From Burkholderiaceae bacterium (GTDB lineage: Bacteria > Pseudomonadota > Gammaproteobacteria > Burkholderiales > Burkholderiaceae_C): a DNA stretch of 64,000 nt. A program made the translations under genes and the position numbers. This document shows positions 1 to 64,000 of the stretch, in pieces. The notes beneath the pieces are model-generated. The model had not been told where the DNA came from. It saw only the letters and a list, made by a program, of their open reading frames with translations, and ran no database searches. Location: positions 868,001 through 932,000 of the forward strand of contig JAHCKM010000003.1 in NCBI GenBank assembly GCA_026125795.1. The letters run 5' to 3'. Each line of letters opens with the position of its first letter. Position 1 is the first letter of the stretch.

Positions 1-181
1 GGAAGATGTCGACGATGGCGATATCGCACGCGTGCTGCGGGTCTGCCAGCCACTGCAGCGCTCCGGCCTCGTCTTCGGCGGTACCGACCACCGTCAGCGG
101 CACCATCTCTTCGAGTGCGGCGACCAAGTTGTCGCGGATCACCGCGCTGTCCTCGACGATGAATGCCTTCAACGAACCCAT
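1..181 (-). CDS. Response regulator receiver domain protein, 3' part missing
   Basis: The gene runs off the left edge; about 60 residues are visible. They match the first half of a CheY-like receiver: the acidic pair near residues 10-11 (FIVED) binds Mg2+, and D58 in IAIVDIF is the expected phospho-accepting aspartate. The start is ATG at 181. A nearby upstream ATG at 186 is in another frame. The output domain lies outside the window, so it is unknown whether this is a DNA-binding regulator or a stand-alone receiver. It lies downstream of a DUF1328 gene and a sensor kinase on the same strand, but the roughly 120-nt gap with strong palindromes suggests its own promoter. Confidence 0.85.
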   Translation of the reverse strand, partial: MGSLKAFIVEDSAVIRDNLVAALEEMVPLTVVGTAEDEAGALQWLADPQHACDIAIVDIF

Positions 182-240
182 GCCATGCTCGTGCGGGAGG
201 GAGTGCTGCGGACGGTTCCCGAGTGTGCATCAGTGGCCCG

Positions 241-290
241 GCTCGCGGCGTCGGGAGTTGACCGCCGCGAGCGTAGGACAGTTCCTACGC
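241..290. promoter_or_regulatory. Two adjacent perfect palindromes upstream of the receiver gene
   Basis: Positions 241-250 and 263-272 form a perfect 10-bp inverted repeat (GCTCGCGGCG/CGCCGCGAGC). Directly after it, 271-290 reads GCGTAGGA-CAGT-TCCTACGC, an 8-bp arm palindrome. The first could be a terminator stem for the DUF1328 gene, but no T-run follows on either strand. The second has the size and TAGGA..TCCTA symmetry of an operator for a dimeric LuxR/NarL-type regulator. A half-site (GTAGGAC) recurs at about 575-581, upstream of the DUF1328 gene. The regulatory role is inferred. Confidence 0.4.
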
Positions 291-298
291 CGCCGGAC

Positions 299-466
299 TC
301 ACGGCCGCTTGCGCAGCAAGTTCACCACGAAGCTGCCGATGGCGAGCACGATGAACACGAAGAACAGGATCTGGGCGATGCCCGCAGCACCCGAAGCGAT
401 GCCAGTGAAGCCCAGCAGCGCCGCGACCAGCGCGATGATGAAAAACACGACAGCGTAGTACAGCAT
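299..466 (-). CDS. DUF1328 family small membrane protein
   Basis: A 55-residue protein with two hydrophobic segments (about residues 2-22 and 29-48) joined by a Gly/Ala-rich turn, ending in a basic tail (RKRP). Length, the MLYYAVVF-type start and the [19 protein letters not shown] core match the DUF1328/YtjA family of inner-membrane peptides, often seen beside stress genes; the function is unknown. The ATG at 466 is preferred over one 10 codons upstream because a GAGGAG ribosome site precedes it and family members begin here. The neighbours are signalling genes on the same strand. Confidence 0.85.
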
Positions 467-598
467 GCTTGCTCCTCGATCAAAGATGGATGACACGCAA
501 AGGCTAGGGCGGCCCCACGTGGCCTGCAGTGGGCTGACGTGCCGACGCGAGGTCGGCCGGATGCGAAGCGCGCTGTAGGACGCGGGCCGGACGTCAAC

Positions 599-2920
599 TC
601 AGGGCCGTTCGCCGAGCTCCGGCACGCGTATCTCGCAGGTGACGCCGCGCGGACTGTTCTCGCGCCAGCGCACCTCGCCGCCCAGCAGCTTCACGCGCTT
701 GCGGATGCCGCCGAGGCCCAGACCGTGCGCCCAGTCCTCGGGTTTGCGGCCGGCGCCGTCATCACTCACGAGCAGCGTGAAGCGGCCGCGCTCGAAACGG
801 CCCGACACGTCGACGCACCCCGCTTCGGCGTGCACGATCACGTTGTTGATGAGCTCGCGCAGCATGCGAGTCAGCGCCGACCACTGCACCACCGTGAGGT
901 TGACGTCGCGGTCGAAGTCGAACGACCAGTCCAGCTCGCAGTGCGCCGCTTCCAGCCGCTGCGTGATGTCGGCCTTCCACTCCGCACTCGCATGCGACAG
1001 CAGGTGCGACGAAGCGGCCAACCCGCGTGTCAGCGTCTTCAGGTCCTGCAACGTGTGGCGGACGTAGTCTTCCATCTCCGGGCTCTGCGCCTTGTACATC
1101 AGCGTCAGCAGGCGCGCGCCGATGTCGTCGTGCAGGTCCTGTGCGATGCGCGCGCGCTCCTCGTTGCGCCCTTGCTCCACCGCGCGGTCGAACGCCACGG
1201 CCCGCACGAGCTGCTCCAGCACACGATCGGTCAGGCGCGCGTCGTCGCGCGTGAACATGCGCCGGCCGCGACGCGCGAAGCGCAGCACCAGCGAGCCGCG
1301 CGGCTGGTTCTCTTCGGGCACGCCCGGCACGCGTGGCAACGGCACCACCATCGTCGAGCCATCACCGACCACACGCGCGCCGCCAGCGCTGCGCGAGGTG
1401 TGCGACAACTCGAGCGGCTCGAACAACTCGCGCATCAGCCGCGCGAAGTGCTCGGTGCTGTCGCCGCCGGCGGTCTCGATCTCGCGTGCGATGCGGTACA
1501 GGCTCTCGAACATGCGTTCGGTGGTCAGCATGTTGCTGCCCATCAGCAGGTTGAGCATCCATTGGCGCGCGCCTGCATAGAGACCGAGCGCGAGAAAGAG
1601 CGCCAGCGTGTGCGACGTGAACTGCCCCAACGCGAACACCGCGACGAACAGCAGGTCGAGCGAGGTGGCCACCGCGCTGATGCCGGCCAGCAGCGTGAAC
1701 TCGCGCATCACCTGCTGCGAACGCGACAGGAACGGCACCAGCATCAGTGCCGAGGCCTGGAACACGTACCAGATCAGCGCACCGGGCCCGGCGGCGAATT
1801 GCTGCACTTCAGGATTGGGTTGCGACAGGGCGATCGCCGCCGTGAGCAGCAGCAGGATCGCGAGCACGGCCAGGCCGAGGCGGCGCATCACGATGACCAT
1901 CGGATGCGGCTCGAGGCGATACGACCAGGTGAGCACGACGTAGCCGGCGGCGAAATAGCCCAGGTGCATCGTCTGCACCCACCACCACAGCCGCGGGATC
2001 TGGTTGAGTCCGACGGTGGCGATGAAACCCAGGCCGACCGCCCAGGCGGCCACCGCGATCAGGCCCTGGAATGGCAGCCGTCGTGGGTGCACGCTGAGCG
2101 CATGCACGCACGCGGCACTGGTGACCACGTCGCAGGCGATGCGCAGCCACAGGTCCAGGTGCGCCCAGCGCGCCGGGACGCCGAATGCTGACAACGTGTC
2201 CAGGCCGATCAGCAGCAGGTGCGTGGTCTGCGCCAGCGCCGCCACGCCGTACAGCAGGTTGCGCTCGTCCGGCTGCACCAGCACCACCACCGCGCCGATG
2301 AGGTAGAACACGAGCGCCAGGGCTGTCATCAGCCAGAACATCGAGCCCAGTCCGGCGTAGCCGCGCGGCACGGTGCGCACCTCGACCGTGGCGCCGGACT
2401 CCGCCAGCTGCAGCCGCACCGCACCTTGTTGCACCACGGCGGCGAAGGCGGCGCCGTCGGCCAGTTGGCGCCGGCGCTCGGCATCGTCGAGTACCCAGCG
2501 CGGCGACCGGCGCGCGAGCAGCACCTCGGTGGGCAGCAGCCGGCCGTCGGGGGACACCACGCCGAGCACCGTCTCACCGATGAACTTCTGCACGTCCGGG
2601 TCACCCGAGCTCGCCAGCACGAGCTGGCCCTTGGCATTGGTGCGCCAGGCCGCATCGACGAACGGTGTGGCCGACAGGGCGCGCAGCAGGGCAAACAATC
2701 CCACGCAGCCGAGCAGCGCCAGCACCACCAGGGCGCGGCGCCGCCAGCCGAGCCAACGCCCGGCTGCGACACCCCGGGGCGTCGGCTCGAGCCCGGAGGG
2801 CATCAAACCGGTCGAGTCGATGGCCGTGTTGGCAAACCCGCTGGTGGCCTCGGGAGCGGCCGTCGAATCGCTGGCCAGCGCGGACGCCGGGGTCATGCCC
2901 GCGTCGCGCGCAGCGGACAC
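599..2920 (-). CDS. Membrane sensor histidine kinase, NarX/LiaS type
   Basis: 773 residues. After a Ser/Ala-rich N-terminus comes one membrane segment (near residue 65), an extracytoplasmic stretch of about 110 residues, and about seven further membrane segments (roughly 200-440), as in ComP-like sensors. A GAF-like linker follows. The catalytic core has a HisKA_3 box with ARIAQDLHDDIGARLL (H597 is the likely phosphorylation site) and a HATPase domain with ELINNVIVHA (N box), DDGAGR and GLGLGGI (G boxes). The start is GTG at 2920 with GAGG upstream; ATG at 2896 is an alternative. It lies 41 nt downstream of a LuxR-type regulator on the same strand and almost certainly forms a two-component pair with it. 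The signal is unknown. Confidence 0.88.
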   Translation of the reverse strand: MSAARDAGMTPASALASDSTAAPEATSGFANTAIDSTGLMPSGLEPTPRGVAAGRWLGWRRRALVVLALLGCVGLFALLRALSATPFVDAAWRTNAKGQLVLASSGDPDVQKFIGETVLGVVSPDGRLLPTEVLLARRSPRWVLDDAERRRQLADGAAFAAVVQQGAVRLQLAESGATVEVRTVPRGYAGLGSMFWLMTALALVFYLIGAVVVLVQPDERNLLYGVAALAQTTHLLLIGLDTLSAFGVPARWAHLDLWLRIACDVVTSAACVHALSVHPRRLPFQGLIAVAAWAVGLGFIATVGLNQIPRLWWWVQTMHLGYFAAGYVVLTWSYRLEPHPMVIVMRRLGLAVLAILLLLTAAIALSQPNPEVQQFAAGPGALIWYVFQASALMLVPFLSRSQQVMREFTLLAGISAVATSLDLLFVAVFALGQFTSHTLALFLALGLYAGARQWMLNLLMGSNMLTTERMFESLYRIAREIETAGGDSTEHFARLMRELFEPLELSHTSRSAGGARVVGDGSTMVVPLPRVPGVPEENQPRGSLVLRFARRGRRMFTRDDARLTDRVLEQLVRAVAFDRAVEQGRNEERARIAQDLHDDIGARLLTLMYKAQSPEMEDYVRHTLQDLKTLTRGLAASSHLLSHASAEWKADITQRLEAAHCELDWSFDFDRDVNLTVVQWSALTRMLRELINNVIVHAEAGCVDVSGRFERGRFTLLVSDDGAGRKPEDWAHGLGLGGIRKRVKLLGGEVRWRENSPRGVTCEIRVPELGERP

Positions 2921-2961
2921 GTCAGGCCTCGACCGTGCGCGGCGCGAGCCTGGACTTCATC

Positions 2962-3702
2962 TCACACCAACCCCTGTTTGGTCGCCAGCACGGCGGCCTC
3001 GGCGCGGCTCGACACGTTGAGCTTCTTGTAGATGGACTTGATGTGGTCGTTGACGGTGAACCACTTGATGCCCATCAGGTTGGCGATCTCCTTGATCGTG
3101 AAGCCCTTGCTCAGGTAGGTGAGCACCTCGTTCTCGCGCGGCGTGAGACGCTCGTGGTCGGGGGTCCTCTCGATCGGCACCGGGCGGCTCGTGACGCCGA
3201 GGTCGGCCGGCCGGCTGAAACCGGAATCGGGCGAGCGCAGATCGCCGCGCTGGCTGTCGCGAAAGTGGTTGAGCAAGCGGCGCGCGATCGCGGGCGACAG
3301 CGGCGGCTGGCCGCGCACGATCTTCTGCAGTTCCTCCACCAGCACCTCGAAGCGGTCTTCTTTCAGAAGATAGCCGTCGGCGCCGCATTGCAGCGCAGGA
3401 AACAGATGGTCGTCGTCCGAGTAGAGCGTGGTGACGATCTTGGTGGCCGGATACTGCGCCAGCTCCGACAGCAGCTCCATGCCGTTGCCGTCGGGCAGTT
3501 CGAGGTCGACCATGACCAGCCGGAACGGGTCGACGCCGTGCAAGCCCTGCGCCCCGCCGGTGAGGTTGATCTGGCGGCGCGCGGTTTCGAGATCACCCGC
3601 TTCGGTGATCGTCAGCGTGTCGCTGAAGCTCTCGCGCACCACACGGCACAGGAAGCTGCGTGCCACCGGGTTGTCTTCGACGATGAGGACCTTGACGGCC
3701 AT
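2962..3702 (-). CDS. LuxR/NarL-family response regulator
   Basis: 246 residues. The N-terminal receiver has the acidic pocket (IVEDN, D10) and phospho-acceptor D66 in VMVDLELPDG, with a lysine in the YLLKEDRFE segment. A variable linker of about 45 residues follows. The C-terminal LuxR helix-turn-helix begins at LTPRENEVLTYLSKG and includes KEIANLMGIKWFTVNDHIKSI. The ATG has a GGAG ribosome site. It is the first gene of an operon with the sensor kinase that ends at 599. An inverted repeat at 3720-3753 lies just upstream and could be its autoregulatory site. Confidence 0.9.
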   Translation of the reverse strand: MAVKVLIVEDNPVARSFLCRVVRESFSDTLTITEAGDLETARRQINLTGGAQGLHGVDPFRLVMVDLELPDGNGMELLSELAQYPATKIVTTLYSDDDHLFPALQCGADGYLLKEDRFEVLVEELQKIVRGQPPLSPAIARRLLNHFRDSQRGDLRSPDSGFSRPADLGVTSRPVPIERTPDHERLTPRENEVLTYLSKGFTIKEIANLMGIKWFTVNDHIKSIYKKLNVSSRAEAAVLATKQGLV

Positions 3703-3719
3703 GCCGATTCTCCAAACCC

Positions 3720-3800
3720 TGAGTCAACGATGGGCCGCTCCCGGGTTGACTCAACCCCCTCGGAGGGCGGCGGCGGGCGATTGACGCCGCCTGGGGGCGC
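3720..3800. promoter_or_regulatory. Inverted repeat and GC-rich intergenic repeat upstream of the response regulator
   Basis: Positions 3720-3728 (TGAGTCAAC) and 3745-3753 (GTTGACTCA) are perfect 9-bp inverted arms with a 16-nt spacer, ending 18 nt before the regulator start: an operator candidate. Directly beyond, about 3754-3800, lies a CCCCCT...GGGGG element with inner GGCGGCG/CGCCGCC arms. It resembles the short intergenic repeats common in Burkholderiales. The sequence structure is direct; any function is inferred. Confidence 0.45.
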
Positions 3801-3852
3801 TGTTTTGCATCGTAGCGCAGATGCGACGCGCTGAACCGCGCCGTGGACGGCG

Positions 3853-4830
3853 CTAGATGTTGACCATGACGATCTTTCCGAGCGCCTCGCGCGAGGCCAT
3901 GCGCGCAAGGGCCTCGCGCAGCCGCGGCATCGGGAGCACCTGGTCGATCACCGGCTTGATGCGACCCTGCGCGTACCATTGAGCGAGTTGCTGCAGGGCT
4001 TGGGCATTGGCCGCCGGCTCGCGGCGTACGAAGTCGCCCCAGAACACGCCGACGATCGATGCGCCTTTCAGCAGCGCCAGATTGAACGGCAGCGCCGGGA
4101 TGCCGCCCTGCGCGAATCCCACCACCAGGTAGCGGCCACGCCATGCGATGGAGCGAAAAGCAGGCTCGGCCAGATCGCCGCCCACCGGGTCGTAGATCAC
4201 GTCGGGGCCCTTGCCGCCCGTGTGCTGCTTGAGCGCTTCGCGCAGGTTGTCGGTGCTGTAGTTGATTGCCGCATCGGCACCGAGCGACAGGCACAGATCG
4301 ACCTTGCGCGCGCTCGACACGCCGGCGATCACGCGTGCGCCCGCCGCCTTGGCGATCTGCAGTGCGGCCGTGCCCACGCCGCCTGCGGCACCGAGCACGA
4401 ACACCGTCTCGCCGGCCTTGAGCGCGGCGCGGTCGATCAGCGCGTGGTGCGAGGTGCCGTAGGTGAACACAAAGGAGGCGCCGTGTTCGAACGTGAAGCC
4501 CGGCGGCATCGGGATCACACGGTTGGCATCGGCGATGGCATGCGTGCCGAAGCCGCCGGTGCCTCCGATCACCGACACCGGCGTGCCGGGCTGGAGACCC
4601 TTGACGTCCGCCCCCACGGCCTCGACCACGCCGGCATATTCAGAGCCCGGCACGAACGGCGGATCGGGCTTGAACTGGTACTTGTTCTGCACGATCAGGA
4701 TGTCGGGAAAGTTCAGGCTCGCGGCACGAATCGCCACGCGCACCTGCTGCGACCCCGGCTCCGGCGTGGGCAGTTCCTTCCATTGCAGCGCTTCCACCCC
4801 GGTGGGTTGTTCGCAAAGCCAAGCGTGCAT
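3853..4830 (-). CDS. NADPH:quinone oxidoreductase family protein (zinc-free MDR)
   Basis: 325 residues, typical for quinone oxidoreductase/crotonyl-CoA reductase-like members of the medium-chain dehydrogenase superfamily. The N-terminal GroES-like domain has PGSEYAGVVEAVG. The nucleotide-binding domain has VLGAAGGVGTAALQIAKAAG (about 140-160), a variant AAxGGVG Rossmann motif expected to bind NADPH. The catalytic and structural zinc cysteines of alcohol dehydrogenases are absent. The start at 4830 has an AGGAG site; the longer open frame upstream lacks family similarity. It is monocistronic by context and the substrate cannot be told. Confidence 0.88.
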   Translation of the reverse strand: MHAWLCEQPTGVEALQWKELPTPEPGSQQVRVAIRAASLNFPDILIVQNKYQFKPDPPFVPGSEYAGVVEAVGADVKGLQPGTPVSVIGGTGGFGTHAIADANRVIPMPPGFTFEHGASFVFTYGTSHHALIDRAALKAGETVFVLGAAGGVGTAALQIAKAAGARVIAGVSSARKVDLCLSLGADAAINYSTDNLREALKQHTGGKGPDVIYDPVGGDLAEPAFRSIAWRGRYLVVGFAQGGIPALPFNLALLKGASIVGVFWGDFVRREPAANAQALQQLAQWYAQGRIKPVIDQVLPMPRLREALARMASREALGKIVMVNI

Positions 4831-5026
4831 GTTTCGTTCTCCTGGGGCGCAGATGATACGCAGTGCGCCAGGACCGGAAGCGGTCAACCCCCAACCTACA
4901 ATGCGCCTGCAAATGAGACCAGCACGTTCACGATGTCGGATGCGGCCGGCGCTGCACCTTGTCCGCAAGGACCCGCGGCGCCTGCAAGGCCTTCAGGACG
5001 TTCGGACGGACGCGCGGTCCTGACCC

Positions 5027-5788
5027 ATGCGCATCCTCATCGCCAACGACGACGGTTATCTCGCACCGGGACTGACCGCACTGGTGAGGGCCTGCGAGGG
5101 GCTCGGCGACATCGACGTGGTGGCCCCCGAGAGCAATGCCAGCGGCACGTCGAACGCACTGACCTTGCATCGACCGCTCAACGTGTTTACCGCCGGCGGC
5201 GAGCAGCGCGGCTTTCGCGTCGTCAATGGCACGCCGTCCGACTGCGTGCACGTGGCGCTGACCGGTCTGCTCGAACGCAAACCCGATCTGGTTCTTTCAG
5301 GCATCAACAACGGCGCCAACATGGGTGACGACACGCTGTACTCGGGCACGGTGGCAGCCGCAATGGAAGGTTATCTCTTCGGCGTGCCGGCCATCGCGTT
5401 CTCGCAGGCCGAGAAGGGCTGGGCCGAGATCGAAGCCGCCGCGCGCGTGGCGCGCGACATCGTCGACCGCGCGCTGGCCGCGGTGCGCGAGCGCCCCGGT
5501 CCCTGGCTGCTCAACGTCAACATTCCCAATCGCCCCGATGCGGCGGCGCTGCCGCGCGTCATCACGCGCCTGGGACGGCGCCATGCGAGCGAGCCGGTGA
5601 TCCGGCAGATCAATCCACGCGGCGAGGCCATCTACTGGATCGGGCCGGCCGGCAGCGCACGCGAAGCGGGCGAGGGCACCGATTTTTTCGCCGTGAGCCA
5701 GGGCCGGGTGTCGATCACGCCGCTGCAGGTCGATCTCACCGATCATGCGGCATTGCCGCTGTGGCATCAGGCGCTGGTGGCTTCGTGA
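5027..5788 (+). CDS. surE: 5'/3'-nucleotidase SurE
   Basis: 253 residues, the usual SurE length. It dephosphorylates nucleoside monophosphates (and in some species short polyphosphates) in a divalent-metal-dependent way. The metal site is visible: IANDDG (D8, D9), PESNASG (S39) and [18 protein letters not shown] (about 91-108). It is first in the classic surE-pcm-nlpD-rpoS stationary-phase cluster. A TACAAT -10-like hexamer lies at 4897-4902, giving a leader of about 120 nt if used, though I see no good -35. Confidence 0.95.
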
Positions 5789-5846
5789 GCCGCCGGGCCG
5801 TTCCCAAGGCGACTTCCCGCGGCATGCGCTGCGCAGAGGCTCGTCG

Positions 5847-6656
5847 ATGACGACCGAACGGCGTCGAAGCGCGAACTTTCCTTTGCCGCTGGAGCGCGTG
5901 TCGACTGCGAAGCCGCGCGGCCCCGGCGAAACGCTGCGGCCGCAACGCCCCGTGCGTGAAGCTGTGCGCGACGCCCATTCGCGAGCCGGCCCGAGCGGGG
6001 TGGGATTGGACTCGGCGCATGTGCGTGCACGCATGGTGCAGCGGCTGCATGCGCAGGGCGTGCGCCACGAGAAGCTGCTGCATGCGCTGCATGCCGTGCC
6101 GCGCCATCTTTTCATCGACACCGCGTTTGCCGCGCAGGCCTACGAGGACACCAGCCTGCCGATCGGTCACGGGCAGACGATCTCCAAGCCGTCGGTGGTG
6201 GCGCGCATGATCGCCTTGTTGCTCGAAGGTTCGGCTGCGCGGGCCCGCAACGGCCTCGGCAAGGTGCTCGAGATCGGCACCGGCTGCGGCTACCAGTGCG
6301 CACTGCTGGCGCAGGTGGGCGATTCAGTGGTGTCGGTGGAACGCATTCGTGCGTTGTTCGACAAGGCGCGTGCGCATCTGGCGCCGATGCGCCTGGACCG
6401 CGTGCGCCTGGTGCACGGCGACGGCCTGCGCGGCCACGCGCCCAACGCCCCGTACCACAGCATCATTGCGGCGGCCGTGGCCGACGAGCCGGCCGCGGCC
6501 TGGCTGGAGCAGCTGGCGCTCGGCGGGCGGTTGATCACGCCCGTGCGCAAAGGCGCGCTGCAGATGCTGGCGGTTGTGGACCGCGAGCCGTCCGGGTACA
6601 AACGGGTCGATCTCGAGGAAGTGCACTTCGTCCCTCTAAAATCCGGCGTCGACTGA
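5847..6656 (+). CDS. pcm: Protein-L-isoaspartate O-methyltransferase
   Basis: 269 residues. It methylates isoaspartyl residues in damaged proteins with S-adenosylmethionine. Family hallmarks are PRHLFIDTAFAAQAYEDTSLPIGHGQTIS (the start of this run forms the substrate pocket), the SAM motif VLEIGTGCGYQCALLAQ and the late GGRLITPV strand. An N-terminal extension of about 60 basic, low-complexity residues is absent in the E. coli enzyme (208 aa) but common in betaproteobacteria. The ATG at 5847 has AGAGG 8 nt upstream. It starts 58 nt after surE and is probably co-transcribed with it. Confidence 0.93.
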   Translation: MTTERRRSANFPLPLERVSTAKPRGPGETLRPQRPVREAVRDAHSRAGPSGVGLDSAHVRARMVQRLHAQGVRHEKLLHALHAVPRHLFIDTAFAAQAYEDTSLPIGHGQTISKPSVVARMIALLLEGSAARARNGLGKVLEIGTGCGYQCALLAQVGDSVVSVERIRALFDKARAHLAPMRLDRVRLVHGDGLRGHAPNAPYHSIIAAAVADEPAAAWLEQLALGGRLITPVRKGALQMLAVVDREPSGYKRVDLEEVHFVPLKSGVD

Positions 6657-6691
6657 CCTGCCGACCGCCTTGTCCGATGGCACCGCACTGC

Positions 6692-7690
6692 ATGCGAAGG
6701 ATCTCTGCTCGACCCGCACCCACCGGTGGCACGCGCTGGTGGACGCTGGCGTTGGTGTGCGCGCTCGTCGGCTGTGCCACGTCGCGCCAACCCGCACCCG
6801 TGGAGGAGCGCAACCCGCGTTCACCGGTGGTGCCGCCGTCGGCCACCGCGCCGATCCCTCCGGTGACCGCATCGGCCCCCACCGTCACGCCGGTGGTGCC
6901 GACGGCGCCGGTCGATCCCAATGCCAAGCCCGGCGCCGAGAACGCAGGCAAGCCCGGCTACTACACGATCAAGCCCGGCGACACGCTGATCCGCGTGGGC
7001 CTCGAGACCGGACAGAACGCGCGCGACATCGCGCGCTGGAACAACATCGAGAACCCCAACTCGCTCGAGGTGGGGCAGGTGATCCGCGTGGCGCCCCCGG
7101 GCACCGATCCGACCGCCACGACGGCGCGCGGCGTCAACGCGCAGCGCGTCGAAACGCGTCCGCTCGATACGCGGCCCACGCCGGCGCCGGTGGCCTCGGC
7201 GCCGACGCCCGCGGCACCGCCCCTCGCGGCGCCGCCGATCACACCGGCACCGCCGGCCATGCCACCGGTGGCGACCGCGCCATCCACCGGCGGCGCGCCG
7301 CCGGCCGCGCGCGAACCCGATGACGACGTGAACTGGACCTGGCCGGCTTCGGGTGCCGTGATCAACGGCTTTGACGAAGCCAGAAACAAGGGCCTGGCCA
7401 TCAGCGGCAAGGCGGGCGATCCGGTGTTCGCCGCGGCCGATGGCCGCGTCGTCTATGCCGGCTCCGGGCTGCGCGGCTACGGCAACCTGGTGATCGTGAA
7501 GCACAACAACACCTACCTCACTGCGTACGCGCACAACCAGTCGCTACTGGTGAAGGAAGACCAGGTGGTTCGGCGCGGGCAGAAGATTGCGGAGATGGGC
7601 TCCAGCGATGCCGAGCGCGTGCAGTTGCACTTCGAGATCCGCCGCCTCGGCCGCCCGATCGATCCGGCGCGGTTGCTGCCCTCGCGTTGA
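6692..7690 (+). CDS. nlpD: NlpD-like lipoprotein with LysM and degenerate M23 domains
   Basis: About 332 residues. A basic N-region and hydrophobic stretch end in LVGC, a lipobox, so it is probably an outer-membrane lipoprotein. A LysM domain (YYTIKPGDTLIRVGLETGQ, about residues 90-135) binds peptidoglycan. A long Pro/Ala-rich linker leads to a LytM/M23 domain (ASGAVINGF to LGRPIDPARLLP). Zinc ligands of active M23 peptidases appear lost: NKGLAI replaces the HxGxD histidine and VQLHFE replaces the HxH pair. This fits an NlpD-type activator of cell-division amidases rather than a peptidase. ATG at 6677 is an alternative start. A TAAAAT -10-like box (6637-6642) lies in the end of pcm. Confidence 0.9.
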   Translation: MRRISARPAPTGGTRWWTLALVCALVGCATSRQPAPVEERNPRSPVVPPSATAPIPPVTASAPTVTPVVPTAPVDPNAKPGAENAGKPGYYTIKPGDTLIRVGLETGQNARDIARWNNIENPNSLEVGQVIRVAPPGTDPTATTARGVNAQRVETRPLDTRPTPAPVASAPTPAAPPLAAPPITPAPPAMPPVATAPSTGGAPPAAREPDDDVNWTWPASGAVINGFDEARNKGLAISGKAGDPVFAAADGRVVYAGSGLRGYGNLVIVKHNNTYLTAYAHNQSLLVKEDQVVRRGQKIAEMGSSDAERVQLHFEIRRLGRPIDPARLLPSR

Positions 7691-7710
7691 TGGGCTGACG
7701 GTACCCGATC

Positions 7711-8709
7711 ATGGTCCGCCGACGCGAGTCGCCTGCTGCAGCGCCGGCGGCCCCGTGGACGGGCAACGGGCCTGCGTTGACAGCCAATCCCGCGGACTCG
7801 CTGGCACCCGAGGCGGTTGCACCGGCCGCACCACCGGTCGACGGCGCCGAATCCGACGGCGCCGATGCCGCCAACTCGCTGCAGGCCTATCTGCGCGACA
7901 TCCGACGCGCGCCGCTGTTCACCGCGCAGCAGGAGTACACGATGGCGTGCCGCGCGCACGACGGCGACTTCGACGCGCGCCAGCGCATGATCGAACACAA
8001 CCTGCGGCTCGTGGTGAGCATCGCCAAGAACTACCTCGGGCGTGGCTTGCCGCTGCCCGACCTGATCGAAGAGGGCAACCTCGGCCTGATGCATGCGATC
8101 GCGAAATTCGAGCCCGAGAGGGGATTTCGTTTCTCGACCTACGCATCATGGTGGATCCGCCAGAGCGTCGAGCGCGCCATCCAGCAGCAGGCGCGGCTGG
8201 TGCGCCTGCCGGTGCACGTGATGCGCGAGCTCAACCAGGTGCTGAAAGCACGCCGTCTGCTCGAGGCGAGGGCCGGCGCCTTGGCCGACGGCCGGCCGGT
8301 TCGCATCGAGGACATCGCGGCCCAGATCGAGATGCCGGCGCCGCAGGTCGAGTCGCTGCTGCAGCTGGCCGAACAACCGACGTCGCTCGACGCCACACGC
8401 GATCCCGAGGCGGGCGACGCCATGATCGACAACGTGGCCGACGACCGCGGCAGCGACCCGATCGGGTTGACGCTGAGCCATGAGGTCGGATTGCTGTTGA
8501 ACCGCGGGCTGACCCAGCTGCAGCCGCGCGAGCGCGAGGTGGTGACCGGCCGCTACGGCCTGGCCGGCGGCGAACCCGAAACGCTGGAGGACTTGGCGCT
8601 GCGCCTGAACCTCACGCGCGAACGTGTGCGCCAGATCCAGCAGGAGGCGTTGCTCAAGCTCAAGCGCGGCATGGAGCGCCAGGGGCTCGATCGCGACAGC
8701 GTGTTTTGA
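7711..8709 (+). CDS. rpoS: RNA polymerase sigma factor RpoS
   Basis: 332 residues. This is the stationary-phase/general-stress sigma factor of the sigma-70 family. Region 1.2 begins at [21 protein letters not shown]. Region 2 has [14 protein letters not shown] and the core-binding and -10 recognition helices [19 protein letters not shown] and [17 protein letters not shown]. Region 3 begins near [13 protein letters not shown]. Region 4 has [20 protein letters not shown] for -35 recognition. An N-terminal Ala/Pro-rich tail of about 50 residues precedes region 1.2. The position 20 nt after nlpD is the conserved rpoS locus, and rpoS promoters often lie within nlpD. Confidence 0.95.
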
Positions 8710-8740
8710 TGAGCGCCGCACGGTCGCTCCGAAAGCGCCC

Positions 8741-8782
8741 GCTCCCCCTTGGGGGGAAGGGCCACGGGCCCATGGGGGCCTG
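8741..8782 (+). repeat. Short GC-rich intergenic repeat ending at a start codon
   Basis: The segment between rpoS and the exonuclease gene has CCCCCTTGGGGGG followed by ...CCATGGGGGCCTG directly before the ATG at 8783. The same architecture (C-run/G-run, then a GGGGGC block abutting a start) occurs at about 3754-3800, 32600-32627 and 59185-59212. It resembles intergenic repeats spread through Burkholderiales genomes. Here its terminal G-block may also serve as the ribosome site. Confidence 0.45.
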
Positions 8783-9598
8783 ATGGCGACTTGGCCGGTC
8801 CTCGTCTTCGACATCGAGACCATTCCCGACGTGGCGGGCCTGCGCCTGCTGCGAGATGCCGACGTCGCGCTGAGCGAGGAGCAGGTGCTGGCGCAAGAAG
8901 TCGCGTTGCGCGCGGCCGAGGGGCGCAGCGACTTCCTGCCGCACCACCTGCAGCGCGTGGTCACGATCTCGTGCGTGTTCCGCGGCGGCGAGGGCTTGCG
9001 TGTGCACTCGTTCGTCGACCGCTCGCGCGACGGCGGCGCATCGGAAGAAGCGCGCATCGTGCAGCTGTTCTTCAACACGATCGAAAAGCGCGTGCCTCAG
9101 CTGGTGAGCTGGAACGGCGGCGGGTTCGACCTGCCGGTGCTGCACTATCGCGGGCTGATGCACGGCGTGGTGGCCAGCAAGTACTGGGACCTCGGCGAGG
9201 ATGACCGCGAGTTCAAGTTCAACAACTACATCTCGCGCTACCACCATCGCCATCTGGACCTGATGGACCTGCTGGCGCTGTACCAGCCGCGCGCCAACGC
9301 GCCACTCGATGCGATGGCGCGCCTCTGCGGGCTGCCGGGCAAGCTCGGCATGGACGGCTCGGCGGTGCATGCAGCCTGGCTCGCCGGGCGCATCGAAGAT
9401 ATCCGGCGCTACTGCGAAACCGACGTGATGAACACCTATCTCTTGTACTGCCGCTATCAGCTGATGCGCGGCGGACTCACGCCGGCGGAGCACACGCAGG
9501 AGGTGGCGATGGTGCGCGGCGTGCTGGCGGCACTGCGCGAGCCGCACTGGGACGAGTACCTGGCCGCGTGGCCCGCAGCGGTGGCCGCGGAGCCCTGA
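8783..9598 (+). CDS. Predicted 3'-5' exonuclease, DNA polymerase B exonuclease-like
   Basis: 271 residues, matching the stand-alone exonuclease family related to the PolB proofreading domain (PF10108 type). The DEDDy metal-binding residues are visible: VFDIETIPD (D10, E12) for Exo I, SWNGGGFDLPVLHYR for Exo II, and RYCETDVMNTYLLY for Exo III, with the tyrosine three residues before the last aspartate. The start at 8783 is the first ATG giving the conserved MATWPVLVFDIET beginning. The role (DNA or RNA trimming) is not established for this family. It follows rpoS by 73 nt across a repeat. Confidence 0.85.
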   Translation: MATWPVLVFDIETIPDVAGLRLLRDADVALSEEQVLAQEVALRAAEGRSDFLPHHLQRVVTISCVFRGGEGLRVHSFVDRSRDGGASEEARIVQLFFNTIEKRVPQLVSWNGGGFDLPVLHYRGLMHGVVASKYWDLGEDDREFKFNNYISRYHHRHLDLMDLLALYQPRANAPLDAMARLCGLPGKLGMDGSAVHAAWLAGRIEDIRRYCETDVMNTYLLYCRYQLMRGGLTPAEHTQEVAMVRGVLAALREPHWDEYLAAWPAAVAAEP

Positions 9599-9701
9599 CT
9601 CGGCGCACCGCGGCACGCGCACCGTGTCGCGGGGATGTCAGCGTTTCCCAGGGGTCGATCCGCAACGGCCCGGCGCTAGCATGCGGCGCGCCTTCGCGTC
9701 T

Positions 9702-11558
9702 ATGCCCAACCTCTGGAACATCGATCGCCTGCTGCCGGGACCCGACCGCGTGGTGCCCGGTGACACCTTGCCGGCGATGTTCTGGCATGCGGCGGCGGCG
9801 CGTGGCGAGCAGACCTGGCTGCGGCAGAAGGAGTTCGGCGTCTGGCGCAGCTGGAGCTGGAACCAGACCGCCGCGGCTGTGCGCGAGATCGCGCATGGCT
9901 TGATGGCGATCGGGTTCGAACGCGGACACACCGCGTCGATCATGTCCAACACCGTGGTCGAATGGGTGCTGGCCGACCTCGCCGTGCTGTCTTGCGGCGG
10001 CGTGTCGAGCGGCATCTATCCCACCGACTCGGCAGCGCAGGCGCAGTACCTTTGCGAGGACTCGCGCACGACGGTGTTGTTCGTCGAAGACGACGAGCAG
10101 CTCGACAAGGCGCTCGACGCCGCGAACCAGCTGCCGAAGCTGCGGCGCATCATCGTGTTCGACATGGAGGGTTTGTCGGACTTTCAGCACCCGCTGGTGA
10201 TGAGCCTCGAAGCGCTGCGCGCGCTTGGTCGTGAACACCTGCAGCAACATCCCAAGATGCTGGAGCAGCGGGTGGCCGCGGTGCAGCCCGAGGACCTCGC
10301 GATCCTGGTCTATACATCGGGTACCACCGGCAAACCCAAAGGCGCCATGCACCTGCACGGCGGCCTCGTCTTCTGGCTGCGCCAGATCAATCAGATCGTC
10401 GGCCAGGACAGTTCCGACGAGCGCATGTGCTTCCTGCCGTTGTGCCACGTGGCCGAGCGCACCGGCGGCGAATACTTCGGCATGTACACCGGCGCCAAGC
10501 TCAACTTCGTCGAGAACCCCGACACCGTGCCGGAGAACGTGCGCGAGATCGCGCCGACCGTCTTCACCGCAGTGCCGCGCGTGTGGGAGAAGTTCTACTC
10601 CGCGGTGACCATCGCCGTGCGCGAAGCCTCGCGCACGCAGCAGCTGGCCTACGCGTGGGCGCTTGGCGTCGGCAACCGGGTGTTGGAACGTGTGGTGCAG
10701 GGCCAGCCGGTGCCGCAGTGGCTCAAGGCCAAGTTCATGCTGGCGCGCTGGATCGCGCTCGACAACGTGCGCAAGCTGATCGGCATCCACCGGGCGCGCT
10801 TCCTGCTCACCGGTGCAGCGCCGATCTCGCCCGACTTGATCCGCTGGTACCTCGCGCTCGGCGTGCCGATGTTCGAGGTGTGGGGCATGACCGAAACGGC
10901 GGGGTTGTCGACCTCCATGCAGGGTTCGCGCATCAAGCCAGGCTCCATCGGCAAGGCTGCACCCTTCAACGAGGTGCGCATCGACGAAGGCACTGGCGAG
11001 ATCCTGGTGCGCGGCCGCAACGTGTTCGCCGGCTACCTCAACCAGCCGCAGAAGACCGCCGAGACGATCGATGCCGACGGCTGGCTGCACACCGGCGACG
11101 TCGGCACGGTCGACGACGAAGGCTACTTCCGCATCACCGATCGCATGAAGGACATCATCATCACCGCGGGCGGCAAGAACGTGACGCCAAGCGAGTGGGA
11201 GAACGAGCTGAAGTTCAGCCCCTATGTCACCGACGCCGTGGTGATCGGCGACAAGCGTCCCTACCTCACGGCGCTGGTGATGATCGACCAGGAGAACGTC
11301 GAGCGCTACGCGCAGGAGCGCGACATCCCGTTCTCGAACTACCAGAGCCTGACGCGCGCGCCGGAGATCCGCGAGCTGATCCAGGGCGAGATCGACAAGG
11401 TGAACAAAAAGTTCGCGCGCGTCGAGCAGATCAAGCGGTTCCACCTGCTCGAGACGCAGCTGACCGCCGAAGACGAAGAGCTGACGCCGACGATGAAGCT
11501 CAAGCGCAAGCTCGTGCATGCCAAGTACGCACCGCAGATCGAAGCGATGTACCAATGA
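9702..11558 (+). CDS. AMP-dependent long-chain acyl-CoA synthetase
   Basis: About 618 residues. An adenylate-forming ligase: it activates a carboxylic acid with ATP and transfers it to CoA. Motifs are ILVYTSGTTGKPKG (P-loop-like A3), WGMTETAG (A5), GDVGTVDDEGYFRITDRMKD (A7/A8) and GGKNVTPSEWENELK. It is most like the FadD15-type long-chain fatty acyl-CoA ligases. The C-terminal catalytic lysine region (LKRKLVHAKY) is present. ATG at 9681 is an equally possible start; neither has a clear ribosome site. A periplasmic binding protein gene follows 22 nt later, so they may share a message. Confidence 0.88.
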   Translation: MPNLWNIDRLLPGPDRVVPGDTLPAMFWHAAAARGEQTWLRQKEFGVWRSWSWNQTAAAVREIAHGLMAIGFERGHTASIMSNTVVEWVLADLAVLSCGGVSSGIYPTDSAAQAQYLCEDSRTTVLFVEDDEQLDKALDAANQLPKLRRIIVFDMEGLSDFQHPLVMSLEALRALGREHLQQHPKMLEQRVAAVQPEDLAILVYTSGTTGKPKGAMHLHGGLVFWLRQINQIVGQDSSDERMCFLPLCHVAERTGGEYFGMYTGAKLNFVENPDTVPENVREIAPTVFTAVPRVWEKFYSAVTIAVREASRTQQLAYAWALGVGNRVLERVVQGQPVPQWLKAKFMLARWIALDNVRKLIGIHRARFLLTGAAPISPDLIRWYLALGVPMFEVWGMTETAGLSTSMQGSRIKPGSIGKAAPFNEVRIDEGTGEILVRGRNVFAGYLNQPQKTAETIDADGWLHTGDVGTVDDEGYFRITDRMKDIIITAGGKNVTPSEWENELKFSPYVTDAVVIGDKRPYLTALVMIDQENVERYAQERDIPFSNYQSLTRAPEIRELIQGEIDKVNKKFARVEQIKRFHLLETQLTAEDEELTPTMKLKRKLVHAKYAPQIEAMYQ

Positions 11559-11580
11559 ATGCGTTCAACCAGGAGACACC

Positions 11581-12735
11581 ATGAAGATAGTTGCGATCAC
11601 CCTCGCTGCGGCGTTTGCCGCATCGGCTGCGTTGGCGCAGCAGGGCGTGACCAAGGACGAGATCGTGCTCGGCTCGATTCAGGACCTGTCGGGCCCGATC
11701 GCCGCGTTCGGCAAGCAGACGCGCCTGGGCATGATGCTGCGCGTGGACGAGATCAATGAGCAAGGCGGCGTCAACGGTCGCAAGATCAAACTGCTGGTCG
11801 AGGACTCGGCCTACGATCCCAAGCGCGCCGTGCTGGCGGCGCAGAAGCTGGTGAACCAGGACAAGATCTTCATGATGGTGGGGCACATCGGGACGGCGCA
11901 GAACCTGGCGGCAATGCCGGTGCAGTTCGAGAAGAACATCATCAACTTCATGCCGGTGACCGCCGCGCGTGAGATGTACGAGCCATTCCACAAGCTGAAG
12001 TACTCGTTCGCGGTGCCGTACTACGACCAGATGCGCGTGATGCTGCCCAAGATGGTCAAGGACAAGCAGGCCAAGAAGGTGTGCGCGATCTATCAGGACG
12101 ACGAGTTCGGTCTGGAGGTGGTGCGTGGCGCCGAAGCCGGCCTGAAGACGCTGAACATGGAGATGGCCGAGAAGACCAGCTACAAGCGCGGCGCCACCGA
12201 CTTCTCGTCGCAGGTGGCGCGCATGAAGGCGGCCAACTGCGATCTCGTCGTGCTCGGCACGATCATCCGCGAGACCATCGGAACCATCGGCGAATCGCGC
12301 AAGACCGGCTTCAACCCGACGTTCCTGGGTTCCAGCGCGGCGTACACGGACCTGATCCACAAGCTCGGCGGTCCGGCGATGAACGGACTCTACGCGTCGA
12401 TGGGCGCGCAGCACCCATACCTCGACGAGGCGTCACAGCCGATCCGCTTCTGGGCCAACAAGTACAAGACCAAGTTCAACGAGGACCCGACGGTGTTCTC
12501 GGCCTACGGCTACAGCATCATCGATGCGTTCGCCAAGGCGGCGAGCAAGGCCGGCGGCAACCTGACGACCGACAGCTTCATCAAGGCGATGGACACGATG
12601 ACGTTCCCGCCCGACATGTTCGGCAGTGCGGAGGCCACGTACACGCCGAAGAAGCGCCTCGGCAGTGCCTCCTCACGCCTGTCGCAGATCGTTGATGGCA
12701 AGTGGAAGGTGGTGTCCGACTACGTGACGCCTTGA
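11581..12735 (+). CDS. Branched-chain amino acid type ABC transporter substrate-binding protein
   Basis: 384 residues. A Sec signal peptide (MKIVAITLAAAFAASAALA, cleavage after ALA) leads into a type I periplasmic binding fold of the LivJ/LivK family: KDEIVLGSIQDLSGPIAAFG, then INEQGGVNGRKIKLLVEDSAYDP. The ligand could be an amino acid, an aromatic acid or another small carboxylate. The start at 11581 has AGGAG upstream. No permease or ATPase genes are adjacent; the gene is followed by a strong terminator, so the rest of the transporter must be elsewhere. Confidence 0.9.
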   Translation: MKIVAITLAAAFAASAALAQQGVTKDEIVLGSIQDLSGPIAAFGKQTRLGMMLRVDEINEQGGVNGRKIKLLVEDSAYDPKRAVLAAQKLVNQDKIFMMVGHIGTAQNLAAMPVQFEKNIINFMPVTAAREMYEPFHKLKYSFAVPYYDQMRVMLPKMVKDKQAKKVCAIYQDDEFGLEVVRGAEAGLKTLNMEMAEKTSYKRGATDFSSQVARMKAANCDLVVLGTIIRETIGTIGESRKTGFNPTFLGSSAAYTDLIHKLGGPAMNGLYASMGAQHPYLDEASQPIRFWANKYKTKFNEDPTVFSAYGYSIIDAFAKAASKAGGNLTTDSFIKAMDTMTFPPDMFGSAEATYTPKKRLGSASSRLSQIVDGKWKVVSDYVTP

Positions 12736-12756
12736 GCGTTGCCGCGTTCATGTCGC

Positions 12757-12785
12757 CAAAGCCGCCCACGGGCGGCTTTCTTCTT
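12757..12785 (+). terminator. Rho-independent terminator after the binding-protein gene
   Basis: A perfect 9-bp stem (AAAGCCGCC 12758-12766 with GGCGGCTTT 12771-12779), 4-nt loop, then CTTCTT. It lies 22 nt after the stop codon. Confidence 0.85.
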
Positions 12786-12807
12786 GGGCGCTCCCGATAA
12801 TGCGGCC

Positions 12808-14160
12808 ATGTATGAAAGTGACGAGTGGCTGCAGGTCGAATCGCTCGATCTGGAGGGACAAGGCGTCGCACACCGTGCCAACGGCAAGGTGGTGTTCATC
12901 GAAGGCGCGTTGCCCGGCGAACAGGTACGCGTCAACGTGGCACGGCGCAAGAATCAATGGGAGCAGGGCCAGGTGTCGGCCGTCTGCCGCGAGAGTTCGC
13001 AGCGCGTGCGGCCCGGGTGCCCGCACTTCGGCTTGCACGCGGGCGCGTGCGGCGGATGCAAGGTGCAGCACCTGCACCCCGCGGCGCAGATCGCCGTCAA
13101 GCAGCGTGTGCTGGAGGACAACCTGCTCCACCTGGCCAAGGTGGTGCCGCAGCGCATCCTGCGGCCGCTGCAGGGACCGGCCTGGGGTTATCGGCATCGT
13201 GCGCGGCTGTCGGTGCGCCACGTGGTCAAGAAGGGCTGCGTGTTGGTCGGTTTTCATGAGCGCAAGTCGCGCTACGTCGCCGACATGACCGCCTGTCCGG
13301 TGCTGCCGCCACACGTCGGCGCGCTGTTGCCCAGCCTGCGCCAGCTGATCGGATCCATGCACGCGCGTGACCGCCTGCCGCAGATCGAAGTGGCGGTCGG
13401 CGACGACGTGATCGCCTTGGTGCTGCGTCATCTGGAACCGCTGAGCGCGCATGACCTCGCGCGGCTGCGCGCGTTCGCCGCCGAGCGCGGTGTGCAATGG
13501 TGGTTGCAGCCCGGTGGGCCGGACACCGCCGTGCCGCTGGATGCCGGCGGCGCCGAGTTGAACTACCGGCTGCCGGAGTTCGACCTGACGATGCCGTTCA
13601 AGCCCACCGACTTCACCCAGGTCAACCTGGGGATCAATCGCGTGCTGGTGTCGCAGGCGCTGCGGCACCTCGATGTGCAGCCGGGCGAGCGCGTGATCGA
13701 CTGGTTTTGCGGCCTGGGCAACTTCACGCTCGCCATCGCGCGCCGCGCGCAGGATGTGCTGGGCCTCGAGGGCAGCGAGGCGCTGGTGCGCCGCGCGCGC
13801 GACAACGCAGCGCGCAATGGCCTGAGCGCGCGCACCCGGTTTGAGGCGCGCAACCTGTTCGAGCTCGATGCGGCTGGCTTGATGGACATCGGCAGTGCGC
13901 AACGCTGGCTGGTGGATCCGCCCCGCGAGGGTGCGTTCGCGCTGGCCAAGTCCGTGGCCGATCTGGCGCAGGTGCCCGAGTGGCGGCCGCCGCGGCGCAT
14001 CGTCTACGTCAGCTGCAACCCCGCGACGCTGGCGCGCGACGCGGGGCTGCTGGTGCACCAGGCCGGCTACGCATGCTCGGCGGCAGGGGTGATCGACATG
14101 TTTCCGCACACGGCGCACGTCGAAAGTCTTGCGATCTTCGACCGCAAGACTTCGGCGTAG
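12808..14160 (+). CDS. rlmD: 23S rRNA (uracil-1939-C5)-methyltransferase RlmD
   Basis: 450 residues. An N-terminal TRAM domain (about 5-62) binds RNA. The cysteine cluster C71, C81, C84 ([14 protein letters not shown]) plus a later cysteine (MTACPVLP) should hold the [4Fe-4S] cluster of RlmD/RumA enzymes. The SAM domain has [16 protein letters not shown], and the nucleophile is C403 in [12 protein letters not shown]. The product methylates U1939 of 23S rRNA using S-adenosylmethionine. A GATAAT box ends only 6 nt before the ATG, suggesting a leaderless message. Confidence 0.93.
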
Positions 14161-14195
14161 GCTCACATCGCGCCAGCGATGTGAGCCGGAGCCAA
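14161..14195. repeat. Palindromic repeat element, copy 1
   Basis: A perfect 11-bp inverted repeat, GCTCACATCGC (14161-14171) and GCGATGTGAGC (14176-14186), abuts the rlmD stop codon and is followed by CGGAGCCAA. The same design with a slightly different core recurs at 27389 and in the array at 38851-39035. This is a REP-like family placed at gene ends. Confidence 0.7.
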
Positions 14196-14224
14196 TCGAT
14201 GGCGGTGTTCGATCGGCCGTACAA

Positions 14225-14251
14225 ACAACAAGGCCCCGCGAGCGGGGCCTA
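14225..14251 (-). terminator. Rho-independent terminator of the YccA-like gene
   Basis: On the minus strand AGGCCCCGC-TC-GCGGGGCCT forms a 9-bp perfect stem (14232-14251), followed by TTGTTGTTT. It lies 24 nt past the stop of the Bax-inhibitor-like gene. Confidence 0.85.
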
Positions 14252-14274
14252 GCCGGAACAGCGGTGCGCCTTGT

Positions 14275-14970
14275 CTATTCGCGCTCGCCGCCGAAGATGC
14301 CCAGCAGCGCCAGCAGGCTCTGGAACACGTTGTAGATGTCCAGGTAGATCGCCAGCGTGGCCGAGACGTAGTTGGTTTCGCCGCCATCGATCACACGCTT
14401 GATGTCGTACAGCATGAAGGCGGAAAACACACCCAGGCACACGACCAGCAGCGTCAGCATGAGCGCGGACGACTGCAGGAAGAAGTTGGCGATGAAGCCG
14501 ATGAAGACGACCAGGGCGCCGACGAACAGGAACTTGCCCATGCCGGAGAGGTCGCGCTTGATCAGCGTGGACAGCGTCGCCATCGCAAAGAAGATCACGG
14601 CCGTGCCACCAAATGCCGTCATCACCAGCGACGAGCCGTTCTTGAAGCCCAGCACGATCGCCAACAGGCGCGACAGCATCAGCCCCATGAAGAACGTGAA
14701 GGCCAGCAGCAGGTAGACGCCGGTCGACGAGTTCTTGGTCTTCTCGATCGCGAAGATCAAGCCGAAGGCGCCAACCAAGAACACGATCAGGCTGATCCCC
14801 GGTGTCATCGCCTGGGCGATGCCGGTGCTCAAGCCGACCCACGCGCCCAGCACCGTGGGTACCAGCGACACGGCCAGCAGCCAGTAGGTGTTGCGCAGGA
14901 CTCGGTTGCGTTCGACGGCCAGCGCGCCGGAACCGGCGTAGCCGGGTTGGGTTTGCAGGCTTTGGTTCAT
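14275..14970 (-). CDS. Bax inhibitor-1/YccA family membrane protein
   Basis: 231 residues with seven hydrophobic segments and a conserved YDIKRVIDGGETNYVSATLAIYLD stretch near the C-terminus (only part of which is diagnostic), typical of the BI-1/YccA family. In E. coli YccA interacts with and can inhibit the FtsH protease. Here ftsH lies about 6.6 kb away on the other strand, so a link is possible but not shown by synteny. Single gene with its own terminator. Confidence 0.9.
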   Translation of the reverse strand: MNQSLQTQPGYAGSGALAVERNRVLRNTYWLLAVSLVPTVLGAWVGLSTGIAQAMTPGISLIVFLVGAFGLIFAIEKTKNSSTGVYLLLAFTFFMGLMLSRLLAIVLGFKNGSSLVMTAFGGTAVIFFAMATLSTLIKRDLSGMGKFLFVGALVVFIGFIANFFLQSSALMLTLLVVCLGVFSAFMLYDIKRVIDGGETNYVSATLAIYLDIYNVFQSLLALLGIFGGERE

Positions 14971-15057
14971 GGATCCTCCGTGGATGGATGACGCGGGCTC
15001 AGACCCGTGGCGGCATTGTAAGTTCCGGTTGCCGCGAGCGTGCGGACCCGCATTTGG

Positions 15058-15080
15058 GCGGCACGTATAATTCGTGCCGC
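15058..15080 (+). promoter_or_regulatory. Candidate carAB promoter: TATAAT inside an inverted repeat
   Basis: A perfect TATAAT (15066-15071) lies between 8-bp inverted arms, GCGGCACG (15058-15065) and CGTGCCGC (15073-15080), about 110 nt upstream of carA. No good -35 hexamer is visible at 17 nt. The symmetry suggests a repressor covering the -10 box or a structured 5' end. Confidence 0.55.
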
Positions 15081-15186
15081 TTCACACCCCCCACGGCGCC
15101 TAGCGAAACTCCGTCGACGGTTTCCCCTCGGACTCCGCGCTTTCCGACCAGGAGCGGAGCTGGGCGCGCGAGAACCGGAGTTCCCC

Positions 15187-16338
15187 TTGCTGCCCGTTCT
15201 GCCTCCCGCCCTTCTTGCGCTCGCGGACGGCACCGTCTTCACAGGCCATGCAATCGGCGCCGCCGGCACCACGGTGGGCGAGGTCGTGTTCAACACCGCG
15301 ATCACTGGCTACCAGGAGATCCTCACCGACCCGAGCTACTGCCGGCAGATCGTCACGCTGACCTACCCGCACATCGGCAACACCGGGGTCAACGCCGAAG
15401 ACGTGGAGGCCGCCCGTGTGCATGCCGCCGGTCTGGTGATCAAAGACCTGCCGCCGCGCGCGTCGAACTTTCGCCAGTCGGCCACGCTGTCGCAGTATCT
15501 GCAGCGCGAGAACGTGGTGGCCATCGCCGGCATCGACACGCGCCGGCTCACCCGTGCGCTGCGCACCAAAGGTGCTCAGAACGGCTGCATCACCACGTTT
15601 GCTGCCGGCACGCGGGTCGCCGCGTCGGACGTCGCCGCGGCCGTGGAGCGCGCACGCGCCGCGCCGAGCATGTCGGGGCTCGATCTGGCGCAGGTCGTGT
15701 CGGTGGCCGAGCCGTACGGATGGACCGATACCGAGTGGCGCCTGGGCACCGGCTACGGGCAGGCCGCCTCCGGACGCTTCCATGTGGTGGCCTTCGACTA
15801 CGGCGTCAAGCACAACATCCTGCGCATGTTGGCCAGTCGTGGCTGTCGTGTGACGGTGGTTCCGGCCAAGACCAGCGCCGAGCAGGTGCTGGCCCTCGGG
15901 CCCGACGGCGTCTTCCTCAGCAACGGTCCGGGCGATCCCGAACCGTGCAGCTACGCGATCGAGGCCACGCGCAGGCTGGTCGACCAGGGTTTGCCCACGT
16001 TCGGCATCTGCCTGGGTCACCAGATCCTCGCGCTGGCGTCGGGCGCAAGGACCTTCAAGATGAAGTTCGGCCACCACGGCGCCAACCACCCGGTGAAGGA
16101 TCTGGACACCGGCCGCGTGTCGATCACCAGCCAGAACCACGGCTTCGCGGTCGACGAGAAGTCGCTTCCCTCGACGCTGCGCCCGACCCACGTGTCGTTG
16201 TTCGATGGCACGCTGCAGGGGCTCGCACGCACCGATCGGCCGGCGTTCTGCTTCCAGGGCCACCCGGAGGCCTCGCCCGGGCCGCACGACATCGGGTACC
16301 TGTTTGATCGTTTCGTGGCGCTGATGGAGAAACGCTGA
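15187..16338 (+). CDS. carA: Carbamoyl-phosphate synthase small (glutaminase) subunit
   Basis: 383 residues. It hydrolyses glutamine to feed ammonia to CarB for arginine and pyrimidine synthesis. The N-terminal CarA domain runs to about residue 160; the C-terminal class I amidotransferase has the nucleophile C275 (FGICLGHQ) and H359/E361 (GHPEASPG). I chose the TTG start at 15187 because it gives the family-typical [18 protein letters not shown] beginning and normal length, and GGAG lies 6 nt upstream. A longer open frame upstream has no family similarity. The gene ends one base before carB. Confidence 0.93.
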
Positions 16339-16339
16339 G

Positions 16340-19603
<3,264 letters not shown>

Positions 19604-19615
19604 ACTGGACCGGCG

Positions 19616-19667
19616 ACGCGCCTTCCCAAGGCGCGTTTTCCCTGGTGACGCGCCTTTCGCGGCGCGT
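19616..19667 (+). terminator. Tandem hairpins between carB and greA
   Basis: The first hairpin, ACGCGCCTT (19616-19624)/AAGGCGCGT (19628-19636) with TTTT following, is a canonical terminator. The second, ACGCGCC (19648-19654)/GGCGCGT (19661-19667), reuses the same arm sequence. The arms could pair in alternative ways, so the second may be part of an attenuator in the greA leader. Confidence 0.7.
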
Positions 19668-19691
19668 TATTCGTCTGACAGGACTGTAGCG

Positions 19692-20168
19692 ATGGCCACC
19701 ATTCCCCTGACGCGCCGCGGCGCGGAACTGCTGAAGAGCGAGCTGCAACGGCTCAAGACGGTCGAGCGCCACGCCGTCATCCAGGCCATCGCCGAGGCGC
19801 GTGGACAGGGCGATCTGTCGGAGAACGCCGAGTACGAAGCGGCCAAGGACAAGCAGGGCTTCATCGAAGGCCGGATCGCGGAGATCGAAGGCAAGCTGGC
19901 CGCGGCACAGGTCATCGACCCGGCATCGCTCGATGCCGGCGGGCGGGTCGTGTTCGGCGCCACTGTCGAGCTCGAGGACGAGACCGACGGGCAGCATGTG
20001 ACGTACCAGATCGTTGGCGACGACGAGGCCGACCTGAAGCAGGGGCTGATCTCGATCAGCTCGCCGATCGCGCGGGCGCTGATCGGCAAGGAAAGCGGCG
20101 ACGTGGCGGACGTGCAGGCGCCCGGCGGCGTCAAGAGCTACGAGATCGTGGGCGTGCGCTACGTCTGA
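19692..20168 (+). CDS. greA: Transcription elongation factor GreA
   Basis: 158 residues, the standard length. The N-terminal coiled coil (about 1-75) carries the acidic tip [16 protein letters not shown] that reaches the RNA polymerase active site and triggers cleavage of backtracked RNA. The C-terminal FKBP-like domain ends [10 protein letters not shown]. It follows carB after a pair of hairpins, so it may have its own promoter or depend on read-through. Confidence 0.96.
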
Positions 20169-20249
20169 CAACCGCCGAGGCAACTGCGGCGCAGGCTCGC
20201 GTCCACGCGGTGATGCGCAGGCGCGGCCGGCCGGCCACGGCGCAGCGGC

Positions 20250-20723
20250 CTAACCGAGCGCTTTCTTCTTGATGCTGCTCACGCGCCGCTTGGCGCGCTT
20301 GATCAGTCCACCGGCCGTGACGCGCTGGTTGCCGAGCACCTTGACCTTCTTGATGGTCGGCCGGTGCGTCGGGCTCTTGGAGAACTTGACCAACCGGACC
20401 GTGCGCGGGCCGGGCAGGCGCTCATCGGCCGCCGCCTTGGCCTTGGGCGGTACCGGGCGCCAGAGCACCAGCAGCTTGCCGATGTGCTGCACCGGCGCTG
20501 CGTCCAACGCCTCGGCGGCGTCACCGAGCAATGCCTCGCGTGTCTCGCGCGAATCGGAGAACACGCGCACCTTGATCAGTCCATGGGCCGTCAGGGCGGC
20601 ATCGAGCTCCCTGCGCACGGCGGCGCTCAAGCCATCGCTGCCGATCATCACCACCGGATCGAGGTGATGCGCCTGGCTGCGCAGGTTCTTGCGTTGTTCG
20701 GGGGTCAGGCGCAGTGCGGGCAT
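20250..20723 (-). CDS. yhbY: YhbY family RNA-binding protein (CRM domain)
   Basis: 157 residues. The first 95 or so match the CRS1-YhbY domain ([20 protein letters not shown], then a G-x-x-G type loop and [15 protein letters not shown]), a ribosome-assembly RNA-binding fold. A Lys/Arg-rich C-terminal extension of about 60 residues (ending [11 protein letters not shown]) is absent from the 97-aa E. coli protein and may add RNA contacts. It is divergent from rlmE with only 20 nt between starts, the same arrangement as in E. coli. Confidence 0.9.
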
Positions 20724-20743
20724 CGGCCTATTATCGATGCGCC

Positions 20744-21418
20744 ATGAAAGTCCGGACCAAGAGTGAAAAGGTCAACAAGGCTTGGTTGAACGACCACGTC
20801 AACGACCCGTACGTCAAGCTGGCGCGCAAGGAAGGTTACCGCGCCCGCGCGGCCTACAAGCTCAAGGAGATCGACGAATCGCTCGGCCTGATCAGGCCCG
20901 GGCAGCTGGTGGTCGATCTCGGCGCCGCGCCCGGTGCATGGAGCCAGTACGTGCGGCGCCGCTTTGCCCCGCGCTGCGCCGGCGCGGGCGGCGCGGCAGC
21001 GGGCGAGTTGAACGGCACCATCGTTGCGCTCGACCTGCTCCCGATGGAGCCGATCGAGGGCGTGCAGTTCATCCAAGGCGATTTCACCGAGCAGGCCGTC
21101 GCCGACCGCCTGCAGCAGGCGCTGGAGGGGCAACCCGTCGACGTGGTGCTCTCCGACATGGCGCCCAACCTCTCCGGCGTGGCGGTGAGCGACGCGGCCC
21201 GCGTCTCGCTGCTGGTCGAGCTGGCGCTGGAGTTCGCGCGCCAATACCTGCGCCCCGAAGGGTCATTGCTGACCAAGGTCTTTCACGGCAGCGGCTACAG
21301 CCAGCTGGTGCAGGAGTTCAAGAAGACGTTCCGGGTGGTCAAGGCGGTCAAGCCGAAGGCGTCACGGGACAAATCGGCGGAAACCTTCCTGGTCGGTCGC
21401 GGTCTCAAGGCGCGTTGA
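20744..21418 (+). CDS. rlmE: 23S rRNA (uridine-2552-2'-O)-methyltransferase
   Basis: 224 residues. RlmE/FtsJ methylates U2552 of the 23S A-loop. The K-D-K-E catalytic set is present: [24 protein letters not shown] and SAETFLV. The SAM motif is [15 protein letters not shown] Gly/Ala-rich insertion of about 12 residues after RRRFAPRC is unusual against E. coli. A TATTAT box ends 9 nt before the ATG, so the leader may be very short. It is upstream of ftsH, a conserved pair. Confidence 0.95.
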
Positions 21419-21506
21419 AAGCCTTGGCTGCAACCGCCTTTGCGCTTGCGCAGGAATGCGCAGTTCCAGCACGGTGCATCATGCGGTGGCCGCGGCGACC
21501 CACACC

Positions 21507-21534
21507 CTTGTGTGCACTAGAATCAACCCCAATT
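21507..21534 (+). promoter_or_regulatory. Candidate heat-shock (sigma-32-like) promoter for ftsH
   Basis: CTTGTG (21507-21512) is followed after 14 nt by CCCCAATT (21527-21534), close to the sigma-32 pattern CTTGAA...CCCCATNT. It lies 87 nt upstream of the ftsH start. A sigma-70-like TAGAAT (21518-21523) overlaps it. A CGAGGCG-CAT-CGCCTCG hairpin at 21574-21590 would lie in the leader. E. coli ftsH is heat-inducible, which makes this plausible. Confidence 0.35.
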
Positions 21535-21620
21535 GAGCCCGTGGGCGCCGCATGGGTCGGCGGGCACCAGCCTCGAGGCGCATCGCCTCGCGTTGAGGCT
21601 GTAGGCTGGAAGGAGCCACG

Positions 21621-23525
<1,905 letters not shown>

Positions 23526-23545
23526 TCGGTCGACGAACTTTGCCA

Positions 23546-23572
23546 ACGGGGCCAGCAGGCCCCGTTTGTTTG
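23546..23572 (+). terminator. Rho-independent terminator after ftsH
   Basis: ACGGGGCC (23547-23554)/GGCCCCGT (23559-23566), AGCA loop, then TTTGTTT. It separates ftsH from folP, which starts 15 nt later. Confidence 0.85.
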
Positions 23573-23586
23573 GTACTGTCGCGCTG

Positions 23587-24420
23587 ATGTTCTGGCAGAC
23601 CTCGCGTCATAGGATCGACCTGTCGCGTCCACGCGTGATGGGCATCGTCAACGTGACGCCCGACTCGTTCTTCGACGGCGGTCGTCACCTGGCCACCGAC
23701 GCGGCACGCTCGCATTGCGAGCGGCTGGTGCAAGAGGGCGCCGACATCCTCGACATCGGCGGCGAATCGACGCGCCCGGGCGCGCAGGCACCGAGCGTGC
23801 AACAGGAGATCGACCGTGTCATGCCGGTGCTGGAGCATGCATGCACGCTGGGCGTGCCGGTGTCCGTGGACACCAGCAGCCCAGAGCTGATGCGCTCGGC
23901 GCTGATCGCGCACGCCGATATCGTGAACGACGTGCGCGCGCTGCGCCGGCCCGGCGCGCTGCAGGTCGTGGCCGAGCACGGGTCGTGCGGTGTTTGCCTG
24001 ATGCACATGCTCGGCGATGACCCGGCGACGATGCAGCAGGCGCCGGAGTACGAAGACGTGGTGGTGCAGGTGCGTCGCTTTCTGCAGGAACGGCTCGATG
24101 TGCTGGTGCGTGCAGGCATCGATCCGACACGCGTGGCGCTCGATCCTGGGATCGGGTTCGGCAAGACGCCCGAGCACAATTGGCAGCTGATGCAGAGGCA
24201 ATCCGAACTCGTTGCGCTGGGCCGTCCCCTGCTGGTGGGCTGGTCGCGCAAGTCGATGTTGGGGCGATTGACCGGCCGGGGGCCCGAAGGACGGCTGGCT
24301 TCGAGCCTCGCCGCCGCGTTGGCGGCCGTCCAGCGTGGCGCGCACATCGTCCGTGTGCACGATGTCGCCGAGACCGTCGATGTGCTCGCGGTCTGGCGTC
24401 GCGCCGGGTTGATCCCGTGA
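23587..24420 (+). CDS. folP: Dihydropteroate synthase
   Basis: 277 residues. Joins 6-hydroxymethyl-dihydropterin diphosphate with p-aminobenzoate in folate synthesis; the target of sulfonamides. The signature [14 protein letters not shown] is near the N-terminus, followed by [16 protein letters not shown] and the late [10 protein letters not shown] loop that holds the pterin. It starts just after the ftsH terminator and runs into glmM (41-nt gap), the usual order in proteobacteria. Confidence 0.95.
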
Positions 24421-24461
24421 GCACAATCAAGCTTGGGGCCAACAACAAGGATTTGGACGGC

Positions 24462-25793
24462 ATGGCAAGACGCTACTTCGGCACCGACGGCATCCGAGGC
24501 ACCGTGGGCCAGGCGCCGATCACGCCGGACTTCCTGCTGCGCCTGGGCCATGCGGTGGGACGCGTGCTGCGCCGGAACACACGTCGGCCCACGGTGGTGA
24601 TCGGCAAGGACACGCGCATCTCCGGCTACATGATCGAGTCGGCGCTGGAAGCCGGCTTTGCGTCGGCCGGCGTCGACACGCTGCTCAGCGGCCCGATCCC
24701 CACGCCCGGCGTGGCCTACCTCACTCGCGCACTGCGGCTCGACCTGGGCGTGGTGATCAGCGCGTCGCACAACCCGTTTGCCGACAACGGCATCAAGTTC
24801 TTCTCCGCTGCGGGCGAGAAGCTGCCCGACGAGTGGGAGATGGCGGTCGAGACCGCGCTCGGCGAGTCGGCACAGTGGGTCGACGCGGCCGGCCTCGGCA
24901 AGGCGCGCCGCATCGACGACGCGGGCGGCCGGTACATCGAGTTCTGCAAGAGCACGGTGCGCCACGATCTGTCGCTGCGCGGGCTGAAGATCGTGGTCGA
25001 TGCGGCGCACGGCGCGGCCTACCACGTGGCGCCCGAGGTGTTCCACGAACTCGGCGCAGACGTGGTGTCGATCGGCGTCGCACCCGATGGCCTGAACATC
25101 AACGACGGTGTCGGCGCCACCGCACCGGCGGCGCTGGTGAAAGCGGTGGCCGAGCACAAGGCCGACTACGGCGTGGCACTCGATGGCGACGCCGACCGCC
25201 TGGTGATGGTCGACCGCAGCGGGCGCGTCTACAACGGCGACGAGCTGCTCTACGTGATGGCGTCGGAGCGGCTCGCCAACGGCCAGAAGGTCGAAGGCGT
25301 GGTCGGCACGCTGATGACCAACATGGCGATCGAGCTGGCTCTGCGCGCGCGCGACGTGCCGATGGTGCGCGCCAAGGTCGGCGACCGCTACATCCTCGAG
25401 GAACTCACTGCGCGCAGCTGGCTGTTGGGCGGCGAAGGCTCGGGGCATCTGCTGGCGCTCGACAAACACACCACTGGCGACGGCATCATCAGCTCGCTGC
25501 AGGTGTTGCAGGCGGTGTGCCACAGCGGCCGCAGCTTGGCGCAACTGCTCGACGGCGTGGCGCTCTTTCCGCAGACGCTGATCAACGTGCGCCTCGCACC
25601 CGACGTCGATTGGAAGTCCAACCGCACGCTGGCCACCGAGCAGGAGGCGGTGCAGCGCGAGCTGGCCGACAGCGGCCGCGTGCTGATCCGTGCATCGGGC
25701 ACCGAGCCGTTGTTGCGCGTGATGGTCGAAGCCAGCGACGCCGAGCTGGCGCGCGGCTGCGCCGAACGCCTGGCACGCGCCGCACGGGCCTGA
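24462..25793 (+). CDS. glmM: Phosphoglucosamine mutase
   Basis: 443 residues. Converts glucosamine-6-phosphate to glucosamine-1-phosphate for peptidoglycan and lipopolysaccharide. The phosphoserine loop is VVISASHNP with S102 as the catalytic residue. The metal loop is [13 protein letters not shown], the sugar loop GGEGSGHLL, and the phosphate-binding [12 protein letters not shown] is near the end. All four domains are complete. Co-directional with folP. Confidence 0.96.
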
Positions 25794-25869
25794 GCCCCGC
25801 TCGCGCGGCACCCGACCGTGCCATGATGCGCGCGCGCCCTGTGGCGCGCCGTACCAAGGAGGCCCGCGC

Positions 25870-27360
25870 GTGGATCGAGCGCCGCAACTCGCCGCGATCG
25901 ACCTGGGGTCCAACAGCTTCCGGCTCGAGATCTGCCGGGTCGAGCATGCCCATCTGGTCCGTAAGGAATACCTGAAGGACACGGTGCGCCTCGGCGCCGG
26001 GCTCGATGAAAGCGGGCGGCTCGACGACGCGTCGATGCAGCGCGGCTGGACGAGCCTGGCGCGGTTCGCCGAGCGCATCCGCGGTTTCGACGCGCGCACG
26101 ATGCGCGCGGTGGCCACCGCCACGCTGCGCGAAGCGGCCAACCGCGAGGTGTTCGTCGCCAAGGCGCAATCGCTGCTGGGCTTTCCGATCGACGTGATTT
26201 CGGGACATGAAGAGGCGCGGCTGATCTATGGCGGCGTTTCGCACTTCCTGCCGCCCACCAGCGAGGCACGGCTGGTGTTCGACATCGGCGGGCGATCGAC
26301 CGAGCTGATCAACGGGCACGGCCCGTTGCCGGAGCAGGTGGAGTCTTACGGGGTCGGCAGCGTCGAGCTGTCGATGCGCTACTTCGCCGACGGCCGCATC
26401 GGCGCGCGCAACTTTGCGGCAGCGCGCGTGGCGGCCGCTGCGGTGCTCGAGGGCGCCGCCGGCGCGCTCGGCGCCCAGAGCTGGGACGCCGTGTATGGCG
26501 CCTCGGGTACCGTGGGCGCGGTGTCCGACGTGTTGCGCGCGGAGGGGCTGACCGATGGTGCGATCACGCGCCCGGCGATGGACGCGGTGACGCGGCGTCT
26601 GATCGAAGCCGGCCACGTCGACCGCGTGCAGCTCGCCGGCCTGAAGGACGAACGGCGCGCCGTCATCGGCGGCGGCGTGGCGATCGTGCAGGCGCTGATC
26701 GACCTGCTGCAGCTCGAGCGCATCGAGCCGGCGCGCGGTGCGTTGCGCCACGGCGTGATGGTGGAGATGCTGCAGCGTGACCTGGCCGCACCCGATGTGC
26801 GCCAGGCCACCGTGCAGCGCCTGCAGAAGCAGTTTGGCGTCGATGCCGTGCATGCGCAGCGCGTCGAGCGGATGGCGTTGTGGCTGTTCGAGGCGCTGCG
26901 TCCGGCCAGCGACACCGCACTGCGGCGCGCCGGCGACAAGCTGCGCTGGGCCGCGCTGCTGCACGAGGTGGGCATGGCGGTCTCGCACGAGGACTACCAC
27001 AAGCACGGCGAATACATCGTGCGGCACGCCGACGCCGCCGGCTTTGCCGAGCACCAGCTGGAGCGCCTGAGCACGCTGGTGCTGGCGCAGCGCGGTGGCC
27101 TGCGCAAGGTGGAAGAACGGCTGGCCGCCGATGCGCTGCTGCGCGATCAGGTGCTCGCGCTGCGCATGGCAACCATCTTCTGCCACGCGCGGCGCGACCC
27201 GGCGCCGGCCAGGATGCGCATCGGACACCACGGGGCTGGCTGGGTATTCGCCATCGACAGCCCGTGGTCGCAGGCGCATCCGCAATCGATGCACCTGCTG
27301 CGCGAGGAAGAGAAGGCCTGGTCGCGCACCCCCTGGCCGTTGCGGCTGCAGATCGACTGA
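25870..27360 (+). CDS. ppx: Exopolyphosphatase (Ppx/GppA family)
   Basis: 496 residues. The N-terminal ASKHA-type phosphatase domain has IDLGSNSFRLEI and VFDIGGRSTELI (phosphate loops). The C-terminal HD-like domain (about 310-496) has LLHEVGMAVSHEDYHKHGEYIV. It degrades inorganic polyphosphate, and family members also act on pppGpp. GTG start with AAGGAGG upstream. It is convergent with sixA-ppk1, so polyphosphate breakdown and synthesis genes sit tail to tail. Confidence 0.93.
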   Translation: MDRAPQLAAIDLGSNSFRLEICRVEHAHLVRKEYLKDTVRLGAGLDESGRLDDASMQRGWTSLARFAERIRGFDARTMRAVATATLREAANREVFVAKAQSLLGFPIDVISGHEEARLIYGGVSHFLPPTSEARLVFDIGGRSTELINGHGPLPEQVESYGVGSVELSMRYFADGRIGARNFAAARVAAAAVLEGAAGALGAQSWDAVYGASGTVGAVSDVLRAEGLTDGAITRPAMDAVTRRLIEAGHVDRVQLAGLKDERRAVIGGGVAIVQALIDLLQLERIEPARGALRHGVMVEMLQRDLAAPDVRQATVQRLQKQFGVDAVHAQRVERMALWLFEALRPASDTALRRAGDKLRWAALLHEVGMAVSHEDYHKHGEYIVRHADAAGFAEHQLERLSTLVLAQRGGLRKVEERLAADALLRDQVLALRMATIFCHARRDPAPARMRIGHHGAGWVFAIDSPWSQAHPQSMHLLREEEKAWSRTPWPLRLQID

Positions 27361-27388
27361 ACGCGACCGTCAGGTCGCTTCGGGGCAG

Positions 27389-27436
27389 GCTCACTTCGCG
27401 CGAGCGAAGTGAAGGCGCGAAGCGCCGGCCGGAGCC
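27389..27436. repeat. Palindromic repeat element, copy 2
   Basis: TCACTTCGC (27391-27399)/GCGAAGTGA (27404-27412), then GGCGC-GAA-GCGCC (27414-27426) and GGCCGGAGCC. About 35 nt are nearly identical to the end of the array at 38989-39030. It lies between the convergent ppx and sixA genes and may form a bidirectional transcription barrier. Confidence 0.7.
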
Positions 27437-27442
27437 AACCCG

Positions 27443-27925
27443 CTACATCACCTCGGGCGACTGCACGCACACCACATAGGTCTGCGTGCGTCCCTCGCCG
27501 TCGCGCTCGCCGTCGCCGGCGCGGTTGCGCAGCCACCAGACCGCTCCCTTGCGGATCGTCCACGGCGCAGCACGCCCGGTGAGCAGCAGCGAGGCGAGTT
27601 CGCCCAGCGCAGGCTGATGCCCCACCAGCAGCACCGTGCGCCGTCCGTCGGGCCAGCCGCTGACGGCGAGCAGATCCTGGGGCGACGCGCCCGGACCGAT
27701 CGAGTCGACGGTGGTGAACTTGCGTTCGAGCCGGGCGGCCGTGCGCTGCGCGCGCTCCGCAGGGCTCACGAGGATGCGCACGCCGTGCGGCATCTGCCGA
27801 TGCAGCCACATTGCCATGCGCGCGGCCTGCCGTTCGCCGCGTGCCGTGAGCTTGCGCTTCATGTCGTCGCGTGCGGCGTCTTCGCCGTCTTCGGCATCGG
27901 CATGGCGCCACAGAATCAGGTCCAT
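27443..27925 (-). CDS. sixA: SixA-type phosphohistidine phosphatase
   Basis: 160 residues, histidine phosphatase superfamily. The catalytic motif is LILWRHADAED (RHx, phosphohistidine intermediate), and the second histidine is in VLLVGHQPALGEL. SixA proteins remove phosphate from histidine in phosphorelay or PTS proteins. The start at 27925 gives the family N-terminus; it begins 10 nt after the ppk1 stop on the same strand, so ppk1 and sixA are probably one transcript, and sixA may thus be phosphate-regulated. Confidence 0.88.
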   Translation of the reverse strand: MDLILWRHADAEDGEDAARDDMKRKLTARGERQAARMAMWLHRQMPHGVRILVSPAERAQRTAARLERKFTTVDSIGPGASPQDLLAVSGWPDGRRTVLLVGHQPALGELASLLLTGRAAPWTIRKGAVWWLRNRAGDGERDGEGRTQTYVVCVQSPEVM

Positions 27926-27935
27926 GCGGCGTCTC

Positions 27936-30002
27936 TCAGCGGCGCGCGGCGTCATAGCGCCGGCTGAGTTCGCGCTGTGCCGAACGCCCGGGCTTGCCGC
28001 GCAGCTGTGCCAGTCGCTCGTAGTGACCGTCGGGCATCATCTGCCAAGCGTCGCGTTCGTCGTGCAGGTAGGCGGTCAGCGTCTCGTCGATCAGGCGCTG
28101 GCGCGTCGCCGGGTCGGCGATCGGCCATGCCAGCTCGATGCGGCGGAACATGTTGCGGCCCATCCAGTCTGCACTCGACAGGTACAGCTTCTCGTCATCG
28201 CCGACGCGAAAGTAGAACACCCGCGAGTGTTCCAGAAAGCGGCCGACGATCGATCGCACGCGCACGTTGTCCGAGAAGCCCACGCGCCCGGCGGGTACCA
28301 CGCAGGCGCCACGCACGATGAGGTCGATCGACACGCCGGCGCGGCCAGCCTCGGCGAGCGCCAGGCCGAGCGCCTCGTCGGTGAGCGCATTCATCTTCAG
28401 CACAATGCGCGCCGGCTTGCCCGCCTTGGCGGCGGCGGTGCACGCGTGCACATGCTCCATCATCCGGCGGTGCAGCGCGAACGGCGCCATCAACAGGGCC
28501 TTGAGGCCGGTGACGCGGCTCTGGCTGGCGAGGTGCTGGAATACCTGAGCCATGTCGGCCGTGATGCGCGCATCGGCCGTCAGGTGGCCCACGTCGGTGT
28601 ACAGGCGCGCCGTGTGCGGGTTGTAGTTGCCGGTGGACAGGTGCCCGTAGCGGCGCAGGTGGCGCCCCTCGCGGCGCGTGATCAGCAGCATCTTGGCGTG
28701 GGTCTTCAGGCCGACGATGCCGTACACCACCTGCGCGCCCAGCGCCTCGAGCCGCTCGGCCCAGTTGATGTTGGCCTCTTCGTCGAAGCGTGCCTTCAGT
28801 TCCACCACCACCACCACTTCCTTGCCGCGGCTGGCGGCCTCGAGCAGCAGGTCCATCAGCGCGGAGTCGGCACCCGCGCGATAGATCGTCTGCTGGATCG
28901 AAAGCACCTGCGGGTCGTGCACCGCTTCGCGCAGCAGCGACACCACCGGCTCGAACGACTCGAACGGGTGGTGCAGCAGCAGGTCTCCTGCACGCAGGCG
29001 TTCGAACATCGAGTCGAACAAGGGCACGGTGGCGGGCAGCGCCGGCGTGTACGGTGGAAAGTGCAGCGCCGGGTTCGGAGCGAGGTCGATCAGCTGGGCC
29101 AGGCGCACGAGGTTCACCGGTCCGTCGACGCGGTACAGCGCCTGCTCGGTCAGGTTGAACTGCTCGAGCAGGAACTGCCACAGCGGCTCCGGGCAGGAGA
29201 TGGCCACCTCGAGGCGCACCGCGCGCCCGAACTGGCGCTGCGACAGGCCCAGGCGCAGCGCCTGCCGCAGATTCGTCACCTCGAGCTCATCGACCACGAG
29301 GTCGGAGTCGCGCGTGACGCGGAACTGCGAAAACCCCTCGACGTGGCGCTCCGGAAACAGCTCGTGCAGGTGCGCGCGGATCACGCTCGACAGCAGCACG
29401 AAGCCCTGGCGCCGTCCGGTGAGCTCGTCAGGCAGCTTGATCACGCGCGGCAGCGCGCGTGGCACGCGCACGATGGCGATGTCGTTTTCGCGGCCGAACG
29501 CGTCGCGGCCGTTGAGCCGCACGATGAAGTGCAGCGACTTGTTGGCCACCTGGGGAAACGGGTGCGCCGGATCGAGGCTCACCGGTACGAGCAGCGGCCG
29601 CACCTCGCGCGCGAAGAATGCGCTGACCCAGCGCCGCTGCGCGCCGTTGCGCTCGCCGTGCGACAGGATCTGGATCCCGGCCTTCTTCAGCGCCGGCGTG
29701 AGGTGGTCGTTGTACAGCGCGTACTGCTGGTCGACCAGCGCGTGGGCCGACAGCGAGATGTCGCGCATCGCCGCGGCGGCGTGCGCTTGCCCCGCCGGGG
29801 TGGCCGGCTGGCGCAGCTCGTCGAGCGTGTCGGACACGCGGATCTCGAAGAACTCGTCGAGATTGGACGAGACGATGCAAAGATAACGCAGCCGCTCCAG
29901 GAGCGGCACGTCGGCATGACGGGCCATCTCGAGCACGCGTGCATTGAACGCCAGGGTGCCCAGGTCTCTGTGGAGCAGCGGTGGCGACGCGGCCGGACTC
30001 AC
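27936..30002 (-). CDS. ppk1: Polyphosphate kinase 1
   Basis: 688 residues, normal for PPK1. It polymerises ATP gamma-phosphate into inorganic polyphosphate. The N-terminal domain has LRYLCIVSSNLDEFFEIRV. The phospholipase-D-like catalytic core has THAKMLLITRREG (autophosphorylated histidine) and YGHLSTGNYNPHTARLYTD. GTG at 30002 is the only start giving the conserved N-terminus. A PhoB-box-like site faces this gene at 30026-30043, and the inferred -10 lies about 7 nt before the GTG, implying a leaderless or almost leaderless message. Confidence 0.95.
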   Translation of the reverse strand: MSPAASPPLLHRDLGTLAFNARVLEMARHADVPLLERLRYLCIVSSNLDEFFEIRVSDTLDELRQPATPAGQAHAAAAMRDISLSAHALVDQQYALYNDHLTPALKKAGIQILSHGERNGAQRRWVSAFFAREVRPLLVPVSLDPAHPFPQVANKSLHFIVRLNGRDAFGRENDIAIVRVPRALPRVIKLPDELTGRRQGFVLLSSVIRAHLHELFPERHVEGFSQFRVTRDSDLVVDELEVTNLRQALRLGLSQRQFGRAVRLEVAISCPEPLWQFLLEQFNLTEQALYRVDGPVNLVRLAQLIDLAPNPALHFPPYTPALPATVPLFDSMFERLRAGDLLLHHPFESFEPVVSLLREAVHDPQVLSIQQTIYRAGADSALMDLLLEAASRGKEVVVVVELKARFDEEANINWAERLEALGAQVVYGIVGLKTHAKMLLITRREGRHLRRYGHLSTGNYNPHTARLYTDVGHLTADARITADMAQVFQHLASQSRVTGLKALLMAPFALHRRMMEHVHACTAAAKAGKPARIVLKMNALTDEALGLALAEAGRAGVSIDLIVRGACVVPAGRVGFSDNVRVRSIVGRFLEHSRVFYFRVGDDEKLYLSSADWMGRNMFRRIELAWPIADPATRQRLIDETLTAYLHDERDAWQMMPDGHYERLAQLRGKPGRSAQRELSRRYDAARR

Positions 30003-30009
30003 CGGGGGG

Positions 30010-30043
30010 ATTGTCGCGCCGGTTCGTGACAGTTGTTTGACAG
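30010..30043 (-). promoter_or_regulatory. PhoB box and -10 facing ppk1
   Basis: On the minus strand 30043-30026 reads CTGTCAAACAACTGTCAC: two TGTCA half-sites 11 nt apart, 16 of 18 matching the E. coli consensus CTGTCATAAAACTGTCAC. GACAAT (30015-30010) lies 11 nt beyond the last half-site, the spacing of PhoB-dependent promoters such as E. coli pstS. ppk1 should therefore be induced by phosphate starvation. Confidence 0.75.
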
Positions 30044-30105
30044 GCGGTTGTCGCTTTCGTGAAGCACCGGTCTGCCGGTTTTCACGCCTGCGACCCGGGC
30101 GGCGG

Positions 30106-30140
30106 CTGTCATGAAACTGTCACGGGTCGCGGTCCATGAT
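30106..30140 (+). promoter_or_regulatory. PhoB box facing the small membrane-peptide gene
   Basis: 30106-30123 reads CTGTCATGAAACTGTCAC, 17 of 18 matching the PhoB-box consensus. CATGAT (30135-30140) is a 4/6 -10 match 12 nt after the last half-site. The direction is plus, toward the 54-codon frame at 30197 and beyond it pstS. Confidence 0.75.
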
Positions 30141-30196
30141 GCAGCGACGCCTCGGACGCTGCGGGGCGGCAAGGACTGGCTCTCGGAGCTCATGCC

Positions 30197-30361
30197 ATGC
30201 ATCCCGTCATTGCCGGTTTGGTTGCTCTGCTGATCCTGCTCGCGATCGCGTCGGTCGTCCTGTTGCACCGCAAGGCCAGGGCGGCGCTCGCGGATCACGA
30301 TCCACGAAGCGAGGATAGCGATGCGATCCTGGTTGACCCGGCCCGCTCCCGATCCGCCTGA
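30197..30361 (+). CDS. Putative 54-residue single-pass membrane peptide in the Pho region
   Basis: A short frame not matching any family I recognise. It starts MHPVIAGLVALLILLAIASV and continues with hydrophobic residues to about residue 23, then a basic stop-transfer (HRKARAA) and an acidic/polar tail of about 25 residues: an N-out or N-in single-span topology with a cytoplasmic tail is likely. GGAG (30185-30188) lies 8 nt before the ATG. It is 73 nt downstream of a near-perfect PhoB box and upstream of pstS. Good ribosome site, membrane profile and promoter context support it; the short length and lack of homology argue for caution. Confidence 0.5.
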   Translation: MHPVIAGLVALLILLAIASVVLLHRKARAALADHDPRSEDSDAILVDPARSRSA

Positions 30362-30386
30362 ACGTTGTCCCGGACCGGGTGTCCGG

Positions 30387-30442
30387 TTGTCATGAACCTT
30401 GCGCCGAAGCGTCACGAACCCGTCATACGGTCCTCCTACAGT
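30387..30442 (+). promoter_or_regulatory. Tandem PhoB boxes and -10 of the pst operon
   Basis: Half-sites spaced exactly 11 nt: TGTCA (30388), TTGCG (30399, degenerate), CGTCA (30410), CGTCA (30421). The -10-like TACAGT (30437-30442) begins 11 nt after the last half-site. This is the layout of E. coli pstS, where PhoB boxes replace the -35. pstS starts at 30477. Confidence 0.8.
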
Positions 30443-30476
30443 GCTCGCTGACACAAATACCGATGAAAGGAACACC

Positions 30477-31472
30477 ATGCGTACGATGCGAATCGAGTTG
30501 GCGGCCGTTGCGCTGGCACTCGGGTCTTTGGGCGCTGCGGCGCATGCCCAGGTGGTGAAGATCGACGGCTCGTCGACCGTCTATCCGGTCACCGAAGGCG
30601 TGGCCGAGGACTTTCAGAAGCTGAAGAAGGGCGCGGTCAAGGTCACGGTCGGCATCTCGGGAACGGGCGGCGGTTTCAAGAAGTTCTGCCGCGGCGAGAC
30701 CGACATCTCCAACGCCTCGCGCCCGATCCAGAAGAAGGAGATGGACGACTGCAAGGCCGCAGGCATCGAGTACTTCGAGCTGCCGGTGGCTTTCGACGCG
30801 CTCACCGTTGTGGTCAACCCGAAGAACGCGTTTATCAAGCAACTGTCGGTCGAGGAACTCAAGACCATGTGGGAGCCGGCCGCGCAGGGCAAGGTCACCA
30901 GCTGGAAGCAGGTGAATCCGGCATTCCCCGACGCGCCGCTCAAGCTGTTCGGCGCCGGGGCCGACTCGGGAACGTTTGACTACTTCACCGAAGCGGTCAC
31001 GGGCAAGTCCAAGTCCAGCCGTGGCGACTTCACCGCCTCCGAGGACGACAACGTGCTCGTGCAAGGGGTGTCGCAGGACGTCAACGCGCTGGCCTTCTTC
31101 GGCTATGCCTACTACGCCGAGAACACGAGCCGGCTGAAGGCCGTGCCGATCGCCGAGAAGGCCGGCAAGCCGGCGGTGTCGCCGAGCGAGAAGACGGTGC
31201 TGGACGGCTCCTACCAGCCGCTTTCGCGGCCGATCTTCATCTACGTCAGCGCCAAGTCGCTGGCCAAGCCGGAGGTCAAGGAGTTCGTCGAGTACTACAT
31301 GAAGGAAGGCGCAAAGCTCGCCAAGGAAGTGAAGTACGTGCCGCTGCCTGCGAAGGCATACACGACGAACCTGGAGCACCTTGCCAAGGGCAAGAAGGGC
31401 ACGGTGTTCGGTGGTGCTTCCGAAGTCGGCATCACGATCGAGGCACTGTTGGCGCGCGAAGCCAAGCTCTGA
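30477..31472 (+). CDS. pstS: Phosphate ABC transporter substrate-binding protein
   Basis: 331 residues. A Sec signal peptide ends at AAAHA (about residue 25). The mature part begins VVKIDGSSTVYPVTEG, with phosphate-loop segments ISGTGGGFKKFCRGETDISNASRP and GADSGTFDYFTE that contact phosphate in PstS structures. High-affinity periplasmic phosphate capture. Preceded by tandem PhoB boxes; a stable hairpin separates it from pstC, likely setting its higher expression. Confidence 0.95.
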   Translation: MRTMRIELAAVALALGSLGAAAHAQVVKIDGSSTVYPVTEGVAEDFQKLKKGAVKVTVGISGTGGGFKKFCRGETDISNASRPIQKKEMDDCKAAGIEYFELPVAFDALTVVVNPKNAFIKQLSVEELKTMWEPAAQGKVTSWKQVNPAFPDAPLKLFGAGADSGTFDYFTEAVTGKSKSSRGDFTASEDDNVLVQGVSQDVNALAFFGYAYYAENTSRLKAVPIAEKAGKPAVSPSEKTVLDGSYQPLSRPIFIYVSAKSLAKPEVKEFVEYYMKEGAKLAKEVKYVPLPAKAYTTNLEHLAKGKKGTVFGGASEVGITIEALLAREAKL

Positions 31473-31500
31473 AAGGCGGCATCCGCCCGTACTGACACGC

Positions 31501-31540
31501 GCCGTGCTGGGAGCGCATCGCTGCCAGCACGGTTTCGTTT
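31501..31540 (+). terminator. Intercistronic hairpin between pstS and pstC
   Basis: CCGTGCTGG (31502-31510)/CCAGCACGG (31524-31532) with an inner AGCG-CAT-CGCT stem, followed by TTTCGTTT. It probably acts as a partial terminator or 3'-end stabiliser giving an excess of pstS message. Confidence 0.7.
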
Positions 31541-31582
31541 GCCGGCGCAACCCCTCAAGGCTCCTCGCAGCGGAGACCTAGA

Positions 31583-32551
31583 ATGAGCTCGACAACAACG
31601 ACCTCGAGTGTCGCCTTGACGACCGAACCACCCGTCGGTGGCTCCAAGCTGGCCGAGTATGCGCGACTGAAGCTGCAGCGCAAGCGGCGCGAGCGACTGA
31701 TCGAGGGCGTGCTCTTGCTCGCGGCGTGCGTGTCGGTGTTCACCACGCTCGGCATCGTCTACATCCTGCTGAAGGAGTCGGTGCTGTTCTTCTCGCACGT
31801 GCCGGTGTGGACGTTTCTCACCGATACGCAATGGACGCCGCTGTTCGACGACGCGCACTTCGGCATCGCCGTGCTGCTCGCCGGCACGGTGAGCAGCTCG
31901 CTCGTGGCGCTGTCGATCGCCATCCCGCTCGGCACCATCATCGCGATCTACCTGTCGGAGTTCGCCGGCCACAAGACCCGCGAGACGATGAAGCCGCTGC
32001 TGGAGCTGCTGTCCGGCGTGCCGACCATCATCTACGGCTACTTTGCGCTGTTGTTCGTGACGCCGCTGCTGCAGAAGATCTACCCGGACCTGCCGGGTTT
32101 CAACGTGCTGTCGGCCGGCATCGTGATGGGCATCATGATCATTCCCTACGTATCGTCGCTCGCCGAGGACGCCATGCGAGCGGTGCCGATGAGCCTGCGC
32201 GAGGGGTCTTACGCGATGGGCGCCACGCGGTTTCAGACTGCGGTCAGGGTTGTCGTGCCGGCCGCGCTGTCGGGTATCGCGGCGGCGTACATCCTGGGCA
32301 TCTCGCGCGCCGTGGGCGAGACCATGATTCTTGCCGTGGCGGCGGGCATGCAGCCGAACCTGACCTTGAATCCCCTCGAACCCGCCGCAACGATCACGTC
32401 GTACATCGTGCAGGTCGCGCTGGGAGATCTGCCGCACGGCAGCATCGGTTACCAGACCATCTTTGCAGCCGGGCTGATGCTGATGCTGCTGACCCTGTTC
32501 TTCAACCTCGTCGGCTATTGGATGCGCCGGCGCTTCCGGGAGGCCTACTGA
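31583..32551 (+). CDS. pstC: Phosphate ABC transporter permease PstC
   Basis: 322 residues with six membrane segments after a 40-residue cytoplasmic N-terminus. The EAA loop that docks on PstB is visible as MSLREGSYAMGATRFQTAV, and the phosphate-pathway segment LLSGVPTIIYGYFALLFV is typical. It forms the channel with PstA. Co-transcribed with the genes that follow. Confidence 0.94.
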   Translation: MSSTTTTSSVALTTEPPVGGSKLAEYARLKLQRKRRERLIEGVLLLAACVSVFTTLGIVYILLKESVLFFSHVPVWTFLTDTQWTPLFDDAHFGIAVLLAGTVSSSLVALSIAIPLGTIIAIYLSEFAGHKTRETMKPLLELLSGVPTIIYGYFALLFVTPLLQKIYPDLPGFNVLSAGIVMGIMIIPYVSSLAEDAMRAVPMSLREGSYAMGATRFQTAVRVVVPAALSGIAAAYILGISRAVGETMILAVAAGMQPNLTLNPLEPAATITSYIVQVALGDLPHGSIGYQTIFAAGLMLMLLTLFFNLVGYWMRRRFREAY

Positions 32552-32627
32552 TGAGACACCGCCGGGCCACGCCTGGGTGCATCGCTTCTCCTCGGAAGGA
32601 CGCGAGCGCAGTGGAGAGGGGGGCACG

Positions 32628-33560
32628 ATGAGTGCCGCCGTGTCGTCGCGACGGGAGACGCTGCGCGCGATCATCCGAAGCCACAAGCGCTGGGACGCGG
32701 TGTTCGGCGTGCTCGGCCTGCTGGCGATGATGGTGGGTGTCCTGACGCTGGCCGCTCTGTTCACCAACATGGCGTTGGATGGCATTCCGCGCCTGACCGG
32801 CGACTTCTTCACGTCGTTTCCCTCGCGTCGCGCGGGCCAGGCCGGGATCCTGTCGGCGTGGGTCGGCTCGATCCTGGTCATGGCCGTCACCGCGCTGTTC
32901 GCGGTGCCGATCGGCGTGGCGGGCGCGGTGTACCTCGAGGAATACGCCAGGAAGAACTGGTTCACCGACATCATCGAGATCAACATCACCAACTTGGCCG
33001 GCGTGCCTTCGATCGTGTACGGGCTGCTCGCGCTGGGTTTGTTCGTCTACGTGTTCGGGTTCGGCCAGAGCATCCTGACCGCCGGGCTGACGCTGGGCCT
33101 GCTGATCCTGCCGATCGTCATCGTCACCACGCGCGAGTCGCTGCGCGCGATCCCTCAGCATGTGCGTGAAGGCGCGTACGCCTGCGGCGCCACACAATGG
33201 CAGGTGGTGCGCGACCACTTGCTGCCCTACGGCACGCCGGGCATCCTCACCGGCGTGATCATCGCGTTGTCGCGTGCCATCGGCGAGACGGCCCCGATCA
33301 TCACGATCGGGGCTCTCACGTTCATCGCCTTCCTGCCGCCGGTGCCCTTCACCGGCGACCCGCCGGCCGGCGTGTTCGACTGGCTGTTCTCGCCTTTCAC
33401 GGTGATGCCGATCCAGATCTTCAACTGGACATCGCGTCCCGACGCCGCCTTTCATGCCAACGCGGCCGCCGCCAGCTTCGTGCTGGTGTTCATGACGCTG
33501 GGCATGAACGCCGTCGCGATCTGGCTGCGCTACCGCTTGCGCAAGAACATCAAATGGTGA
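32628..33560 (+). CDS. pstA: Phosphate ABC transporter permease PstA
   Basis: 310 residues, six membrane segments. Signatures: [19 protein letters not shown] and the EAA loop [18 protein letters not shown]. The start at 32628 follows a G-rich block (AGAGGGGGGCACG) that serves as ribosome site and resembles the ends of the intergenic repeats at 8770 and 59200. A 76-nt gap from pstC contains that repeat. It heterodimerises with PstC. Confidence 0.93.
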
Positions 33561-33567
33561 ACCGCCG

Positions 33568-34362
33568 ATGACCGCCACCCTCACGCTTCCCGAACGGCCC
33601 CCTGCGCTGAAGGCCGAGTCGAAGAATCTCGATTTCTACTACGGTTCATTCCGCGCCCTCAAGAGCGTGTCGATGCCGGTGTACGAGAACAAGGTCACTG
33701 CGCTGATCGGCCCCAGCGGCTGCGGCAAGAGCACCTACCTGCGCTGCTACAACCGCATGCACGACCTGTACCCCGGAAACCGCTACGAAGGCAGCATCGA
33801 CCTTCATCCGGACCAGGTCAACGTGCTGCATCCATCGGTCGATCCGATCGAGGTGCGCATGCGCGTCTCGATGGTGTTCCAGAAGCCGAATCCGTTTCCG
33901 AAGTCGATATTCGAGAACGTGGTCTATGGTCTGCGTGTGCGCGGCGAGAAGTCGCGCAGCTTTCTCGAGGACAAGGTCGAGGCGGCGCTGAAGGGCGCGG
34001 CCTTGTGGGAGGAGGTGAAGGACCGCCTCGACGAAGTGGCGGTCAACCTGTCGGGCGGCCAGCAGCAGCGGCTGTGCATCGCCCGCTCCCTCGCCACCGA
34101 CCCCGAGATCCTGCTGTTCGACGAACCCACGTCCGCGCTCGATCCCATTGCCACGGGCAGCATCGAAGAGCTGATCAGCGTCATCAAGGGCAAGGTGACG
34201 ATCCTGATCGTCACGCACAATATGCAGCAGGCGGCGCGCGTTTCCGACTTCGTGGCCTACATGTACCTGGGCGAGTTGATCGAGTTTGGCGAAACGCGCG
34301 AGATCTTCATGAAGCCCAAGCGCAGGGAGACCGAGGACTACATCACCGGCCGCTTCGGATGA
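33568..34362 (+). CDS. pstB: Phosphate ABC transporter ATP-binding protein
   Basis: 264 residues. Walker [13 protein letters not shown] signature [16 protein letters not shown], Walker [14 protein letters not shown] and the H-loop [13 protein letters not shown]. It energises PstCA and is thought to pass the transport state to PhoU and PhoR. Its stop overlaps the phoU ATG (ATGA). Confidence 0.96.
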
Positions 34363-35099
34363 CCAGTCCGACGACAACAGCGGGATCCGCCATGACAGAA
34401 AAGCACCTTTCCACGCAGTTCGACGCCGAACTCACCGACATCTCTGCACGCGTGCTCGAGATGGGTGGGATGGCGGAGGCCCAGGTGGCTCAGGCCATCT
34501 ACGCGCTCACCCACTTCAGCGGCGACACCGCGTCACAGGTGCTGGCCCGTGAGGAGCAGGTGAACCAGCTCGAAGTGCAGATCGACCGCGAGCTGTCGAC
34601 AATCATCGCCCGGCGCCAGCCGACGGCGCGTGATCTGCGTCTGTTGATCGCCGTGTCCAAGACCATCGCCAACCTGGAGCGTGTGGGGGACGAGGCCGCG
34701 CGGGTGGCGCGTACCGTGCAGCGCCTGCTCAACGCCGGCGTGTCCAGCCGCATGCGGCTGCCGGTGAGCGACCTGGAGTTCGAGTCGGAGCTCGCGATCA
34801 AGCAACTGCGCAAGGCGCTCGATGCCTTTGCCCGGCTCGATGTCGAGGCCGCGCTGGAGGTGCTCAAGCAGGACGACCAGATCGACCGTGAGTTCGACGG
34901 CCTGATGCGCAAGCTGATCACCTACATGATGGAAGACCCGCGCACGATCTCGGCCAGCATCGATCTGGTGTTTGTCGCCAAGGCGATCGAGCGAGTGGGC
35001 GACCATGCCAAGAATCTGGCCGAGGTCATCATCTACGTGGTCAAAGGCGCCGACGTGCGTCATAACTCCCCTGAAACTGCCGCGTCGATGGCACGATGA
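34359..35099 (+). CDS. phoU: Phosphate signalling regulator PhoU
   Basis: 246 residues (235 if started at ATG 34392, which gives the family-typical [14 protein letters not shown] start). Two PhoU three-helix repeats, each with the metal-binding E/D-x-x-x-D type segment, seen as [14 protein letters not shown] and [14 protein letters not shown]. PhoU couples Pst activity to inhibition of PhoR kinase when phosphate is plentiful. It overlaps pstB and phoB by 4 nt each, so translation is coupled. Confidence 0.93.
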
Positions 35100-35800
35100 G
35101 CCGTATCCTGGTTGTCGAAGACGAGCTCGCGATCGCTGAGTTGATCGCGATCAACCTGCGCCACGCCGGGCATGAGGTCGCGATCGCCGTCGATGCGGAA
35201 CAGGCGATCAACGAAGTCGATGCCGTTCTGCCCGACCTGGTGGTGCTCGACTGGATGCTGCCCGGGCAGTCGGGGCTCACGCTGGCGCGCCGCTGGCGCG
35301 CGGATCCGCGCACGCAGTCGCTGCCGGTGATCATGCTGACGGCTCGCGGCGAGGAGAGCGACAAGATCGCCGGTCTCGATGCCGGTGCCGACGACTATCT
35401 GACCAAGCCGTTCTCCACGCACGAGTTGATGGCACGCATCCGCGCCGTGCTGCGTCGCAAGGCGCCCGAGGCGCTGGAAGAGGCGGTGAGCGCCGGTCAC
35501 CTGAGGGTCGATCCGGCCACGCGGCGCGTCAGCGCCGGCGCCCAGGATCTGCGCCTCGGGCCCACCGAGTTCAAGCTGCTGCACTTCCTGGTGACGCATC
35601 CCGAGCGCGTGCACAGCCGCAAGCAGTTGCTCGATCGCGTGTGGGGCGACCATGTGTTCATCGAGGAGCGCACGGTCGACGTGCACGTGAAGCGCCTGCG
35701 CGATGCGCTGGCACCGGCAGGCTGTGCCTCGATGATCGAGACCGTGCGCGGCGTGGGATACCGACTGGTTCGACCTTCCAACTCGCTGGTGACCCCGTAG
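35096..35800 (+). CDS. phoB: Phosphate regulon response regulator PhoB
   Basis: 234 residues. Receiver with acidic pocket VVEDE, phospho-acceptor D52 in VVLDWMLPGQSG and K103 in YLTKPFS. The OmpR-type winged helix has LGPTEFKLLHFLVTHPERVHSR and the recognition helix EERTVDVHVKRLRDAL. Expected to bind the TGTCA direct repeats found at 30026, 30106 and 30387. Starts inside the phoU stop. Confidence 0.95.
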   Translation: MSRILVVEDELAIAELIAINLRHAGHEVAIAVDAEQAINEVDAVLPDLVVLDWMLPGQSGLTLARRWRADPRTQSLPVIMLTARGEESDKIAGLDAGADDYLTKPFSTHELMARIRAVLRRKAPEALEEAVSAGHLRVDPATRRVSAGAQDLRLGPTEFKLLHFLVTHPERVHSRKQLLDRVWGDHVFIEERTVDVHVKRLRDALAPAGCASMIETVRGVGYRLVRPSNSLVTP

Positions 35801-35817
35801 CAAACGAGAGGTCGGTC

Positions 35818-37176
35818 ATGGTCTGGTTGTTGCCCCGGGTGTTTGCGGCGTTGGCCGCCGCCGCTCTCGGTGCAGCGCTGGGCTACTTGGTGGGCGATGC
35901 CATCGGCTCGCACCGACCGTCATGGGGCTTCGTCGGCGCGTTCGCCGCGGTGGCGCTGGCGGTGGCCTACGACCTGTTGCGTGCGCGGCCGTTGCTCAAC
36001 TGGCTGCGCGGCACGCAGACACAGGACGCGCCTCGCCATACCGGCTTCTGGGGCGAACTGGCGTACCGCATGGAACGCGTGTTGCGCAGCCGCGAGCAGG
36101 ATCTGGCGCATGAGCGCGAGCGTCTGACGCAACTGCTGTCGGCCATCGATGCCTCGCCCAACGGCGTGGTGCTGATCGACGAGAACGAGCGCATCGAGTG
36201 GTGCAACGCCACGGCGGCGGACCACCTGGGGATCGAGCCCGTGCGCGACCTGCGTCAGCGCGTGACCAACCTCGTGCGCGCGCCGGTGTTCGTGGCGCAT
36301 CTGCAGTCAGGCCCTGCGGAGCATGCCGTCACCTTCGAGCTGCCCGGACGGCCCGGTGCACTGTCGGTGTGGGTGCGGCCCTACGGCGCCGAAGGCCAGA
36401 AGCTGCTTTTGACGCAGGACATCACCGAGCGGCTGCGCACCGACGAAATGCGGCGCGACTTCGTCGCCAATGTGTCGCACGAGATCCGCACGCCGCTCAC
36501 GGTGCTTTCAGGTTTCGTCGACACGATGAACCAGCTCGAGCTCACCGAGGGCGAGCGACGCCGCGTGCTGTCGCTGATGAAGGAGCAGACCGACCGCATG
36601 CGCAGCTTGCTTGATGACCTGCTCGTGCTCGCGCAGCTCGAGAGCGCACCGCGCCCCCCGGTGGACCGCTGGGTCGACGTCGACGTGCTGATGCAGCGTG
36701 TGCAGGCAGATGCCCAGATGCTGTCCGGCGGCAAGCACAAGCTGCAGTTCGACGTTGACAGCGGCGCCAGCATTGCGGGCGCCGAGTCCGAGTTGTTCGG
36801 TGCCATGCTGAACCTGGTGGTCAACGCGGTGCGCTACACGCCGGCCGGGGGCACGGTCCGCGTGTCGTGGCAGCGTCGTGCGCAGGGCGGCGGCGCGTTC
36901 GAGGTTCGCGACACCGGCATCGGCATCGCGCGCGAGCACCTGGCGCGACTAGGCGAGCGCTTCTACCGCGTCGACGATGGCCGGTCGCGCGGCACCGGCG
37001 GCACCGGGCTCGGCCTGGCCATCGCCAAGCATACGGCGCAGCGCCACGGTGGCGAACTGCAGTGCGACAGCGAGCCCGCCAAGGGTTCGAGTTTTCGCCT
37101 CGTGTTCCCGGCCTCTCGCGTGAAGCACCGCCCGGCCGTCGCGGCTGAAGCACTCAGCGCCGAAACACGCCCGTGA
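35818..37176 (+). CDS. phoR: Phosphate regulon sensor histidine kinase PhoR
   Basis: 452 residues. Two membrane segments at the N-terminus (about 5-50) with hardly any periplasmic loop, as in PhoR. A PAS domain follows (about 100-195: SPNGVVLIDENERIEWCN), then HisKA with NVSHEIRTPLTVLSGF, N box NLVVNAVRYTPAGG, and G boxes DTGIGIARE and GTGGTGLGLAIAKH. It senses phosphate status through Pst/PhoU and phosphorylates PhoB. GAGAGG ribosome site. The last 23 nt overlap the convergent glycosyltransferase gene. Confidence 0.95.
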   Translation: MVWLLPRVFAALAAAALGAALGYLVGDAIGSHRPSWGFVGAFAAVALAVAYDLLRARPLLNWLRGTQTQDAPRHTGFWGELAYRMERVLRSREQDLAHERERLTQLLSAIDASPNGVVLIDENERIEWCNATAADHLGIEPVRDLRQRVTNLVRAPVFVAHLQSGPAEHAVTFELPGRPGALSVWVRPYGAEGQKLLLTQDITERLRTDEMRRDFVANVSHEIRTPLTVLSGFVDTMNQLELTEGERRRVLSLMKEQTDRMRSLLDDLLVLAQLESAPRPPVDRWVDVDVLMQRVQADAQMLSGGKHKLQFDVDSGASIAGAESELFGAMLNLVVNAVRYTPAGGTVRVSWQRRAQGGGAFEVRDTGIGIAREHLARLGERFYRVDDGRSRGTGGTGLGLAIAKHTAQRHGGELQCDSEPAKGSSFRLVFPASRVKHRPAVAAEALSAETRP

Positions 37177-38812
37177 TCTCGTCCTTGTCGGTGGGTCGGC
37201 GCTCCAGCGCCACGGTGGTCCACCCGGACGGTGGCAGCGGCGGATTGGCCAGTGTGCCGGCCTTGACCCAGATCGGGCACGCCTCGGTGTCGGCATCGGG
37301 CCGGGTGTCGACCCGCCAGCGGCCGTGGTACTCGAGCGCCGCGGTCAGCGCACGCGGCAGGGCGGGTGCGGCGATGCAAGGCACGTCGCTCGGGATGTGG
37401 CGCCTCAGCAACTCCACATGGGCGCGATAGCTGCGCGCGTAGTTCAGCGGCGGCAGCCACAGCGTCATCGCAAGGTTCCATGCCAGAACCACGCCGCCGG
37501 CCGGCAGCACCAGGCTGCGCCAGATGGCCGCGCGATGGCGCGCGGTGCGCCATCGCACCACCCACAGCCAGGCCAGCGTGGCGAAGCTGGCCGCAATCAG
37601 CGACAGCCAGGCAAACTGCGGCTTGAAGCCCGGCGCGAGCTTGGCCACGTTGGCCGCCACCTTGGCCGGCACGCCGGCTTGCATCGCGATATAGATCAGC
37701 CACACGGCGAGCGCGAGCAGCGAAAAGAAGAACACTGAGAACCAGTCGATCGCCGAGCCGGTGCTGCGCCGCAAGGTGGGCAGCGCAAACGCAGCCAGCA
37801 CCGCGACGCCCGGCAGACCGAGCAGCAGCGCCCGGTCGGAGCCGCCCATCACGAGACAGGCGACCAGCCCGGTGCCGAGCACCGCGAGCGGAATCGACAG
37901 GTGGCGCCGCATCAAGTGGTGGCGCCATTGCCACAGCGCCCACAGGGCGAGCAGCCAGGCCGGCCACAAGAACCACAACCACTGTCGCGCCACGTGCAGC
38001 ACCGCACGGGCCGAGTTGGGCGGCGTGACGCGCCACGCCCATTGGTCAAGCAGCCAGGCCGAAACTGCCGCCAGCACGGTGGCGGCCGCCACCCAGCCGC
38101 CCAAGCGCCGAACCTCGCCATAGGTCGAACGCAGGCAGATCGTCGTGCCGGCAATGCCGAGCACGGCCGCGACGCTGGGGGCGCCGCTGCAAGCCAGCGC
38201 CGGCAGCGCAAACACGATGCCCGCCCGGGCTCTGCGCGGATGGAAAGCCGCGACCGCCATCGCCCACTGCACGGTGGCCACGGCCGCCAGTTGCGCCAGC
38301 TCGGGCGTTGTTTCGTGACCGAGTTGCAGCAAGCCCAGCGTGGCGATCAACGCCAGGATCGAGGCGTCAGCGATCGCCCTGGCGTAGTCGACCGCATGGG
38401 CCTCGCCGCCGAATGCGAACGGCAGCGGCTGCGCGGCCTCGGTGCGGGCCAGCGCGAAGCTGCCGTACCACAGCGCCACCATCGTCGCGGTGAGCAGCAG
38501 CGCAAACGGGACGCGCACGGCCAGCGCCGGGTCGAGCCACGGTGACGTGAGCGCGATGAAGGCGGCGCCGATCCAGTGCGGCAGGTGGGCCGCATCGGTG
38601 GGCACGCCGCCGAGCGCGGGCGCCAGCCACGAGGTGCGGCCTTCGGCCATGGCCAGCATCTGGCCGAACGCGGTGAGGTCGGCGTTCTTCCACGGGTCAC
38701 GCCCGAACACGCCCGGCAGCACATAGGCTGCGCACAGGAGCAGCAAGGCAGCGCGCGGCAGCGGGCGCGCGGCGTCGCTCGTGACCAGAGCGGGGATCGG
38801 CGCGGCGCTCAC
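37154..38812 (-). CDS. GT39-like membrane glycosyltransferase (ArnT/PMT fold)
   Basis: 552 residues with about 12 hydrophobic segments and a soluble C-terminal portion of about 100 residues. The first periplasmic loop has FGRDPWKNADLTAFGQM, recalling the RDE/RDP-W..D motif of glycosyltransferase family 39 (ArnT, protein mannosyltransferases) that uses polyprenyl-phosphate sugars. The donor and acceptor are unknown; lipid A or a cell-surface glycan is possible. It overlaps phoR tail to tail by 23 nt. Confidence 0.75.
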   Translation of the reverse strand: MSAAPIPALVTSDAARPLPRAALLLLCAAYVLPGVFGRDPWKNADLTAFGQMLAMAEGRTSWLAPALGGVPTDAAHLPHWIGAAFIALTSPWLDPALAVRVPFALLLTATMVALWYGSFALARTEAAQPLPFAFGGEAHAVDYARAIADASILALIATLGLLQLGHETTPELAQLAAVATVQWAMAVAAFHPRRARAGIVFALPALACSGAPSVAAVLGIAGTTICLRSTYGEVRRLGGWVAAATVLAAVSAWLLDQWAWRVTPPNSARAVLHVARQWLWFLWPAWLLALWALWQWRHHLMRRHLSIPLAVLGTGLVACLVMGGSDRALLLGLPGVAVLAAFALPTLRRSTGSAIDWFSVFFFSLLALAVWLIYIAMQAGVPAKVAANVAKLAPGFKPQFAWLSLIAASFATLAWLWVVRWRTARHRAAIWRSLVLPAGGVVLAWNLAMTLWLPPLNYARSYRAHVELLRRHIPSDVPCIAAPALPRALTAALEYHGRWRVDTRPDADTEACPIWVKAGTLANPPLPPSGWTTVALERRPTDKDEITGVFRR

Positions 38813-38850
38813 CGATCAATCATGCCGCACACAAACACAACGGGCCTCCG

Positions 38851-39035
38851 GGCCGTTGCGGTGAAGGCTCATGTCGCGCAGCGACGTGATGCCGAAGCCA
38901 CAACAGCCGCAGGCCGTTGCAGTGAAGGCTCATGTCGCGCAACGACGTGATGCCGAAACCACAACAGCCGCAGGCCGTTGCGGTGAGGCTCACTTCGCGC
39001 AAGCGAAGTGAAGGCGCGAAGCGCCGGCCGAAACC
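38851..39035. repeat. 61-nt tandem repeat array of the palindromic element
   Basis: Units begin GGCCGTTGC at 38851, 38912 and 38973, so the period is exactly 61 nt. Units 1 and 2 are nearly identical and each holds TCATGTCGC...GCGACGTGA or its variant. The third carries the TCACTTCGC/GCGAAGTGA palindrome and the GGCGC-GAA-GCGCC hairpin as at 27389. It lies between the glycosyltransferase gene and rpmE2 in 266 nt that otherwise hold only the rpmE2 terminator. Confidence 0.85.
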
Positions 39036-39058
39036 AAAAAGGCAGCCGAGGCTGCCTT
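39035..39058 (-). terminator. Rho-independent terminator of rpmE2
   Basis: AAGGCAGCC (39039-39047)/GGCTGCCTT (39050-39058), 2-nt loop; on the minus strand TTTTTGGTTT follows. It lies 20 nt past the rpmE2 stop. Confidence 0.85.
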
Positions 39059-39078
39059 CGTGCCGGAGCGCGCGACGC

Positions 39079-39339
39079 TCACTTCTTCAGGCCGACGCGC
39101 GCGAACTTGTTGCGGAACTTCTCGACCCGGCCGCCGAGGTTGTCCACGCTCTTCTGCGTGCCGGTGTAGAACGGGTGCGATTCGCTCGTGGTCTCGAGCT
39201 TCACCAGCGGCAACTCGCGGCCGTCGTCCAGCGTGATCGTCTCCTTGGTCTGCAGGCACGAGCGCGTGACGAACTTGAAGCCGTTGGACAGGTCCACGAA
39301 GCAGATCTCGCGGTACTCGGGGTGGATGCCTTGTTTCAT
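39079..39339 (-). CDS. rpmE2: 50S ribosomal protein L31 type B
   Basis: 86 residues. [20 protein letters not shown] matches L31; the zinc CxxC motif of type A L31 is absent, so this is the zinc-independent type B form (YkgM-like), with the characteristic [10 protein letters not shown] and [10 protein letters not shown] segments. In some bacteria type B is a zinc-starvation paralogue, but next to rho it is often the main L31. A TATAAT box (39420-39415) gives a leader of about 70 nt. Confidence 0.92.
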
Positions 39340-39414
39340 TGCGGGCCTCAGGTCGAATGCGGGAGCCATGAGCAGCGGAGAACGCTGCGCACACTTTCCG
39401 GGAGGAAGCGGCGG

Positions 39415-39420
39415 ATTATA
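39415..39420 (-). promoter_or_regulatory. -10 box for rpmE2
   Basis: Perfect TATAAT on the minus strand, 75 nt before the rpmE2 ATG and just beyond the rho stop. No convincing -35 at 16-18 nt. Confidence 0.45.
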
Positions 39421-39434
39421 GCGGGGGTGCGTTG

Positions 39435-40700
39435 TCACCCGCCGCGCCGCATCATGTCGAAGAAGTCCAGGTTGTTCTTGCTGGCCTTCATCTTGTCGAG
39501 GATGAACTCCATCGCCTCGATCTCGTCCATCGGATACAGCAGTTTGCGCAGGATCCAGGTCTTCTGCAGGATCTCGGGCTTGAGCAGCAGCTCCTCGCGC
39601 CGCGTGCCGCTCTTGTTGAGCAGGATCGACGGGTAGACGCGCTTCTCCGACATGCGCCGGTCGAGGTGGATCTCGCAGTTGCCGGTGCCCTTGAACTCCT
39701 CGTAGATCACCTCGTCCATCTTGGAGCCGGTGTCGATCAGCGCGGTGCCGATGATGGTGAGTGATCCGCCTTCCTCCACGTTGCGCGCGGCGCCGAAGAA
39801 GCGCTTGGGCCGCTGCAGCGCGTTGGCGTCGACGCCGCCGGTGAGCACCTTGCCGGAGGAGGGCAGCACGTTGTTGTAGGCACGCGCCAGGCGCGTGATC
39901 GAATCGAGCAGGATCACCACGTCCTTCTTCAACTCCACCAGGCGCTTGGCGCGCTCGATCACCATCTCGGCCACCTGCACGTGGCGCGCCGCGGGTTCGT
40001 CGAAGGTGGAGCTGATGACCTCGCCACGCACGGTGCGGATCATCTCGGTCACTTCCTCGGGCCGCTCGTCGACCAGCAGCACGATCAGGTGCACGTCGGG
40101 GTAGTTGGCGACGATCGCATGCGCCAGGTGCTGCATCATGATCGTCTTGCCGCTCTTGGGCTGCGACACGAGCAGCGCGCGCTGGCCTTTGCCGATGGGT
40201 GCGATCAGGTCGATGATGCGGCAGGTGATGTTCTCGTCGCTGGCCTTGATGTCGCGTTCGAGCCTGAACTGCTCCTTGGGGAACAGCGGCGTCAGGTTCT
40301 CGAACATGATCTTGTGCTTGCTCTCCTCGGGCGTCAGGCCGTTGACCTTGTCGACCTTGACCAGCGCGAAATAGCGCTCGCCGTCCTTGGGCACGCGCAC
40401 CTCGCCTTCGACCATGTCGCCGGTGTGCAGGTTGAAGCGGCGGATCTGGCTCGGCGACAGGTAGATGTCGTCGGTGCTCGCCATGTAGCTGGTGTCGATC
40501 GAGCGCAGGAAGCCGAAGCCGTCGGGCAGTACCTCGAGCACGCCGTCGCCGAACACCTGCTCGCCGCCCTTGGCGCGCTTTTTCATGATCGCGAACATCA
40601 ACTCCTGCTTGCGCATGCGAGCGACGTTCTCGATCTCCAGTTCTTCGCCCATCTTGATGAGCGCCGAGACGTGAAGCGTCTTCAGTTCGGACAGGTGCAT
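39435..40700 (-). CDS. rho: Transcription termination factor Rho
   Basis: 421 residues, standard. N-terminal helical domain [20 protein letters not shown], then the cold-shock-like RNA-binding fold ([14 protein letters not shown]). The hexameric ATPase has Walker A QPKSGKT, Walker [17 protein letters not shown], and the Q-loop/R-loop region [22 protein letters not shown]. The start at 40700 is chosen over an upstream frame extension by homology. The 5' leader is long (about 210 nt), as is usual for autoregulated rho. Confidence 0.96.
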
Positions 40701-40881
40701 TCGTTCAACCAGAGGTGGATGACAGTCGGGCCCGTTGCCGCGGGCGCGAACGGACTTCACCGGCCGTGACCCGAAAGCGTCACCGCCCGCGCGGGGCAGG
40801 CGAGCCTTGAAGCATCGGGGTTGGGGCCGAGTCCGCGCGCTGAAGTGGGTACGCGCGGCGGCAATCCTGTGGCGGCTTGAT

Positions 40882-40949
40882 CAGCCGGTTTTCATCCGGC
40901 TGGACCGCAATGCGGGCGATTATAGATGACCGTCGAGAAACGCGGTCAA
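40882..40949 (-). promoter_or_regulatory. Candidate rho promoter in the trxA 3' end, with leader hairpin
   Basis: Minus strand: TTGACC (40949-40944), 19-nt spacer, TATAAT (40924-40919) that overlaps the trxA stop codon. Just downstream CAGCCGG-7 nt-CCGGCTG (40882-40902) forms a 7-bp hairpin near the predicted 5' end of the rho message. The roughly 220 nt from here to the rho start contains no convincing gene. The spacing is longer than ideal, so confidence is moderate. Confidence 0.5.
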
Positions 40950-41249
40950 CTGCGACTTCGACAGCGCGCCGACTTTGGTGGCGGCCAGTTGCCCGTCCTT
41001 GAACAACATCAGCGTCGGGATGCCGCGGATGCCGAACTTGGCCGGCACGTCCTGGTTTTCGTCGACGTTCATCTTGGCGATCTGCAGCCGGCCGGTGTAA
41101 TCCTTGGCCGCTTCGTCGAGGATCGGCGCGATCATCTTGCACGGGCCGCACCACTCGGCCCAGTAGTCGACCAGCACCGGCTTGTCGGACTTCAGCACGT
41201 CGGCATCGAACGATGCGTCGGACACGTGTTTGATCAATTCGCTGGCCAT
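40920..41249 (-). CDS. trxA: Thioredoxin
   Basis: 109 residues, standard TrxA. Active site [16 protein letters not shown] (WCGPC) and the cis-proline loop [12 protein letters not shown] general protein disulfide reductant, reduced by thioredoxin reductase. It lies directly upstream of rho as in many proteobacteria. The start at 41249 gives the usual MASELIKHV beginning. Confidence 0.96.
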
Positions 41250-41394
41250 CAAGAATCCTCCGTGCTGCGCACTCCGGATGTCGCCCTGGGAGCGGCTCGG
41301 CGGCTCGTGAGCGATCCTGTATCGGCGGGTCGCTCGACCGTGGAATGCGGGCAGATTCTGACACATCGACCTTGACCTTGCCCGCGGCCGCACA

Positions 41395-44055
41395 ATGCAA
41401 TTGCCTATGAGAACGATTGCTCCGCAGGTGTTGGCGCCCGGTCTCGCGCCGGTCCAGATGTGGGATGCGGTTGCTGCGGCCACGCAGGCCTGGCTCGACG
41501 AACAACAGGTGGCAGCGGCCGATGCGGTGGTGCTGCTGCCTTTTGCCGATCTGCTGGCACCGGCGCGTCGCGCCTTCGCGCAGCGCTTTGTGTGGATGCC
41601 GCGCCTGCACACGCCGCGCACGCTGGCGGCCGCGCTGGGGCCGCCAGCGCAGCGCGCAGCCGGCGAGCTGACCGGCGACGGCACAATCGATCGTGTGAAT
41701 GCGCGCGACCTGTTGCGCAGGCACGGGTGGGCACGCGAGTGGCTGCAACGCGACGCGCACGGATTCGACGCCGCGCTGCAGCGCCTGGTGCACACGGCGC
41801 AGGCGCTGCAGCAGCACGCGCGCGCATGGCAGCCCGCCGAGCGGGTTGCCTGGTTCGCTCACGCGCGCAAGCAGGTGGGGCCCGGCGGCGGTCCCGGTAC
41901 GGCGCAGCGCCTGTTGCTGAGGCTGGCGATGGAGTGGGCCGCGCTGGCCGGCACGGCCGACACCGACCGCTTGTTCGCGCACCGGCCGTCGGCGTGGGTG
42001 GCGCTGACCTTGGGCGGCGACGAAGCGCTCACGCGCAATCTGTTGGGCCACGCTGCAGGACAGGACGTGCCGGTGCTGGCGCTGTCGGCCGATCCGGCAT
42101 CGGAGGACCCGTTTGACGCCTGGCCGGAGCACTGCCGGCTGACGATCGAAGCGACCGACGACGTCGAGTCCGAGGCGATGGCCGCGGCGGCGCAGGTGGC
42201 GCAGTTCCTGCAAGACGGCGTCACGCCGATCGCGCTGGTGGCGCAAGACCGCGCCTTGGTGCGGCGCGTGCGCGCGCTGCTCGAGCGGTTGCAGATCGAC
42301 GTGATCGACGAGACCGGCTGGTCGCTGGCGACCACGCGTGCCGGTGCGCATGCCGTGGCGGCACTGCGCGCCGCGCGCGCCGCAACCGCGTCCGACGATG
42401 CGCTCGATTGGCTGAAGGCCGACCTCGACGAGGCGCAGTCCGACGGGTTGGCGATTCTCGAGAAAGTGTGGCGCGGCCAGCGTGTCAGCGCGGCGGCGCG
42501 CGAACGTGCCGCCTTGTTGTGGGAACGCGAACGCGCACGGCTCGAGGACTTTGCCCGCCCGAGCCGTCGCGCGCTTGGCCAGTGGCTGCAGGCGTTCGAT
42601 GCGTTGTTGTTCGGCGCGCCGCACAGTGCCGCGCGGCGCGACGATGACGCCGGCATGCAACTGCGGCATGCGCTGCGCATGGGCGACGCCGGCCACGCGG
42701 CCGGCCCGGCCTGGGACGCGGCCCAGGCGTCGGTGTGCAGCCTGGACGAGTTCGCGCAGTGGGTCGAGGACGCGCTCGAGCAGGCGAGTTATGTACCCGG
42801 TGCGGGTGCCGCATCGGCCCGGGTGGTGGTCACGCCATTGTCGCGCGCCATTGGGCGCGACTTTGCCGCCGCCGTACTGCCCGGCAGCGACGAGTTGCGG
42901 CTCGGACCGTTGCCCGACGAACCCGGCCTGCTCGACGAGGCATCGCGTAAGGCTCTGGGCCTGCCTGAGCGCGCGCAGCGCCAGCGGCGCGCGGCCCTGG
43001 CGTTCGTGCAGCTGCTGCGGCTCCCGCAGGTGGCGCTGCTGCACCGTCGAGCGGAAGGCGATGAGCTTTTGTCGCCCAGCCCTTGGATCGAGCGGCTGCG
43101 CCTTGCGCGAGTTGCGCGGGGCGCTGCAGCGCCCGACCTGCGAACGTCTGCGCTGGCCGCACGAGTGGTCTCGGCCGCACCGGTGCGGCACCCACGCCCG
43201 GTCGCCGGCACGGCATTGCCGGATTCATGGAGCGCGAGCGCGGTCGAAGCGCTGCGCCAGTGCCCGTACCGCTTCTTCAGCCGTGCGGTGCTGCAGCTGT
43301 CCGAGGCCGACGAGCTCGACGATGACGCCGACAAGCGCGATGCCGGCCGCTGGCTGCATGCCACGCTGGAACGCTTTCATGTTGCGCGCGGCGCACAACG
43401 CCGGGTGCCGGCCGATGACGTCGCGGCGCTCGTGGCCGTCGGCCGCGACACGCTGCTGGCACTGGTGCAGGAGCGTCAGGTGTCCGAAGAGGCGATGCTG
43501 CCGTTCACGGCGGCATGGCCTACTCTGGCCGAGCGCTACCTGCGCTGGCTGCACGAGGAGGAGCAAAAGGGCTGGTCATTCGAAGCGGCTGAACTGCGCG
43601 TCGAGATGCCGCCGATCGAAGGGGCCACGCTGCGCCTGCATGGCCGCATCGATCGGGTCGATCGTTGTGCGCGTGGCGACGCGGTGCGGCTGATCGACTA
43701 CAAGACGCAGTCGAAGGATGCGCTGCGCAGCAAGGTTCGGCAGCCGCTGGAGGACACGCAGCTCGCGGTGTATGCCGCGCTGCAGTCGGCACGCGATGAA
43801 GGCCGCTCTGCGGTGCGGGCCAGCTACCTGGCGCTGGATGACGACGAAGCCGTGTGCGAGGTGGAGCATCCCGAGGTCAAAGCCAGCGCGCAGCGGCTTG
43901 TGCATGAGCTGGCGCAGGAGCGTGCGCGCATCGAGGCGGGTGCCGCGCTGCTCGCCCTGGGCGAGAGCCCGGTGTGCGACATCTGCGAGGCGCGCGGCCT
44001 GTGCCGACGCGACCACTGGGCCGAGCCCGAAGAGGAGCGCGCCGTTGCAGGGTGA
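41395..44055 (+). CDS. addB: AddB-like PD-(D/E)XK nuclease of an AddAB-type recombination enzyme
   Basis: 886 residues. No Walker helicase motifs are recognisable in the N-terminal two thirds, as in inactivated AddB helicase domains. The C-terminal RecB-type nuclease has [42 protein letters not shown] and [11 protein letters not shown] (D and K of the PD-DxK site). The cysteines QCPYRF plus [10 protein letters not shown] fit the AddB iron-sulfur staple. With AddA it should resect double-strand breaks for RecA loading. ATG 41407 is an alternative start. It overlaps addA by 11 nt. Confidence 0.88.
44031..44047 (+). promoter_or_regulatory. Ribosome site deciding the addA TTG start
   Basis: AGAGGAG (44031-44037) lies 7 nt before TTG (44045-44047), inside the end of addB. 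No ATG or GTG in the addA frame lies between here and the Walker A motif. Confidence 0.6.
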
Positions 44056-47000
44056 GCCGGCCTATCGTGCCGACGGACAGGCCTGCACCGAGTCCGTGTT
44101 CTATGCGCTGGCCTGCGACCCGGCGCGCAGCGCCATCGTCGAGGCCTGTGCCGGGGCCGGCAAGACATGGCTGCTGGTGTCGCGAATCGTGCGCGCGCTG
44201 CTGGACGGCGCCAGGCCCGAGGAGATCTTGGCGATCACCTTCACGCGCAAGGCGGCGGCCGAGATGCGCCTGCGGCTGCACGACTGGTTGCGCGAGTTCG
44301 CCACGGCGTCCGACGAGCAACGCGCCACAGAGCTGCAGCGGCGGGGACTCAACGTGTTGCAGGCCGAGATCCAGGCGCCCGCGTTGGCCGCGCTGCAGGC
44401 GCGTGTGCTGGCGGCGGGCCAGGAAGTTCAGGTCCACACGTTCCACGCCTGGTTTGCGCAACTGCTGCGCGTGGCGCCTCTGGAGGTGCTGGACGCGCTC
44501 GGTGTTCACCCATCGATGGCGCTGATCGAGGAGGTGGACGATCAACTCGGCGAGCTGATGCGGCGTTTCCAGCGCCAGGTGCTCGACACGCCTGCGCTGC
44601 TCGACGACTACCGGGCCCTGATCGAGCGGCACGGCCGGCGCGATCTCGAGCGCTGGCTGCGTGCGGCGATCGACAAGCGGCTCGAGATCGAGCGCGCCGA
44701 CGCGCGGGCGCACCTCGAGTCGACCGTGCCCTCGGCTCAGCAACAGTGGCCGGAGTGCGCGGCATACGGCCATCCGGTCGAGCGCATGGTGGCCGATCGT
44801 TCGCTGCGGCGGCTGTTCGGCGACGCGGTCGACGGGCTCGGACGCCACAATGGCAAGCTCGAGCGCGATGCCGGCACCGCACTGGCCGGGGCGCTCGACC
44901 TGGCCGACCCGCGGGCCGCGCTGAAGCAGGCGCGCAAGGCCTTGTTCACCGACAAAGGCCCGCCGCGCAAGCTCGACGCCTCGCCCGCGCTCGACGCGGC
45001 CGTCAATGCCGTGCTGCGGCTCGAACTGCAGGTGGCACAGCAGGACGCGCACGACGATCACCGGTGCATGGTGCGGCTCAGTCGAGCACTGCTGGAGTGC
45101 TGGCGTGTGCTGAAGCGCGAGCGCGCGCTGATCGACATGCAGGACCTCGAGCGCTGCGCGCTCGTGATGCTGTCCGATCCCGCCATCGCCGGCTGGGTGC
45201 AACAGCGGCTCGATGCGCGCTTGCGGCACGTGCTGATCGACGAGTTCCAGGACACCAGCAACCTGCAGTGGCAGGCCTTGCTCGGCTGGCTGTCGTCGTA
45301 TGCCGGTGCCGGTGGCGGCGCCAGCGGGCGGCGGCCGCTGGCGGTGTTCATCGTGGGCGACCCGAAACAGAGCATCTACCGGTTTCGCGGCGCCGAACCG
45401 CGGGTGTTCGACGAAGCGCGGCGCTTCGTGGTCGAGGGCCTCGAGGGACACGACCTCGCATGCAACCACACCCGGCGCAACGCCACTGCAGTGGTGAGCG
45501 CGGTGAACGCGGTCTTCAACCAGGCAGTCAACGCCGGCGAGTTCGACGGATTCATCGCGCACAGCACCGCGCGCGCCGATGACGCACCCGGCCACGTGTG
45601 GCACGCAGCTGAACCGGCGGGCGGAGCGCGGGAGGCCGCGCAGCGGCGTTCCGACTGGCGCGACTCGCTGACCGAGCCGCGCCACCAAGCCAAGGAAGCC
45701 CGCGCGCAGGACGAGGCGCGGCGAATCGCGGCCGGCGTGCGGCAGCTGTTGGACCAGGGCGTTGCCGCGGGAGATGTCATCGTGCTGGCACGCCGGCGCG
45801 TCACGCTGGCCTGGGTCGCGCAGGCGCTGCACGCCTTGCACGTGCCCTGCGTTGCCGCCGAGGAGCTGCGATTGGCCGACGTGATCGAGGTCAAGGACCT
45901 CGTGGCGCTGCTCGACGTGTTGGTCTCGCACGGCAACGACCTGGCGTTGGCGCAAGCGTTGAAGAGCCCGTTGTTCGGTGCCAGCGATGCCGAGCTGCTG
46001 GCGCTGTCGCAGCGGGCCGACCGCCGCTGCGCGACGGTGTGGTGGAGCGCTTTGATGGCGTGGCACGACGCACCGCCGGCGCTGCAGCGCGCACGCACAC
46101 TGCTGGCGTCATGGTCCGACGCCGCGCGCCGCCTGCCGCCACACGACCTGCTCGACCGGGTGGTGCACCAGGGCGACCTGATGGCGCGCCTGGCGGCGGC
46201 CGTGCCGGCCGATCGCCGCGTCGCGGCGCTGGCGGCGGTCAACGCGTTGATCGCGCTGTCGCTGTCGCTCGAGGGTGGCCGCCACGCCAGCGTGTACCGC
46301 TTCGTGCGGACGCTGCGCCAGCGCGCGCTCGGCGTGAAGGCGCCGGCACGCAGCGACGCAGTGCAGTTGATGACCATCCACGCCGTCAAGGGGCTGGAGG
46401 CGCGCTGCGTCTGGGTGGCCGATGCCGATCCGGCCGAGAACCACGGATCCGAGCCCGGCGTGCTGGTGGACTGGCCGGTCGACCACGATGCGCCGCGCCG
46501 CGCTGCGTTCGTGGCCGACCTGAGATCGCCGTGCGCATCGTTGGTCGACCTGCAGGCGCGTGAGCGGGCCGCCACGCAGCGCGAGGAACTCAACGCGCTC
46601 TACGTCGCGATGACGCGCGCCAGAGAGATGCTCTTCCTCAGCCGCACGCCGCCGCGCCGCGGCGTCGGCCTCACCTGGTGGGCCCGCGTCACGCCGCACA
46701 GCGTGGCCCTCGAGCCAAACGAGTCCGGGCGCGGCGTGGCATCGGCGGCCGACGAACGCATCACGATCCGGCAATTGCCCGAGCCCGTGTCGGCCCGCGT
46801 TGCGTCCGCTTCGGCCGCACCGACCGCGCCGCCGTCGTACGCCGCGCGGCTGGGACGCGCGGTGCACCGCGTGCTGCAGTGGGCGTCGGCTGGCGAGCCG
46901 GACCTGGCCGGGTTGGCGCGCGCCGCGGTGATCGAGTTCGAGCTGCCACCTTCGGCCGCAGCGGCGGCCGAAGGCTACGCACGCACGATCCGTGGCAGTC

Positions 47001-47305
47001 CTGCGCTGCAGCGATTCTTCGATCCCCGACAGGTGGCCTGGAGCGCCGACGAGTTCGACCTCGTGCACCAGGGCGACTGGCTGCGCGTGGACCGGCTGGT
47101 GCGATTCGGTCCGGCCGACGATGCGCACTGGTGGGTGCTCGACTACAAGCTGGCGCTCGACGCCGCCGCCGATACCGATTTGCGCGGGCAGCTCGAGCGT
47201 TACCGCGCGGCCGTGCGTTTGTTGGCGGGCGGCTCGCCGGTGCACGCCGCGTTCATCACCGGTGACGGCGCGCTGCACGAGTTGCCGGCCCGTGCCGACG
47301 GCTGA
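44045..47305 (+). CDS. addA: AddA-like UvrD/Rep helicase-nuclease
   Basis: 1086 residues. UvrD-type motifs in order: Walker A EACAGAGKTWLL near residue 30, Ia AITFTRKAAAEM, Walker B HVLIDEFQDTSNLQW, III VFIVGDPKQSIYRFRGAEP, V LMTIHAVKGLEARCVW, VI ELNALYVAMTRAREML. The C-terminal RecB-like nuclease has RLGRAVHRVLQW and WVLDYKLALD. It unwinds and degrades broken DNA ends together with AddB. TTG start with a strong ribosome site inside addB, so expression of the two is coupled. Confidence 0.9.
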   Translation: MQGEPAYRADGQACTESVFYALACDPARSAIVEACAGAGKTWLLVSRIVRALLDGARPEEILAITFTRKAAAEMRLRLHDWLREFATASDEQRATELQRRGLNVLQAEIQAPALAALQARVLAAGQEVQVHTFHAWFAQLLRVAPLEVLDALGVHPSMALIEEVDDQLGELMRRFQRQVLDTPALLDDYRALIERHGRRDLERWLRAAIDKRLEIERADARAHLESTVPSAQQQWPECAAYGHPVERMVADRSLRRLFGDAVDGLGRHNGKLERDAGTALAGALDLADPRAALKQARKALFTDKGPPRKLDASPALDAAVNAVLRLELQVAQQDAHDDHRCMVRLSRALLECWRVLKRERALIDMQDLERCALVMLSDPAIAGWVQQRLDARLRHVLIDEFQDTSNLQWQALLGWLSSYAGAGGGASGRRPLAVFIVGDPKQSIYRFRGAEPRVFDEARRFVVEGLEGHDLACNHTRRNATAVVSAVNAVFNQAVNAGEFDGFIAHSTARADDAPGHVWHAAEPAGGAREAAQRRSDWRDSLTEPRHQAKEARAQDEARRIAAGVRQLLDQGVAAGDVIVLARRRVTLAWVAQALHALHVPCVAAEELRLADVIEVKDLVALLDVLVSHGNDLALAQALKSPLFGASDAELLALSQRADRRCATVWWSALMAWHDAPPALQRARTLLASWSDAARRLPPHDLLDRVVHQGDLMARLAAAVPADRRVAALAAVNALIALSLSLEGGRHASVYRFVRTLRQRALGVKAPARSDAVQLMTIHAVKGLEARCVWVADADPAENHGSEPGVLVDWPVDHDAPRRAAFVADLRSPCASLVDLQARERAATQREELNALYVAMTRAREMLFLSRTPPRRGVGLTWWARVTPHSVALEPNESGRGVASAADERITIRQLPEPVSARVASASAAPTAPPSYAARLGRAVHRVLQWASAGEPDLAGLARAAVIEFELPPSAAAAAEGYARTIRGSPALQRFFDPRQVAWSADEFDLVHQGDWLRVDRLVRFGPADDAHWWVLDYKLALDAAADTDLRGQLERYRAAVRLLAGGSPVHAAFITGDGALHELPARADG

Positions 47306-47421
47306 ATAACCCGGCGCTAGACGGCCACTTTGGCCGATCGGGGCGCTGCGGCAGCGGTTTCAATCGTGCGCAAGAGCGGCCGTGAAGCGACCGCCCGAGT
47401 GCCCCTGTTTTGCCGCCGCGA

Positions 47422-49209
47422 ATGACCGCATCCGATCCCGCGCACGACGCCAAGCGAGCGACCGCCCAGCCGGCGGCATCGCCGGCCTTCGGCCCGTTTC
47501 GCCTGCAGCGGTTGCTGGGCAAGAGCGCGCAGACGTTGGTATGGCTGGCCACCGATCCGCGCGTCGACGCCGAACGCGTGTTGGTGATGCCGCGCGCCCA
47601 GGCTCCCGACCGCGCCCAGTTGGAGCGCCATCTGCAGGCTGCCAGCAAGGCGATGCGCGTGGCCCATCCGGGCCTGGCAGCGGCCGTGGAGGTGGGCGAG
47701 CATGACCGCTGGCCCTACATCGCCTACCCACGCGGCCAAAGCAACACGCTGGCCGAACTCACCGGCGCCCAGGGGTCGCCCGCGCTCGACGTGGCGCGCT
47801 GGAGCGTGCAGCTGCTCGACGGTCTGGCGTTCGCGCACGAAGCCGCTTTGGCGCATCGCGACATCCAGGCCTGGATGGTGCTGATCGACGAGTCCGGCCG
47901 GGCGCGCCTGATAGGCCTGGAGGCCGCCGCGGCGCCGCACGACCGGATGGTTCTGCCGGCCGACGCTGCGCACAGTGTGACCGGCCTGCAGGCGCAGCGT
48001 CGCGACGCCGAGCGCGACGTCCTGGCGTTCGGCCTGGTGATGCATTACGCGCTGACCGGCCAGCACGCGTTGGAGCAGACCGATTCGGCCGTCGCCATGG
48101 CGCTGATGCCGCCGCAGGGCCGCGAGCCCGTTCGGCTGCCTTGGACCACGGCCAGGCCGCTGCCCGAGGCACTGCGCGTGATTGCCAACCGCGCCACGGA
48201 CCGGCAGGAGCGCAATCGATACCACAGCGCGCGCACGCTGGCGCGCGCGCTCGAGGGCTGGATCCAGGCCGAAGAAGCCGCCGATGGCGGCCCGCTCGCG
48301 CTGTTGGCCGACCGCCTGCGCAGCAACGGCGCGCTGCCGTCGTTGCCGGGCGCGGCCCGCCGTGCGGCACGCCTGGCCTTGATGGAACGCGAGCGCACCA
48401 ACGAGCTGGCCGAGATCGTGCTGCAGGATCCCGCGCTCACTTTCGAGCTGCTGCGCGCGGTGAACACGGCCGAAGTGCGTGGTGCCATGATTGCCGGCAG
48501 CGGCCCGGTGCTGACGATGCGCCGCGCGATCGCGATGGTTGGTCTCGACGGCGTGCGCCGCGCGGCGCTGTCGTTGCGCGATTGGCCCGGCCCGTTGGGT
48601 GGCGCCGCGGCCACGGCGCTGGAACGTGCGATCGAGCGTGCGCAGCGCGGCGCGCGCATCGCACAGCTGCTGCGCCCGCCCGGCTACGACGCCGAGGTGA
48701 TCCACCTGGTGGCGCTGCTGCAATGCCTTGGAAGGCTTGTGACGCACTACCACTTCCCGGAGGAAGCCGCGCAGATCCAGCGACTGATGCAGGCGGTGCC
48801 ATCCGACGAAGAAGGTCGACCTGACGAGCCTGGAATGAGCGAGGAGAGTGCCTCGCTGGCCGTGCTGGGCGTGGAGATCGACGCACTCGGTGCCGCGGTC
48901 GCACGGTACTGGGGTTTGGACGAGTCGGTGCTGCACATGATTCGCCGTTTCGCGCCGCGCAACACGGTGCGCACGATCGAGAACGACGACGACATGCTGC
49001 GCGCCACGGCAAGCTGCGCCAACGACGTGGTCGATGCGCTGAGCCTGCCGGCGCGTCAAAACGCGGCCGCGATGCAACGGGTGGCGCAGCGTTACGCGCG
49101 CGCGTTGAACCTGAGCCTGCGCGATCTGCAGTTGGCCGCGCAAGGGCAGTCGCCGCACGACGCGTCAGGCGATCGCGACGGGCCCCTGTCGACCTGGCAC
49201 GCCGCATGA
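47422..49209 (+). CDS. Pseudokinase-HDOD protein
   Basis: 595 residues. The N-terminal part (about 24-275) has the layout of a bacterial Ser/Thr kinase, but every catalytic signature is broken when aligned by eye to the next gene: the beta-3 lysine is M56 (RVLVMPR), HRDLKPSN is HRDIQAWM (145-152, K to Q, N to M), and DFG is GLE (165-167). ATP phosphotransfer is therefore unlikely. The C-terminal part (about 295-590) is an HDOD domain (LTFELLRAVNTAEVRG, then IAMVGLDGVRRAALSL), a non-catalytic HD relative used in signalling. It overlaps the next gene by 4 nt, so the two are likely partners. Confidence 0.82.
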   Translation: MTASDPAHDAKRATAQPAASPAFGPFRLQRLLGKSAQTLVWLATDPRVDAERVLVMPRAQAPDRAQLERHLQAASKAMRVAHPGLAAAVEVGEHDRWPYIAYPRGQSNTLAELTGAQGSPALDVARWSVQLLDGLAFAHEAALAHRDIQAWMVLIDESGRARLIGLEAAAAPHDRMVLPADAAHSVTGLQAQRRDAERDVLAFGLVMHYALTGQHALEQTDSAVAMALMPPQGREPVRLPWTTARPLPEALRVIANRATDRQERNRYHSARTLARALEGWIQAEEAADGGPLALLADRLRSNGALPSLPGAARRAARLALMERERTNELAEIVLQDPALTFELLRAVNTAEVRGAMIAGSGPVLTMRRAIAMVGLDGVRRAALSLRDWPGPLGGAAATALERAIERAQRGARIAQLLRPPGYDAEVIHLVALLQCLGRLVTHYHFPEEAAQIQRLMQAVPSDEEGRPDEPGMSEESASLAVLGVEIDALGAAVARYWGLDESVLHMIRRFAPRNTVRTIENDDDMLRATASCANDVVDALSLPARQNAAAMQRVAQRYARALNLSLRDLQLAAQGQSPHDASGDRDGPLSTWHAA

Positions 49210-51641
49210 ACGCAGCCGATCGAGCCGTTGCCCTTGCGCGGCCGCTGTCCCACACGGCCGGTGCACGCGTCGGTCGCTTCGTGCTCGTCGACACGCTCGG
49301 TCGCGGCGCACAGGCCACGGTGTGGCGCGCCCATGATCAGCGGCTGGATCGCGAGGTGGCGCTCAAGCTGCTGCTGCCCGGTGCCGAGACGCTGTCGGTC
49401 AACCAGTGGCTGCACGAGGCGCGCGCCGTGAGCCGCCTGTCGCACCCGAACATCGTGCCGGTGTTCGAAGCCGACGAGGCCAACGGTCAGCCTTATCTGG
49501 TGTTCGAGCTGGTGCGCGGCCGCACGCTGGCCGAGGCGTTGCGGGCCGGCGGCGCGATGACGCCGCGCGCCGCGGTAACGCTGTTGCGCGGGGTGCTCGA
49601 GGCACTGCGCGCGGCGCACGCGCAAGGCATCGTGCACCGCGACCTGAAGCCGTCGAACATCCTGCTTGACCCCGATGGTCGCGCGCGCGTGATGGACTTC
49701 GGCATCGCGGCACGGGTGTCCGACGGCGTCGGCCACATCTGCGGCACGCCGGGCTACATGTCGCCCGAGGCCGCGCAAGGCTTGCCTCCGACGCCGGCGA
49801 TGGATGTGTTCGCCGCCGGGATGATCCTCGGCGAGCTGCTCATCGGCAGGCAGCTGCTGCAGGAGCGCGATCCGCACCGTGCCCTGCATCGCACGATCCA
49901 CGAGGACGTGGCGTTGCCCGAGTCCGACGCCATCGATGCCAGCCTGCGCGCGATCGTGCAGCGCGCGCTGACGCGTGCCCCGGGAGCGCGCTATGACGGC
50001 GCCGGCGCGATGGGGGCCGCGCTCGATGCCTGGGTGCAATCCGCGGACGGTCCACCCGCCGCGCCGTCGTCGAACGGCACGCTCGATTTCCTGCTGCGGC
50101 GCATGCGCCACAAGAGTGACTTTCCGGCGCTTTCCGATGCGGTGGCACGCATCCAGCGCGTGGCGGCATCGGACAACGAAAGCCTGAACAGCTTGGCGGC
50201 CGAAATCCTGAAGGACGTGGCGCTCACCCACAAGCTGCTGCGTTTGGTGAACAGCGCGTCGTTTCGCCACGCCGGCGGCGGCACGATCTCCACCGTGTCA
50301 CGCGCGATCGCGCTGGTGGGCTTTGCCGGCGTGCGCAACATGGCACTGTCGCTGGTGCTGCTGGATCACATGCACGACAAGCGTCATGCAGCGCAGTTGA
50401 AGGAGCAGTTCCTGTGCGCGTTGATGGCCGGCCAACTGGCCAGCGAGCTGACGCTGCAGGCGCGCGAATCGGAAGAGTCCTACCTGGGTGCTCTGCTGCA
50501 CAACCTGGGGCGCCTGCTGACCGAGTTCTACCTGCCTGAGGAAGCCCGAGCCATCCGCGAAGAGCTGCGGCCGCACGCCGCGCGCCTGGGTAACGCGGCC
50601 CCCACCGCGGAGCAGGCCTCGCAGCGCGTGCTCGGCCTGGGCTTTCAGCACCTCGGCATCGGGGTGGCACGCGCCTGGGGCCTGCCCGAGACGCTGCAGC
50701 AATGCATGCGCACTCCGGAGGGCGACCCACCGTCGCGGCGTGTCGACGGCGGCGCGGAACGGCTGCGCTGGTTGGCGCGTGCCTGCAACGAGATGGCCGA
50801 GGCGGCCATGCGTGTCGACGAGAGCACGGGCCCGATGCCCGAAGCACTGGCGGCGCGTTACGCCACCGCGCTCGGCTTGGCACCACGCCAGATGATTCAG
50901 GCCGTTGACGCGTCACGCCGCAAGCTTCGCGAGCTGGCCCATGCGATGGGCCTGCGCCTCGAAGGCGACTCGCCGGCGCGTCGCCTGATCGAGACACCGA
51001 GCGCGCCGCCGGTTGCCGCAGCGGCGAGCGGCGCAGCGCCGGCGGTCGATGCCGCCGGCGTGGATGCCGCGACCCTCGTGATGCCGCGCATCGAGACCGT
51101 GCCGCCTGCGCGGCCGGCGACCGACGTGCTCAACGCCGGCATCCAGGACGTGACCAACACGCTGGCACAAGAGTCGTTTCGCTTGAACGAAGTGCTGCGC
51201 ATGATCCTCGAGACCATGTACCGCGCACTCAGTTTCCGCTGCGTGCTGTTCGCTCTGAAGGATCCGAAGACGGGCGTGCTCACCGGCCGCTTTGGGCTTG
51301 GCGAAGGCGCATCCTCATTGGCTGCGCAGTGCACCGTGCTGCTGCAGGGCTCGCAGGTGAGGGCACAGGATCTGCTGGCTGCGGTGTGCCACAAGGGAGT
51401 GGACACCTTGATCGCCGATGCCACGGCGGCCAACGTGGCGTCGCGCCTACCCGCGTGGCTGCGGCGCGAGCCGCGGGCTCAGACCTTCCTGCTGCTGCCG
51501 ATGGCGATGAAGGGTTCGACGTTCGCGCTCATCTACGCCGATCGTGCGCAGGCGGGCAGCATCGCTGCCGGCGAGAAGGAGCTGTCGCTGCTGCGCACCT
51601 TGCGCAACCAGGCCGTGATGGCCTTTCGGCAGGCCGGTTGA
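49206..51641 (+). CDS. Ser/Thr protein kinase-HDOD-GAF-like protein
   Basis: 811 residues. An intact Hanks-type kinase (about 23-280): glycine loop LGRGAQATVW, K54 in VALKLLL, HRDLKPSN (144-151), DFG (164-166), GTPGYMSPE (180-188). No membrane segment or PASTA repeat, so it is cytoplasmic. An HDOD domain follows (about 300-560: KDVALTHKLLRLVNSASFRH, AIALVGFAGVRNMALSL). A Pro/Ala-rich linker (about 590-640) leads to a GAF-like domain (LAQESFRLNEVLRMILETMY to the end). Its ATG overlaps the stop of the pseudokinase gene. The ligand of the GAF-like part and the kinase targets are unknown. Confidence 0.85.
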   Translation: MNAADRAVALARPLSHTAGARVGRFVLVDTLGRGAQATVWRAHDQRLDREVALKLLLPGAETLSVNQWLHEARAVSRLSHPNIVPVFEADEANGQPYLVFELVRGRTLAEALRAGGAMTPRAAVTLLRGVLEALRAAHAQGIVHRDLKPSNILLDPDGRARVMDFGIAARVSDGVGHICGTPGYMSPEAAQGLPPTPAMDVFAAGMILGELLIGRQLLQERDPHRALHRTIHEDVALPESDAIDASLRAIVQRALTRAPGARYDGAGAMGAALDAWVQSADGPPAAPSSNGTLDFLLRRMRHKSDFPALSDAVARIQRVAASDNESLNSLAAEILKDVALTHKLLRLVNSASFRHAGGGTISTVSRAIALVGFAGVRNMALSLVLLDHMHDKRHAAQLKEQFLCALMAGQLASELTLQARESEESYLGALLHNLGRLLTEFYLPEEARAIREELRPHAARLGNAAPTAEQASQRVLGLGFQHLGIGVARAWGLPETLQQCMRTPEGDPPSRRVDGGAERLRWLARACNEMAEAAMRVDESTGPMPEALAARYATALGLAPRQMIQAVDASRRKLRELAHAMGLRLEGDSPARRLIETPSAPPVAAAASGAAPAVDAAGVDAATLVMPRIETVPPARPATDVLNAGIQDVTNTLAQESFRLNEVLRMILETMYRALSFRCVLFALKDPKTGVLTGRFGLGEGASSLAAQCTVLLQGSQVRAQDLLAAVCHKGVDTLIADATAANVASRLPAWLRREPRAQTFLLLPMAMKGSTFALIYADRAQAGSIAAGEKELSLLRTLRNQAVMAFRQAG

Positions 51642-51655
51642 ACAAGCCAAAACAA

Positions 51656-51686
51656 AAGCGGCCACCCCGGCGGGGAGACCGCTTTG
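51656..51686. terminator. Bidirectional terminator
   Basis: AAAGCGG (51656-51662)/CCGCTTT (51680-51686) with an inner CCCCG-G-CGGGG stem, between convergent genes. A-rich sequence on one side and T on the other suit termination in both directions. Confidence 0.7.
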
Positions 51687-51720
51687 TCAGGAGCGCGCGA
51701 GGTGCGCGCTGCTGGAAGAG

Positions 51721-52092
51721 TTACTTCTTCTCGCCCGGCGTGGTCTCGCCGGCCTTGGTCTCGCCTGCCTTGACCGCCTTGGCGGTCTCGGCCTTGCGCT
51801 CCGCGCGATCGCGCACCGACTTGGTCTTTTGCGACTCCGGCATGCCTTCGCCTTCCTTGATCTCGCCGGCCTTCACCGCCTTGGAGGTCTCGGCCTTGCG
51901 CTCGGCACGATCGCGCACCGACTTGGTCTTCTGCGAGCCCGGCGTCCCTTCACCACCCTTGGTCTCACCGGCCTTGACGGCCTTCTTGGTCTCTTCCTTC
52001 ACTTCGGCGCGCGACTTGTCCTGGGCGAACGCGTTGTGCGAAAGCAGGGCCACGGCGGCAGCGACGAGCGAGAGTGCGGTCTTCATCTTCAT
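51721..52092 (-). CDS. Secreted, charged tandem-repeat protein
   Basis: 123 residues. A Sec signal peptide (MKMKTALSLVAAAVALLSHN...AFA, cleavage near 23) precedes a highly charged, Lys/Glu/Thr-rich part built from a 34-residue repeat: KAVKAG occurs at residues 37, 71 and 105, and QKTKSVRDRAERKAET is repeated exactly. The DNA period is 102 nt. No cysteine, no enzyme motif; probably an extended periplasmic protein. No family recognised. The start at 52092 has AGGAG 7 nt upstream. Confidence 0.75.
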   Translation of the reverse strand: MKMKTALSLVAAAVALLSHNAFAQDKSRAEVKEETKKAVKAGETKGGEGTPGSQKTKSVRDRAERKAETSKAVKAGEIKEGEGMPESQKTKSVRDRAERKAETAKAVKAGETKAGETTPGEKK

Positions 52093-52389
52093 TGGCAAAC
52101 TCCTGGTTTGAGTCGAGGGAGCGGACACTGCGACGTAAGCCATGACGCTCGGACCATGTACCCTCATCTGGTCTTGGACGCCTTCGCGGCTGACGCATCG
52201 AAGGGAGCGGGGGCCTCAATCCGTGATCTTAACGTTGGGCACCCGGTCGGGTTGACACGGTGCCGCAAAGGGACAGGCAGGAGCCTTTGGCGCCGGCGAA
52301 TCGTTGCGTCGGCGCCGCAACTCTCGTGCGGACCTAGGGTTACCCCTTTCAAGACGACAGCCTACGGCATGCATTGCGTGGGTCCAAGT
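52093..52389. other. Intergenic stretch downstream of ffs, no gene seen
   Basis: About 300 nt between the 4.5S RNA gene and the repeat protein. I see no convincing open frame. A GTTGCG/CGCAAC inverted repeat at about 52302-52320 has no T-run. The promoter of the repeat-protein gene must lie here, but I cannot identify it. Confidence 0.4.
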
Positions 52390-52484
52390 GACGAGCCTTG
52401 CCCTCGGCACTGGTTGCAACGGCTAGGGCTGCTTGGTTCCCCACCTGACCCGGTTGACCGCGCTTCCATGCGAGGAGGCCCGTC
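52390..52484 (-). ncRNA. ffs: 4.5S RNA of the signal recognition particle
   Basis: The minus strand contains GTCAGGTGGGGAACCAAGCAG, one base over what I can quote in pattern terms: the SRP domain IV with 5' TCAGG, a TGG/CCA stem, a GGAA tetraloop and 3' AGCAG. The usual TCC/GGA stem is replaced by the compensating TGG/CCA. The ends pair as GACGGGCCT with AGGCTCGTC (9 bp) and then CCTCG with CGAGG, giving a hairpin of about 95 nt as in small bacterial SRP RNAs. TACAAT (52497-52492) is a suitable -10. It lies near dnaX, a common location for ffs. Confidence 0.88.
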
Positions 52485-52523
52485 GCGCGGAATTGTAGGC
52501 GAGGGTTGGGCAACGTGCCGCTC

Positions 52524-53651
52524 TCAGCGCAGCTGCAGTTCGCCTTCGTCGAACCGCAGCCCGAGCGGCTCGATCACCAGTTCCTTCGGGCCGGCGTGCA
52601 CGCTGCCGGCGACCCGTGCGCCGATGCCCATCTGCTGCGCCACCTCGACCGTGCGCGCCGCGTCGCGATCGGCGACGAAGAGCGCAAAGCCCGCTCCCAT
52701 GTTGAGAGTGCTGTACGCCTCGCGATCATCCAGGTTTGCATGCCGCTGCATGAAGGCCAGCACCGCAGGCATGCCGGGGAGGGTGTGGATGCGGTAGCTG
52801 AAGCGCTGCGGATGGCGCAGCAGCTTGCGCCAGCCGTGGCCGGTGATATTGGCACAGTAGTGCGGCGTGATCCCCGCCTGCCACAGCGCCTCGGTGACCG
52901 GTGAGTACAGGAGTGTCGGCGCGAGCAACGCGTCGCCGTAGCTCAGGCCGGGGGTCACCGGCGTCAGGTAGCCTTGCGGCAGGCGCTGCGCCAGCTTGCG
53001 GGCCAGGCTCAAGCCGTTGGCGTGGATGCCGCTGGAGTCGAGCAGCACGATCGCATCGCCGGCCCCCAGCCGGTCGCCGAGCGACAGGCGCTGCTTGGGA
53101 TTGACCAGGCCTGTGCAGGCGGCCGCCAGGTCGATGCGGCCCGCCTCGACGATGCCGGCCAGCGCCGGCGTCTCGCCGCCACCCCAGGCGATACCGCAGG
53201 CTTCGCAGGCGCGCTGCCAGCCGGCGACCAGTGCGCGGGCGCGGTCGGCATCGGCAAACCACTCGGAACCGCCCGCCGCCCAATAGGCTTGCACCACCAG
53301 CGGCGTGGCGCCGACGGTGATCAGATCGTTCACCGCCATCGCAATGGTGTCTTGCGCGATGCCGTCGTAGTAACTCTTGCCGGTGAGGCGGGCCATCTCG
53401 TCGGCCACCAGCGCCTTGGAGCCCAGGCATTCGACAATGCTTGCGAGATAGAACGGCCCCACGTCGACGACATAGGCCGACTCTCCGCGCGATGCCTTGA
53501 TTTCGCTGAACCCGTGCGCGCCGAGCCCGGCCGCCGTGGCGGCGGCTGCCTGCTGCGCGCTGACCTTGAGCGGATCGATCAGCCGGTAATCGACACCGGC
53601 TTGTTGGTAGCTCAGTGTCGCGTGCGATTCGATTGGCTCGGTGGTTTTCAT
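52524..53651 (-). CDS. PurM-family (AIR synthase-like) protein
   Basis: 375 residues. It shares the PurM/PurL/SelD fold: TLSYQQAGVDY at the N-terminus, then a GDAIVLLDSSGIHANGLSLARKL stretch (only part diagnostic) and a C-terminal STLNMGAGFALFV matching the PurM TLNxGxG segment. But the central GGFG and ETAEMP-type segments of classical aminoimidazole ribonucleotide synthases are changed (GGGETPALAG is present; the start reads QAAAATAAGLGAHG). It may be the housekeeping PurM in a divergent form or a paralogue with another ATP-dependent activity. Divergent from dnaX, 73 nt apart. Confidence 0.75.
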   Translation of the reverse strand: MKTTEPIESHATLSYQQAGVDYRLIDPLKVSAQQAAAATAAGLGAHGFSEIKASRGESAYVVDVGPFYLASIVECLGSKALVADEMARLTGKSYYDGIAQDTIAMAVNDLITVGATPLVVQAYWAAGGSEWFADADRARALVAGWQRACEACGIAWGGGETPALAGIVEAGRIDLAAACTGLVNPKQRLSLGDRLGAGDAIVLLDSSGIHANGLSLARKLAQRLPQGYLTPVTPGLSYGDALLAPTLLYSPVTEALWQAGITPHYCANITGHGWRKLLRHPQRFSYRIHTLPGMPAVLAFMQRHANLDDREAYSTLNMGAGFALFVADRDAARTVEVAQQMGIGARVAGSVHAGPKELVIEPLGLRFDEGELQLR

Positions 53652-53724
53652 CGGGGCCGATTATCCGGCAGTGGCGATGCGCGTCGCGGGACGGGCGCGC
53701 GAACCAGGCTCGTAGAATCGGCGC

Positions 53725-55470
53725 ATGAAGTCGACGGTTCTGGCGCGCAAATACCGGCCGCGTCATTTCGGCGAGATGGTGGGTCAGGACCACGTCGTGC
53801 GCGCGTTGAGCAACGCGTTGGCCAGCGGGCGGCTGCACCACGCCTATCTGTTCACCGGAACACGGGGCATCGGCAAGACCACGGTGTCAAGGATTCTGGC
53901 CAAGAGCCTCAACTGCACCGGCGTCGATGGCACCGGAGGCGTCACGGCCGAGCCTTGCGGACGGTGCCAGGCCTGCACCGAAATCGATGCCGATCGCTAC
54001 ATCGACTACATCGAACTCGATGCGGCCTCCAACCGCGGTATCGATGAGGCGCGCGAGCTGATCGAGCGCGCCGCCTACAAGCCGAGCGTCGGCCGCTACA
54101 AGGTGTTCATGGTCGACGAGGCGCACCAGCTCACCAAGGATGCCTTCAGCGCGCTGCTCAAGACTCTGGAGGAGCCGCCGGAGTACCTGAAGTTCGTGCT
54201 GGCGACCACCGATCCCGACAAGATGCTGCCCACGGTGTTGAGCCGCTGCCTGCAGTTCAACCTCCGGCCGATGGCGCCGCAGACCGTGCAGGAGCATCTG
54301 GCGCGCGTGCTGGCGCTCGAGCACGTGGAACACGATGCCGGTTCGATCCGGCTGCTGGCGCGCGCCGCGCGCGGCTCGATGCGTGACGCCCTGTCTTTGA
54401 CCGACCAAGCCATCGCGTTCGGCGCCGGCCGGCTGCAGGAGGCTGCCGTGCGTGCGATGCTGGGCAGCGTCGAGCGTTCGGTGGCGGCCGGCTTTGTGCA
54501 GGCGCTGGCCGGTCGCGATGGCGCCGCGTTGATGGCCGGGGTCGATGCGCTGCGCACGCGTGGCCAGTCGGCCTCGGGCGCGCTCGAGGAGATTGCGACG
54601 CTGCTGCAGCAGATGGCCATCGCCCAAGCCGTGCCGGGCGCACTCGACGCCGACGATCCTGACACGCCGGAAGCCACGCGCCTGGCATCGGTGCTGCAGC
54701 CTGACGAGACACAACTGCTGTATAGCATCGCGCTGCACGGCCGCGCCGAGCTGCAGCTGCTGAGCGACGAGTACGCGGCTTTCGCGATGGTGTTGCTGCG
54801 CTTCTTGGCTTTCCCGTCGTCGGGCAGCGCACCAGCGCTGGAGCCCGGCAGCCGCACTGCGTCGCCGGTGGCTTCGTCGGTGCCGGTCGCGGCCTCGGCG
54901 GCGCCCGCTGTCGCAGCCACGGTGCCACCATCGCGGGCCAGCGAGGAGCCGCCGCCATGGGTCGACGCGGTACCGGACGAGGTGCCGGCTGGGCAGACGA
55001 TCGCACTGCCAGCGGCAGCGCCGGCCGCTCACACGCCGGCATTGCAGGCCACGCCACTGGGCGAACGTTGGGCCGCGCTGGTGCAGCAGCTGGTGCAGCG
55101 CGGCCTGGTGGCAGCGCTGGTGCGGGAGCTGGCGATGCAGAGTCAATGGGTCGAGGAGACGTCCGGGGCCCGAGGCGCCCTTTGGCGCCTGCGCGTCGAA
55201 CGCGAGTCGCTGCGCAGTGCCGCGTTGCGCGACAAGTTGCAGTCGGCGCTGTCGACGCTGCACGGCTCGCCGCTCGAGCTCGAGCTGCTCGCCGGAGCGC
55301 CTTCCGACACGCCGGCGCTGCGCGAGGCTGCCGCGCGCGAGCACGCGCAGCAACAGGCCGAACAGACCATGACCACCGACCCGGTCGTGCGCGAGCTGAT
55401 GGCGCAGTTCAAGACCGCACGCATCGTCCCCGGGTCGATCAAGCCCGTGCAAAGGAACCCCTCACCATGA
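53725..55470 (+). CDS. dnaX: DNA polymerase III subunits tau/gamma
   Basis: 581 residues. Clamp-loader AAA+ ATPase: Walker [13 protein letters not shown], zinc cysteines CGRCQAC, DEAH-like [17 protein letters not shown] and sensor-1/SRC segment [11 protein letters not shown] Pro/Ala-rich linker (about 370-450) leads to the tau C-terminal domain. No A-AAA-AAG slippery site is evident, so gamma would have to arise another way or not at all. TAGAAT ends 6 nt before the ATG, suggesting a leaderless message. First in dnaX-ybaB-recR. Confidence 0.95.
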
Positions 55471-55793
55471 TGAAGAACCAACTGGCCGGCTTGATGAAGC
55501 AAGCCCAGGCGATGCAAGACAACCTGCGCAAGGCGCAGGAGGAACTGGCCACCATCGAGGTGGACGGCGAGGCAGGCGCCGGTCTGGTGAAGGTCACCAT
55601 GACCTGCCGCCACGACGTCAAGCGCGTCAGCATCGATCCCAGCCTGCTGGCCGACGACAAGGACATGCTCGAAGACCTGGTCGCGGCCGCATTCAACGAC
55701 GCGATCCGCCGCGCCGAAGCCACCTCGCAGGAGAAGATGGGCAAGCTCACCGCCGGCATGCCGCAGATTCCCGGCATGAAGTTCCCCTTCTAG
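55467..55793 (+). CDS. YbaB/EbfC family nucleoid-associated protein
   Basis: 108 residues, standard. [22 protein letters not shown] opens the family; the C-terminus ends Gly/Pro-rich ([12 protein letters not shown]). Dimeric DNA-binding protein of the ebfC/ybaB family. ATG overlaps the dnaX stop (ATGA), so translation is coupled; a second ATG follows directly at 55470. Confidence 0.94.
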
Positions 55794-55809
55794 CGGTCGC
55801 CCGGCCTCA

Positions 55810-56397
55810 GTGACCGAACGCGCGCTGCAAGACCTGCTCGAGGCGCTGCGCCGCCTGCCTGGGGTGGGTGCGAAATCGGCGCAGCGCATGGCCTTTCACC
55901 TGTTGCAGCACGACCGCGAAGGCGGGCGGCGCTTGGCCAGCGCGTTGCAGGTGGCCGATCAGCGCGTGCGCCATTGTGCGCGCTGCCACACGTTCACCGA
56001 AGACGAGGTCTGTGCCACCTGCCTCGACCCACACCGCGACGCGCGCCTGCTGGCGGTGGTGGAAACTCCCGCCGACCAGGCGGCGCTCGAACGCAGCGGC
56101 AGCTTTCGCGGCCTGTACTTCGTGCTGATGGGGCGCCTCAGCCCGCTCGACGGCGTGGGCGTGCGCGACATCGGCATCGCGCCGTTGCTGGATCGGGTTG
56201 GGGACGGGGTGATCGAGGAAGTGATCCTCGCGACCAGCTTCACCGCCGAAGGCGAGGCCACCGCCCACGTGATCACGCAGGCGCTCGCGGCTCGCGGCGT
56301 CAAGGTCACGCGGCTGGCGCGCGGGGTCCCGGTGGGCAGCGAACTCGAGTACGTCGATCTGTCGACGATCGCGCACGCGCTCAGCGACCGCCGCTAG
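55810..56397 (+). CDS. recR: Recombination mediator RecR
   Basis: 195 residues. Helix-hairpin-helix [20 protein letters not shown] binds DNA; the zinc finger is [16 protein letters not shown]; the Toprim domain has [10 protein letters not shown] and the Walker-B-like C-terminal part. Works with RecF and RecO to load RecA at gaps. GTG start at 55810. Third gene of dnaX-ybaB-recR. Confidence 0.95.
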
Positions 56398-56409
56398 CGC
56401 GGCGATGCA

Positions 56410-58011
56410 CTAGCGCTTGTGCGCCATCGCCGGCTTGTTGGCCGTGCCGGCAAGCTTGCTGCGCGCGGTGTTGCGCGTCTTGGCCGGCACCATCACGACG
56501 ATGTTCTGACCCCTGCGGAACTTGCCGTTGACGCCGACCCGGTTCCAGTGCGCCACCAACTCGGCGCTCACGCGGTACCGCTTGGCGATCGCGGCCACGC
56601 TGTCGCCGCGGCGGCCCGCGCGAAAACTCACACGCCGCAGGCCGCGGGTTTCGGAAGCCAGCGTGAGCGTACCGTTTTCCGCCAGGTGCTCCGGCACGTC
56701 GTGCAGCGTCTCTTCGGGCCGCGGCACCACCAGCGCCGACCCCGCGCGCACCAGCATCGACGGCGGGATGCGGTTCACGTCGCGCAGCTCCGCCTCGCTC
56801 ATGTCCACCAATTCGGCCACCTCGGCGAGTCGCAGGGTGCGCGGCGCCACCCACACCGTCCAGGTGGCCAGCGGTCCATCGTGGCGCGGCAGGTTGCGCA
56901 CGAACGCATTGGCGTTGTCGTACGGCAGCAGCACCTGGGGCGTGCCGGCGGCAAAGATGACCGGGCGATTCATCTGCGGGTTCAGATACTGGAACTCCTC
57001 CAGAGGCATGCCCGCCAGCTTGGCTGCCAGCTCCACGTCGATGTCACGCTCGATTGACACGCTGAGGAAGTACGGGTGGTTTTCCAGCGGAGGCAACGTG
57101 AGACCGTAGCCCTCCGGGTTGGCCACGATGTTCTTCACCGCTTGCAGCTTGGGCACGTAGTCACGCGTTTCCAGCGGCATGCCGCGCAGGCTCTCATAGA
57201 CCGTGGCCGCCTTCTTGTCGCGTTTGCGCTGCAAGGCGCGCCTCACGTTGCCTTCGCCCCAGTTGTAGGCTGCCAAGGCGAGATGCCAGTCGCCGTTGAA
57301 CATGGCGCCGAGGCGCTCGAGGTAGTCGAGCGCAGCACGCGTCGACGCGAGCACGTCGCGCCGGTCATCGCGGAAAGCGTTCTGCTTCAGTGCGAATACA
57401 CGCCCGGTGGCCGGCATGAACTGCCACATGCCGGCCGCACGCGCCACCGACATCGCCTGCGGGTTGAATGCGCTTTCGATGAAAGGCAGCAGCGCCAAGT
57501 CCATCGGCATGTTGCGCTTCTGCAGCTCTTCAGCAATGTGATAGAGGTAACGGCCGCCACGCTCGGTCATGCGTGCCACGTAGTCGGGACGACCGGCGTA
57601 GTACTGCTCCCACTTGCGCACCCGTGGGCCGGTGAGCGGCGCAATGCTGTAGTTGGCGCGCAGCCGGGACCACAGGTCGATGCGCGTGGCGGGATCGTCG
57701 AAGTCGACCCTTGTTTCAGGGCGCAACGGGTCGGCGGCTTCCGGGGGTATCGGCGGTGCGGTGTTGTCCGGTGCGTTCAAGGCCGGCACGGAGGCCGCCG
57801 TGTCCGGCAGCGCGGCCGCGACCGCCGGTGCCGACGCCGGAGGCGCGGCTGCCACGGGCACAGAAGCCGCCGGCGCCGGGGTCGCGACCCCCTCGGCGGG
57901 CGTTGGCGTGGTGGTGGGCTCTGCAGTTTCAGTCTGCGTGGGCGCCACGGTGCAAGCCGACACCACAAGCGCCAGCGCGATCGATACAGCAGACGAAACT
58001 GGAGACTTCAC
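56410..58011 (-). CDS. mltD: Membrane-bound lytic murein transglycosylase D
   Basis: 533 residues. Signal peptide with lipobox VSAC (C19), so an outer-membrane lipoprotein. A long Ala/Pro/Thr linker leads to the SLT domain (about 155-310): LLPFIESAFNPQAMS carries the catalytic glutamate, with AAGMWQFMPATGR and AYNWGEGNVRRA. Two LysM domains follow (about 390-440 and 460-510). It cleaves peptidoglycan glycan strands. Convergent with recR; divergent from the methyltransferase gene. Confidence 0.93.
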   Translation of the reverse strand: MKSPVSSAVSIALALVVSACTVAPTQTETAEPTTTPTPAEGVATPAPAASVPVAAAPPASAPAVAAALPDTAASVPALNAPDNTAPPIPPEAADPLRPETRVDFDDPATRIDLWSRLRANYSIAPLTGPRVRKWEQYYAGRPDYVARMTERGGRYLYHIAEELQKRNMPMDLALLPFIESAFNPQAMSVARAAGMWQFMPATGRVFALKQNAFRDDRRDVLASTRAALDYLERLGAMFNGDWHLALAAYNWGEGNVRRALQRKRDKKAATVYESLRGMPLETRDYVPKLQAVKNIVANPEGYGLTLPPLENHPYFLSVSIERDIDVELAAKLAGMPLEEFQYLNPQMNRPVIFAAGTPQVLLPYDNANAFVRNLPRHDGPLATWTVWVAPRTLRLAEVAELVDMSEAELRDVNRIPPSMLVRAGSALVVPRPEETLHDVPEHLAENGTLTLASETRGLRRVSFRAGRRGDSVAAIAKRYRVSAELVAHWNRVGVNGKFRRGQNIVVMVPAKTRNTARSKLAGTANKPAMAHKR

Positions 58012-58282
58012 GTGTGCAACGAGCCGAGCCGCGCGGCGGCAGTGCGTTGGATTGGCGATCGGGCTCGGATCATTGTCCGGGCACCGGTGTTCCGCGCGGC
58101 GTTGCGTACTTCACGCGAAAGGCGCCCGGGTGGTGAGTTGGCCGTTGATGCCCGCCGCGCGCAAACAACCCGGGCCCAGACGGCCGAACAGCCAAGCAGA
58201 GGTCACTAGAATGCCCCGGAGCCCGTTGTCGCGCTGCGCAGTCCAGAAGAGGCCACCGGGCGCTGCACGCGAAAGTGAACGA

Positions 58283-59179
58283 ATGAGCGACGACCTTCAG
58301 GCGTCGCGACGAGAACGCCCCGCTGCACGCACCCACTCGAGCATGACGACGCGAGACGAAGCGATTATAGAGTTCGCCTCCTGGCTGCAGAGCCCGCCGG
58401 GCCGCTACCTGCTGCAGTGGGAGCAGGCACGGATGGACCAGGCGGTGGCTGACCTGTTCGGCTTCCACGCGTTGCAGCTCGGCTTGCCGCAGCTCGATGC
58501 GTTGCGCGCCAATCGGATGCCGCATCGTTGGGTCGCGCACGATTCGATGGTCGTACCCGAGCGGGTGGAACTGCCCGCGCCGGCCGACGACATCAGCACC
58601 CAATCGCCCAACGTGCCGGTGGCCTTGCACTGCGATTTCGACGCGCTGCCGTTTCCGAGCCAGAGCATCGACCTGCTGGTCTTGCCGCATGGGCTGGAGC
58701 TGGCGCGCGATCCGCACGAGACGCTGCGCGAGGCTGAGCGGGTCCTGGTGCCCGAAGGACGCGTGGTGATCGCCGGCTTCAACCCGGCCAGCCTGTGGGG
58801 TCTGCGCCAGCGCCTCGGCGCGGCGCGTCAGCGACTGGGGCTTTCGAACCGGCCTCGCTACCTGCCGCGCGCAGGTGAGTTCATCGGCTACTGGCGGCTG
58901 CGCGACTGGTTGCGTCTGTTGAGCTTCGAGGTCGAGCACGGCCGTTTCGGCTGCTGGCGCGCGCCGGTGCGCTCGCAGCGCTGGCTCGACCGCTGGGCCT
59001 GGATCGAAGGCACCGGCGAGCGCTGGTGGCCGGTGTTTGGCGCGGTGTACTTCGTGGTGGCGGTCAAGCGCGCGCGCGGCATGCGTCTGGTCGGGCTGGC
59101 ACGACGCGAGAAACTCCAGCCCAAGGCTGCGCCGGCCGTGGTGGCGCGCCGCCGCCGGGAACCCGCAGAGGTCGATTGA
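58283..59179 (+). CDS. YafS-like putative SAM-dependent methyltransferase
   Basis: About 298 residues (ATG 58343 is an alternative). Methyltransferase-type post-I segments are visible (FDALPFPSQSIDLLVLPHGLELARDP, then LREAERVLVPEGRVVIAGFN; shorter parts of each are diagnostic), but the glycine-rich SAM motif I is not recognisable. This is typical of the YafS-type family, whose activity is unproven. It is upstream of rnhA and next to mltD, the same neighbourhood as E. coli yafS, except that gloB is not between mltD and this gene. Confidence 0.75.
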   Translation: MSDDLQASRRERPAARTHSSMTTRDEAIIEFASWLQSPPGRYLLQWEQARMDQAVADLFGFHALQLGLPQLDALRANRMPHRWVAHDSMVVPERVELPAPADDISTQSPNVPVALHCDFDALPFPSQSIDLLVLPHGLELARDPHETLREAERVLVPEGRVVIAGFNPASLWGLRQRLGAARQRLGLSNRPRYLPRAGEFIGYWRLRDWLRLLSFEVEHGRFGCWRAPVRSQRWLDRWAWIEGTGERWWPVFGAVYFVVAVKRARGMRLVGLARREKLQPKAAPAVVARRRREPAEVD

Positions 59180-59212
59180 TCGCAGGCGCCGCCGAGGCGC
59201 CATGGGGGCACG

Positions 59213-59650
59213 ATGAGCGATTCGGTGGTCGTCTACACCGACGGGGCCTGCAAGGGCAATCCCGGGCCAGGAGGTTGGGGCGCTCTGCTGCGCTGGAAGG
59301 GGCATGAAAAGGAGCTCTTCGGCGGTGAGCCCGACACCACCAACAACCGCATGGAGCTCACCGCGGTGATCGAGGCCCTTTCGGCACTGAAGTCGGGCTG
59401 CCGGGTCGCTGTCTACACCGACAGCGAATACGTGAAGAACGGCATCACCACCTGGATCCATGGCTGGAAACAACGCGGCTGGCGCACGGCCGACAGGAAG
59501 CCGGTGAAGAATCTGGAACTGTGGCAGCGTCTGGAGGCTCTAGCAGCGGTGCACGACGTGCAGTGGCATTGGGTGCGCGGCCACAACGGCGATCCGGGCA
59601 ATGAGCGCGCAGACGCGCTGGCGAATCGCGGCGCGGACAGTGTGCGATGA
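59213..59650 (+). CDS. rnhA: Ribonuclease HI
   Basis: 145 residues. The catalytic D-E-D-D set is visible: [15 protein letters not shown] (D), [13 protein letters not shown] (E), [12 protein letters not shown] (D) and [14 protein letters not shown] (D, with the HWVRGH loop). Removes RNA from RNA-DNA hybrids. The ATG follows a GGGGGCACG block like those at 8770 and 32615. Follows the YafS-like gene by 33 nt. Confidence 0.96.
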
Positions 59651-59754
59651 AGGCGCTCGTCCCCCCGCAGTCAAGGCAGGGGCTTGGCGCCAAGGTACAC
59701 GGCGGCCGCAGAGGGCTTGATCTACAGTAGGTGCTACTGGGCACGTCTGGATTC

Positions 59755-60957
59755 ATGAAGATCGTTCACACGGGTGTCGTGGTGGTTGCATTGCTGGGCG
59801 CTGGTGTGCTGGCGTGGTGGTGGCAGAACCGCGCGCCGGCGCAAGCCGCCACGATGCCTGCCGCGACGGGTGCAGCGAACGATCGCGGCGTCGGCACAGC
59901 CGGCACAGGACAAGGAGGTCCGGTCGCCGTGGAGGTCGGGCGCGTCGAAGCGATGCGCCTGGAGGACGACACGCAAGCGGTCGGCACGGTGCGTTCCCGC
60001 CAGGGCGTGATGCTGCGGCCCGAGGTGAGCGGGCGCGTCGCCAGGCTCGCCTTCACCGACGGCCAGCGCGTCAAGCGCTCTCAACTGCTGGTACAGCTCG
60101 ACGATGCGCTGCAACGCGCCCAGTTGCAGCAGGCCGAGGCCCAGGCCAGCATCGCGCGTACCAATCTGCAGCGCAACAAGGAACTGCTGGCGCAGAACTT
60201 CATCAGCCAGAGCGCGGTCGACCAGAGTCGATCCAGCCTCGAAGTCGCCGAGGCGCAGGTGGCCTTGGCCAGGGCGCAGCTGGCGCGCATGCAGATCGTG
60301 GCTCCGTTCGACGGGGTGGTCGGCATCCGTGCGGTCAACGTCGGCGACTACGTGAAAGACGGCGCCGACCTGGTCAACATCGAAGATCTGTCGTCCGTGT
60401 GGGTCGACTTTCGATTGCCTGAGCGCTTCATCGCGCGCTTGAAGCCCGGCCAGGCCGTGCAGGTCACGCTCGATGCATTGCCCGGCAAGCAATACCTCGG
60501 GCGCATCGATGCGCTCGATTCGCAGCTCGACGCCAACGGCCGCTCGGTGCTGGTGCGCGCCAAGCTGGCCAACGCGGGCGGCGAGTTGCGCGCCGGCATG
60601 TACGCGCGCTCGCGCGTCGTGTTCGACGTGCGCGAGGGCGCGCTGGTGGTACCCGAGGAGGCGCTGGTGCCGCTGGGCGACAAGCAGTACTTGTACAAGC
60701 TGGTGGTTGATGGGGAGAACAAGATTGCGCAGCGTATCGAGGCGCGCATCGGCGCGCGCGTGCCCGGCAAGGTGGAGGTGCTCGAAGGACTGAAGGCGGG
60801 CGACCACGTCGTGATCGCCGGGCAAACGCGTTTGGGCCGCGGCGAGTCGGTGCCGGTGCGCGTGGTCGACCTCACCACGCGGCCCGGCGCCAACCGGCCG
60901 GCTGCGGCGCGCCCCGGAGCCGCCTCGGGTGCGGCGCGCAACTCGTCGGTGCTGTGA
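59755..60957 (+). CDS. RND efflux periplasmic adaptor (membrane fusion protein)
   Basis: 400 residues. An N-terminal membrane anchor (about 4-22) precedes barrel-sandwich (lipoyl-like) halves VMLRPEVSGRVARLAFTDGQ and IVAPFDGVVGIRAVNVGDYV, a coiled-coil hairpin (about 115-175) and beta-barrel domains. It links an inner-membrane RND pump to an outer-membrane channel. The pump gene follows 7 nt later. No TolC-like gene or regulator is visible in the window. Substrate unknown; organic compounds are more likely than metals given the pump type. Confidence 0.92.
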   Translation: MKIVHTGVVVVALLGAGVLAWWWQNRAPAQAATMPAATGAANDRGVGTAGTGQGGPVAVEVGRVEAMRLEDDTQAVGTVRSRQGVMLRPEVSGRVARLAFTDGQRVKRSQLLVQLDDALQRAQLQQAEAQASIARTNLQRNKELLAQNFISQSAVDQSRSSLEVAEAQVALARAQLARMQIVAPFDGVVGIRAVNVGDYVKDGADLVNIEDLSSVWVDFRLPERFIARLKPGQAVQVTLDALPGKQYLGRIDALDSQLDANGRSVLVRAKLANAGGELRAGMYARSRVVFDVREGALVVPEEALVPLGDKQYLYKLVVDGENKIAQRIEARIGARVPGKVEVLEGLKAGDHVVIAGQTRLGRGESVPVRVVDLTTRPGANRPAAARPGAASGAARNSSVL

Positions 60958-60964
60958 GCTGACG

Positions 60965-63900
60965 ATGCGCTTGTCCGAGATCTCGGTGCGACGTCCGGTG
61001 TTTGCATCGGTGCTGTCGCTGATGGTGATGCTGCTGGGCCTCGTGTCCTACGGCAAGCTCGCCGTGCGCGAGTACCCACGCATCGACGAGCCGGTGGTCA
61101 CGGTCAACACGCGGCTGATCGGCGCGTCGTCCGAGGTGATCGAGTCGCAAGTCACCAAGCCGCTGGAGGATTCGATCGCCGGCATTGACGGCATCGACAT
61201 CCTGACCTCGCTTTCGCGCTCCGAGCAAAGCCAGATCACGGCGCGCTTCAAGCTCGAGAAGAACCCCGACGATGCAGCTGCCGACGTGCGCGACCGTGTC
61301 TCGCGCATCCGCCAGCGCTTGCCCGATGCGATCGACGAGCCGGTGATCGCCAAGGTCGAGGCCGACGCGTTCCCGGTGATCTGGCTGGCCTTCAGCAGCG
61401 ACGTGCTGAGTCCGCTGGAGATCACCGACGTCGTGACCCGGATCGTGAAGCCCCGTTTGCAGACGGTGCCGGGCGTGGCCGACGTGCGCATCTGGGGCGA
61501 CCGGGCGTACTCGATGCGCATCTGGGTCGATCCCGACAAGCTCGCCGCCTACCGCCTGACCACGCAGGACGTCGAAGACGCGCTGCGGCGCCAGAACCTG
61601 GAGGTGCCGGCCGGGCGCATCGAAAGCCAGCAGCGCGAGTTCAACGTCACCGCAAGGACCGATCTCAACACCGAGGCGCAGTTCCGCGAGGTGGCCCTCA
61701 AGTCGTCCAACGGCTTCACCGTGCGGCTGAAGGACGTGGCGCGCATCGAGCAGGCCCCGCTCAACGAGCGCTCGAGCGTGCGCCTGAACGGCGTGCCGGC
61801 GGTGTCTGCAGGCGTCATCCGCAATGCCACCGCCAATCCGCTCGACATCTCGGCCGGAGTGCGCGAGATCATGCCCAAGGTGCAGCAGGACCTGCCGCCC
61901 GGGCTCACGGTGAGCGTGGCCAACGACAACTCGCTGTTCATCGACCGGTCGGTCAGGTCGGTCTTTACCACCATCACCGAAGCGGTGGTGCTGGTGGCGC
62001 TGGTGGTCTTCGTATTCCTGCGCACGCTTCGGGCGTCGATCATTCCGCTGGTCACCATCCCGGTCAGCCTGATCGGCTCGTTTGCGCTGATGGCGCTGGC
62101 GGGCTTCACGATCAACACGCTGACGCTGCTGTCGTTGGTGCTGGCCATCGGCCTGGTGGTCGACGATGCCATCGTTGTGCTGGAGAACATCTTCCGCCAC
62201 ATCGAGGAAGGCCTGGCACCGTTCCAAGCCGCGATCAAGGGCGTGCGCGAGATCTCGTTTGCCGTGGTGGCGATGACGCTGACGCTGGCCGCGGTGTTCG
62301 CGCCGCTGGCGTTCACGCCGGGGCGCACCGGCCGCCTGTTCGTTGAATTTGCGCTCACGCTGGCCGGAGCGGTGATCGTCTCGGGTTTCGTCGCGCTCAC
62401 GCTGTCGCCGATGCTGTGCAGCAAGCTGCTGCGCCACAAGCCCAACCCGAACTTCTTCGATCGTTTCATCGAAGGCGGGCTGACCCGCCTGACCGGCCTG
62501 TACACCGGCACGTTGCGCTGGGTGCTGGGCCACCGTTGGGTCGTGCTGCTGGTGATGGTGTCGTCGGGTGTCGTGAGCTGGTGGCTGTTCAGCACCGCCA
62601 AGCGCGAGCTCTCGCCGATGGAGGATCGTGGCGTGATCATGGCGGTGGTCAATTCGCCCGATGGCGCCACACTCGACTACACCGCCAAGTACCTGCGCGC
62701 GATCGAGCGCATCACGGCGGACTATCCGGAGATCGACCGCACGTTCGCCATCAGCGGCAATCCGAGCGTCTCCCAGGGTATCGCGGTGTTGCGCACGGTC
62801 GACTGGGAGGCGCGCGACAAGACCACGTTGCAGATCGCGCGCGAGCTGACCGGCAAGATGGCCGGCCTGCCGGGCGTGACGGCGCGTCCGGCCACGCCGC
62901 CGAGCCTGGGCCAGGGCTTCCGCGAGGTGCCGGTCAACTACGTCATCATGACCAGCGACTCGTACGCCAACCTGGCCAACGTGGCGCAGCAGTTTCTCGC
63001 CGAGATGGCGAAGAACCCCGGCTTCGTCAACCCCGAAACCGACCTGCGGCTGAACAAGCCCGAGATCCTGATGGAGGTCGACCGCGAGCGCGCCGCCGAC
63101 GCCGGCATCAGCGTCGACCAGGTGGCGCGCACGGTCGAGACCATGCTGGGTGGCCGCCAGGTCACGCGCTACAAGCGCGATGCCGAGCAGTACGACGTGA
63201 TGGTGCAGACCCAGCCGACCGGGCGCACCACCCCGGAGGACATCGAGAAGATCTTCGTGCGCGGCCGCGGCGACACGATGGTGCCGCTGTCATCGCTGGT
63301 GCGCGTTCGCGAGTCGGTCAGTCCGCGCGAGCTGAACCACTTCAACCAGCGCCGGTCGGTGTCGATCACGGCGAACCTGGCGCCGGAGTATTCGCTCGGA
63401 GAGGCTTTGCAGGCCATGGACGGGATTGCGGCCAAGGTGCTGCAACAGGGCTATGCCACCGAGCTCAACGGCGTGTCGCGCGAATACCGCTCGGCCAGCG
63501 GCGCGCTCGGCATTGTGTTCGTGCTGGCGCTGCTGTTCATCTTCCTGGTGCTGGCGGCGCAGTTCGAAAGCTTTGTCGATCCCTTCGTGATCCTGTTGTC
63601 GGTGCCGCTGTCGATGGTGGGCGCGCTGGCTGCGTTGCAGTTGGCGGGCGGCACGCTCAACGTGTATTCGCAGATCGGCCTCATCACGCTGATCGGACTG
63701 ATCACCAAACACGGCATCCTGATCGTTGAGTTCTCCAACCAGCTGCGGCAGCAGGGCCGAGACATCCGCATGGCGGTGGTCGAGGCGGCTGCGCTGCGCC
63801 TGCGCCCGATCCTGATGACCACCGGTGCCATGGTGCTCGGTGCGTTGCCGCTGGCGCTGGCGCAAGGCGCCGGCGCCGAGAGCCGCCAGCAGATCGGCTG

Positions 63901-64000
63901 GGTGATCGTCGGCGGCATGTCGGTGGGCACGCTGCTCACGATCTTCGTCGTGCCGACCGTCTACACCTGGTTCGCACGCCGCGGCGTGCCGGGAGAGATC
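60965..64000 (+). CDS. RND efflux pump, 3' end missing
   Basis: 1012 residues are visible and the frame is still open at the right edge, so nearly the whole protein (about 1020-1050 aa) is present. HAE1-type RND pump: the start MRLSEISVRRPVFASVLSL, then periplasmic porter domains, the second membrane helix bundle with IGLVVDDAIVVLENI (proton-relay aspartates) and a homologous second half ending in ITKHGILIVEFSNQL. It is partner of the adaptor 7 nt upstream. Proton-driven export of hydrophobic compounds is the likely role. Confidence 0.94.
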   Translation, partial: MRLSEISVRRPVFASVLSLMVMLLGLVSYGKLAVREYPRIDEPVVTVNTRLIGASSEVIESQVTKPLEDSIAGIDGIDILTSLSRSEQSQITARFKLEKNPDDAAADVRDRVSRIRQRLPDAIDEPVIAKVEADAFPVIWLAFSSDVLSPLEITDVVTRIVKPRLQTVPGVADVRIWGDRAYSMRIWVDPDKLAAYRLTTQDVEDALRRQNLEVPAGRIESQQREFNVTARTDLNTEAQFREVALKSSNGFTVRLKDVARIEQAPLNERSSVRLNGVPAVSAGVIRNATANPLDISAGVREIMPKVQQDLPPGLTVSVANDNSLFIDRSVRSVFTTITEAVVLVALVVFVFLRTLRASIIPLVTIPVSLIGSFALMALAGFTINTLTLLSLVLAIGLVVDDAIVVLENIFRHIEEGLAPFQAAIKGVREISFAVVAMTLTLAAVFAPLAFTPGRTGRLFVEFALTLAGAVIVSGFVALTLSPMLCSKLLRHKPNPNFFDRFIEGGLTRLTGLYTGTLRWVLGHRWVVLLVMVSSGVVSWWLFSTAKRELSPMEDRGVIMAVVNSPDGATLDYTAKYLRAIERITADYPEIDRTFAISGNPSVSQGIAVLRTVDWEARDKTTLQIARELTGKMAGLPGVTARPATPPSLGQGFREVPVNYVIMTSDSYANLANVAQQFLAEMAKNPGFVNPETDLRLNKPEILMEVDRERAADAGISVDQVARTVETMLGGRQVTRYKRDAEQYDVMVQTQPTGRTTPEDIEKIFVRGRGDTMVPLSSLVRVRESVSPRELNHFNQRRSVSITANLAPEYSLGEALQAMDGIAAKVLQQGYATELNGVSREYRSASGALGIVFVLALLFIFLVLAAQFESFVDPFVILLSVPLSMVGALAALQLAGGTLNVYSQIGLITLIGLITKHGILIVEFSNQLRQQGRDIRMAVVEAAALRLRPILMTTGAMVLGALPLALAQGAGAESRQQIGWVIVGGMSVGTLLTIFVVPTVYTWFARRGVPGEI

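What the first reader, a model, noticed from the sequence alone, without database searches (positions are those of the whole stretch)
47422..51641. Translationally coupled pseudokinase-HDOD and active kinase-HDOD-GAF-like pair
Two overlapping genes (ATGA) encode the same unusual kinase-HDOD architecture, but only the second keeps catalytic residues (K54, HRDLKPSN, DFG). The first has M56, HRDIQAWM and GLE instead. This looks like a duplicated pair in which one copy became a pseudokinase that may activate, scaffold or serve as substrate for the other. HDOD and GAF-like domains point to a cytoplasmic signalling hub. I know of no described pathway using such a pair. The residues are seen directly; the partnership is inferred.
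Basis: partly seen in the sequence, partly recalled or inferred. Interest (0 to 1): 0.8.

Follow-up and report, generated by a model that had tools for sequence, protein, structure and literature searches.

The report
Dead kinase paired with living twin
Two neighbouring genes encode a protein kinase with intact catalytic motifs and a related copy that has lost them; the dead copy is an old, conserved protein in one bacterial family, usually beside the intact one but often kept after the intact one is lost.

Summary
A (47422-49209, pseudokinase-HDOD) and B (49206-51641, kinase-HDOD-GAF with intact motifs) overlap by ATGA and are paralogues. A is a real pseudokinase family: VAIK Lys and DFG Asp are absent in 101 of 101 A rows (one DFG a gap); the HRD Asp stays in 97. 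A is one side of a branch, constrained like B (dN/dS medians 0.22 and 0.23), and at E 1e-100 seen only in the window's family (2 of 349 genomes of the order).

The partnership is partly supported. In 299 family genomes A is in 100, a B-type protein in 106; all 75 with both have them adjacent, A first, while an unrelated neighbour stays within 2.5 kb in 20 of 35. But 25 A genomes lack B, in about 10 lineages. Whether A relaxes then is mixed: pooled and tip measures say yes, the lineage test does not (p 0.28).

Best reading: A is a non-catalytic regulator of its own HDOD output that usually works with B but does not need it. A-B contact is untested.

The parts
47422..49209 (+). Gene A: pseudokinase-HDOD protein, 595 aa
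   Evidence: ORF; Pfam HDOD and weak Pkinase; AlphaFold2 model mean pLDDT 81, pTM 0.55
47482..48270 (+). A: pseudokinase domain, about residues 21-283
   Evidence: alignment to B; model and PDB kinase matches
47587..47589 (+). A: M56 where the VAIK lysine should be
   Evidence: sequence; Lys absent in 101 of 101 A rows
47854..47877 (+). A: HRDIQAWM, HRD Asp kept, catalytic-loop Lys and Asn lost
   Evidence: sequence; D in 97 and Q in 85 of 101 rows
47914..47922 (+). A: GLE in place of DFG
   Evidence: sequence; Asp absent in 101 of 101 rows, one a gap in a truncated row
48334..48945 (+). A: HDOD domain, residues 305-508
   Evidence: Pfam PF08668 E 2e-19
49206..49209 (+). ATGA start/stop overlap of A and B
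   Evidence: sequence; 4-base overlap possible in 24 of 75 pairs
49206..51641 (+). Gene B: kinase-HDOD-GAF protein with intact catalytic motifs, 811 aa
   Evidence: ORF; Pfam; model mean pLDDT 71, pTM 0.41
49284..49994 (+). B: Ser/Thr kinase domain, residues 27-263
   Evidence: Pfam PF00069 E 3e-46
49365..49367 (+). B: K54, the VAIK lysine
   Evidence: sequence; Lys in 109 of 112 B-type rows, the other 3 being the degenerate g163 copies
49635..49703 (+). B: HRDLKPSN to DFG
   Evidence: sequence; conservation
50124..50711 (+). B: HDOD domain, residues 307-502
   Evidence: Pfam PF08668 E 7e-34; residues 302-389 are modelled with pLDDT under 50
51117..51638 (+). B: GAF-type domain, about residues 638-811, absent from A
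   Evidence: PF01590 in 12 of 18 members, not in the window protein; model secondary structure

Best explanation
A and B come from a tandem duplication of a cytoplasmic kinase-HDOD-GAF gene in the ancestor of one Burkholderiales family. B kept catalysis and the GAF domain. A lost the GAF and the catalytic residues and became a non-catalytic regulator whose kinase fold gates or presents its own HDOD domain. Where B is present the two are made together, and most likely act together (B phosphorylating or binding A, joining a GAF signal to two HDOD outputs). A's HDOD output is useful without B, so it survives B loss, perhaps driven by other partners. Shown: family, motif loss, one side of a branch on the trees, constraint, adjacency, repeated absence of B. 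Inferred: non-catalytic mode, direction of loss (B lost rather than gained), A-B contact, direction of control, HDOD as output.
For: Paralogy over kinase and HDOD. Motif loss uniform over A; A one side of a branch in the kinase-plus-HDOD and the HDOD-only trees (support 100 and 99), and in a mixture-model tree of 49 rows (100). Congeneric dN/dS median 0.221 for A with B (66 pairs), 0.227 for B (66 pairs). N-lobe, C-lobe and HDOD trees of A have similar total lengths, 27.5, 32.6, 27.1. Adjacency 75 of 75 against 20 of 35 for the purM-like neighbour within 2.5 kb (two more paired genomes gave no match to it). A without B in 25 of 100 genomes, 11 state changes on the A tree, 10 A-only lineages after three poor rows were dropped. 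A-specific HDOD residues 23 of 23 in A-only rows. Of the 50 listed PDB matches the Rv3910 (MviN) pseudokinase chains have the highest target-normalised TM, 0.71-0.75; it is a non-catalytic phosphorylated recruiter (PMC12599244 section 8). HDOD proteins act in motility and attachment, and one, SadB, is reported to bind c-di-GMP (PMC6543031, passages).
Against: No direct evidence that A binds B, ATP or any HDOD ligand. Adjacency may be partly plain inheritance of a tandem pair. Several measures suggest A does change faster without B: A/purM 2.70 against 1.70 pooled over branches, median 3.50 against 1.58 over tips (23 and 17, p 0.001), dN/dS 0.506 in 18 A-only pairs against 0.221. These are driven by a few lineages (g34 with g99, g53, G235), the lineage-level test gives p 0.28, and raw root-to-tip lengths do not differ (p 0.76), but dependence on B cannot be dismissed. 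Trees are FastTree or short IQ-TREE searches with long-branch warnings.
Confidence: 0.5

Rival explanations
1. A is a dedicated partner of B: an allosteric activator, scaffold or main substrate with no other role.
For: 75 of 75 adjacency, A always upstream; 4-base overlap possible in 24 of 75; faster change of A after B loss in pooled, tip and dN/dS measures; several kinase C-lobe residues loosen in A-only rows (Q149 13 of 23, T259 15 of 23, Q262 14 of 23); kinase/HDOD rate balance shifts slightly (p 0.054).
Against: 25 of 100 A-bearing genomes lack B, about 10 lineages; in several A-only lineages A is not accelerated (A/purM: G005 1.11, G243 1.27, G135 with G226 0.76, G058 1.31); lineage test p 0.28. 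Of the 9 A-only rows with Gly at 149, at least 5 belong to the single g34/g99 clade, so that loosening is not spread over lineages.
Confidence: 0.22
2. A binds a nucleotide or other ligand in a non-canonical way (as suggested for DLHK or ULK4) and is a sensor; no phosphotransfer.
For: HRD His kept in 97 and Asp in 97 of 101 rows although Lys and DFG Asp are gone; DLHK members also keep the HRD Asp, and models suggest ATP binding without the lysine (PMC12599244 section 13).
Against: I did not look for the arginine cluster proposed in DLHK; the catalytic Asn conserved in DLHK is kept in only 7 of 101 A rows; no binding data.
Confidence: 0.13
3. A has a new catalytic activity, as SelO (AMPylation) or SidJ (glutamylation) do.
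For: Kept HRD Asp; precedent in the review (section 4, part 1).
Against: The review says SidJ repurposes its lysine and metal-binding Asp, and its table gives Lys and a DxG motif for SelO and SidJ; both residues are lost in A in 101 of 101 rows, one DFG a gap.
Confidence: 0.04
4. A is a decaying duplicate (pseudogene in the making).
For: Loss of catalytic residues; faster evolution in some lineages; a stop codon inside the profile match in 10 of the 100 A rows.
Against: 90 of 100 A rows have no stop inside the match, and the open frames of the other 10 still measure 576 codons or more; dN/dS 0.22 with B, like B itself; A-specific HDOD residues at 99-100% in 97 rows.
Confidence: 0.02

Closest known systems
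MviN (Rv3910) pseudokinase domain, ActPs3 family, with PknB and FhaA
   Same: PknB-type pseudokinase without ATP-binding lysine or DFG Asp; highest target-normalised TM of the 50 listed matches (0.71-0.75); a kinase that phosphorylates it exists
   Different: MviN is a membrane protein, and the operon described in the review names no kinase; A carries HDOD, shows no other Pfam domain, keeps the HRD Asp and lies beside a paralogous intact kinase
DLHK and CP1 pseudokinase families (PMC12599244 sections 10 and 13)
   Same: Found in proteobacteria, no transmembrane regions, HRD Asp kept in DLHK
   Different: DLHK are often linked to helicase or DNA2 domains and CP1 to COG3899; the word HDOD does not occur in that review; A mostly lacks the Asn conserved in DLHK
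HDOD signalling proteins such as SadB, GsmR, HdpA (PMC6543031)
   Same: HDOD domain, degenerate relative of HD-GYP, regulatory
   Different: No kinase domain is mentioned for them in the three passages seen
Eukaryotic kinase-pseudokinase pairs, e.g. HER3 with HER2, JAK JH2 (recalled, no call)
   Same: An active kinase and a dead paralogue tied in one unit
   Different: Bacterial, two co-encoded proteins, HDOD domains; contact unproved

Membership tests
Protein pseudokinase (A) | Kinase fold | tested here: met
   Model pLDDT 81; Foldseek kinase matches E down to 3.7e-9; profile hits to StkP and PknB, E down to 2e-22
Protein pseudokinase (A) | Loss of catalytic residues, conserved over the family | tested here: met
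   VAIK Lys 0 of 101, DFG Asp 0 of 101 (one gap), HRD Asp 97 of 101
Protein pseudokinase (A) | No phosphotransfer | not testable with these tools
   needs biochemistry
Active bacterial Ser/Thr kinase (B) | Lys, HRDxKxxN, DFG all present | tested here: met
   window B; Lys in 109, DFG Asp in 111, HRD Asp in 107 of 112 B-type rows, exceptions listed
Active bacterial Ser/Thr kinase (B) | Phosphotransfer activity | not testable with these tools
   needs biochemistry
HDOD domain protein | PF08668 above cut-off | tested here: met
   70.3 and 117.4 bits against 22.9
GAF domain protein (B) | Pfam GAF match | tested here: inconclusive
   window B not hit at 0.1; 12 of 18 members hit PF01590 at 0.01
ActPs3 (MviN) pseudokinases | Complete degradation of the catalytic motifs; mainly actinobacteria | tested here: not met
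   A keeps the HRD Asp in 97 of 101 and was found in a Burkholderiales family
DLHK pseudokinases | HRD Asp and catalytic-loop Asn kept | tested here: not met
   Asp in 97 but Asn in only 7 of 101 A rows
CP1 pseudokinases | Linked COG3899 domain | tested here: not met
   Pfam at E 0.01 shows only kinase and HDOD families in 24 A members; no COG library was searched

The most novel reading that the evidence does not exclude
Intact/dead pairs of kinase-HDOD proteins are a bacterial design: a kinase and a pseudokinase paralogue form a hetero-complex that joins Ser/Thr phosphorylation to HDOD control (motility, attachment, perhaps c-di-GMP). The design may have arisen twice: besides A-B, genus code g163 has an intact copy followed by a degenerate copy (G252, G317), and one genome (G169) shows only the degenerate copy. 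Two origins are not shown: on the best tree the g163 copies join A (support 78), while joining them with their own neighbours is not rejected (p-AU 0.069). I lowered the probability from 0.30 to 0.25 after that test.
Probability: 0.25. Interest if true: 0.75.

Novelty: new variant of a known kind. Interest (0 to 1): 0.5.

Why it matters
Bacterial pseudokinases are largely unexplored experimentally (PMC12599244, abstract), and here nature supplies the comparison: the same dead kinase with its intact paralogue (75 genomes), without it (25), and a B-type protein without A (31, of which 28 have only intact catalytic motifs or an intact copy beside a dead one). That makes it possible to ask directly what a bacterial pseudokinase does by itself and what it does for a partner. 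It would also link Ser/Thr phosphorylation to HDOD proteins, whose mechanistic role one paper calls not established (PMC6543031, passage).

Tried and rejected
Pseudogene reading: rejected on constraint. RNA structure at the overlap: none beyond shuffles. Strict obligate partnership: weakened by 25 A-only genomes. Raw root-to-tip test of A with and without B: no difference (p 0.76), but it has no control gene; I then used a purM-like neighbour as control. One search was wrong (the strand of the control gene was chosen by stop count, a tie in GC-rich DNA); its numbers are not used; replace it. In one search G155 was the root tip and gives a zero; it was dropped in the retest (11 against 15 lineages, p 0.28; with it, p 0.51). 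The kinase/HDOD rate shift (p 0.054) and the residue loosening were looked for after the fact and are only hints. I first took the g163 dead copies as an independent origin; searches do not bear that out, and the report says so.

Papers: no paper in the held library has HDOD with pseudokinase or HDOD with Hanks-type. HDOD domain with kinase gave 7 papers and HDOD alone 22, seen as listings, except passages of PMC6543031. Searches were seen as capped or full listings only. This says nothing of subscription journals.

One search's match list was cut at about 310 bits, so very divergent A could be missed; one search used E 1e-100, with the same caveat. The 106 B-type genomes include G169, whose only copy is degenerate, and G274 and G221, whose catalytic motifs are damaged. 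G103, G121 and G296 (truncated, contig end, partial) were dropped but count in the 100 (G121 and G296 in the 25); G121's contig ends 1000 bases past A, so its B may be missing by assembly. G006 was left out of the lineage counts as outgroup. L043's B is split over two frames, L039 holds a run of X and L046's B is cut by the contig end; these were left out of alignment A3 (L043 and L046 already out of A2).
Full report
Observation. A starts at ATG 47422 and stops at 49209; B starts at 49206 and stops at 51641; start and stop share ATGA. The proteins align over kinase and HDOD at 32% identity. A lacks the VAIK lysine (M56), has HRDIQAWM and GLE; B has K54, HRDLKPSN and DFG. Pfam finds HDOD in both, a strong kinase in B and a sub-threshold one in A. 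The end of B is a GAF-type domain: 12 of 18 relatives hit Pfam GAF though the window protein does not, and the model is alpha/beta there. In its own genome A has three matches: itself, B, and a partial match of about 100 residues in another kinase-type frame.

Relatives. Searching 100 related genomes with A gave 73 with some match at E 0.001, many of them only to the kinase or the HDOD part. The genome-contig scan gave 23 loci, titled Aquabacterium, Rubrivivax, Ideonella and unnamed Burkholderiales or betaproteobacteria. The same-genus genome G004 and L036 (an Ideonella MAG) share contig length and score, so the window is probably Ideonella-like; this is an inference.

A is a defined pseudokinase family. 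In the first set all 44 A rows (43 distinct) lacked the lysine and the DFG Asp. In the family survey, 101 A rows (100 genomes; the window repeats G000) lack the lysine and the DFG Asp in every case, one DFG being a gap in a truncated row; the HRD Asp is kept in 97, the following lysine is Gln in 85, and the Asn is kept in only 7. B-type rows keep Lys in 109 of 112, DFG Asp in 111 and HRD Asp in 107; the exceptions are three degenerate copies in genus g163 and two others, in G274 and G221. On trees of kinase plus HDOD, and of HDOD alone, A and the B-type rows are two sides of one branch (100 and 99 SH-like support; 211 rows, FastTree, with long-branch warnings); a mixture-model tree of 49 rows also holds A together (100). 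At E 1e-100 A was found only inside the window's family: 2 of 349 genomes drawn from the order. B-type proteins with intact motifs occur in five other families of the order among the loci read (L027, L028, L030, L031, L032), so the dead state is most simply derived.

Constraint. Congeneric NG86 dN/dS has medians of 0.221 for A with B (66 pairs), 0.227 for B (66 pairs) and 0.506 for A without B (18 pairs). Within A, N-lobe, C-lobe and HDOD trees have total lengths 27.5, 32.6 and 27.1. A-specific residues (at least 85% in A, at most 15% in B) number 8, 11 and 14 in these regions, including HDOD residues G303, L305, W388, P389, G390 and H444 at 99-100% (97 A rows). Overall, though, A has fewer columns conserved at 90% than B: 19, 19 and 17% against 40, 24 and 27% in the three regions. 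In the model the stretch that in active kinases carries the P+1 loop is partly taken up by a long helix (186-212, its first part of low to moderate confidence).

Pairing. Of 299 family genomes drawn at 90% completeness or more, 100 have A and 106 a B-type protein with its kinase region; 75 have both, and in 75 of 75 B follows A on the same strand, with at most 387 bases between the matches. The purM-like neighbour is convergent within 2.5 kb in 20 of 35 paired genomes (7 of the 15 others lie on another contig, some perhaps by assembly, and 4 at 2.9-5.5 kb); two more paired genomes gave no match to it. A 4-base start/stop overlap is possible in 24 of 75 pairs. So linkage is kept better than for this neighbour, though a tandem pair may also stay together by plain inheritance.

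B is dispensable for A. A is present without B in 25 of 100 genomes, and a B-type protein without A in 31. The A-only state needs 11 changes on the A tree and forms 10 lineages after dropping three poor rows. In 12 of 23 A-only genomes examined A still faces the purM-like gene within 2.5 kb, in 8 of them with a gap of 182-347 bases, as if B had been cut out cleanly; in the other 11 the gene lies elsewhere. Some A-only genomes hold a kinase-less HDOD-GAF protein elsewhere (G038, G197, G273, G334 of g34; also G058 and G279; G121 a shorter match), so a partner is not excluded there.

Does A relax without B? Results go both ways. Root-to-tip lengths do not differ (p 0.76). With a purM-like control, median tip ratios A/purM are 3.50 without B and 1.58 with B (23 and 17 tips, p 0.001), and pooled branch ratios 2.70 and 1.70. 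By lineage the medians are 2.20 (11) and 1.47 (15), p 0.28. The effect lies in few lineages (g34 with g99, g53, G235); others show none (G005, G243, G135 with G226). The kinase/HDOD rate balance differs weakly (1.02 against 1.21, 10 and 16 lineages, p 0.054), and some kinase residues loosen. I conclude that A has a role without B, and may lose part of its constraint when B goes.

A related case. In genus g163, G252 and G317 carry an intact B-type gene followed by a degenerate copy (lysine lost; HGHIRPDA or HGQLRPQA in place of HRD-K-N; the DFG Asp lost in G252, kept in G317), and G169 shows only such a copy in the 8.5 kb read (HGRIEPAA, DFG Asp kept) and as its only match at E 1e-100. The G252 copy still ends in a GAF-like stretch, judged by eye. 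Whether it arose apart from A is open: the best tree puts the three with A at support 78, and holding them with the intact g163 copies is not rejected, p-AU 0.069. In G073, of another family, two tandem copies are both intact, perhaps a picture of the state before decay. Elsewhere the kinase is eroded while HDOD and GAF stay (g40: G274 with HRN, G044 and G335 with a cut kinase, G200 without). In these cases HDOD is the part kept.

Mechanism. Most likely A is a non-catalytic regulator: its kinase fold is a switch or docking part for its HDOD. The nearest worked example is MviN, whose pseudokinase is phosphorylated by PknB and recruits FhaA (PMC12599244 section 8), and whose solved structures have the highest target-normalised TM among the 50 listed matches of A. 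HDOD proteins regulate motility and attachment (PMC6543031 passages). That B phosphorylates or binds A, and that HDOD is the output, are inferences.

Known or new. The review of bacterial pseudokinase families (outline, first part of section 4, sections 8, 10, 13 and a word search seen) has no HDOD. Searches of the open-access library found no paper with HDOD and pseudokinase. I file A as a new variant of a known kind: a bacterial pseudokinase with an architecture not described in what I could search, and a paired intact paralogue.

Noticed in passing
L220 2286-7230; L221 2313-7171 (counted on the reverse strand); L231 3927-6351: Genus g163: tandem of an intact kinase-HDOD-GAF with a degenerate copy downstream; G169 (L231) shows only the degenerate copy. 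Its origin relative to A is unsettled.
   Followed up: partly
L232 4150-9090: Two tandem kinase-HDOD-GAF genes, both with intact catalytic motifs, in another family of the order (G073).
   Followed up: partly
Genomes G274, G044, G335, G200 (genus code g40); L226 for G274: Apparent series of kinase erosion with HDOD and GAF kept: HRN motif, cut kinase, no kinase.
   Followed up: partly
window 51724-52167 (-): Small protein with a signal-like start and internal repeats (by eye), weak DUF4148 match, between B and the purM-like gene.
   Followed up: no
window 41395-47305: Overlapping ORFs with PD-(D/E)XK nuclease and UvrD helicase domains (AddAB-like, name recalled) just upstream of A; in other relatives an ORF similar to window 39981-40769 precedes A instead.
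   Followed up: no
A residue 342 and B residue 343: Opposite charges at the same HDOD position: Glu in 96% of A, Lys in 99% of B; Glu is kept in 20 of 23 A-only rows, so it is no proof of an A-B contact.
   Followed up: partly
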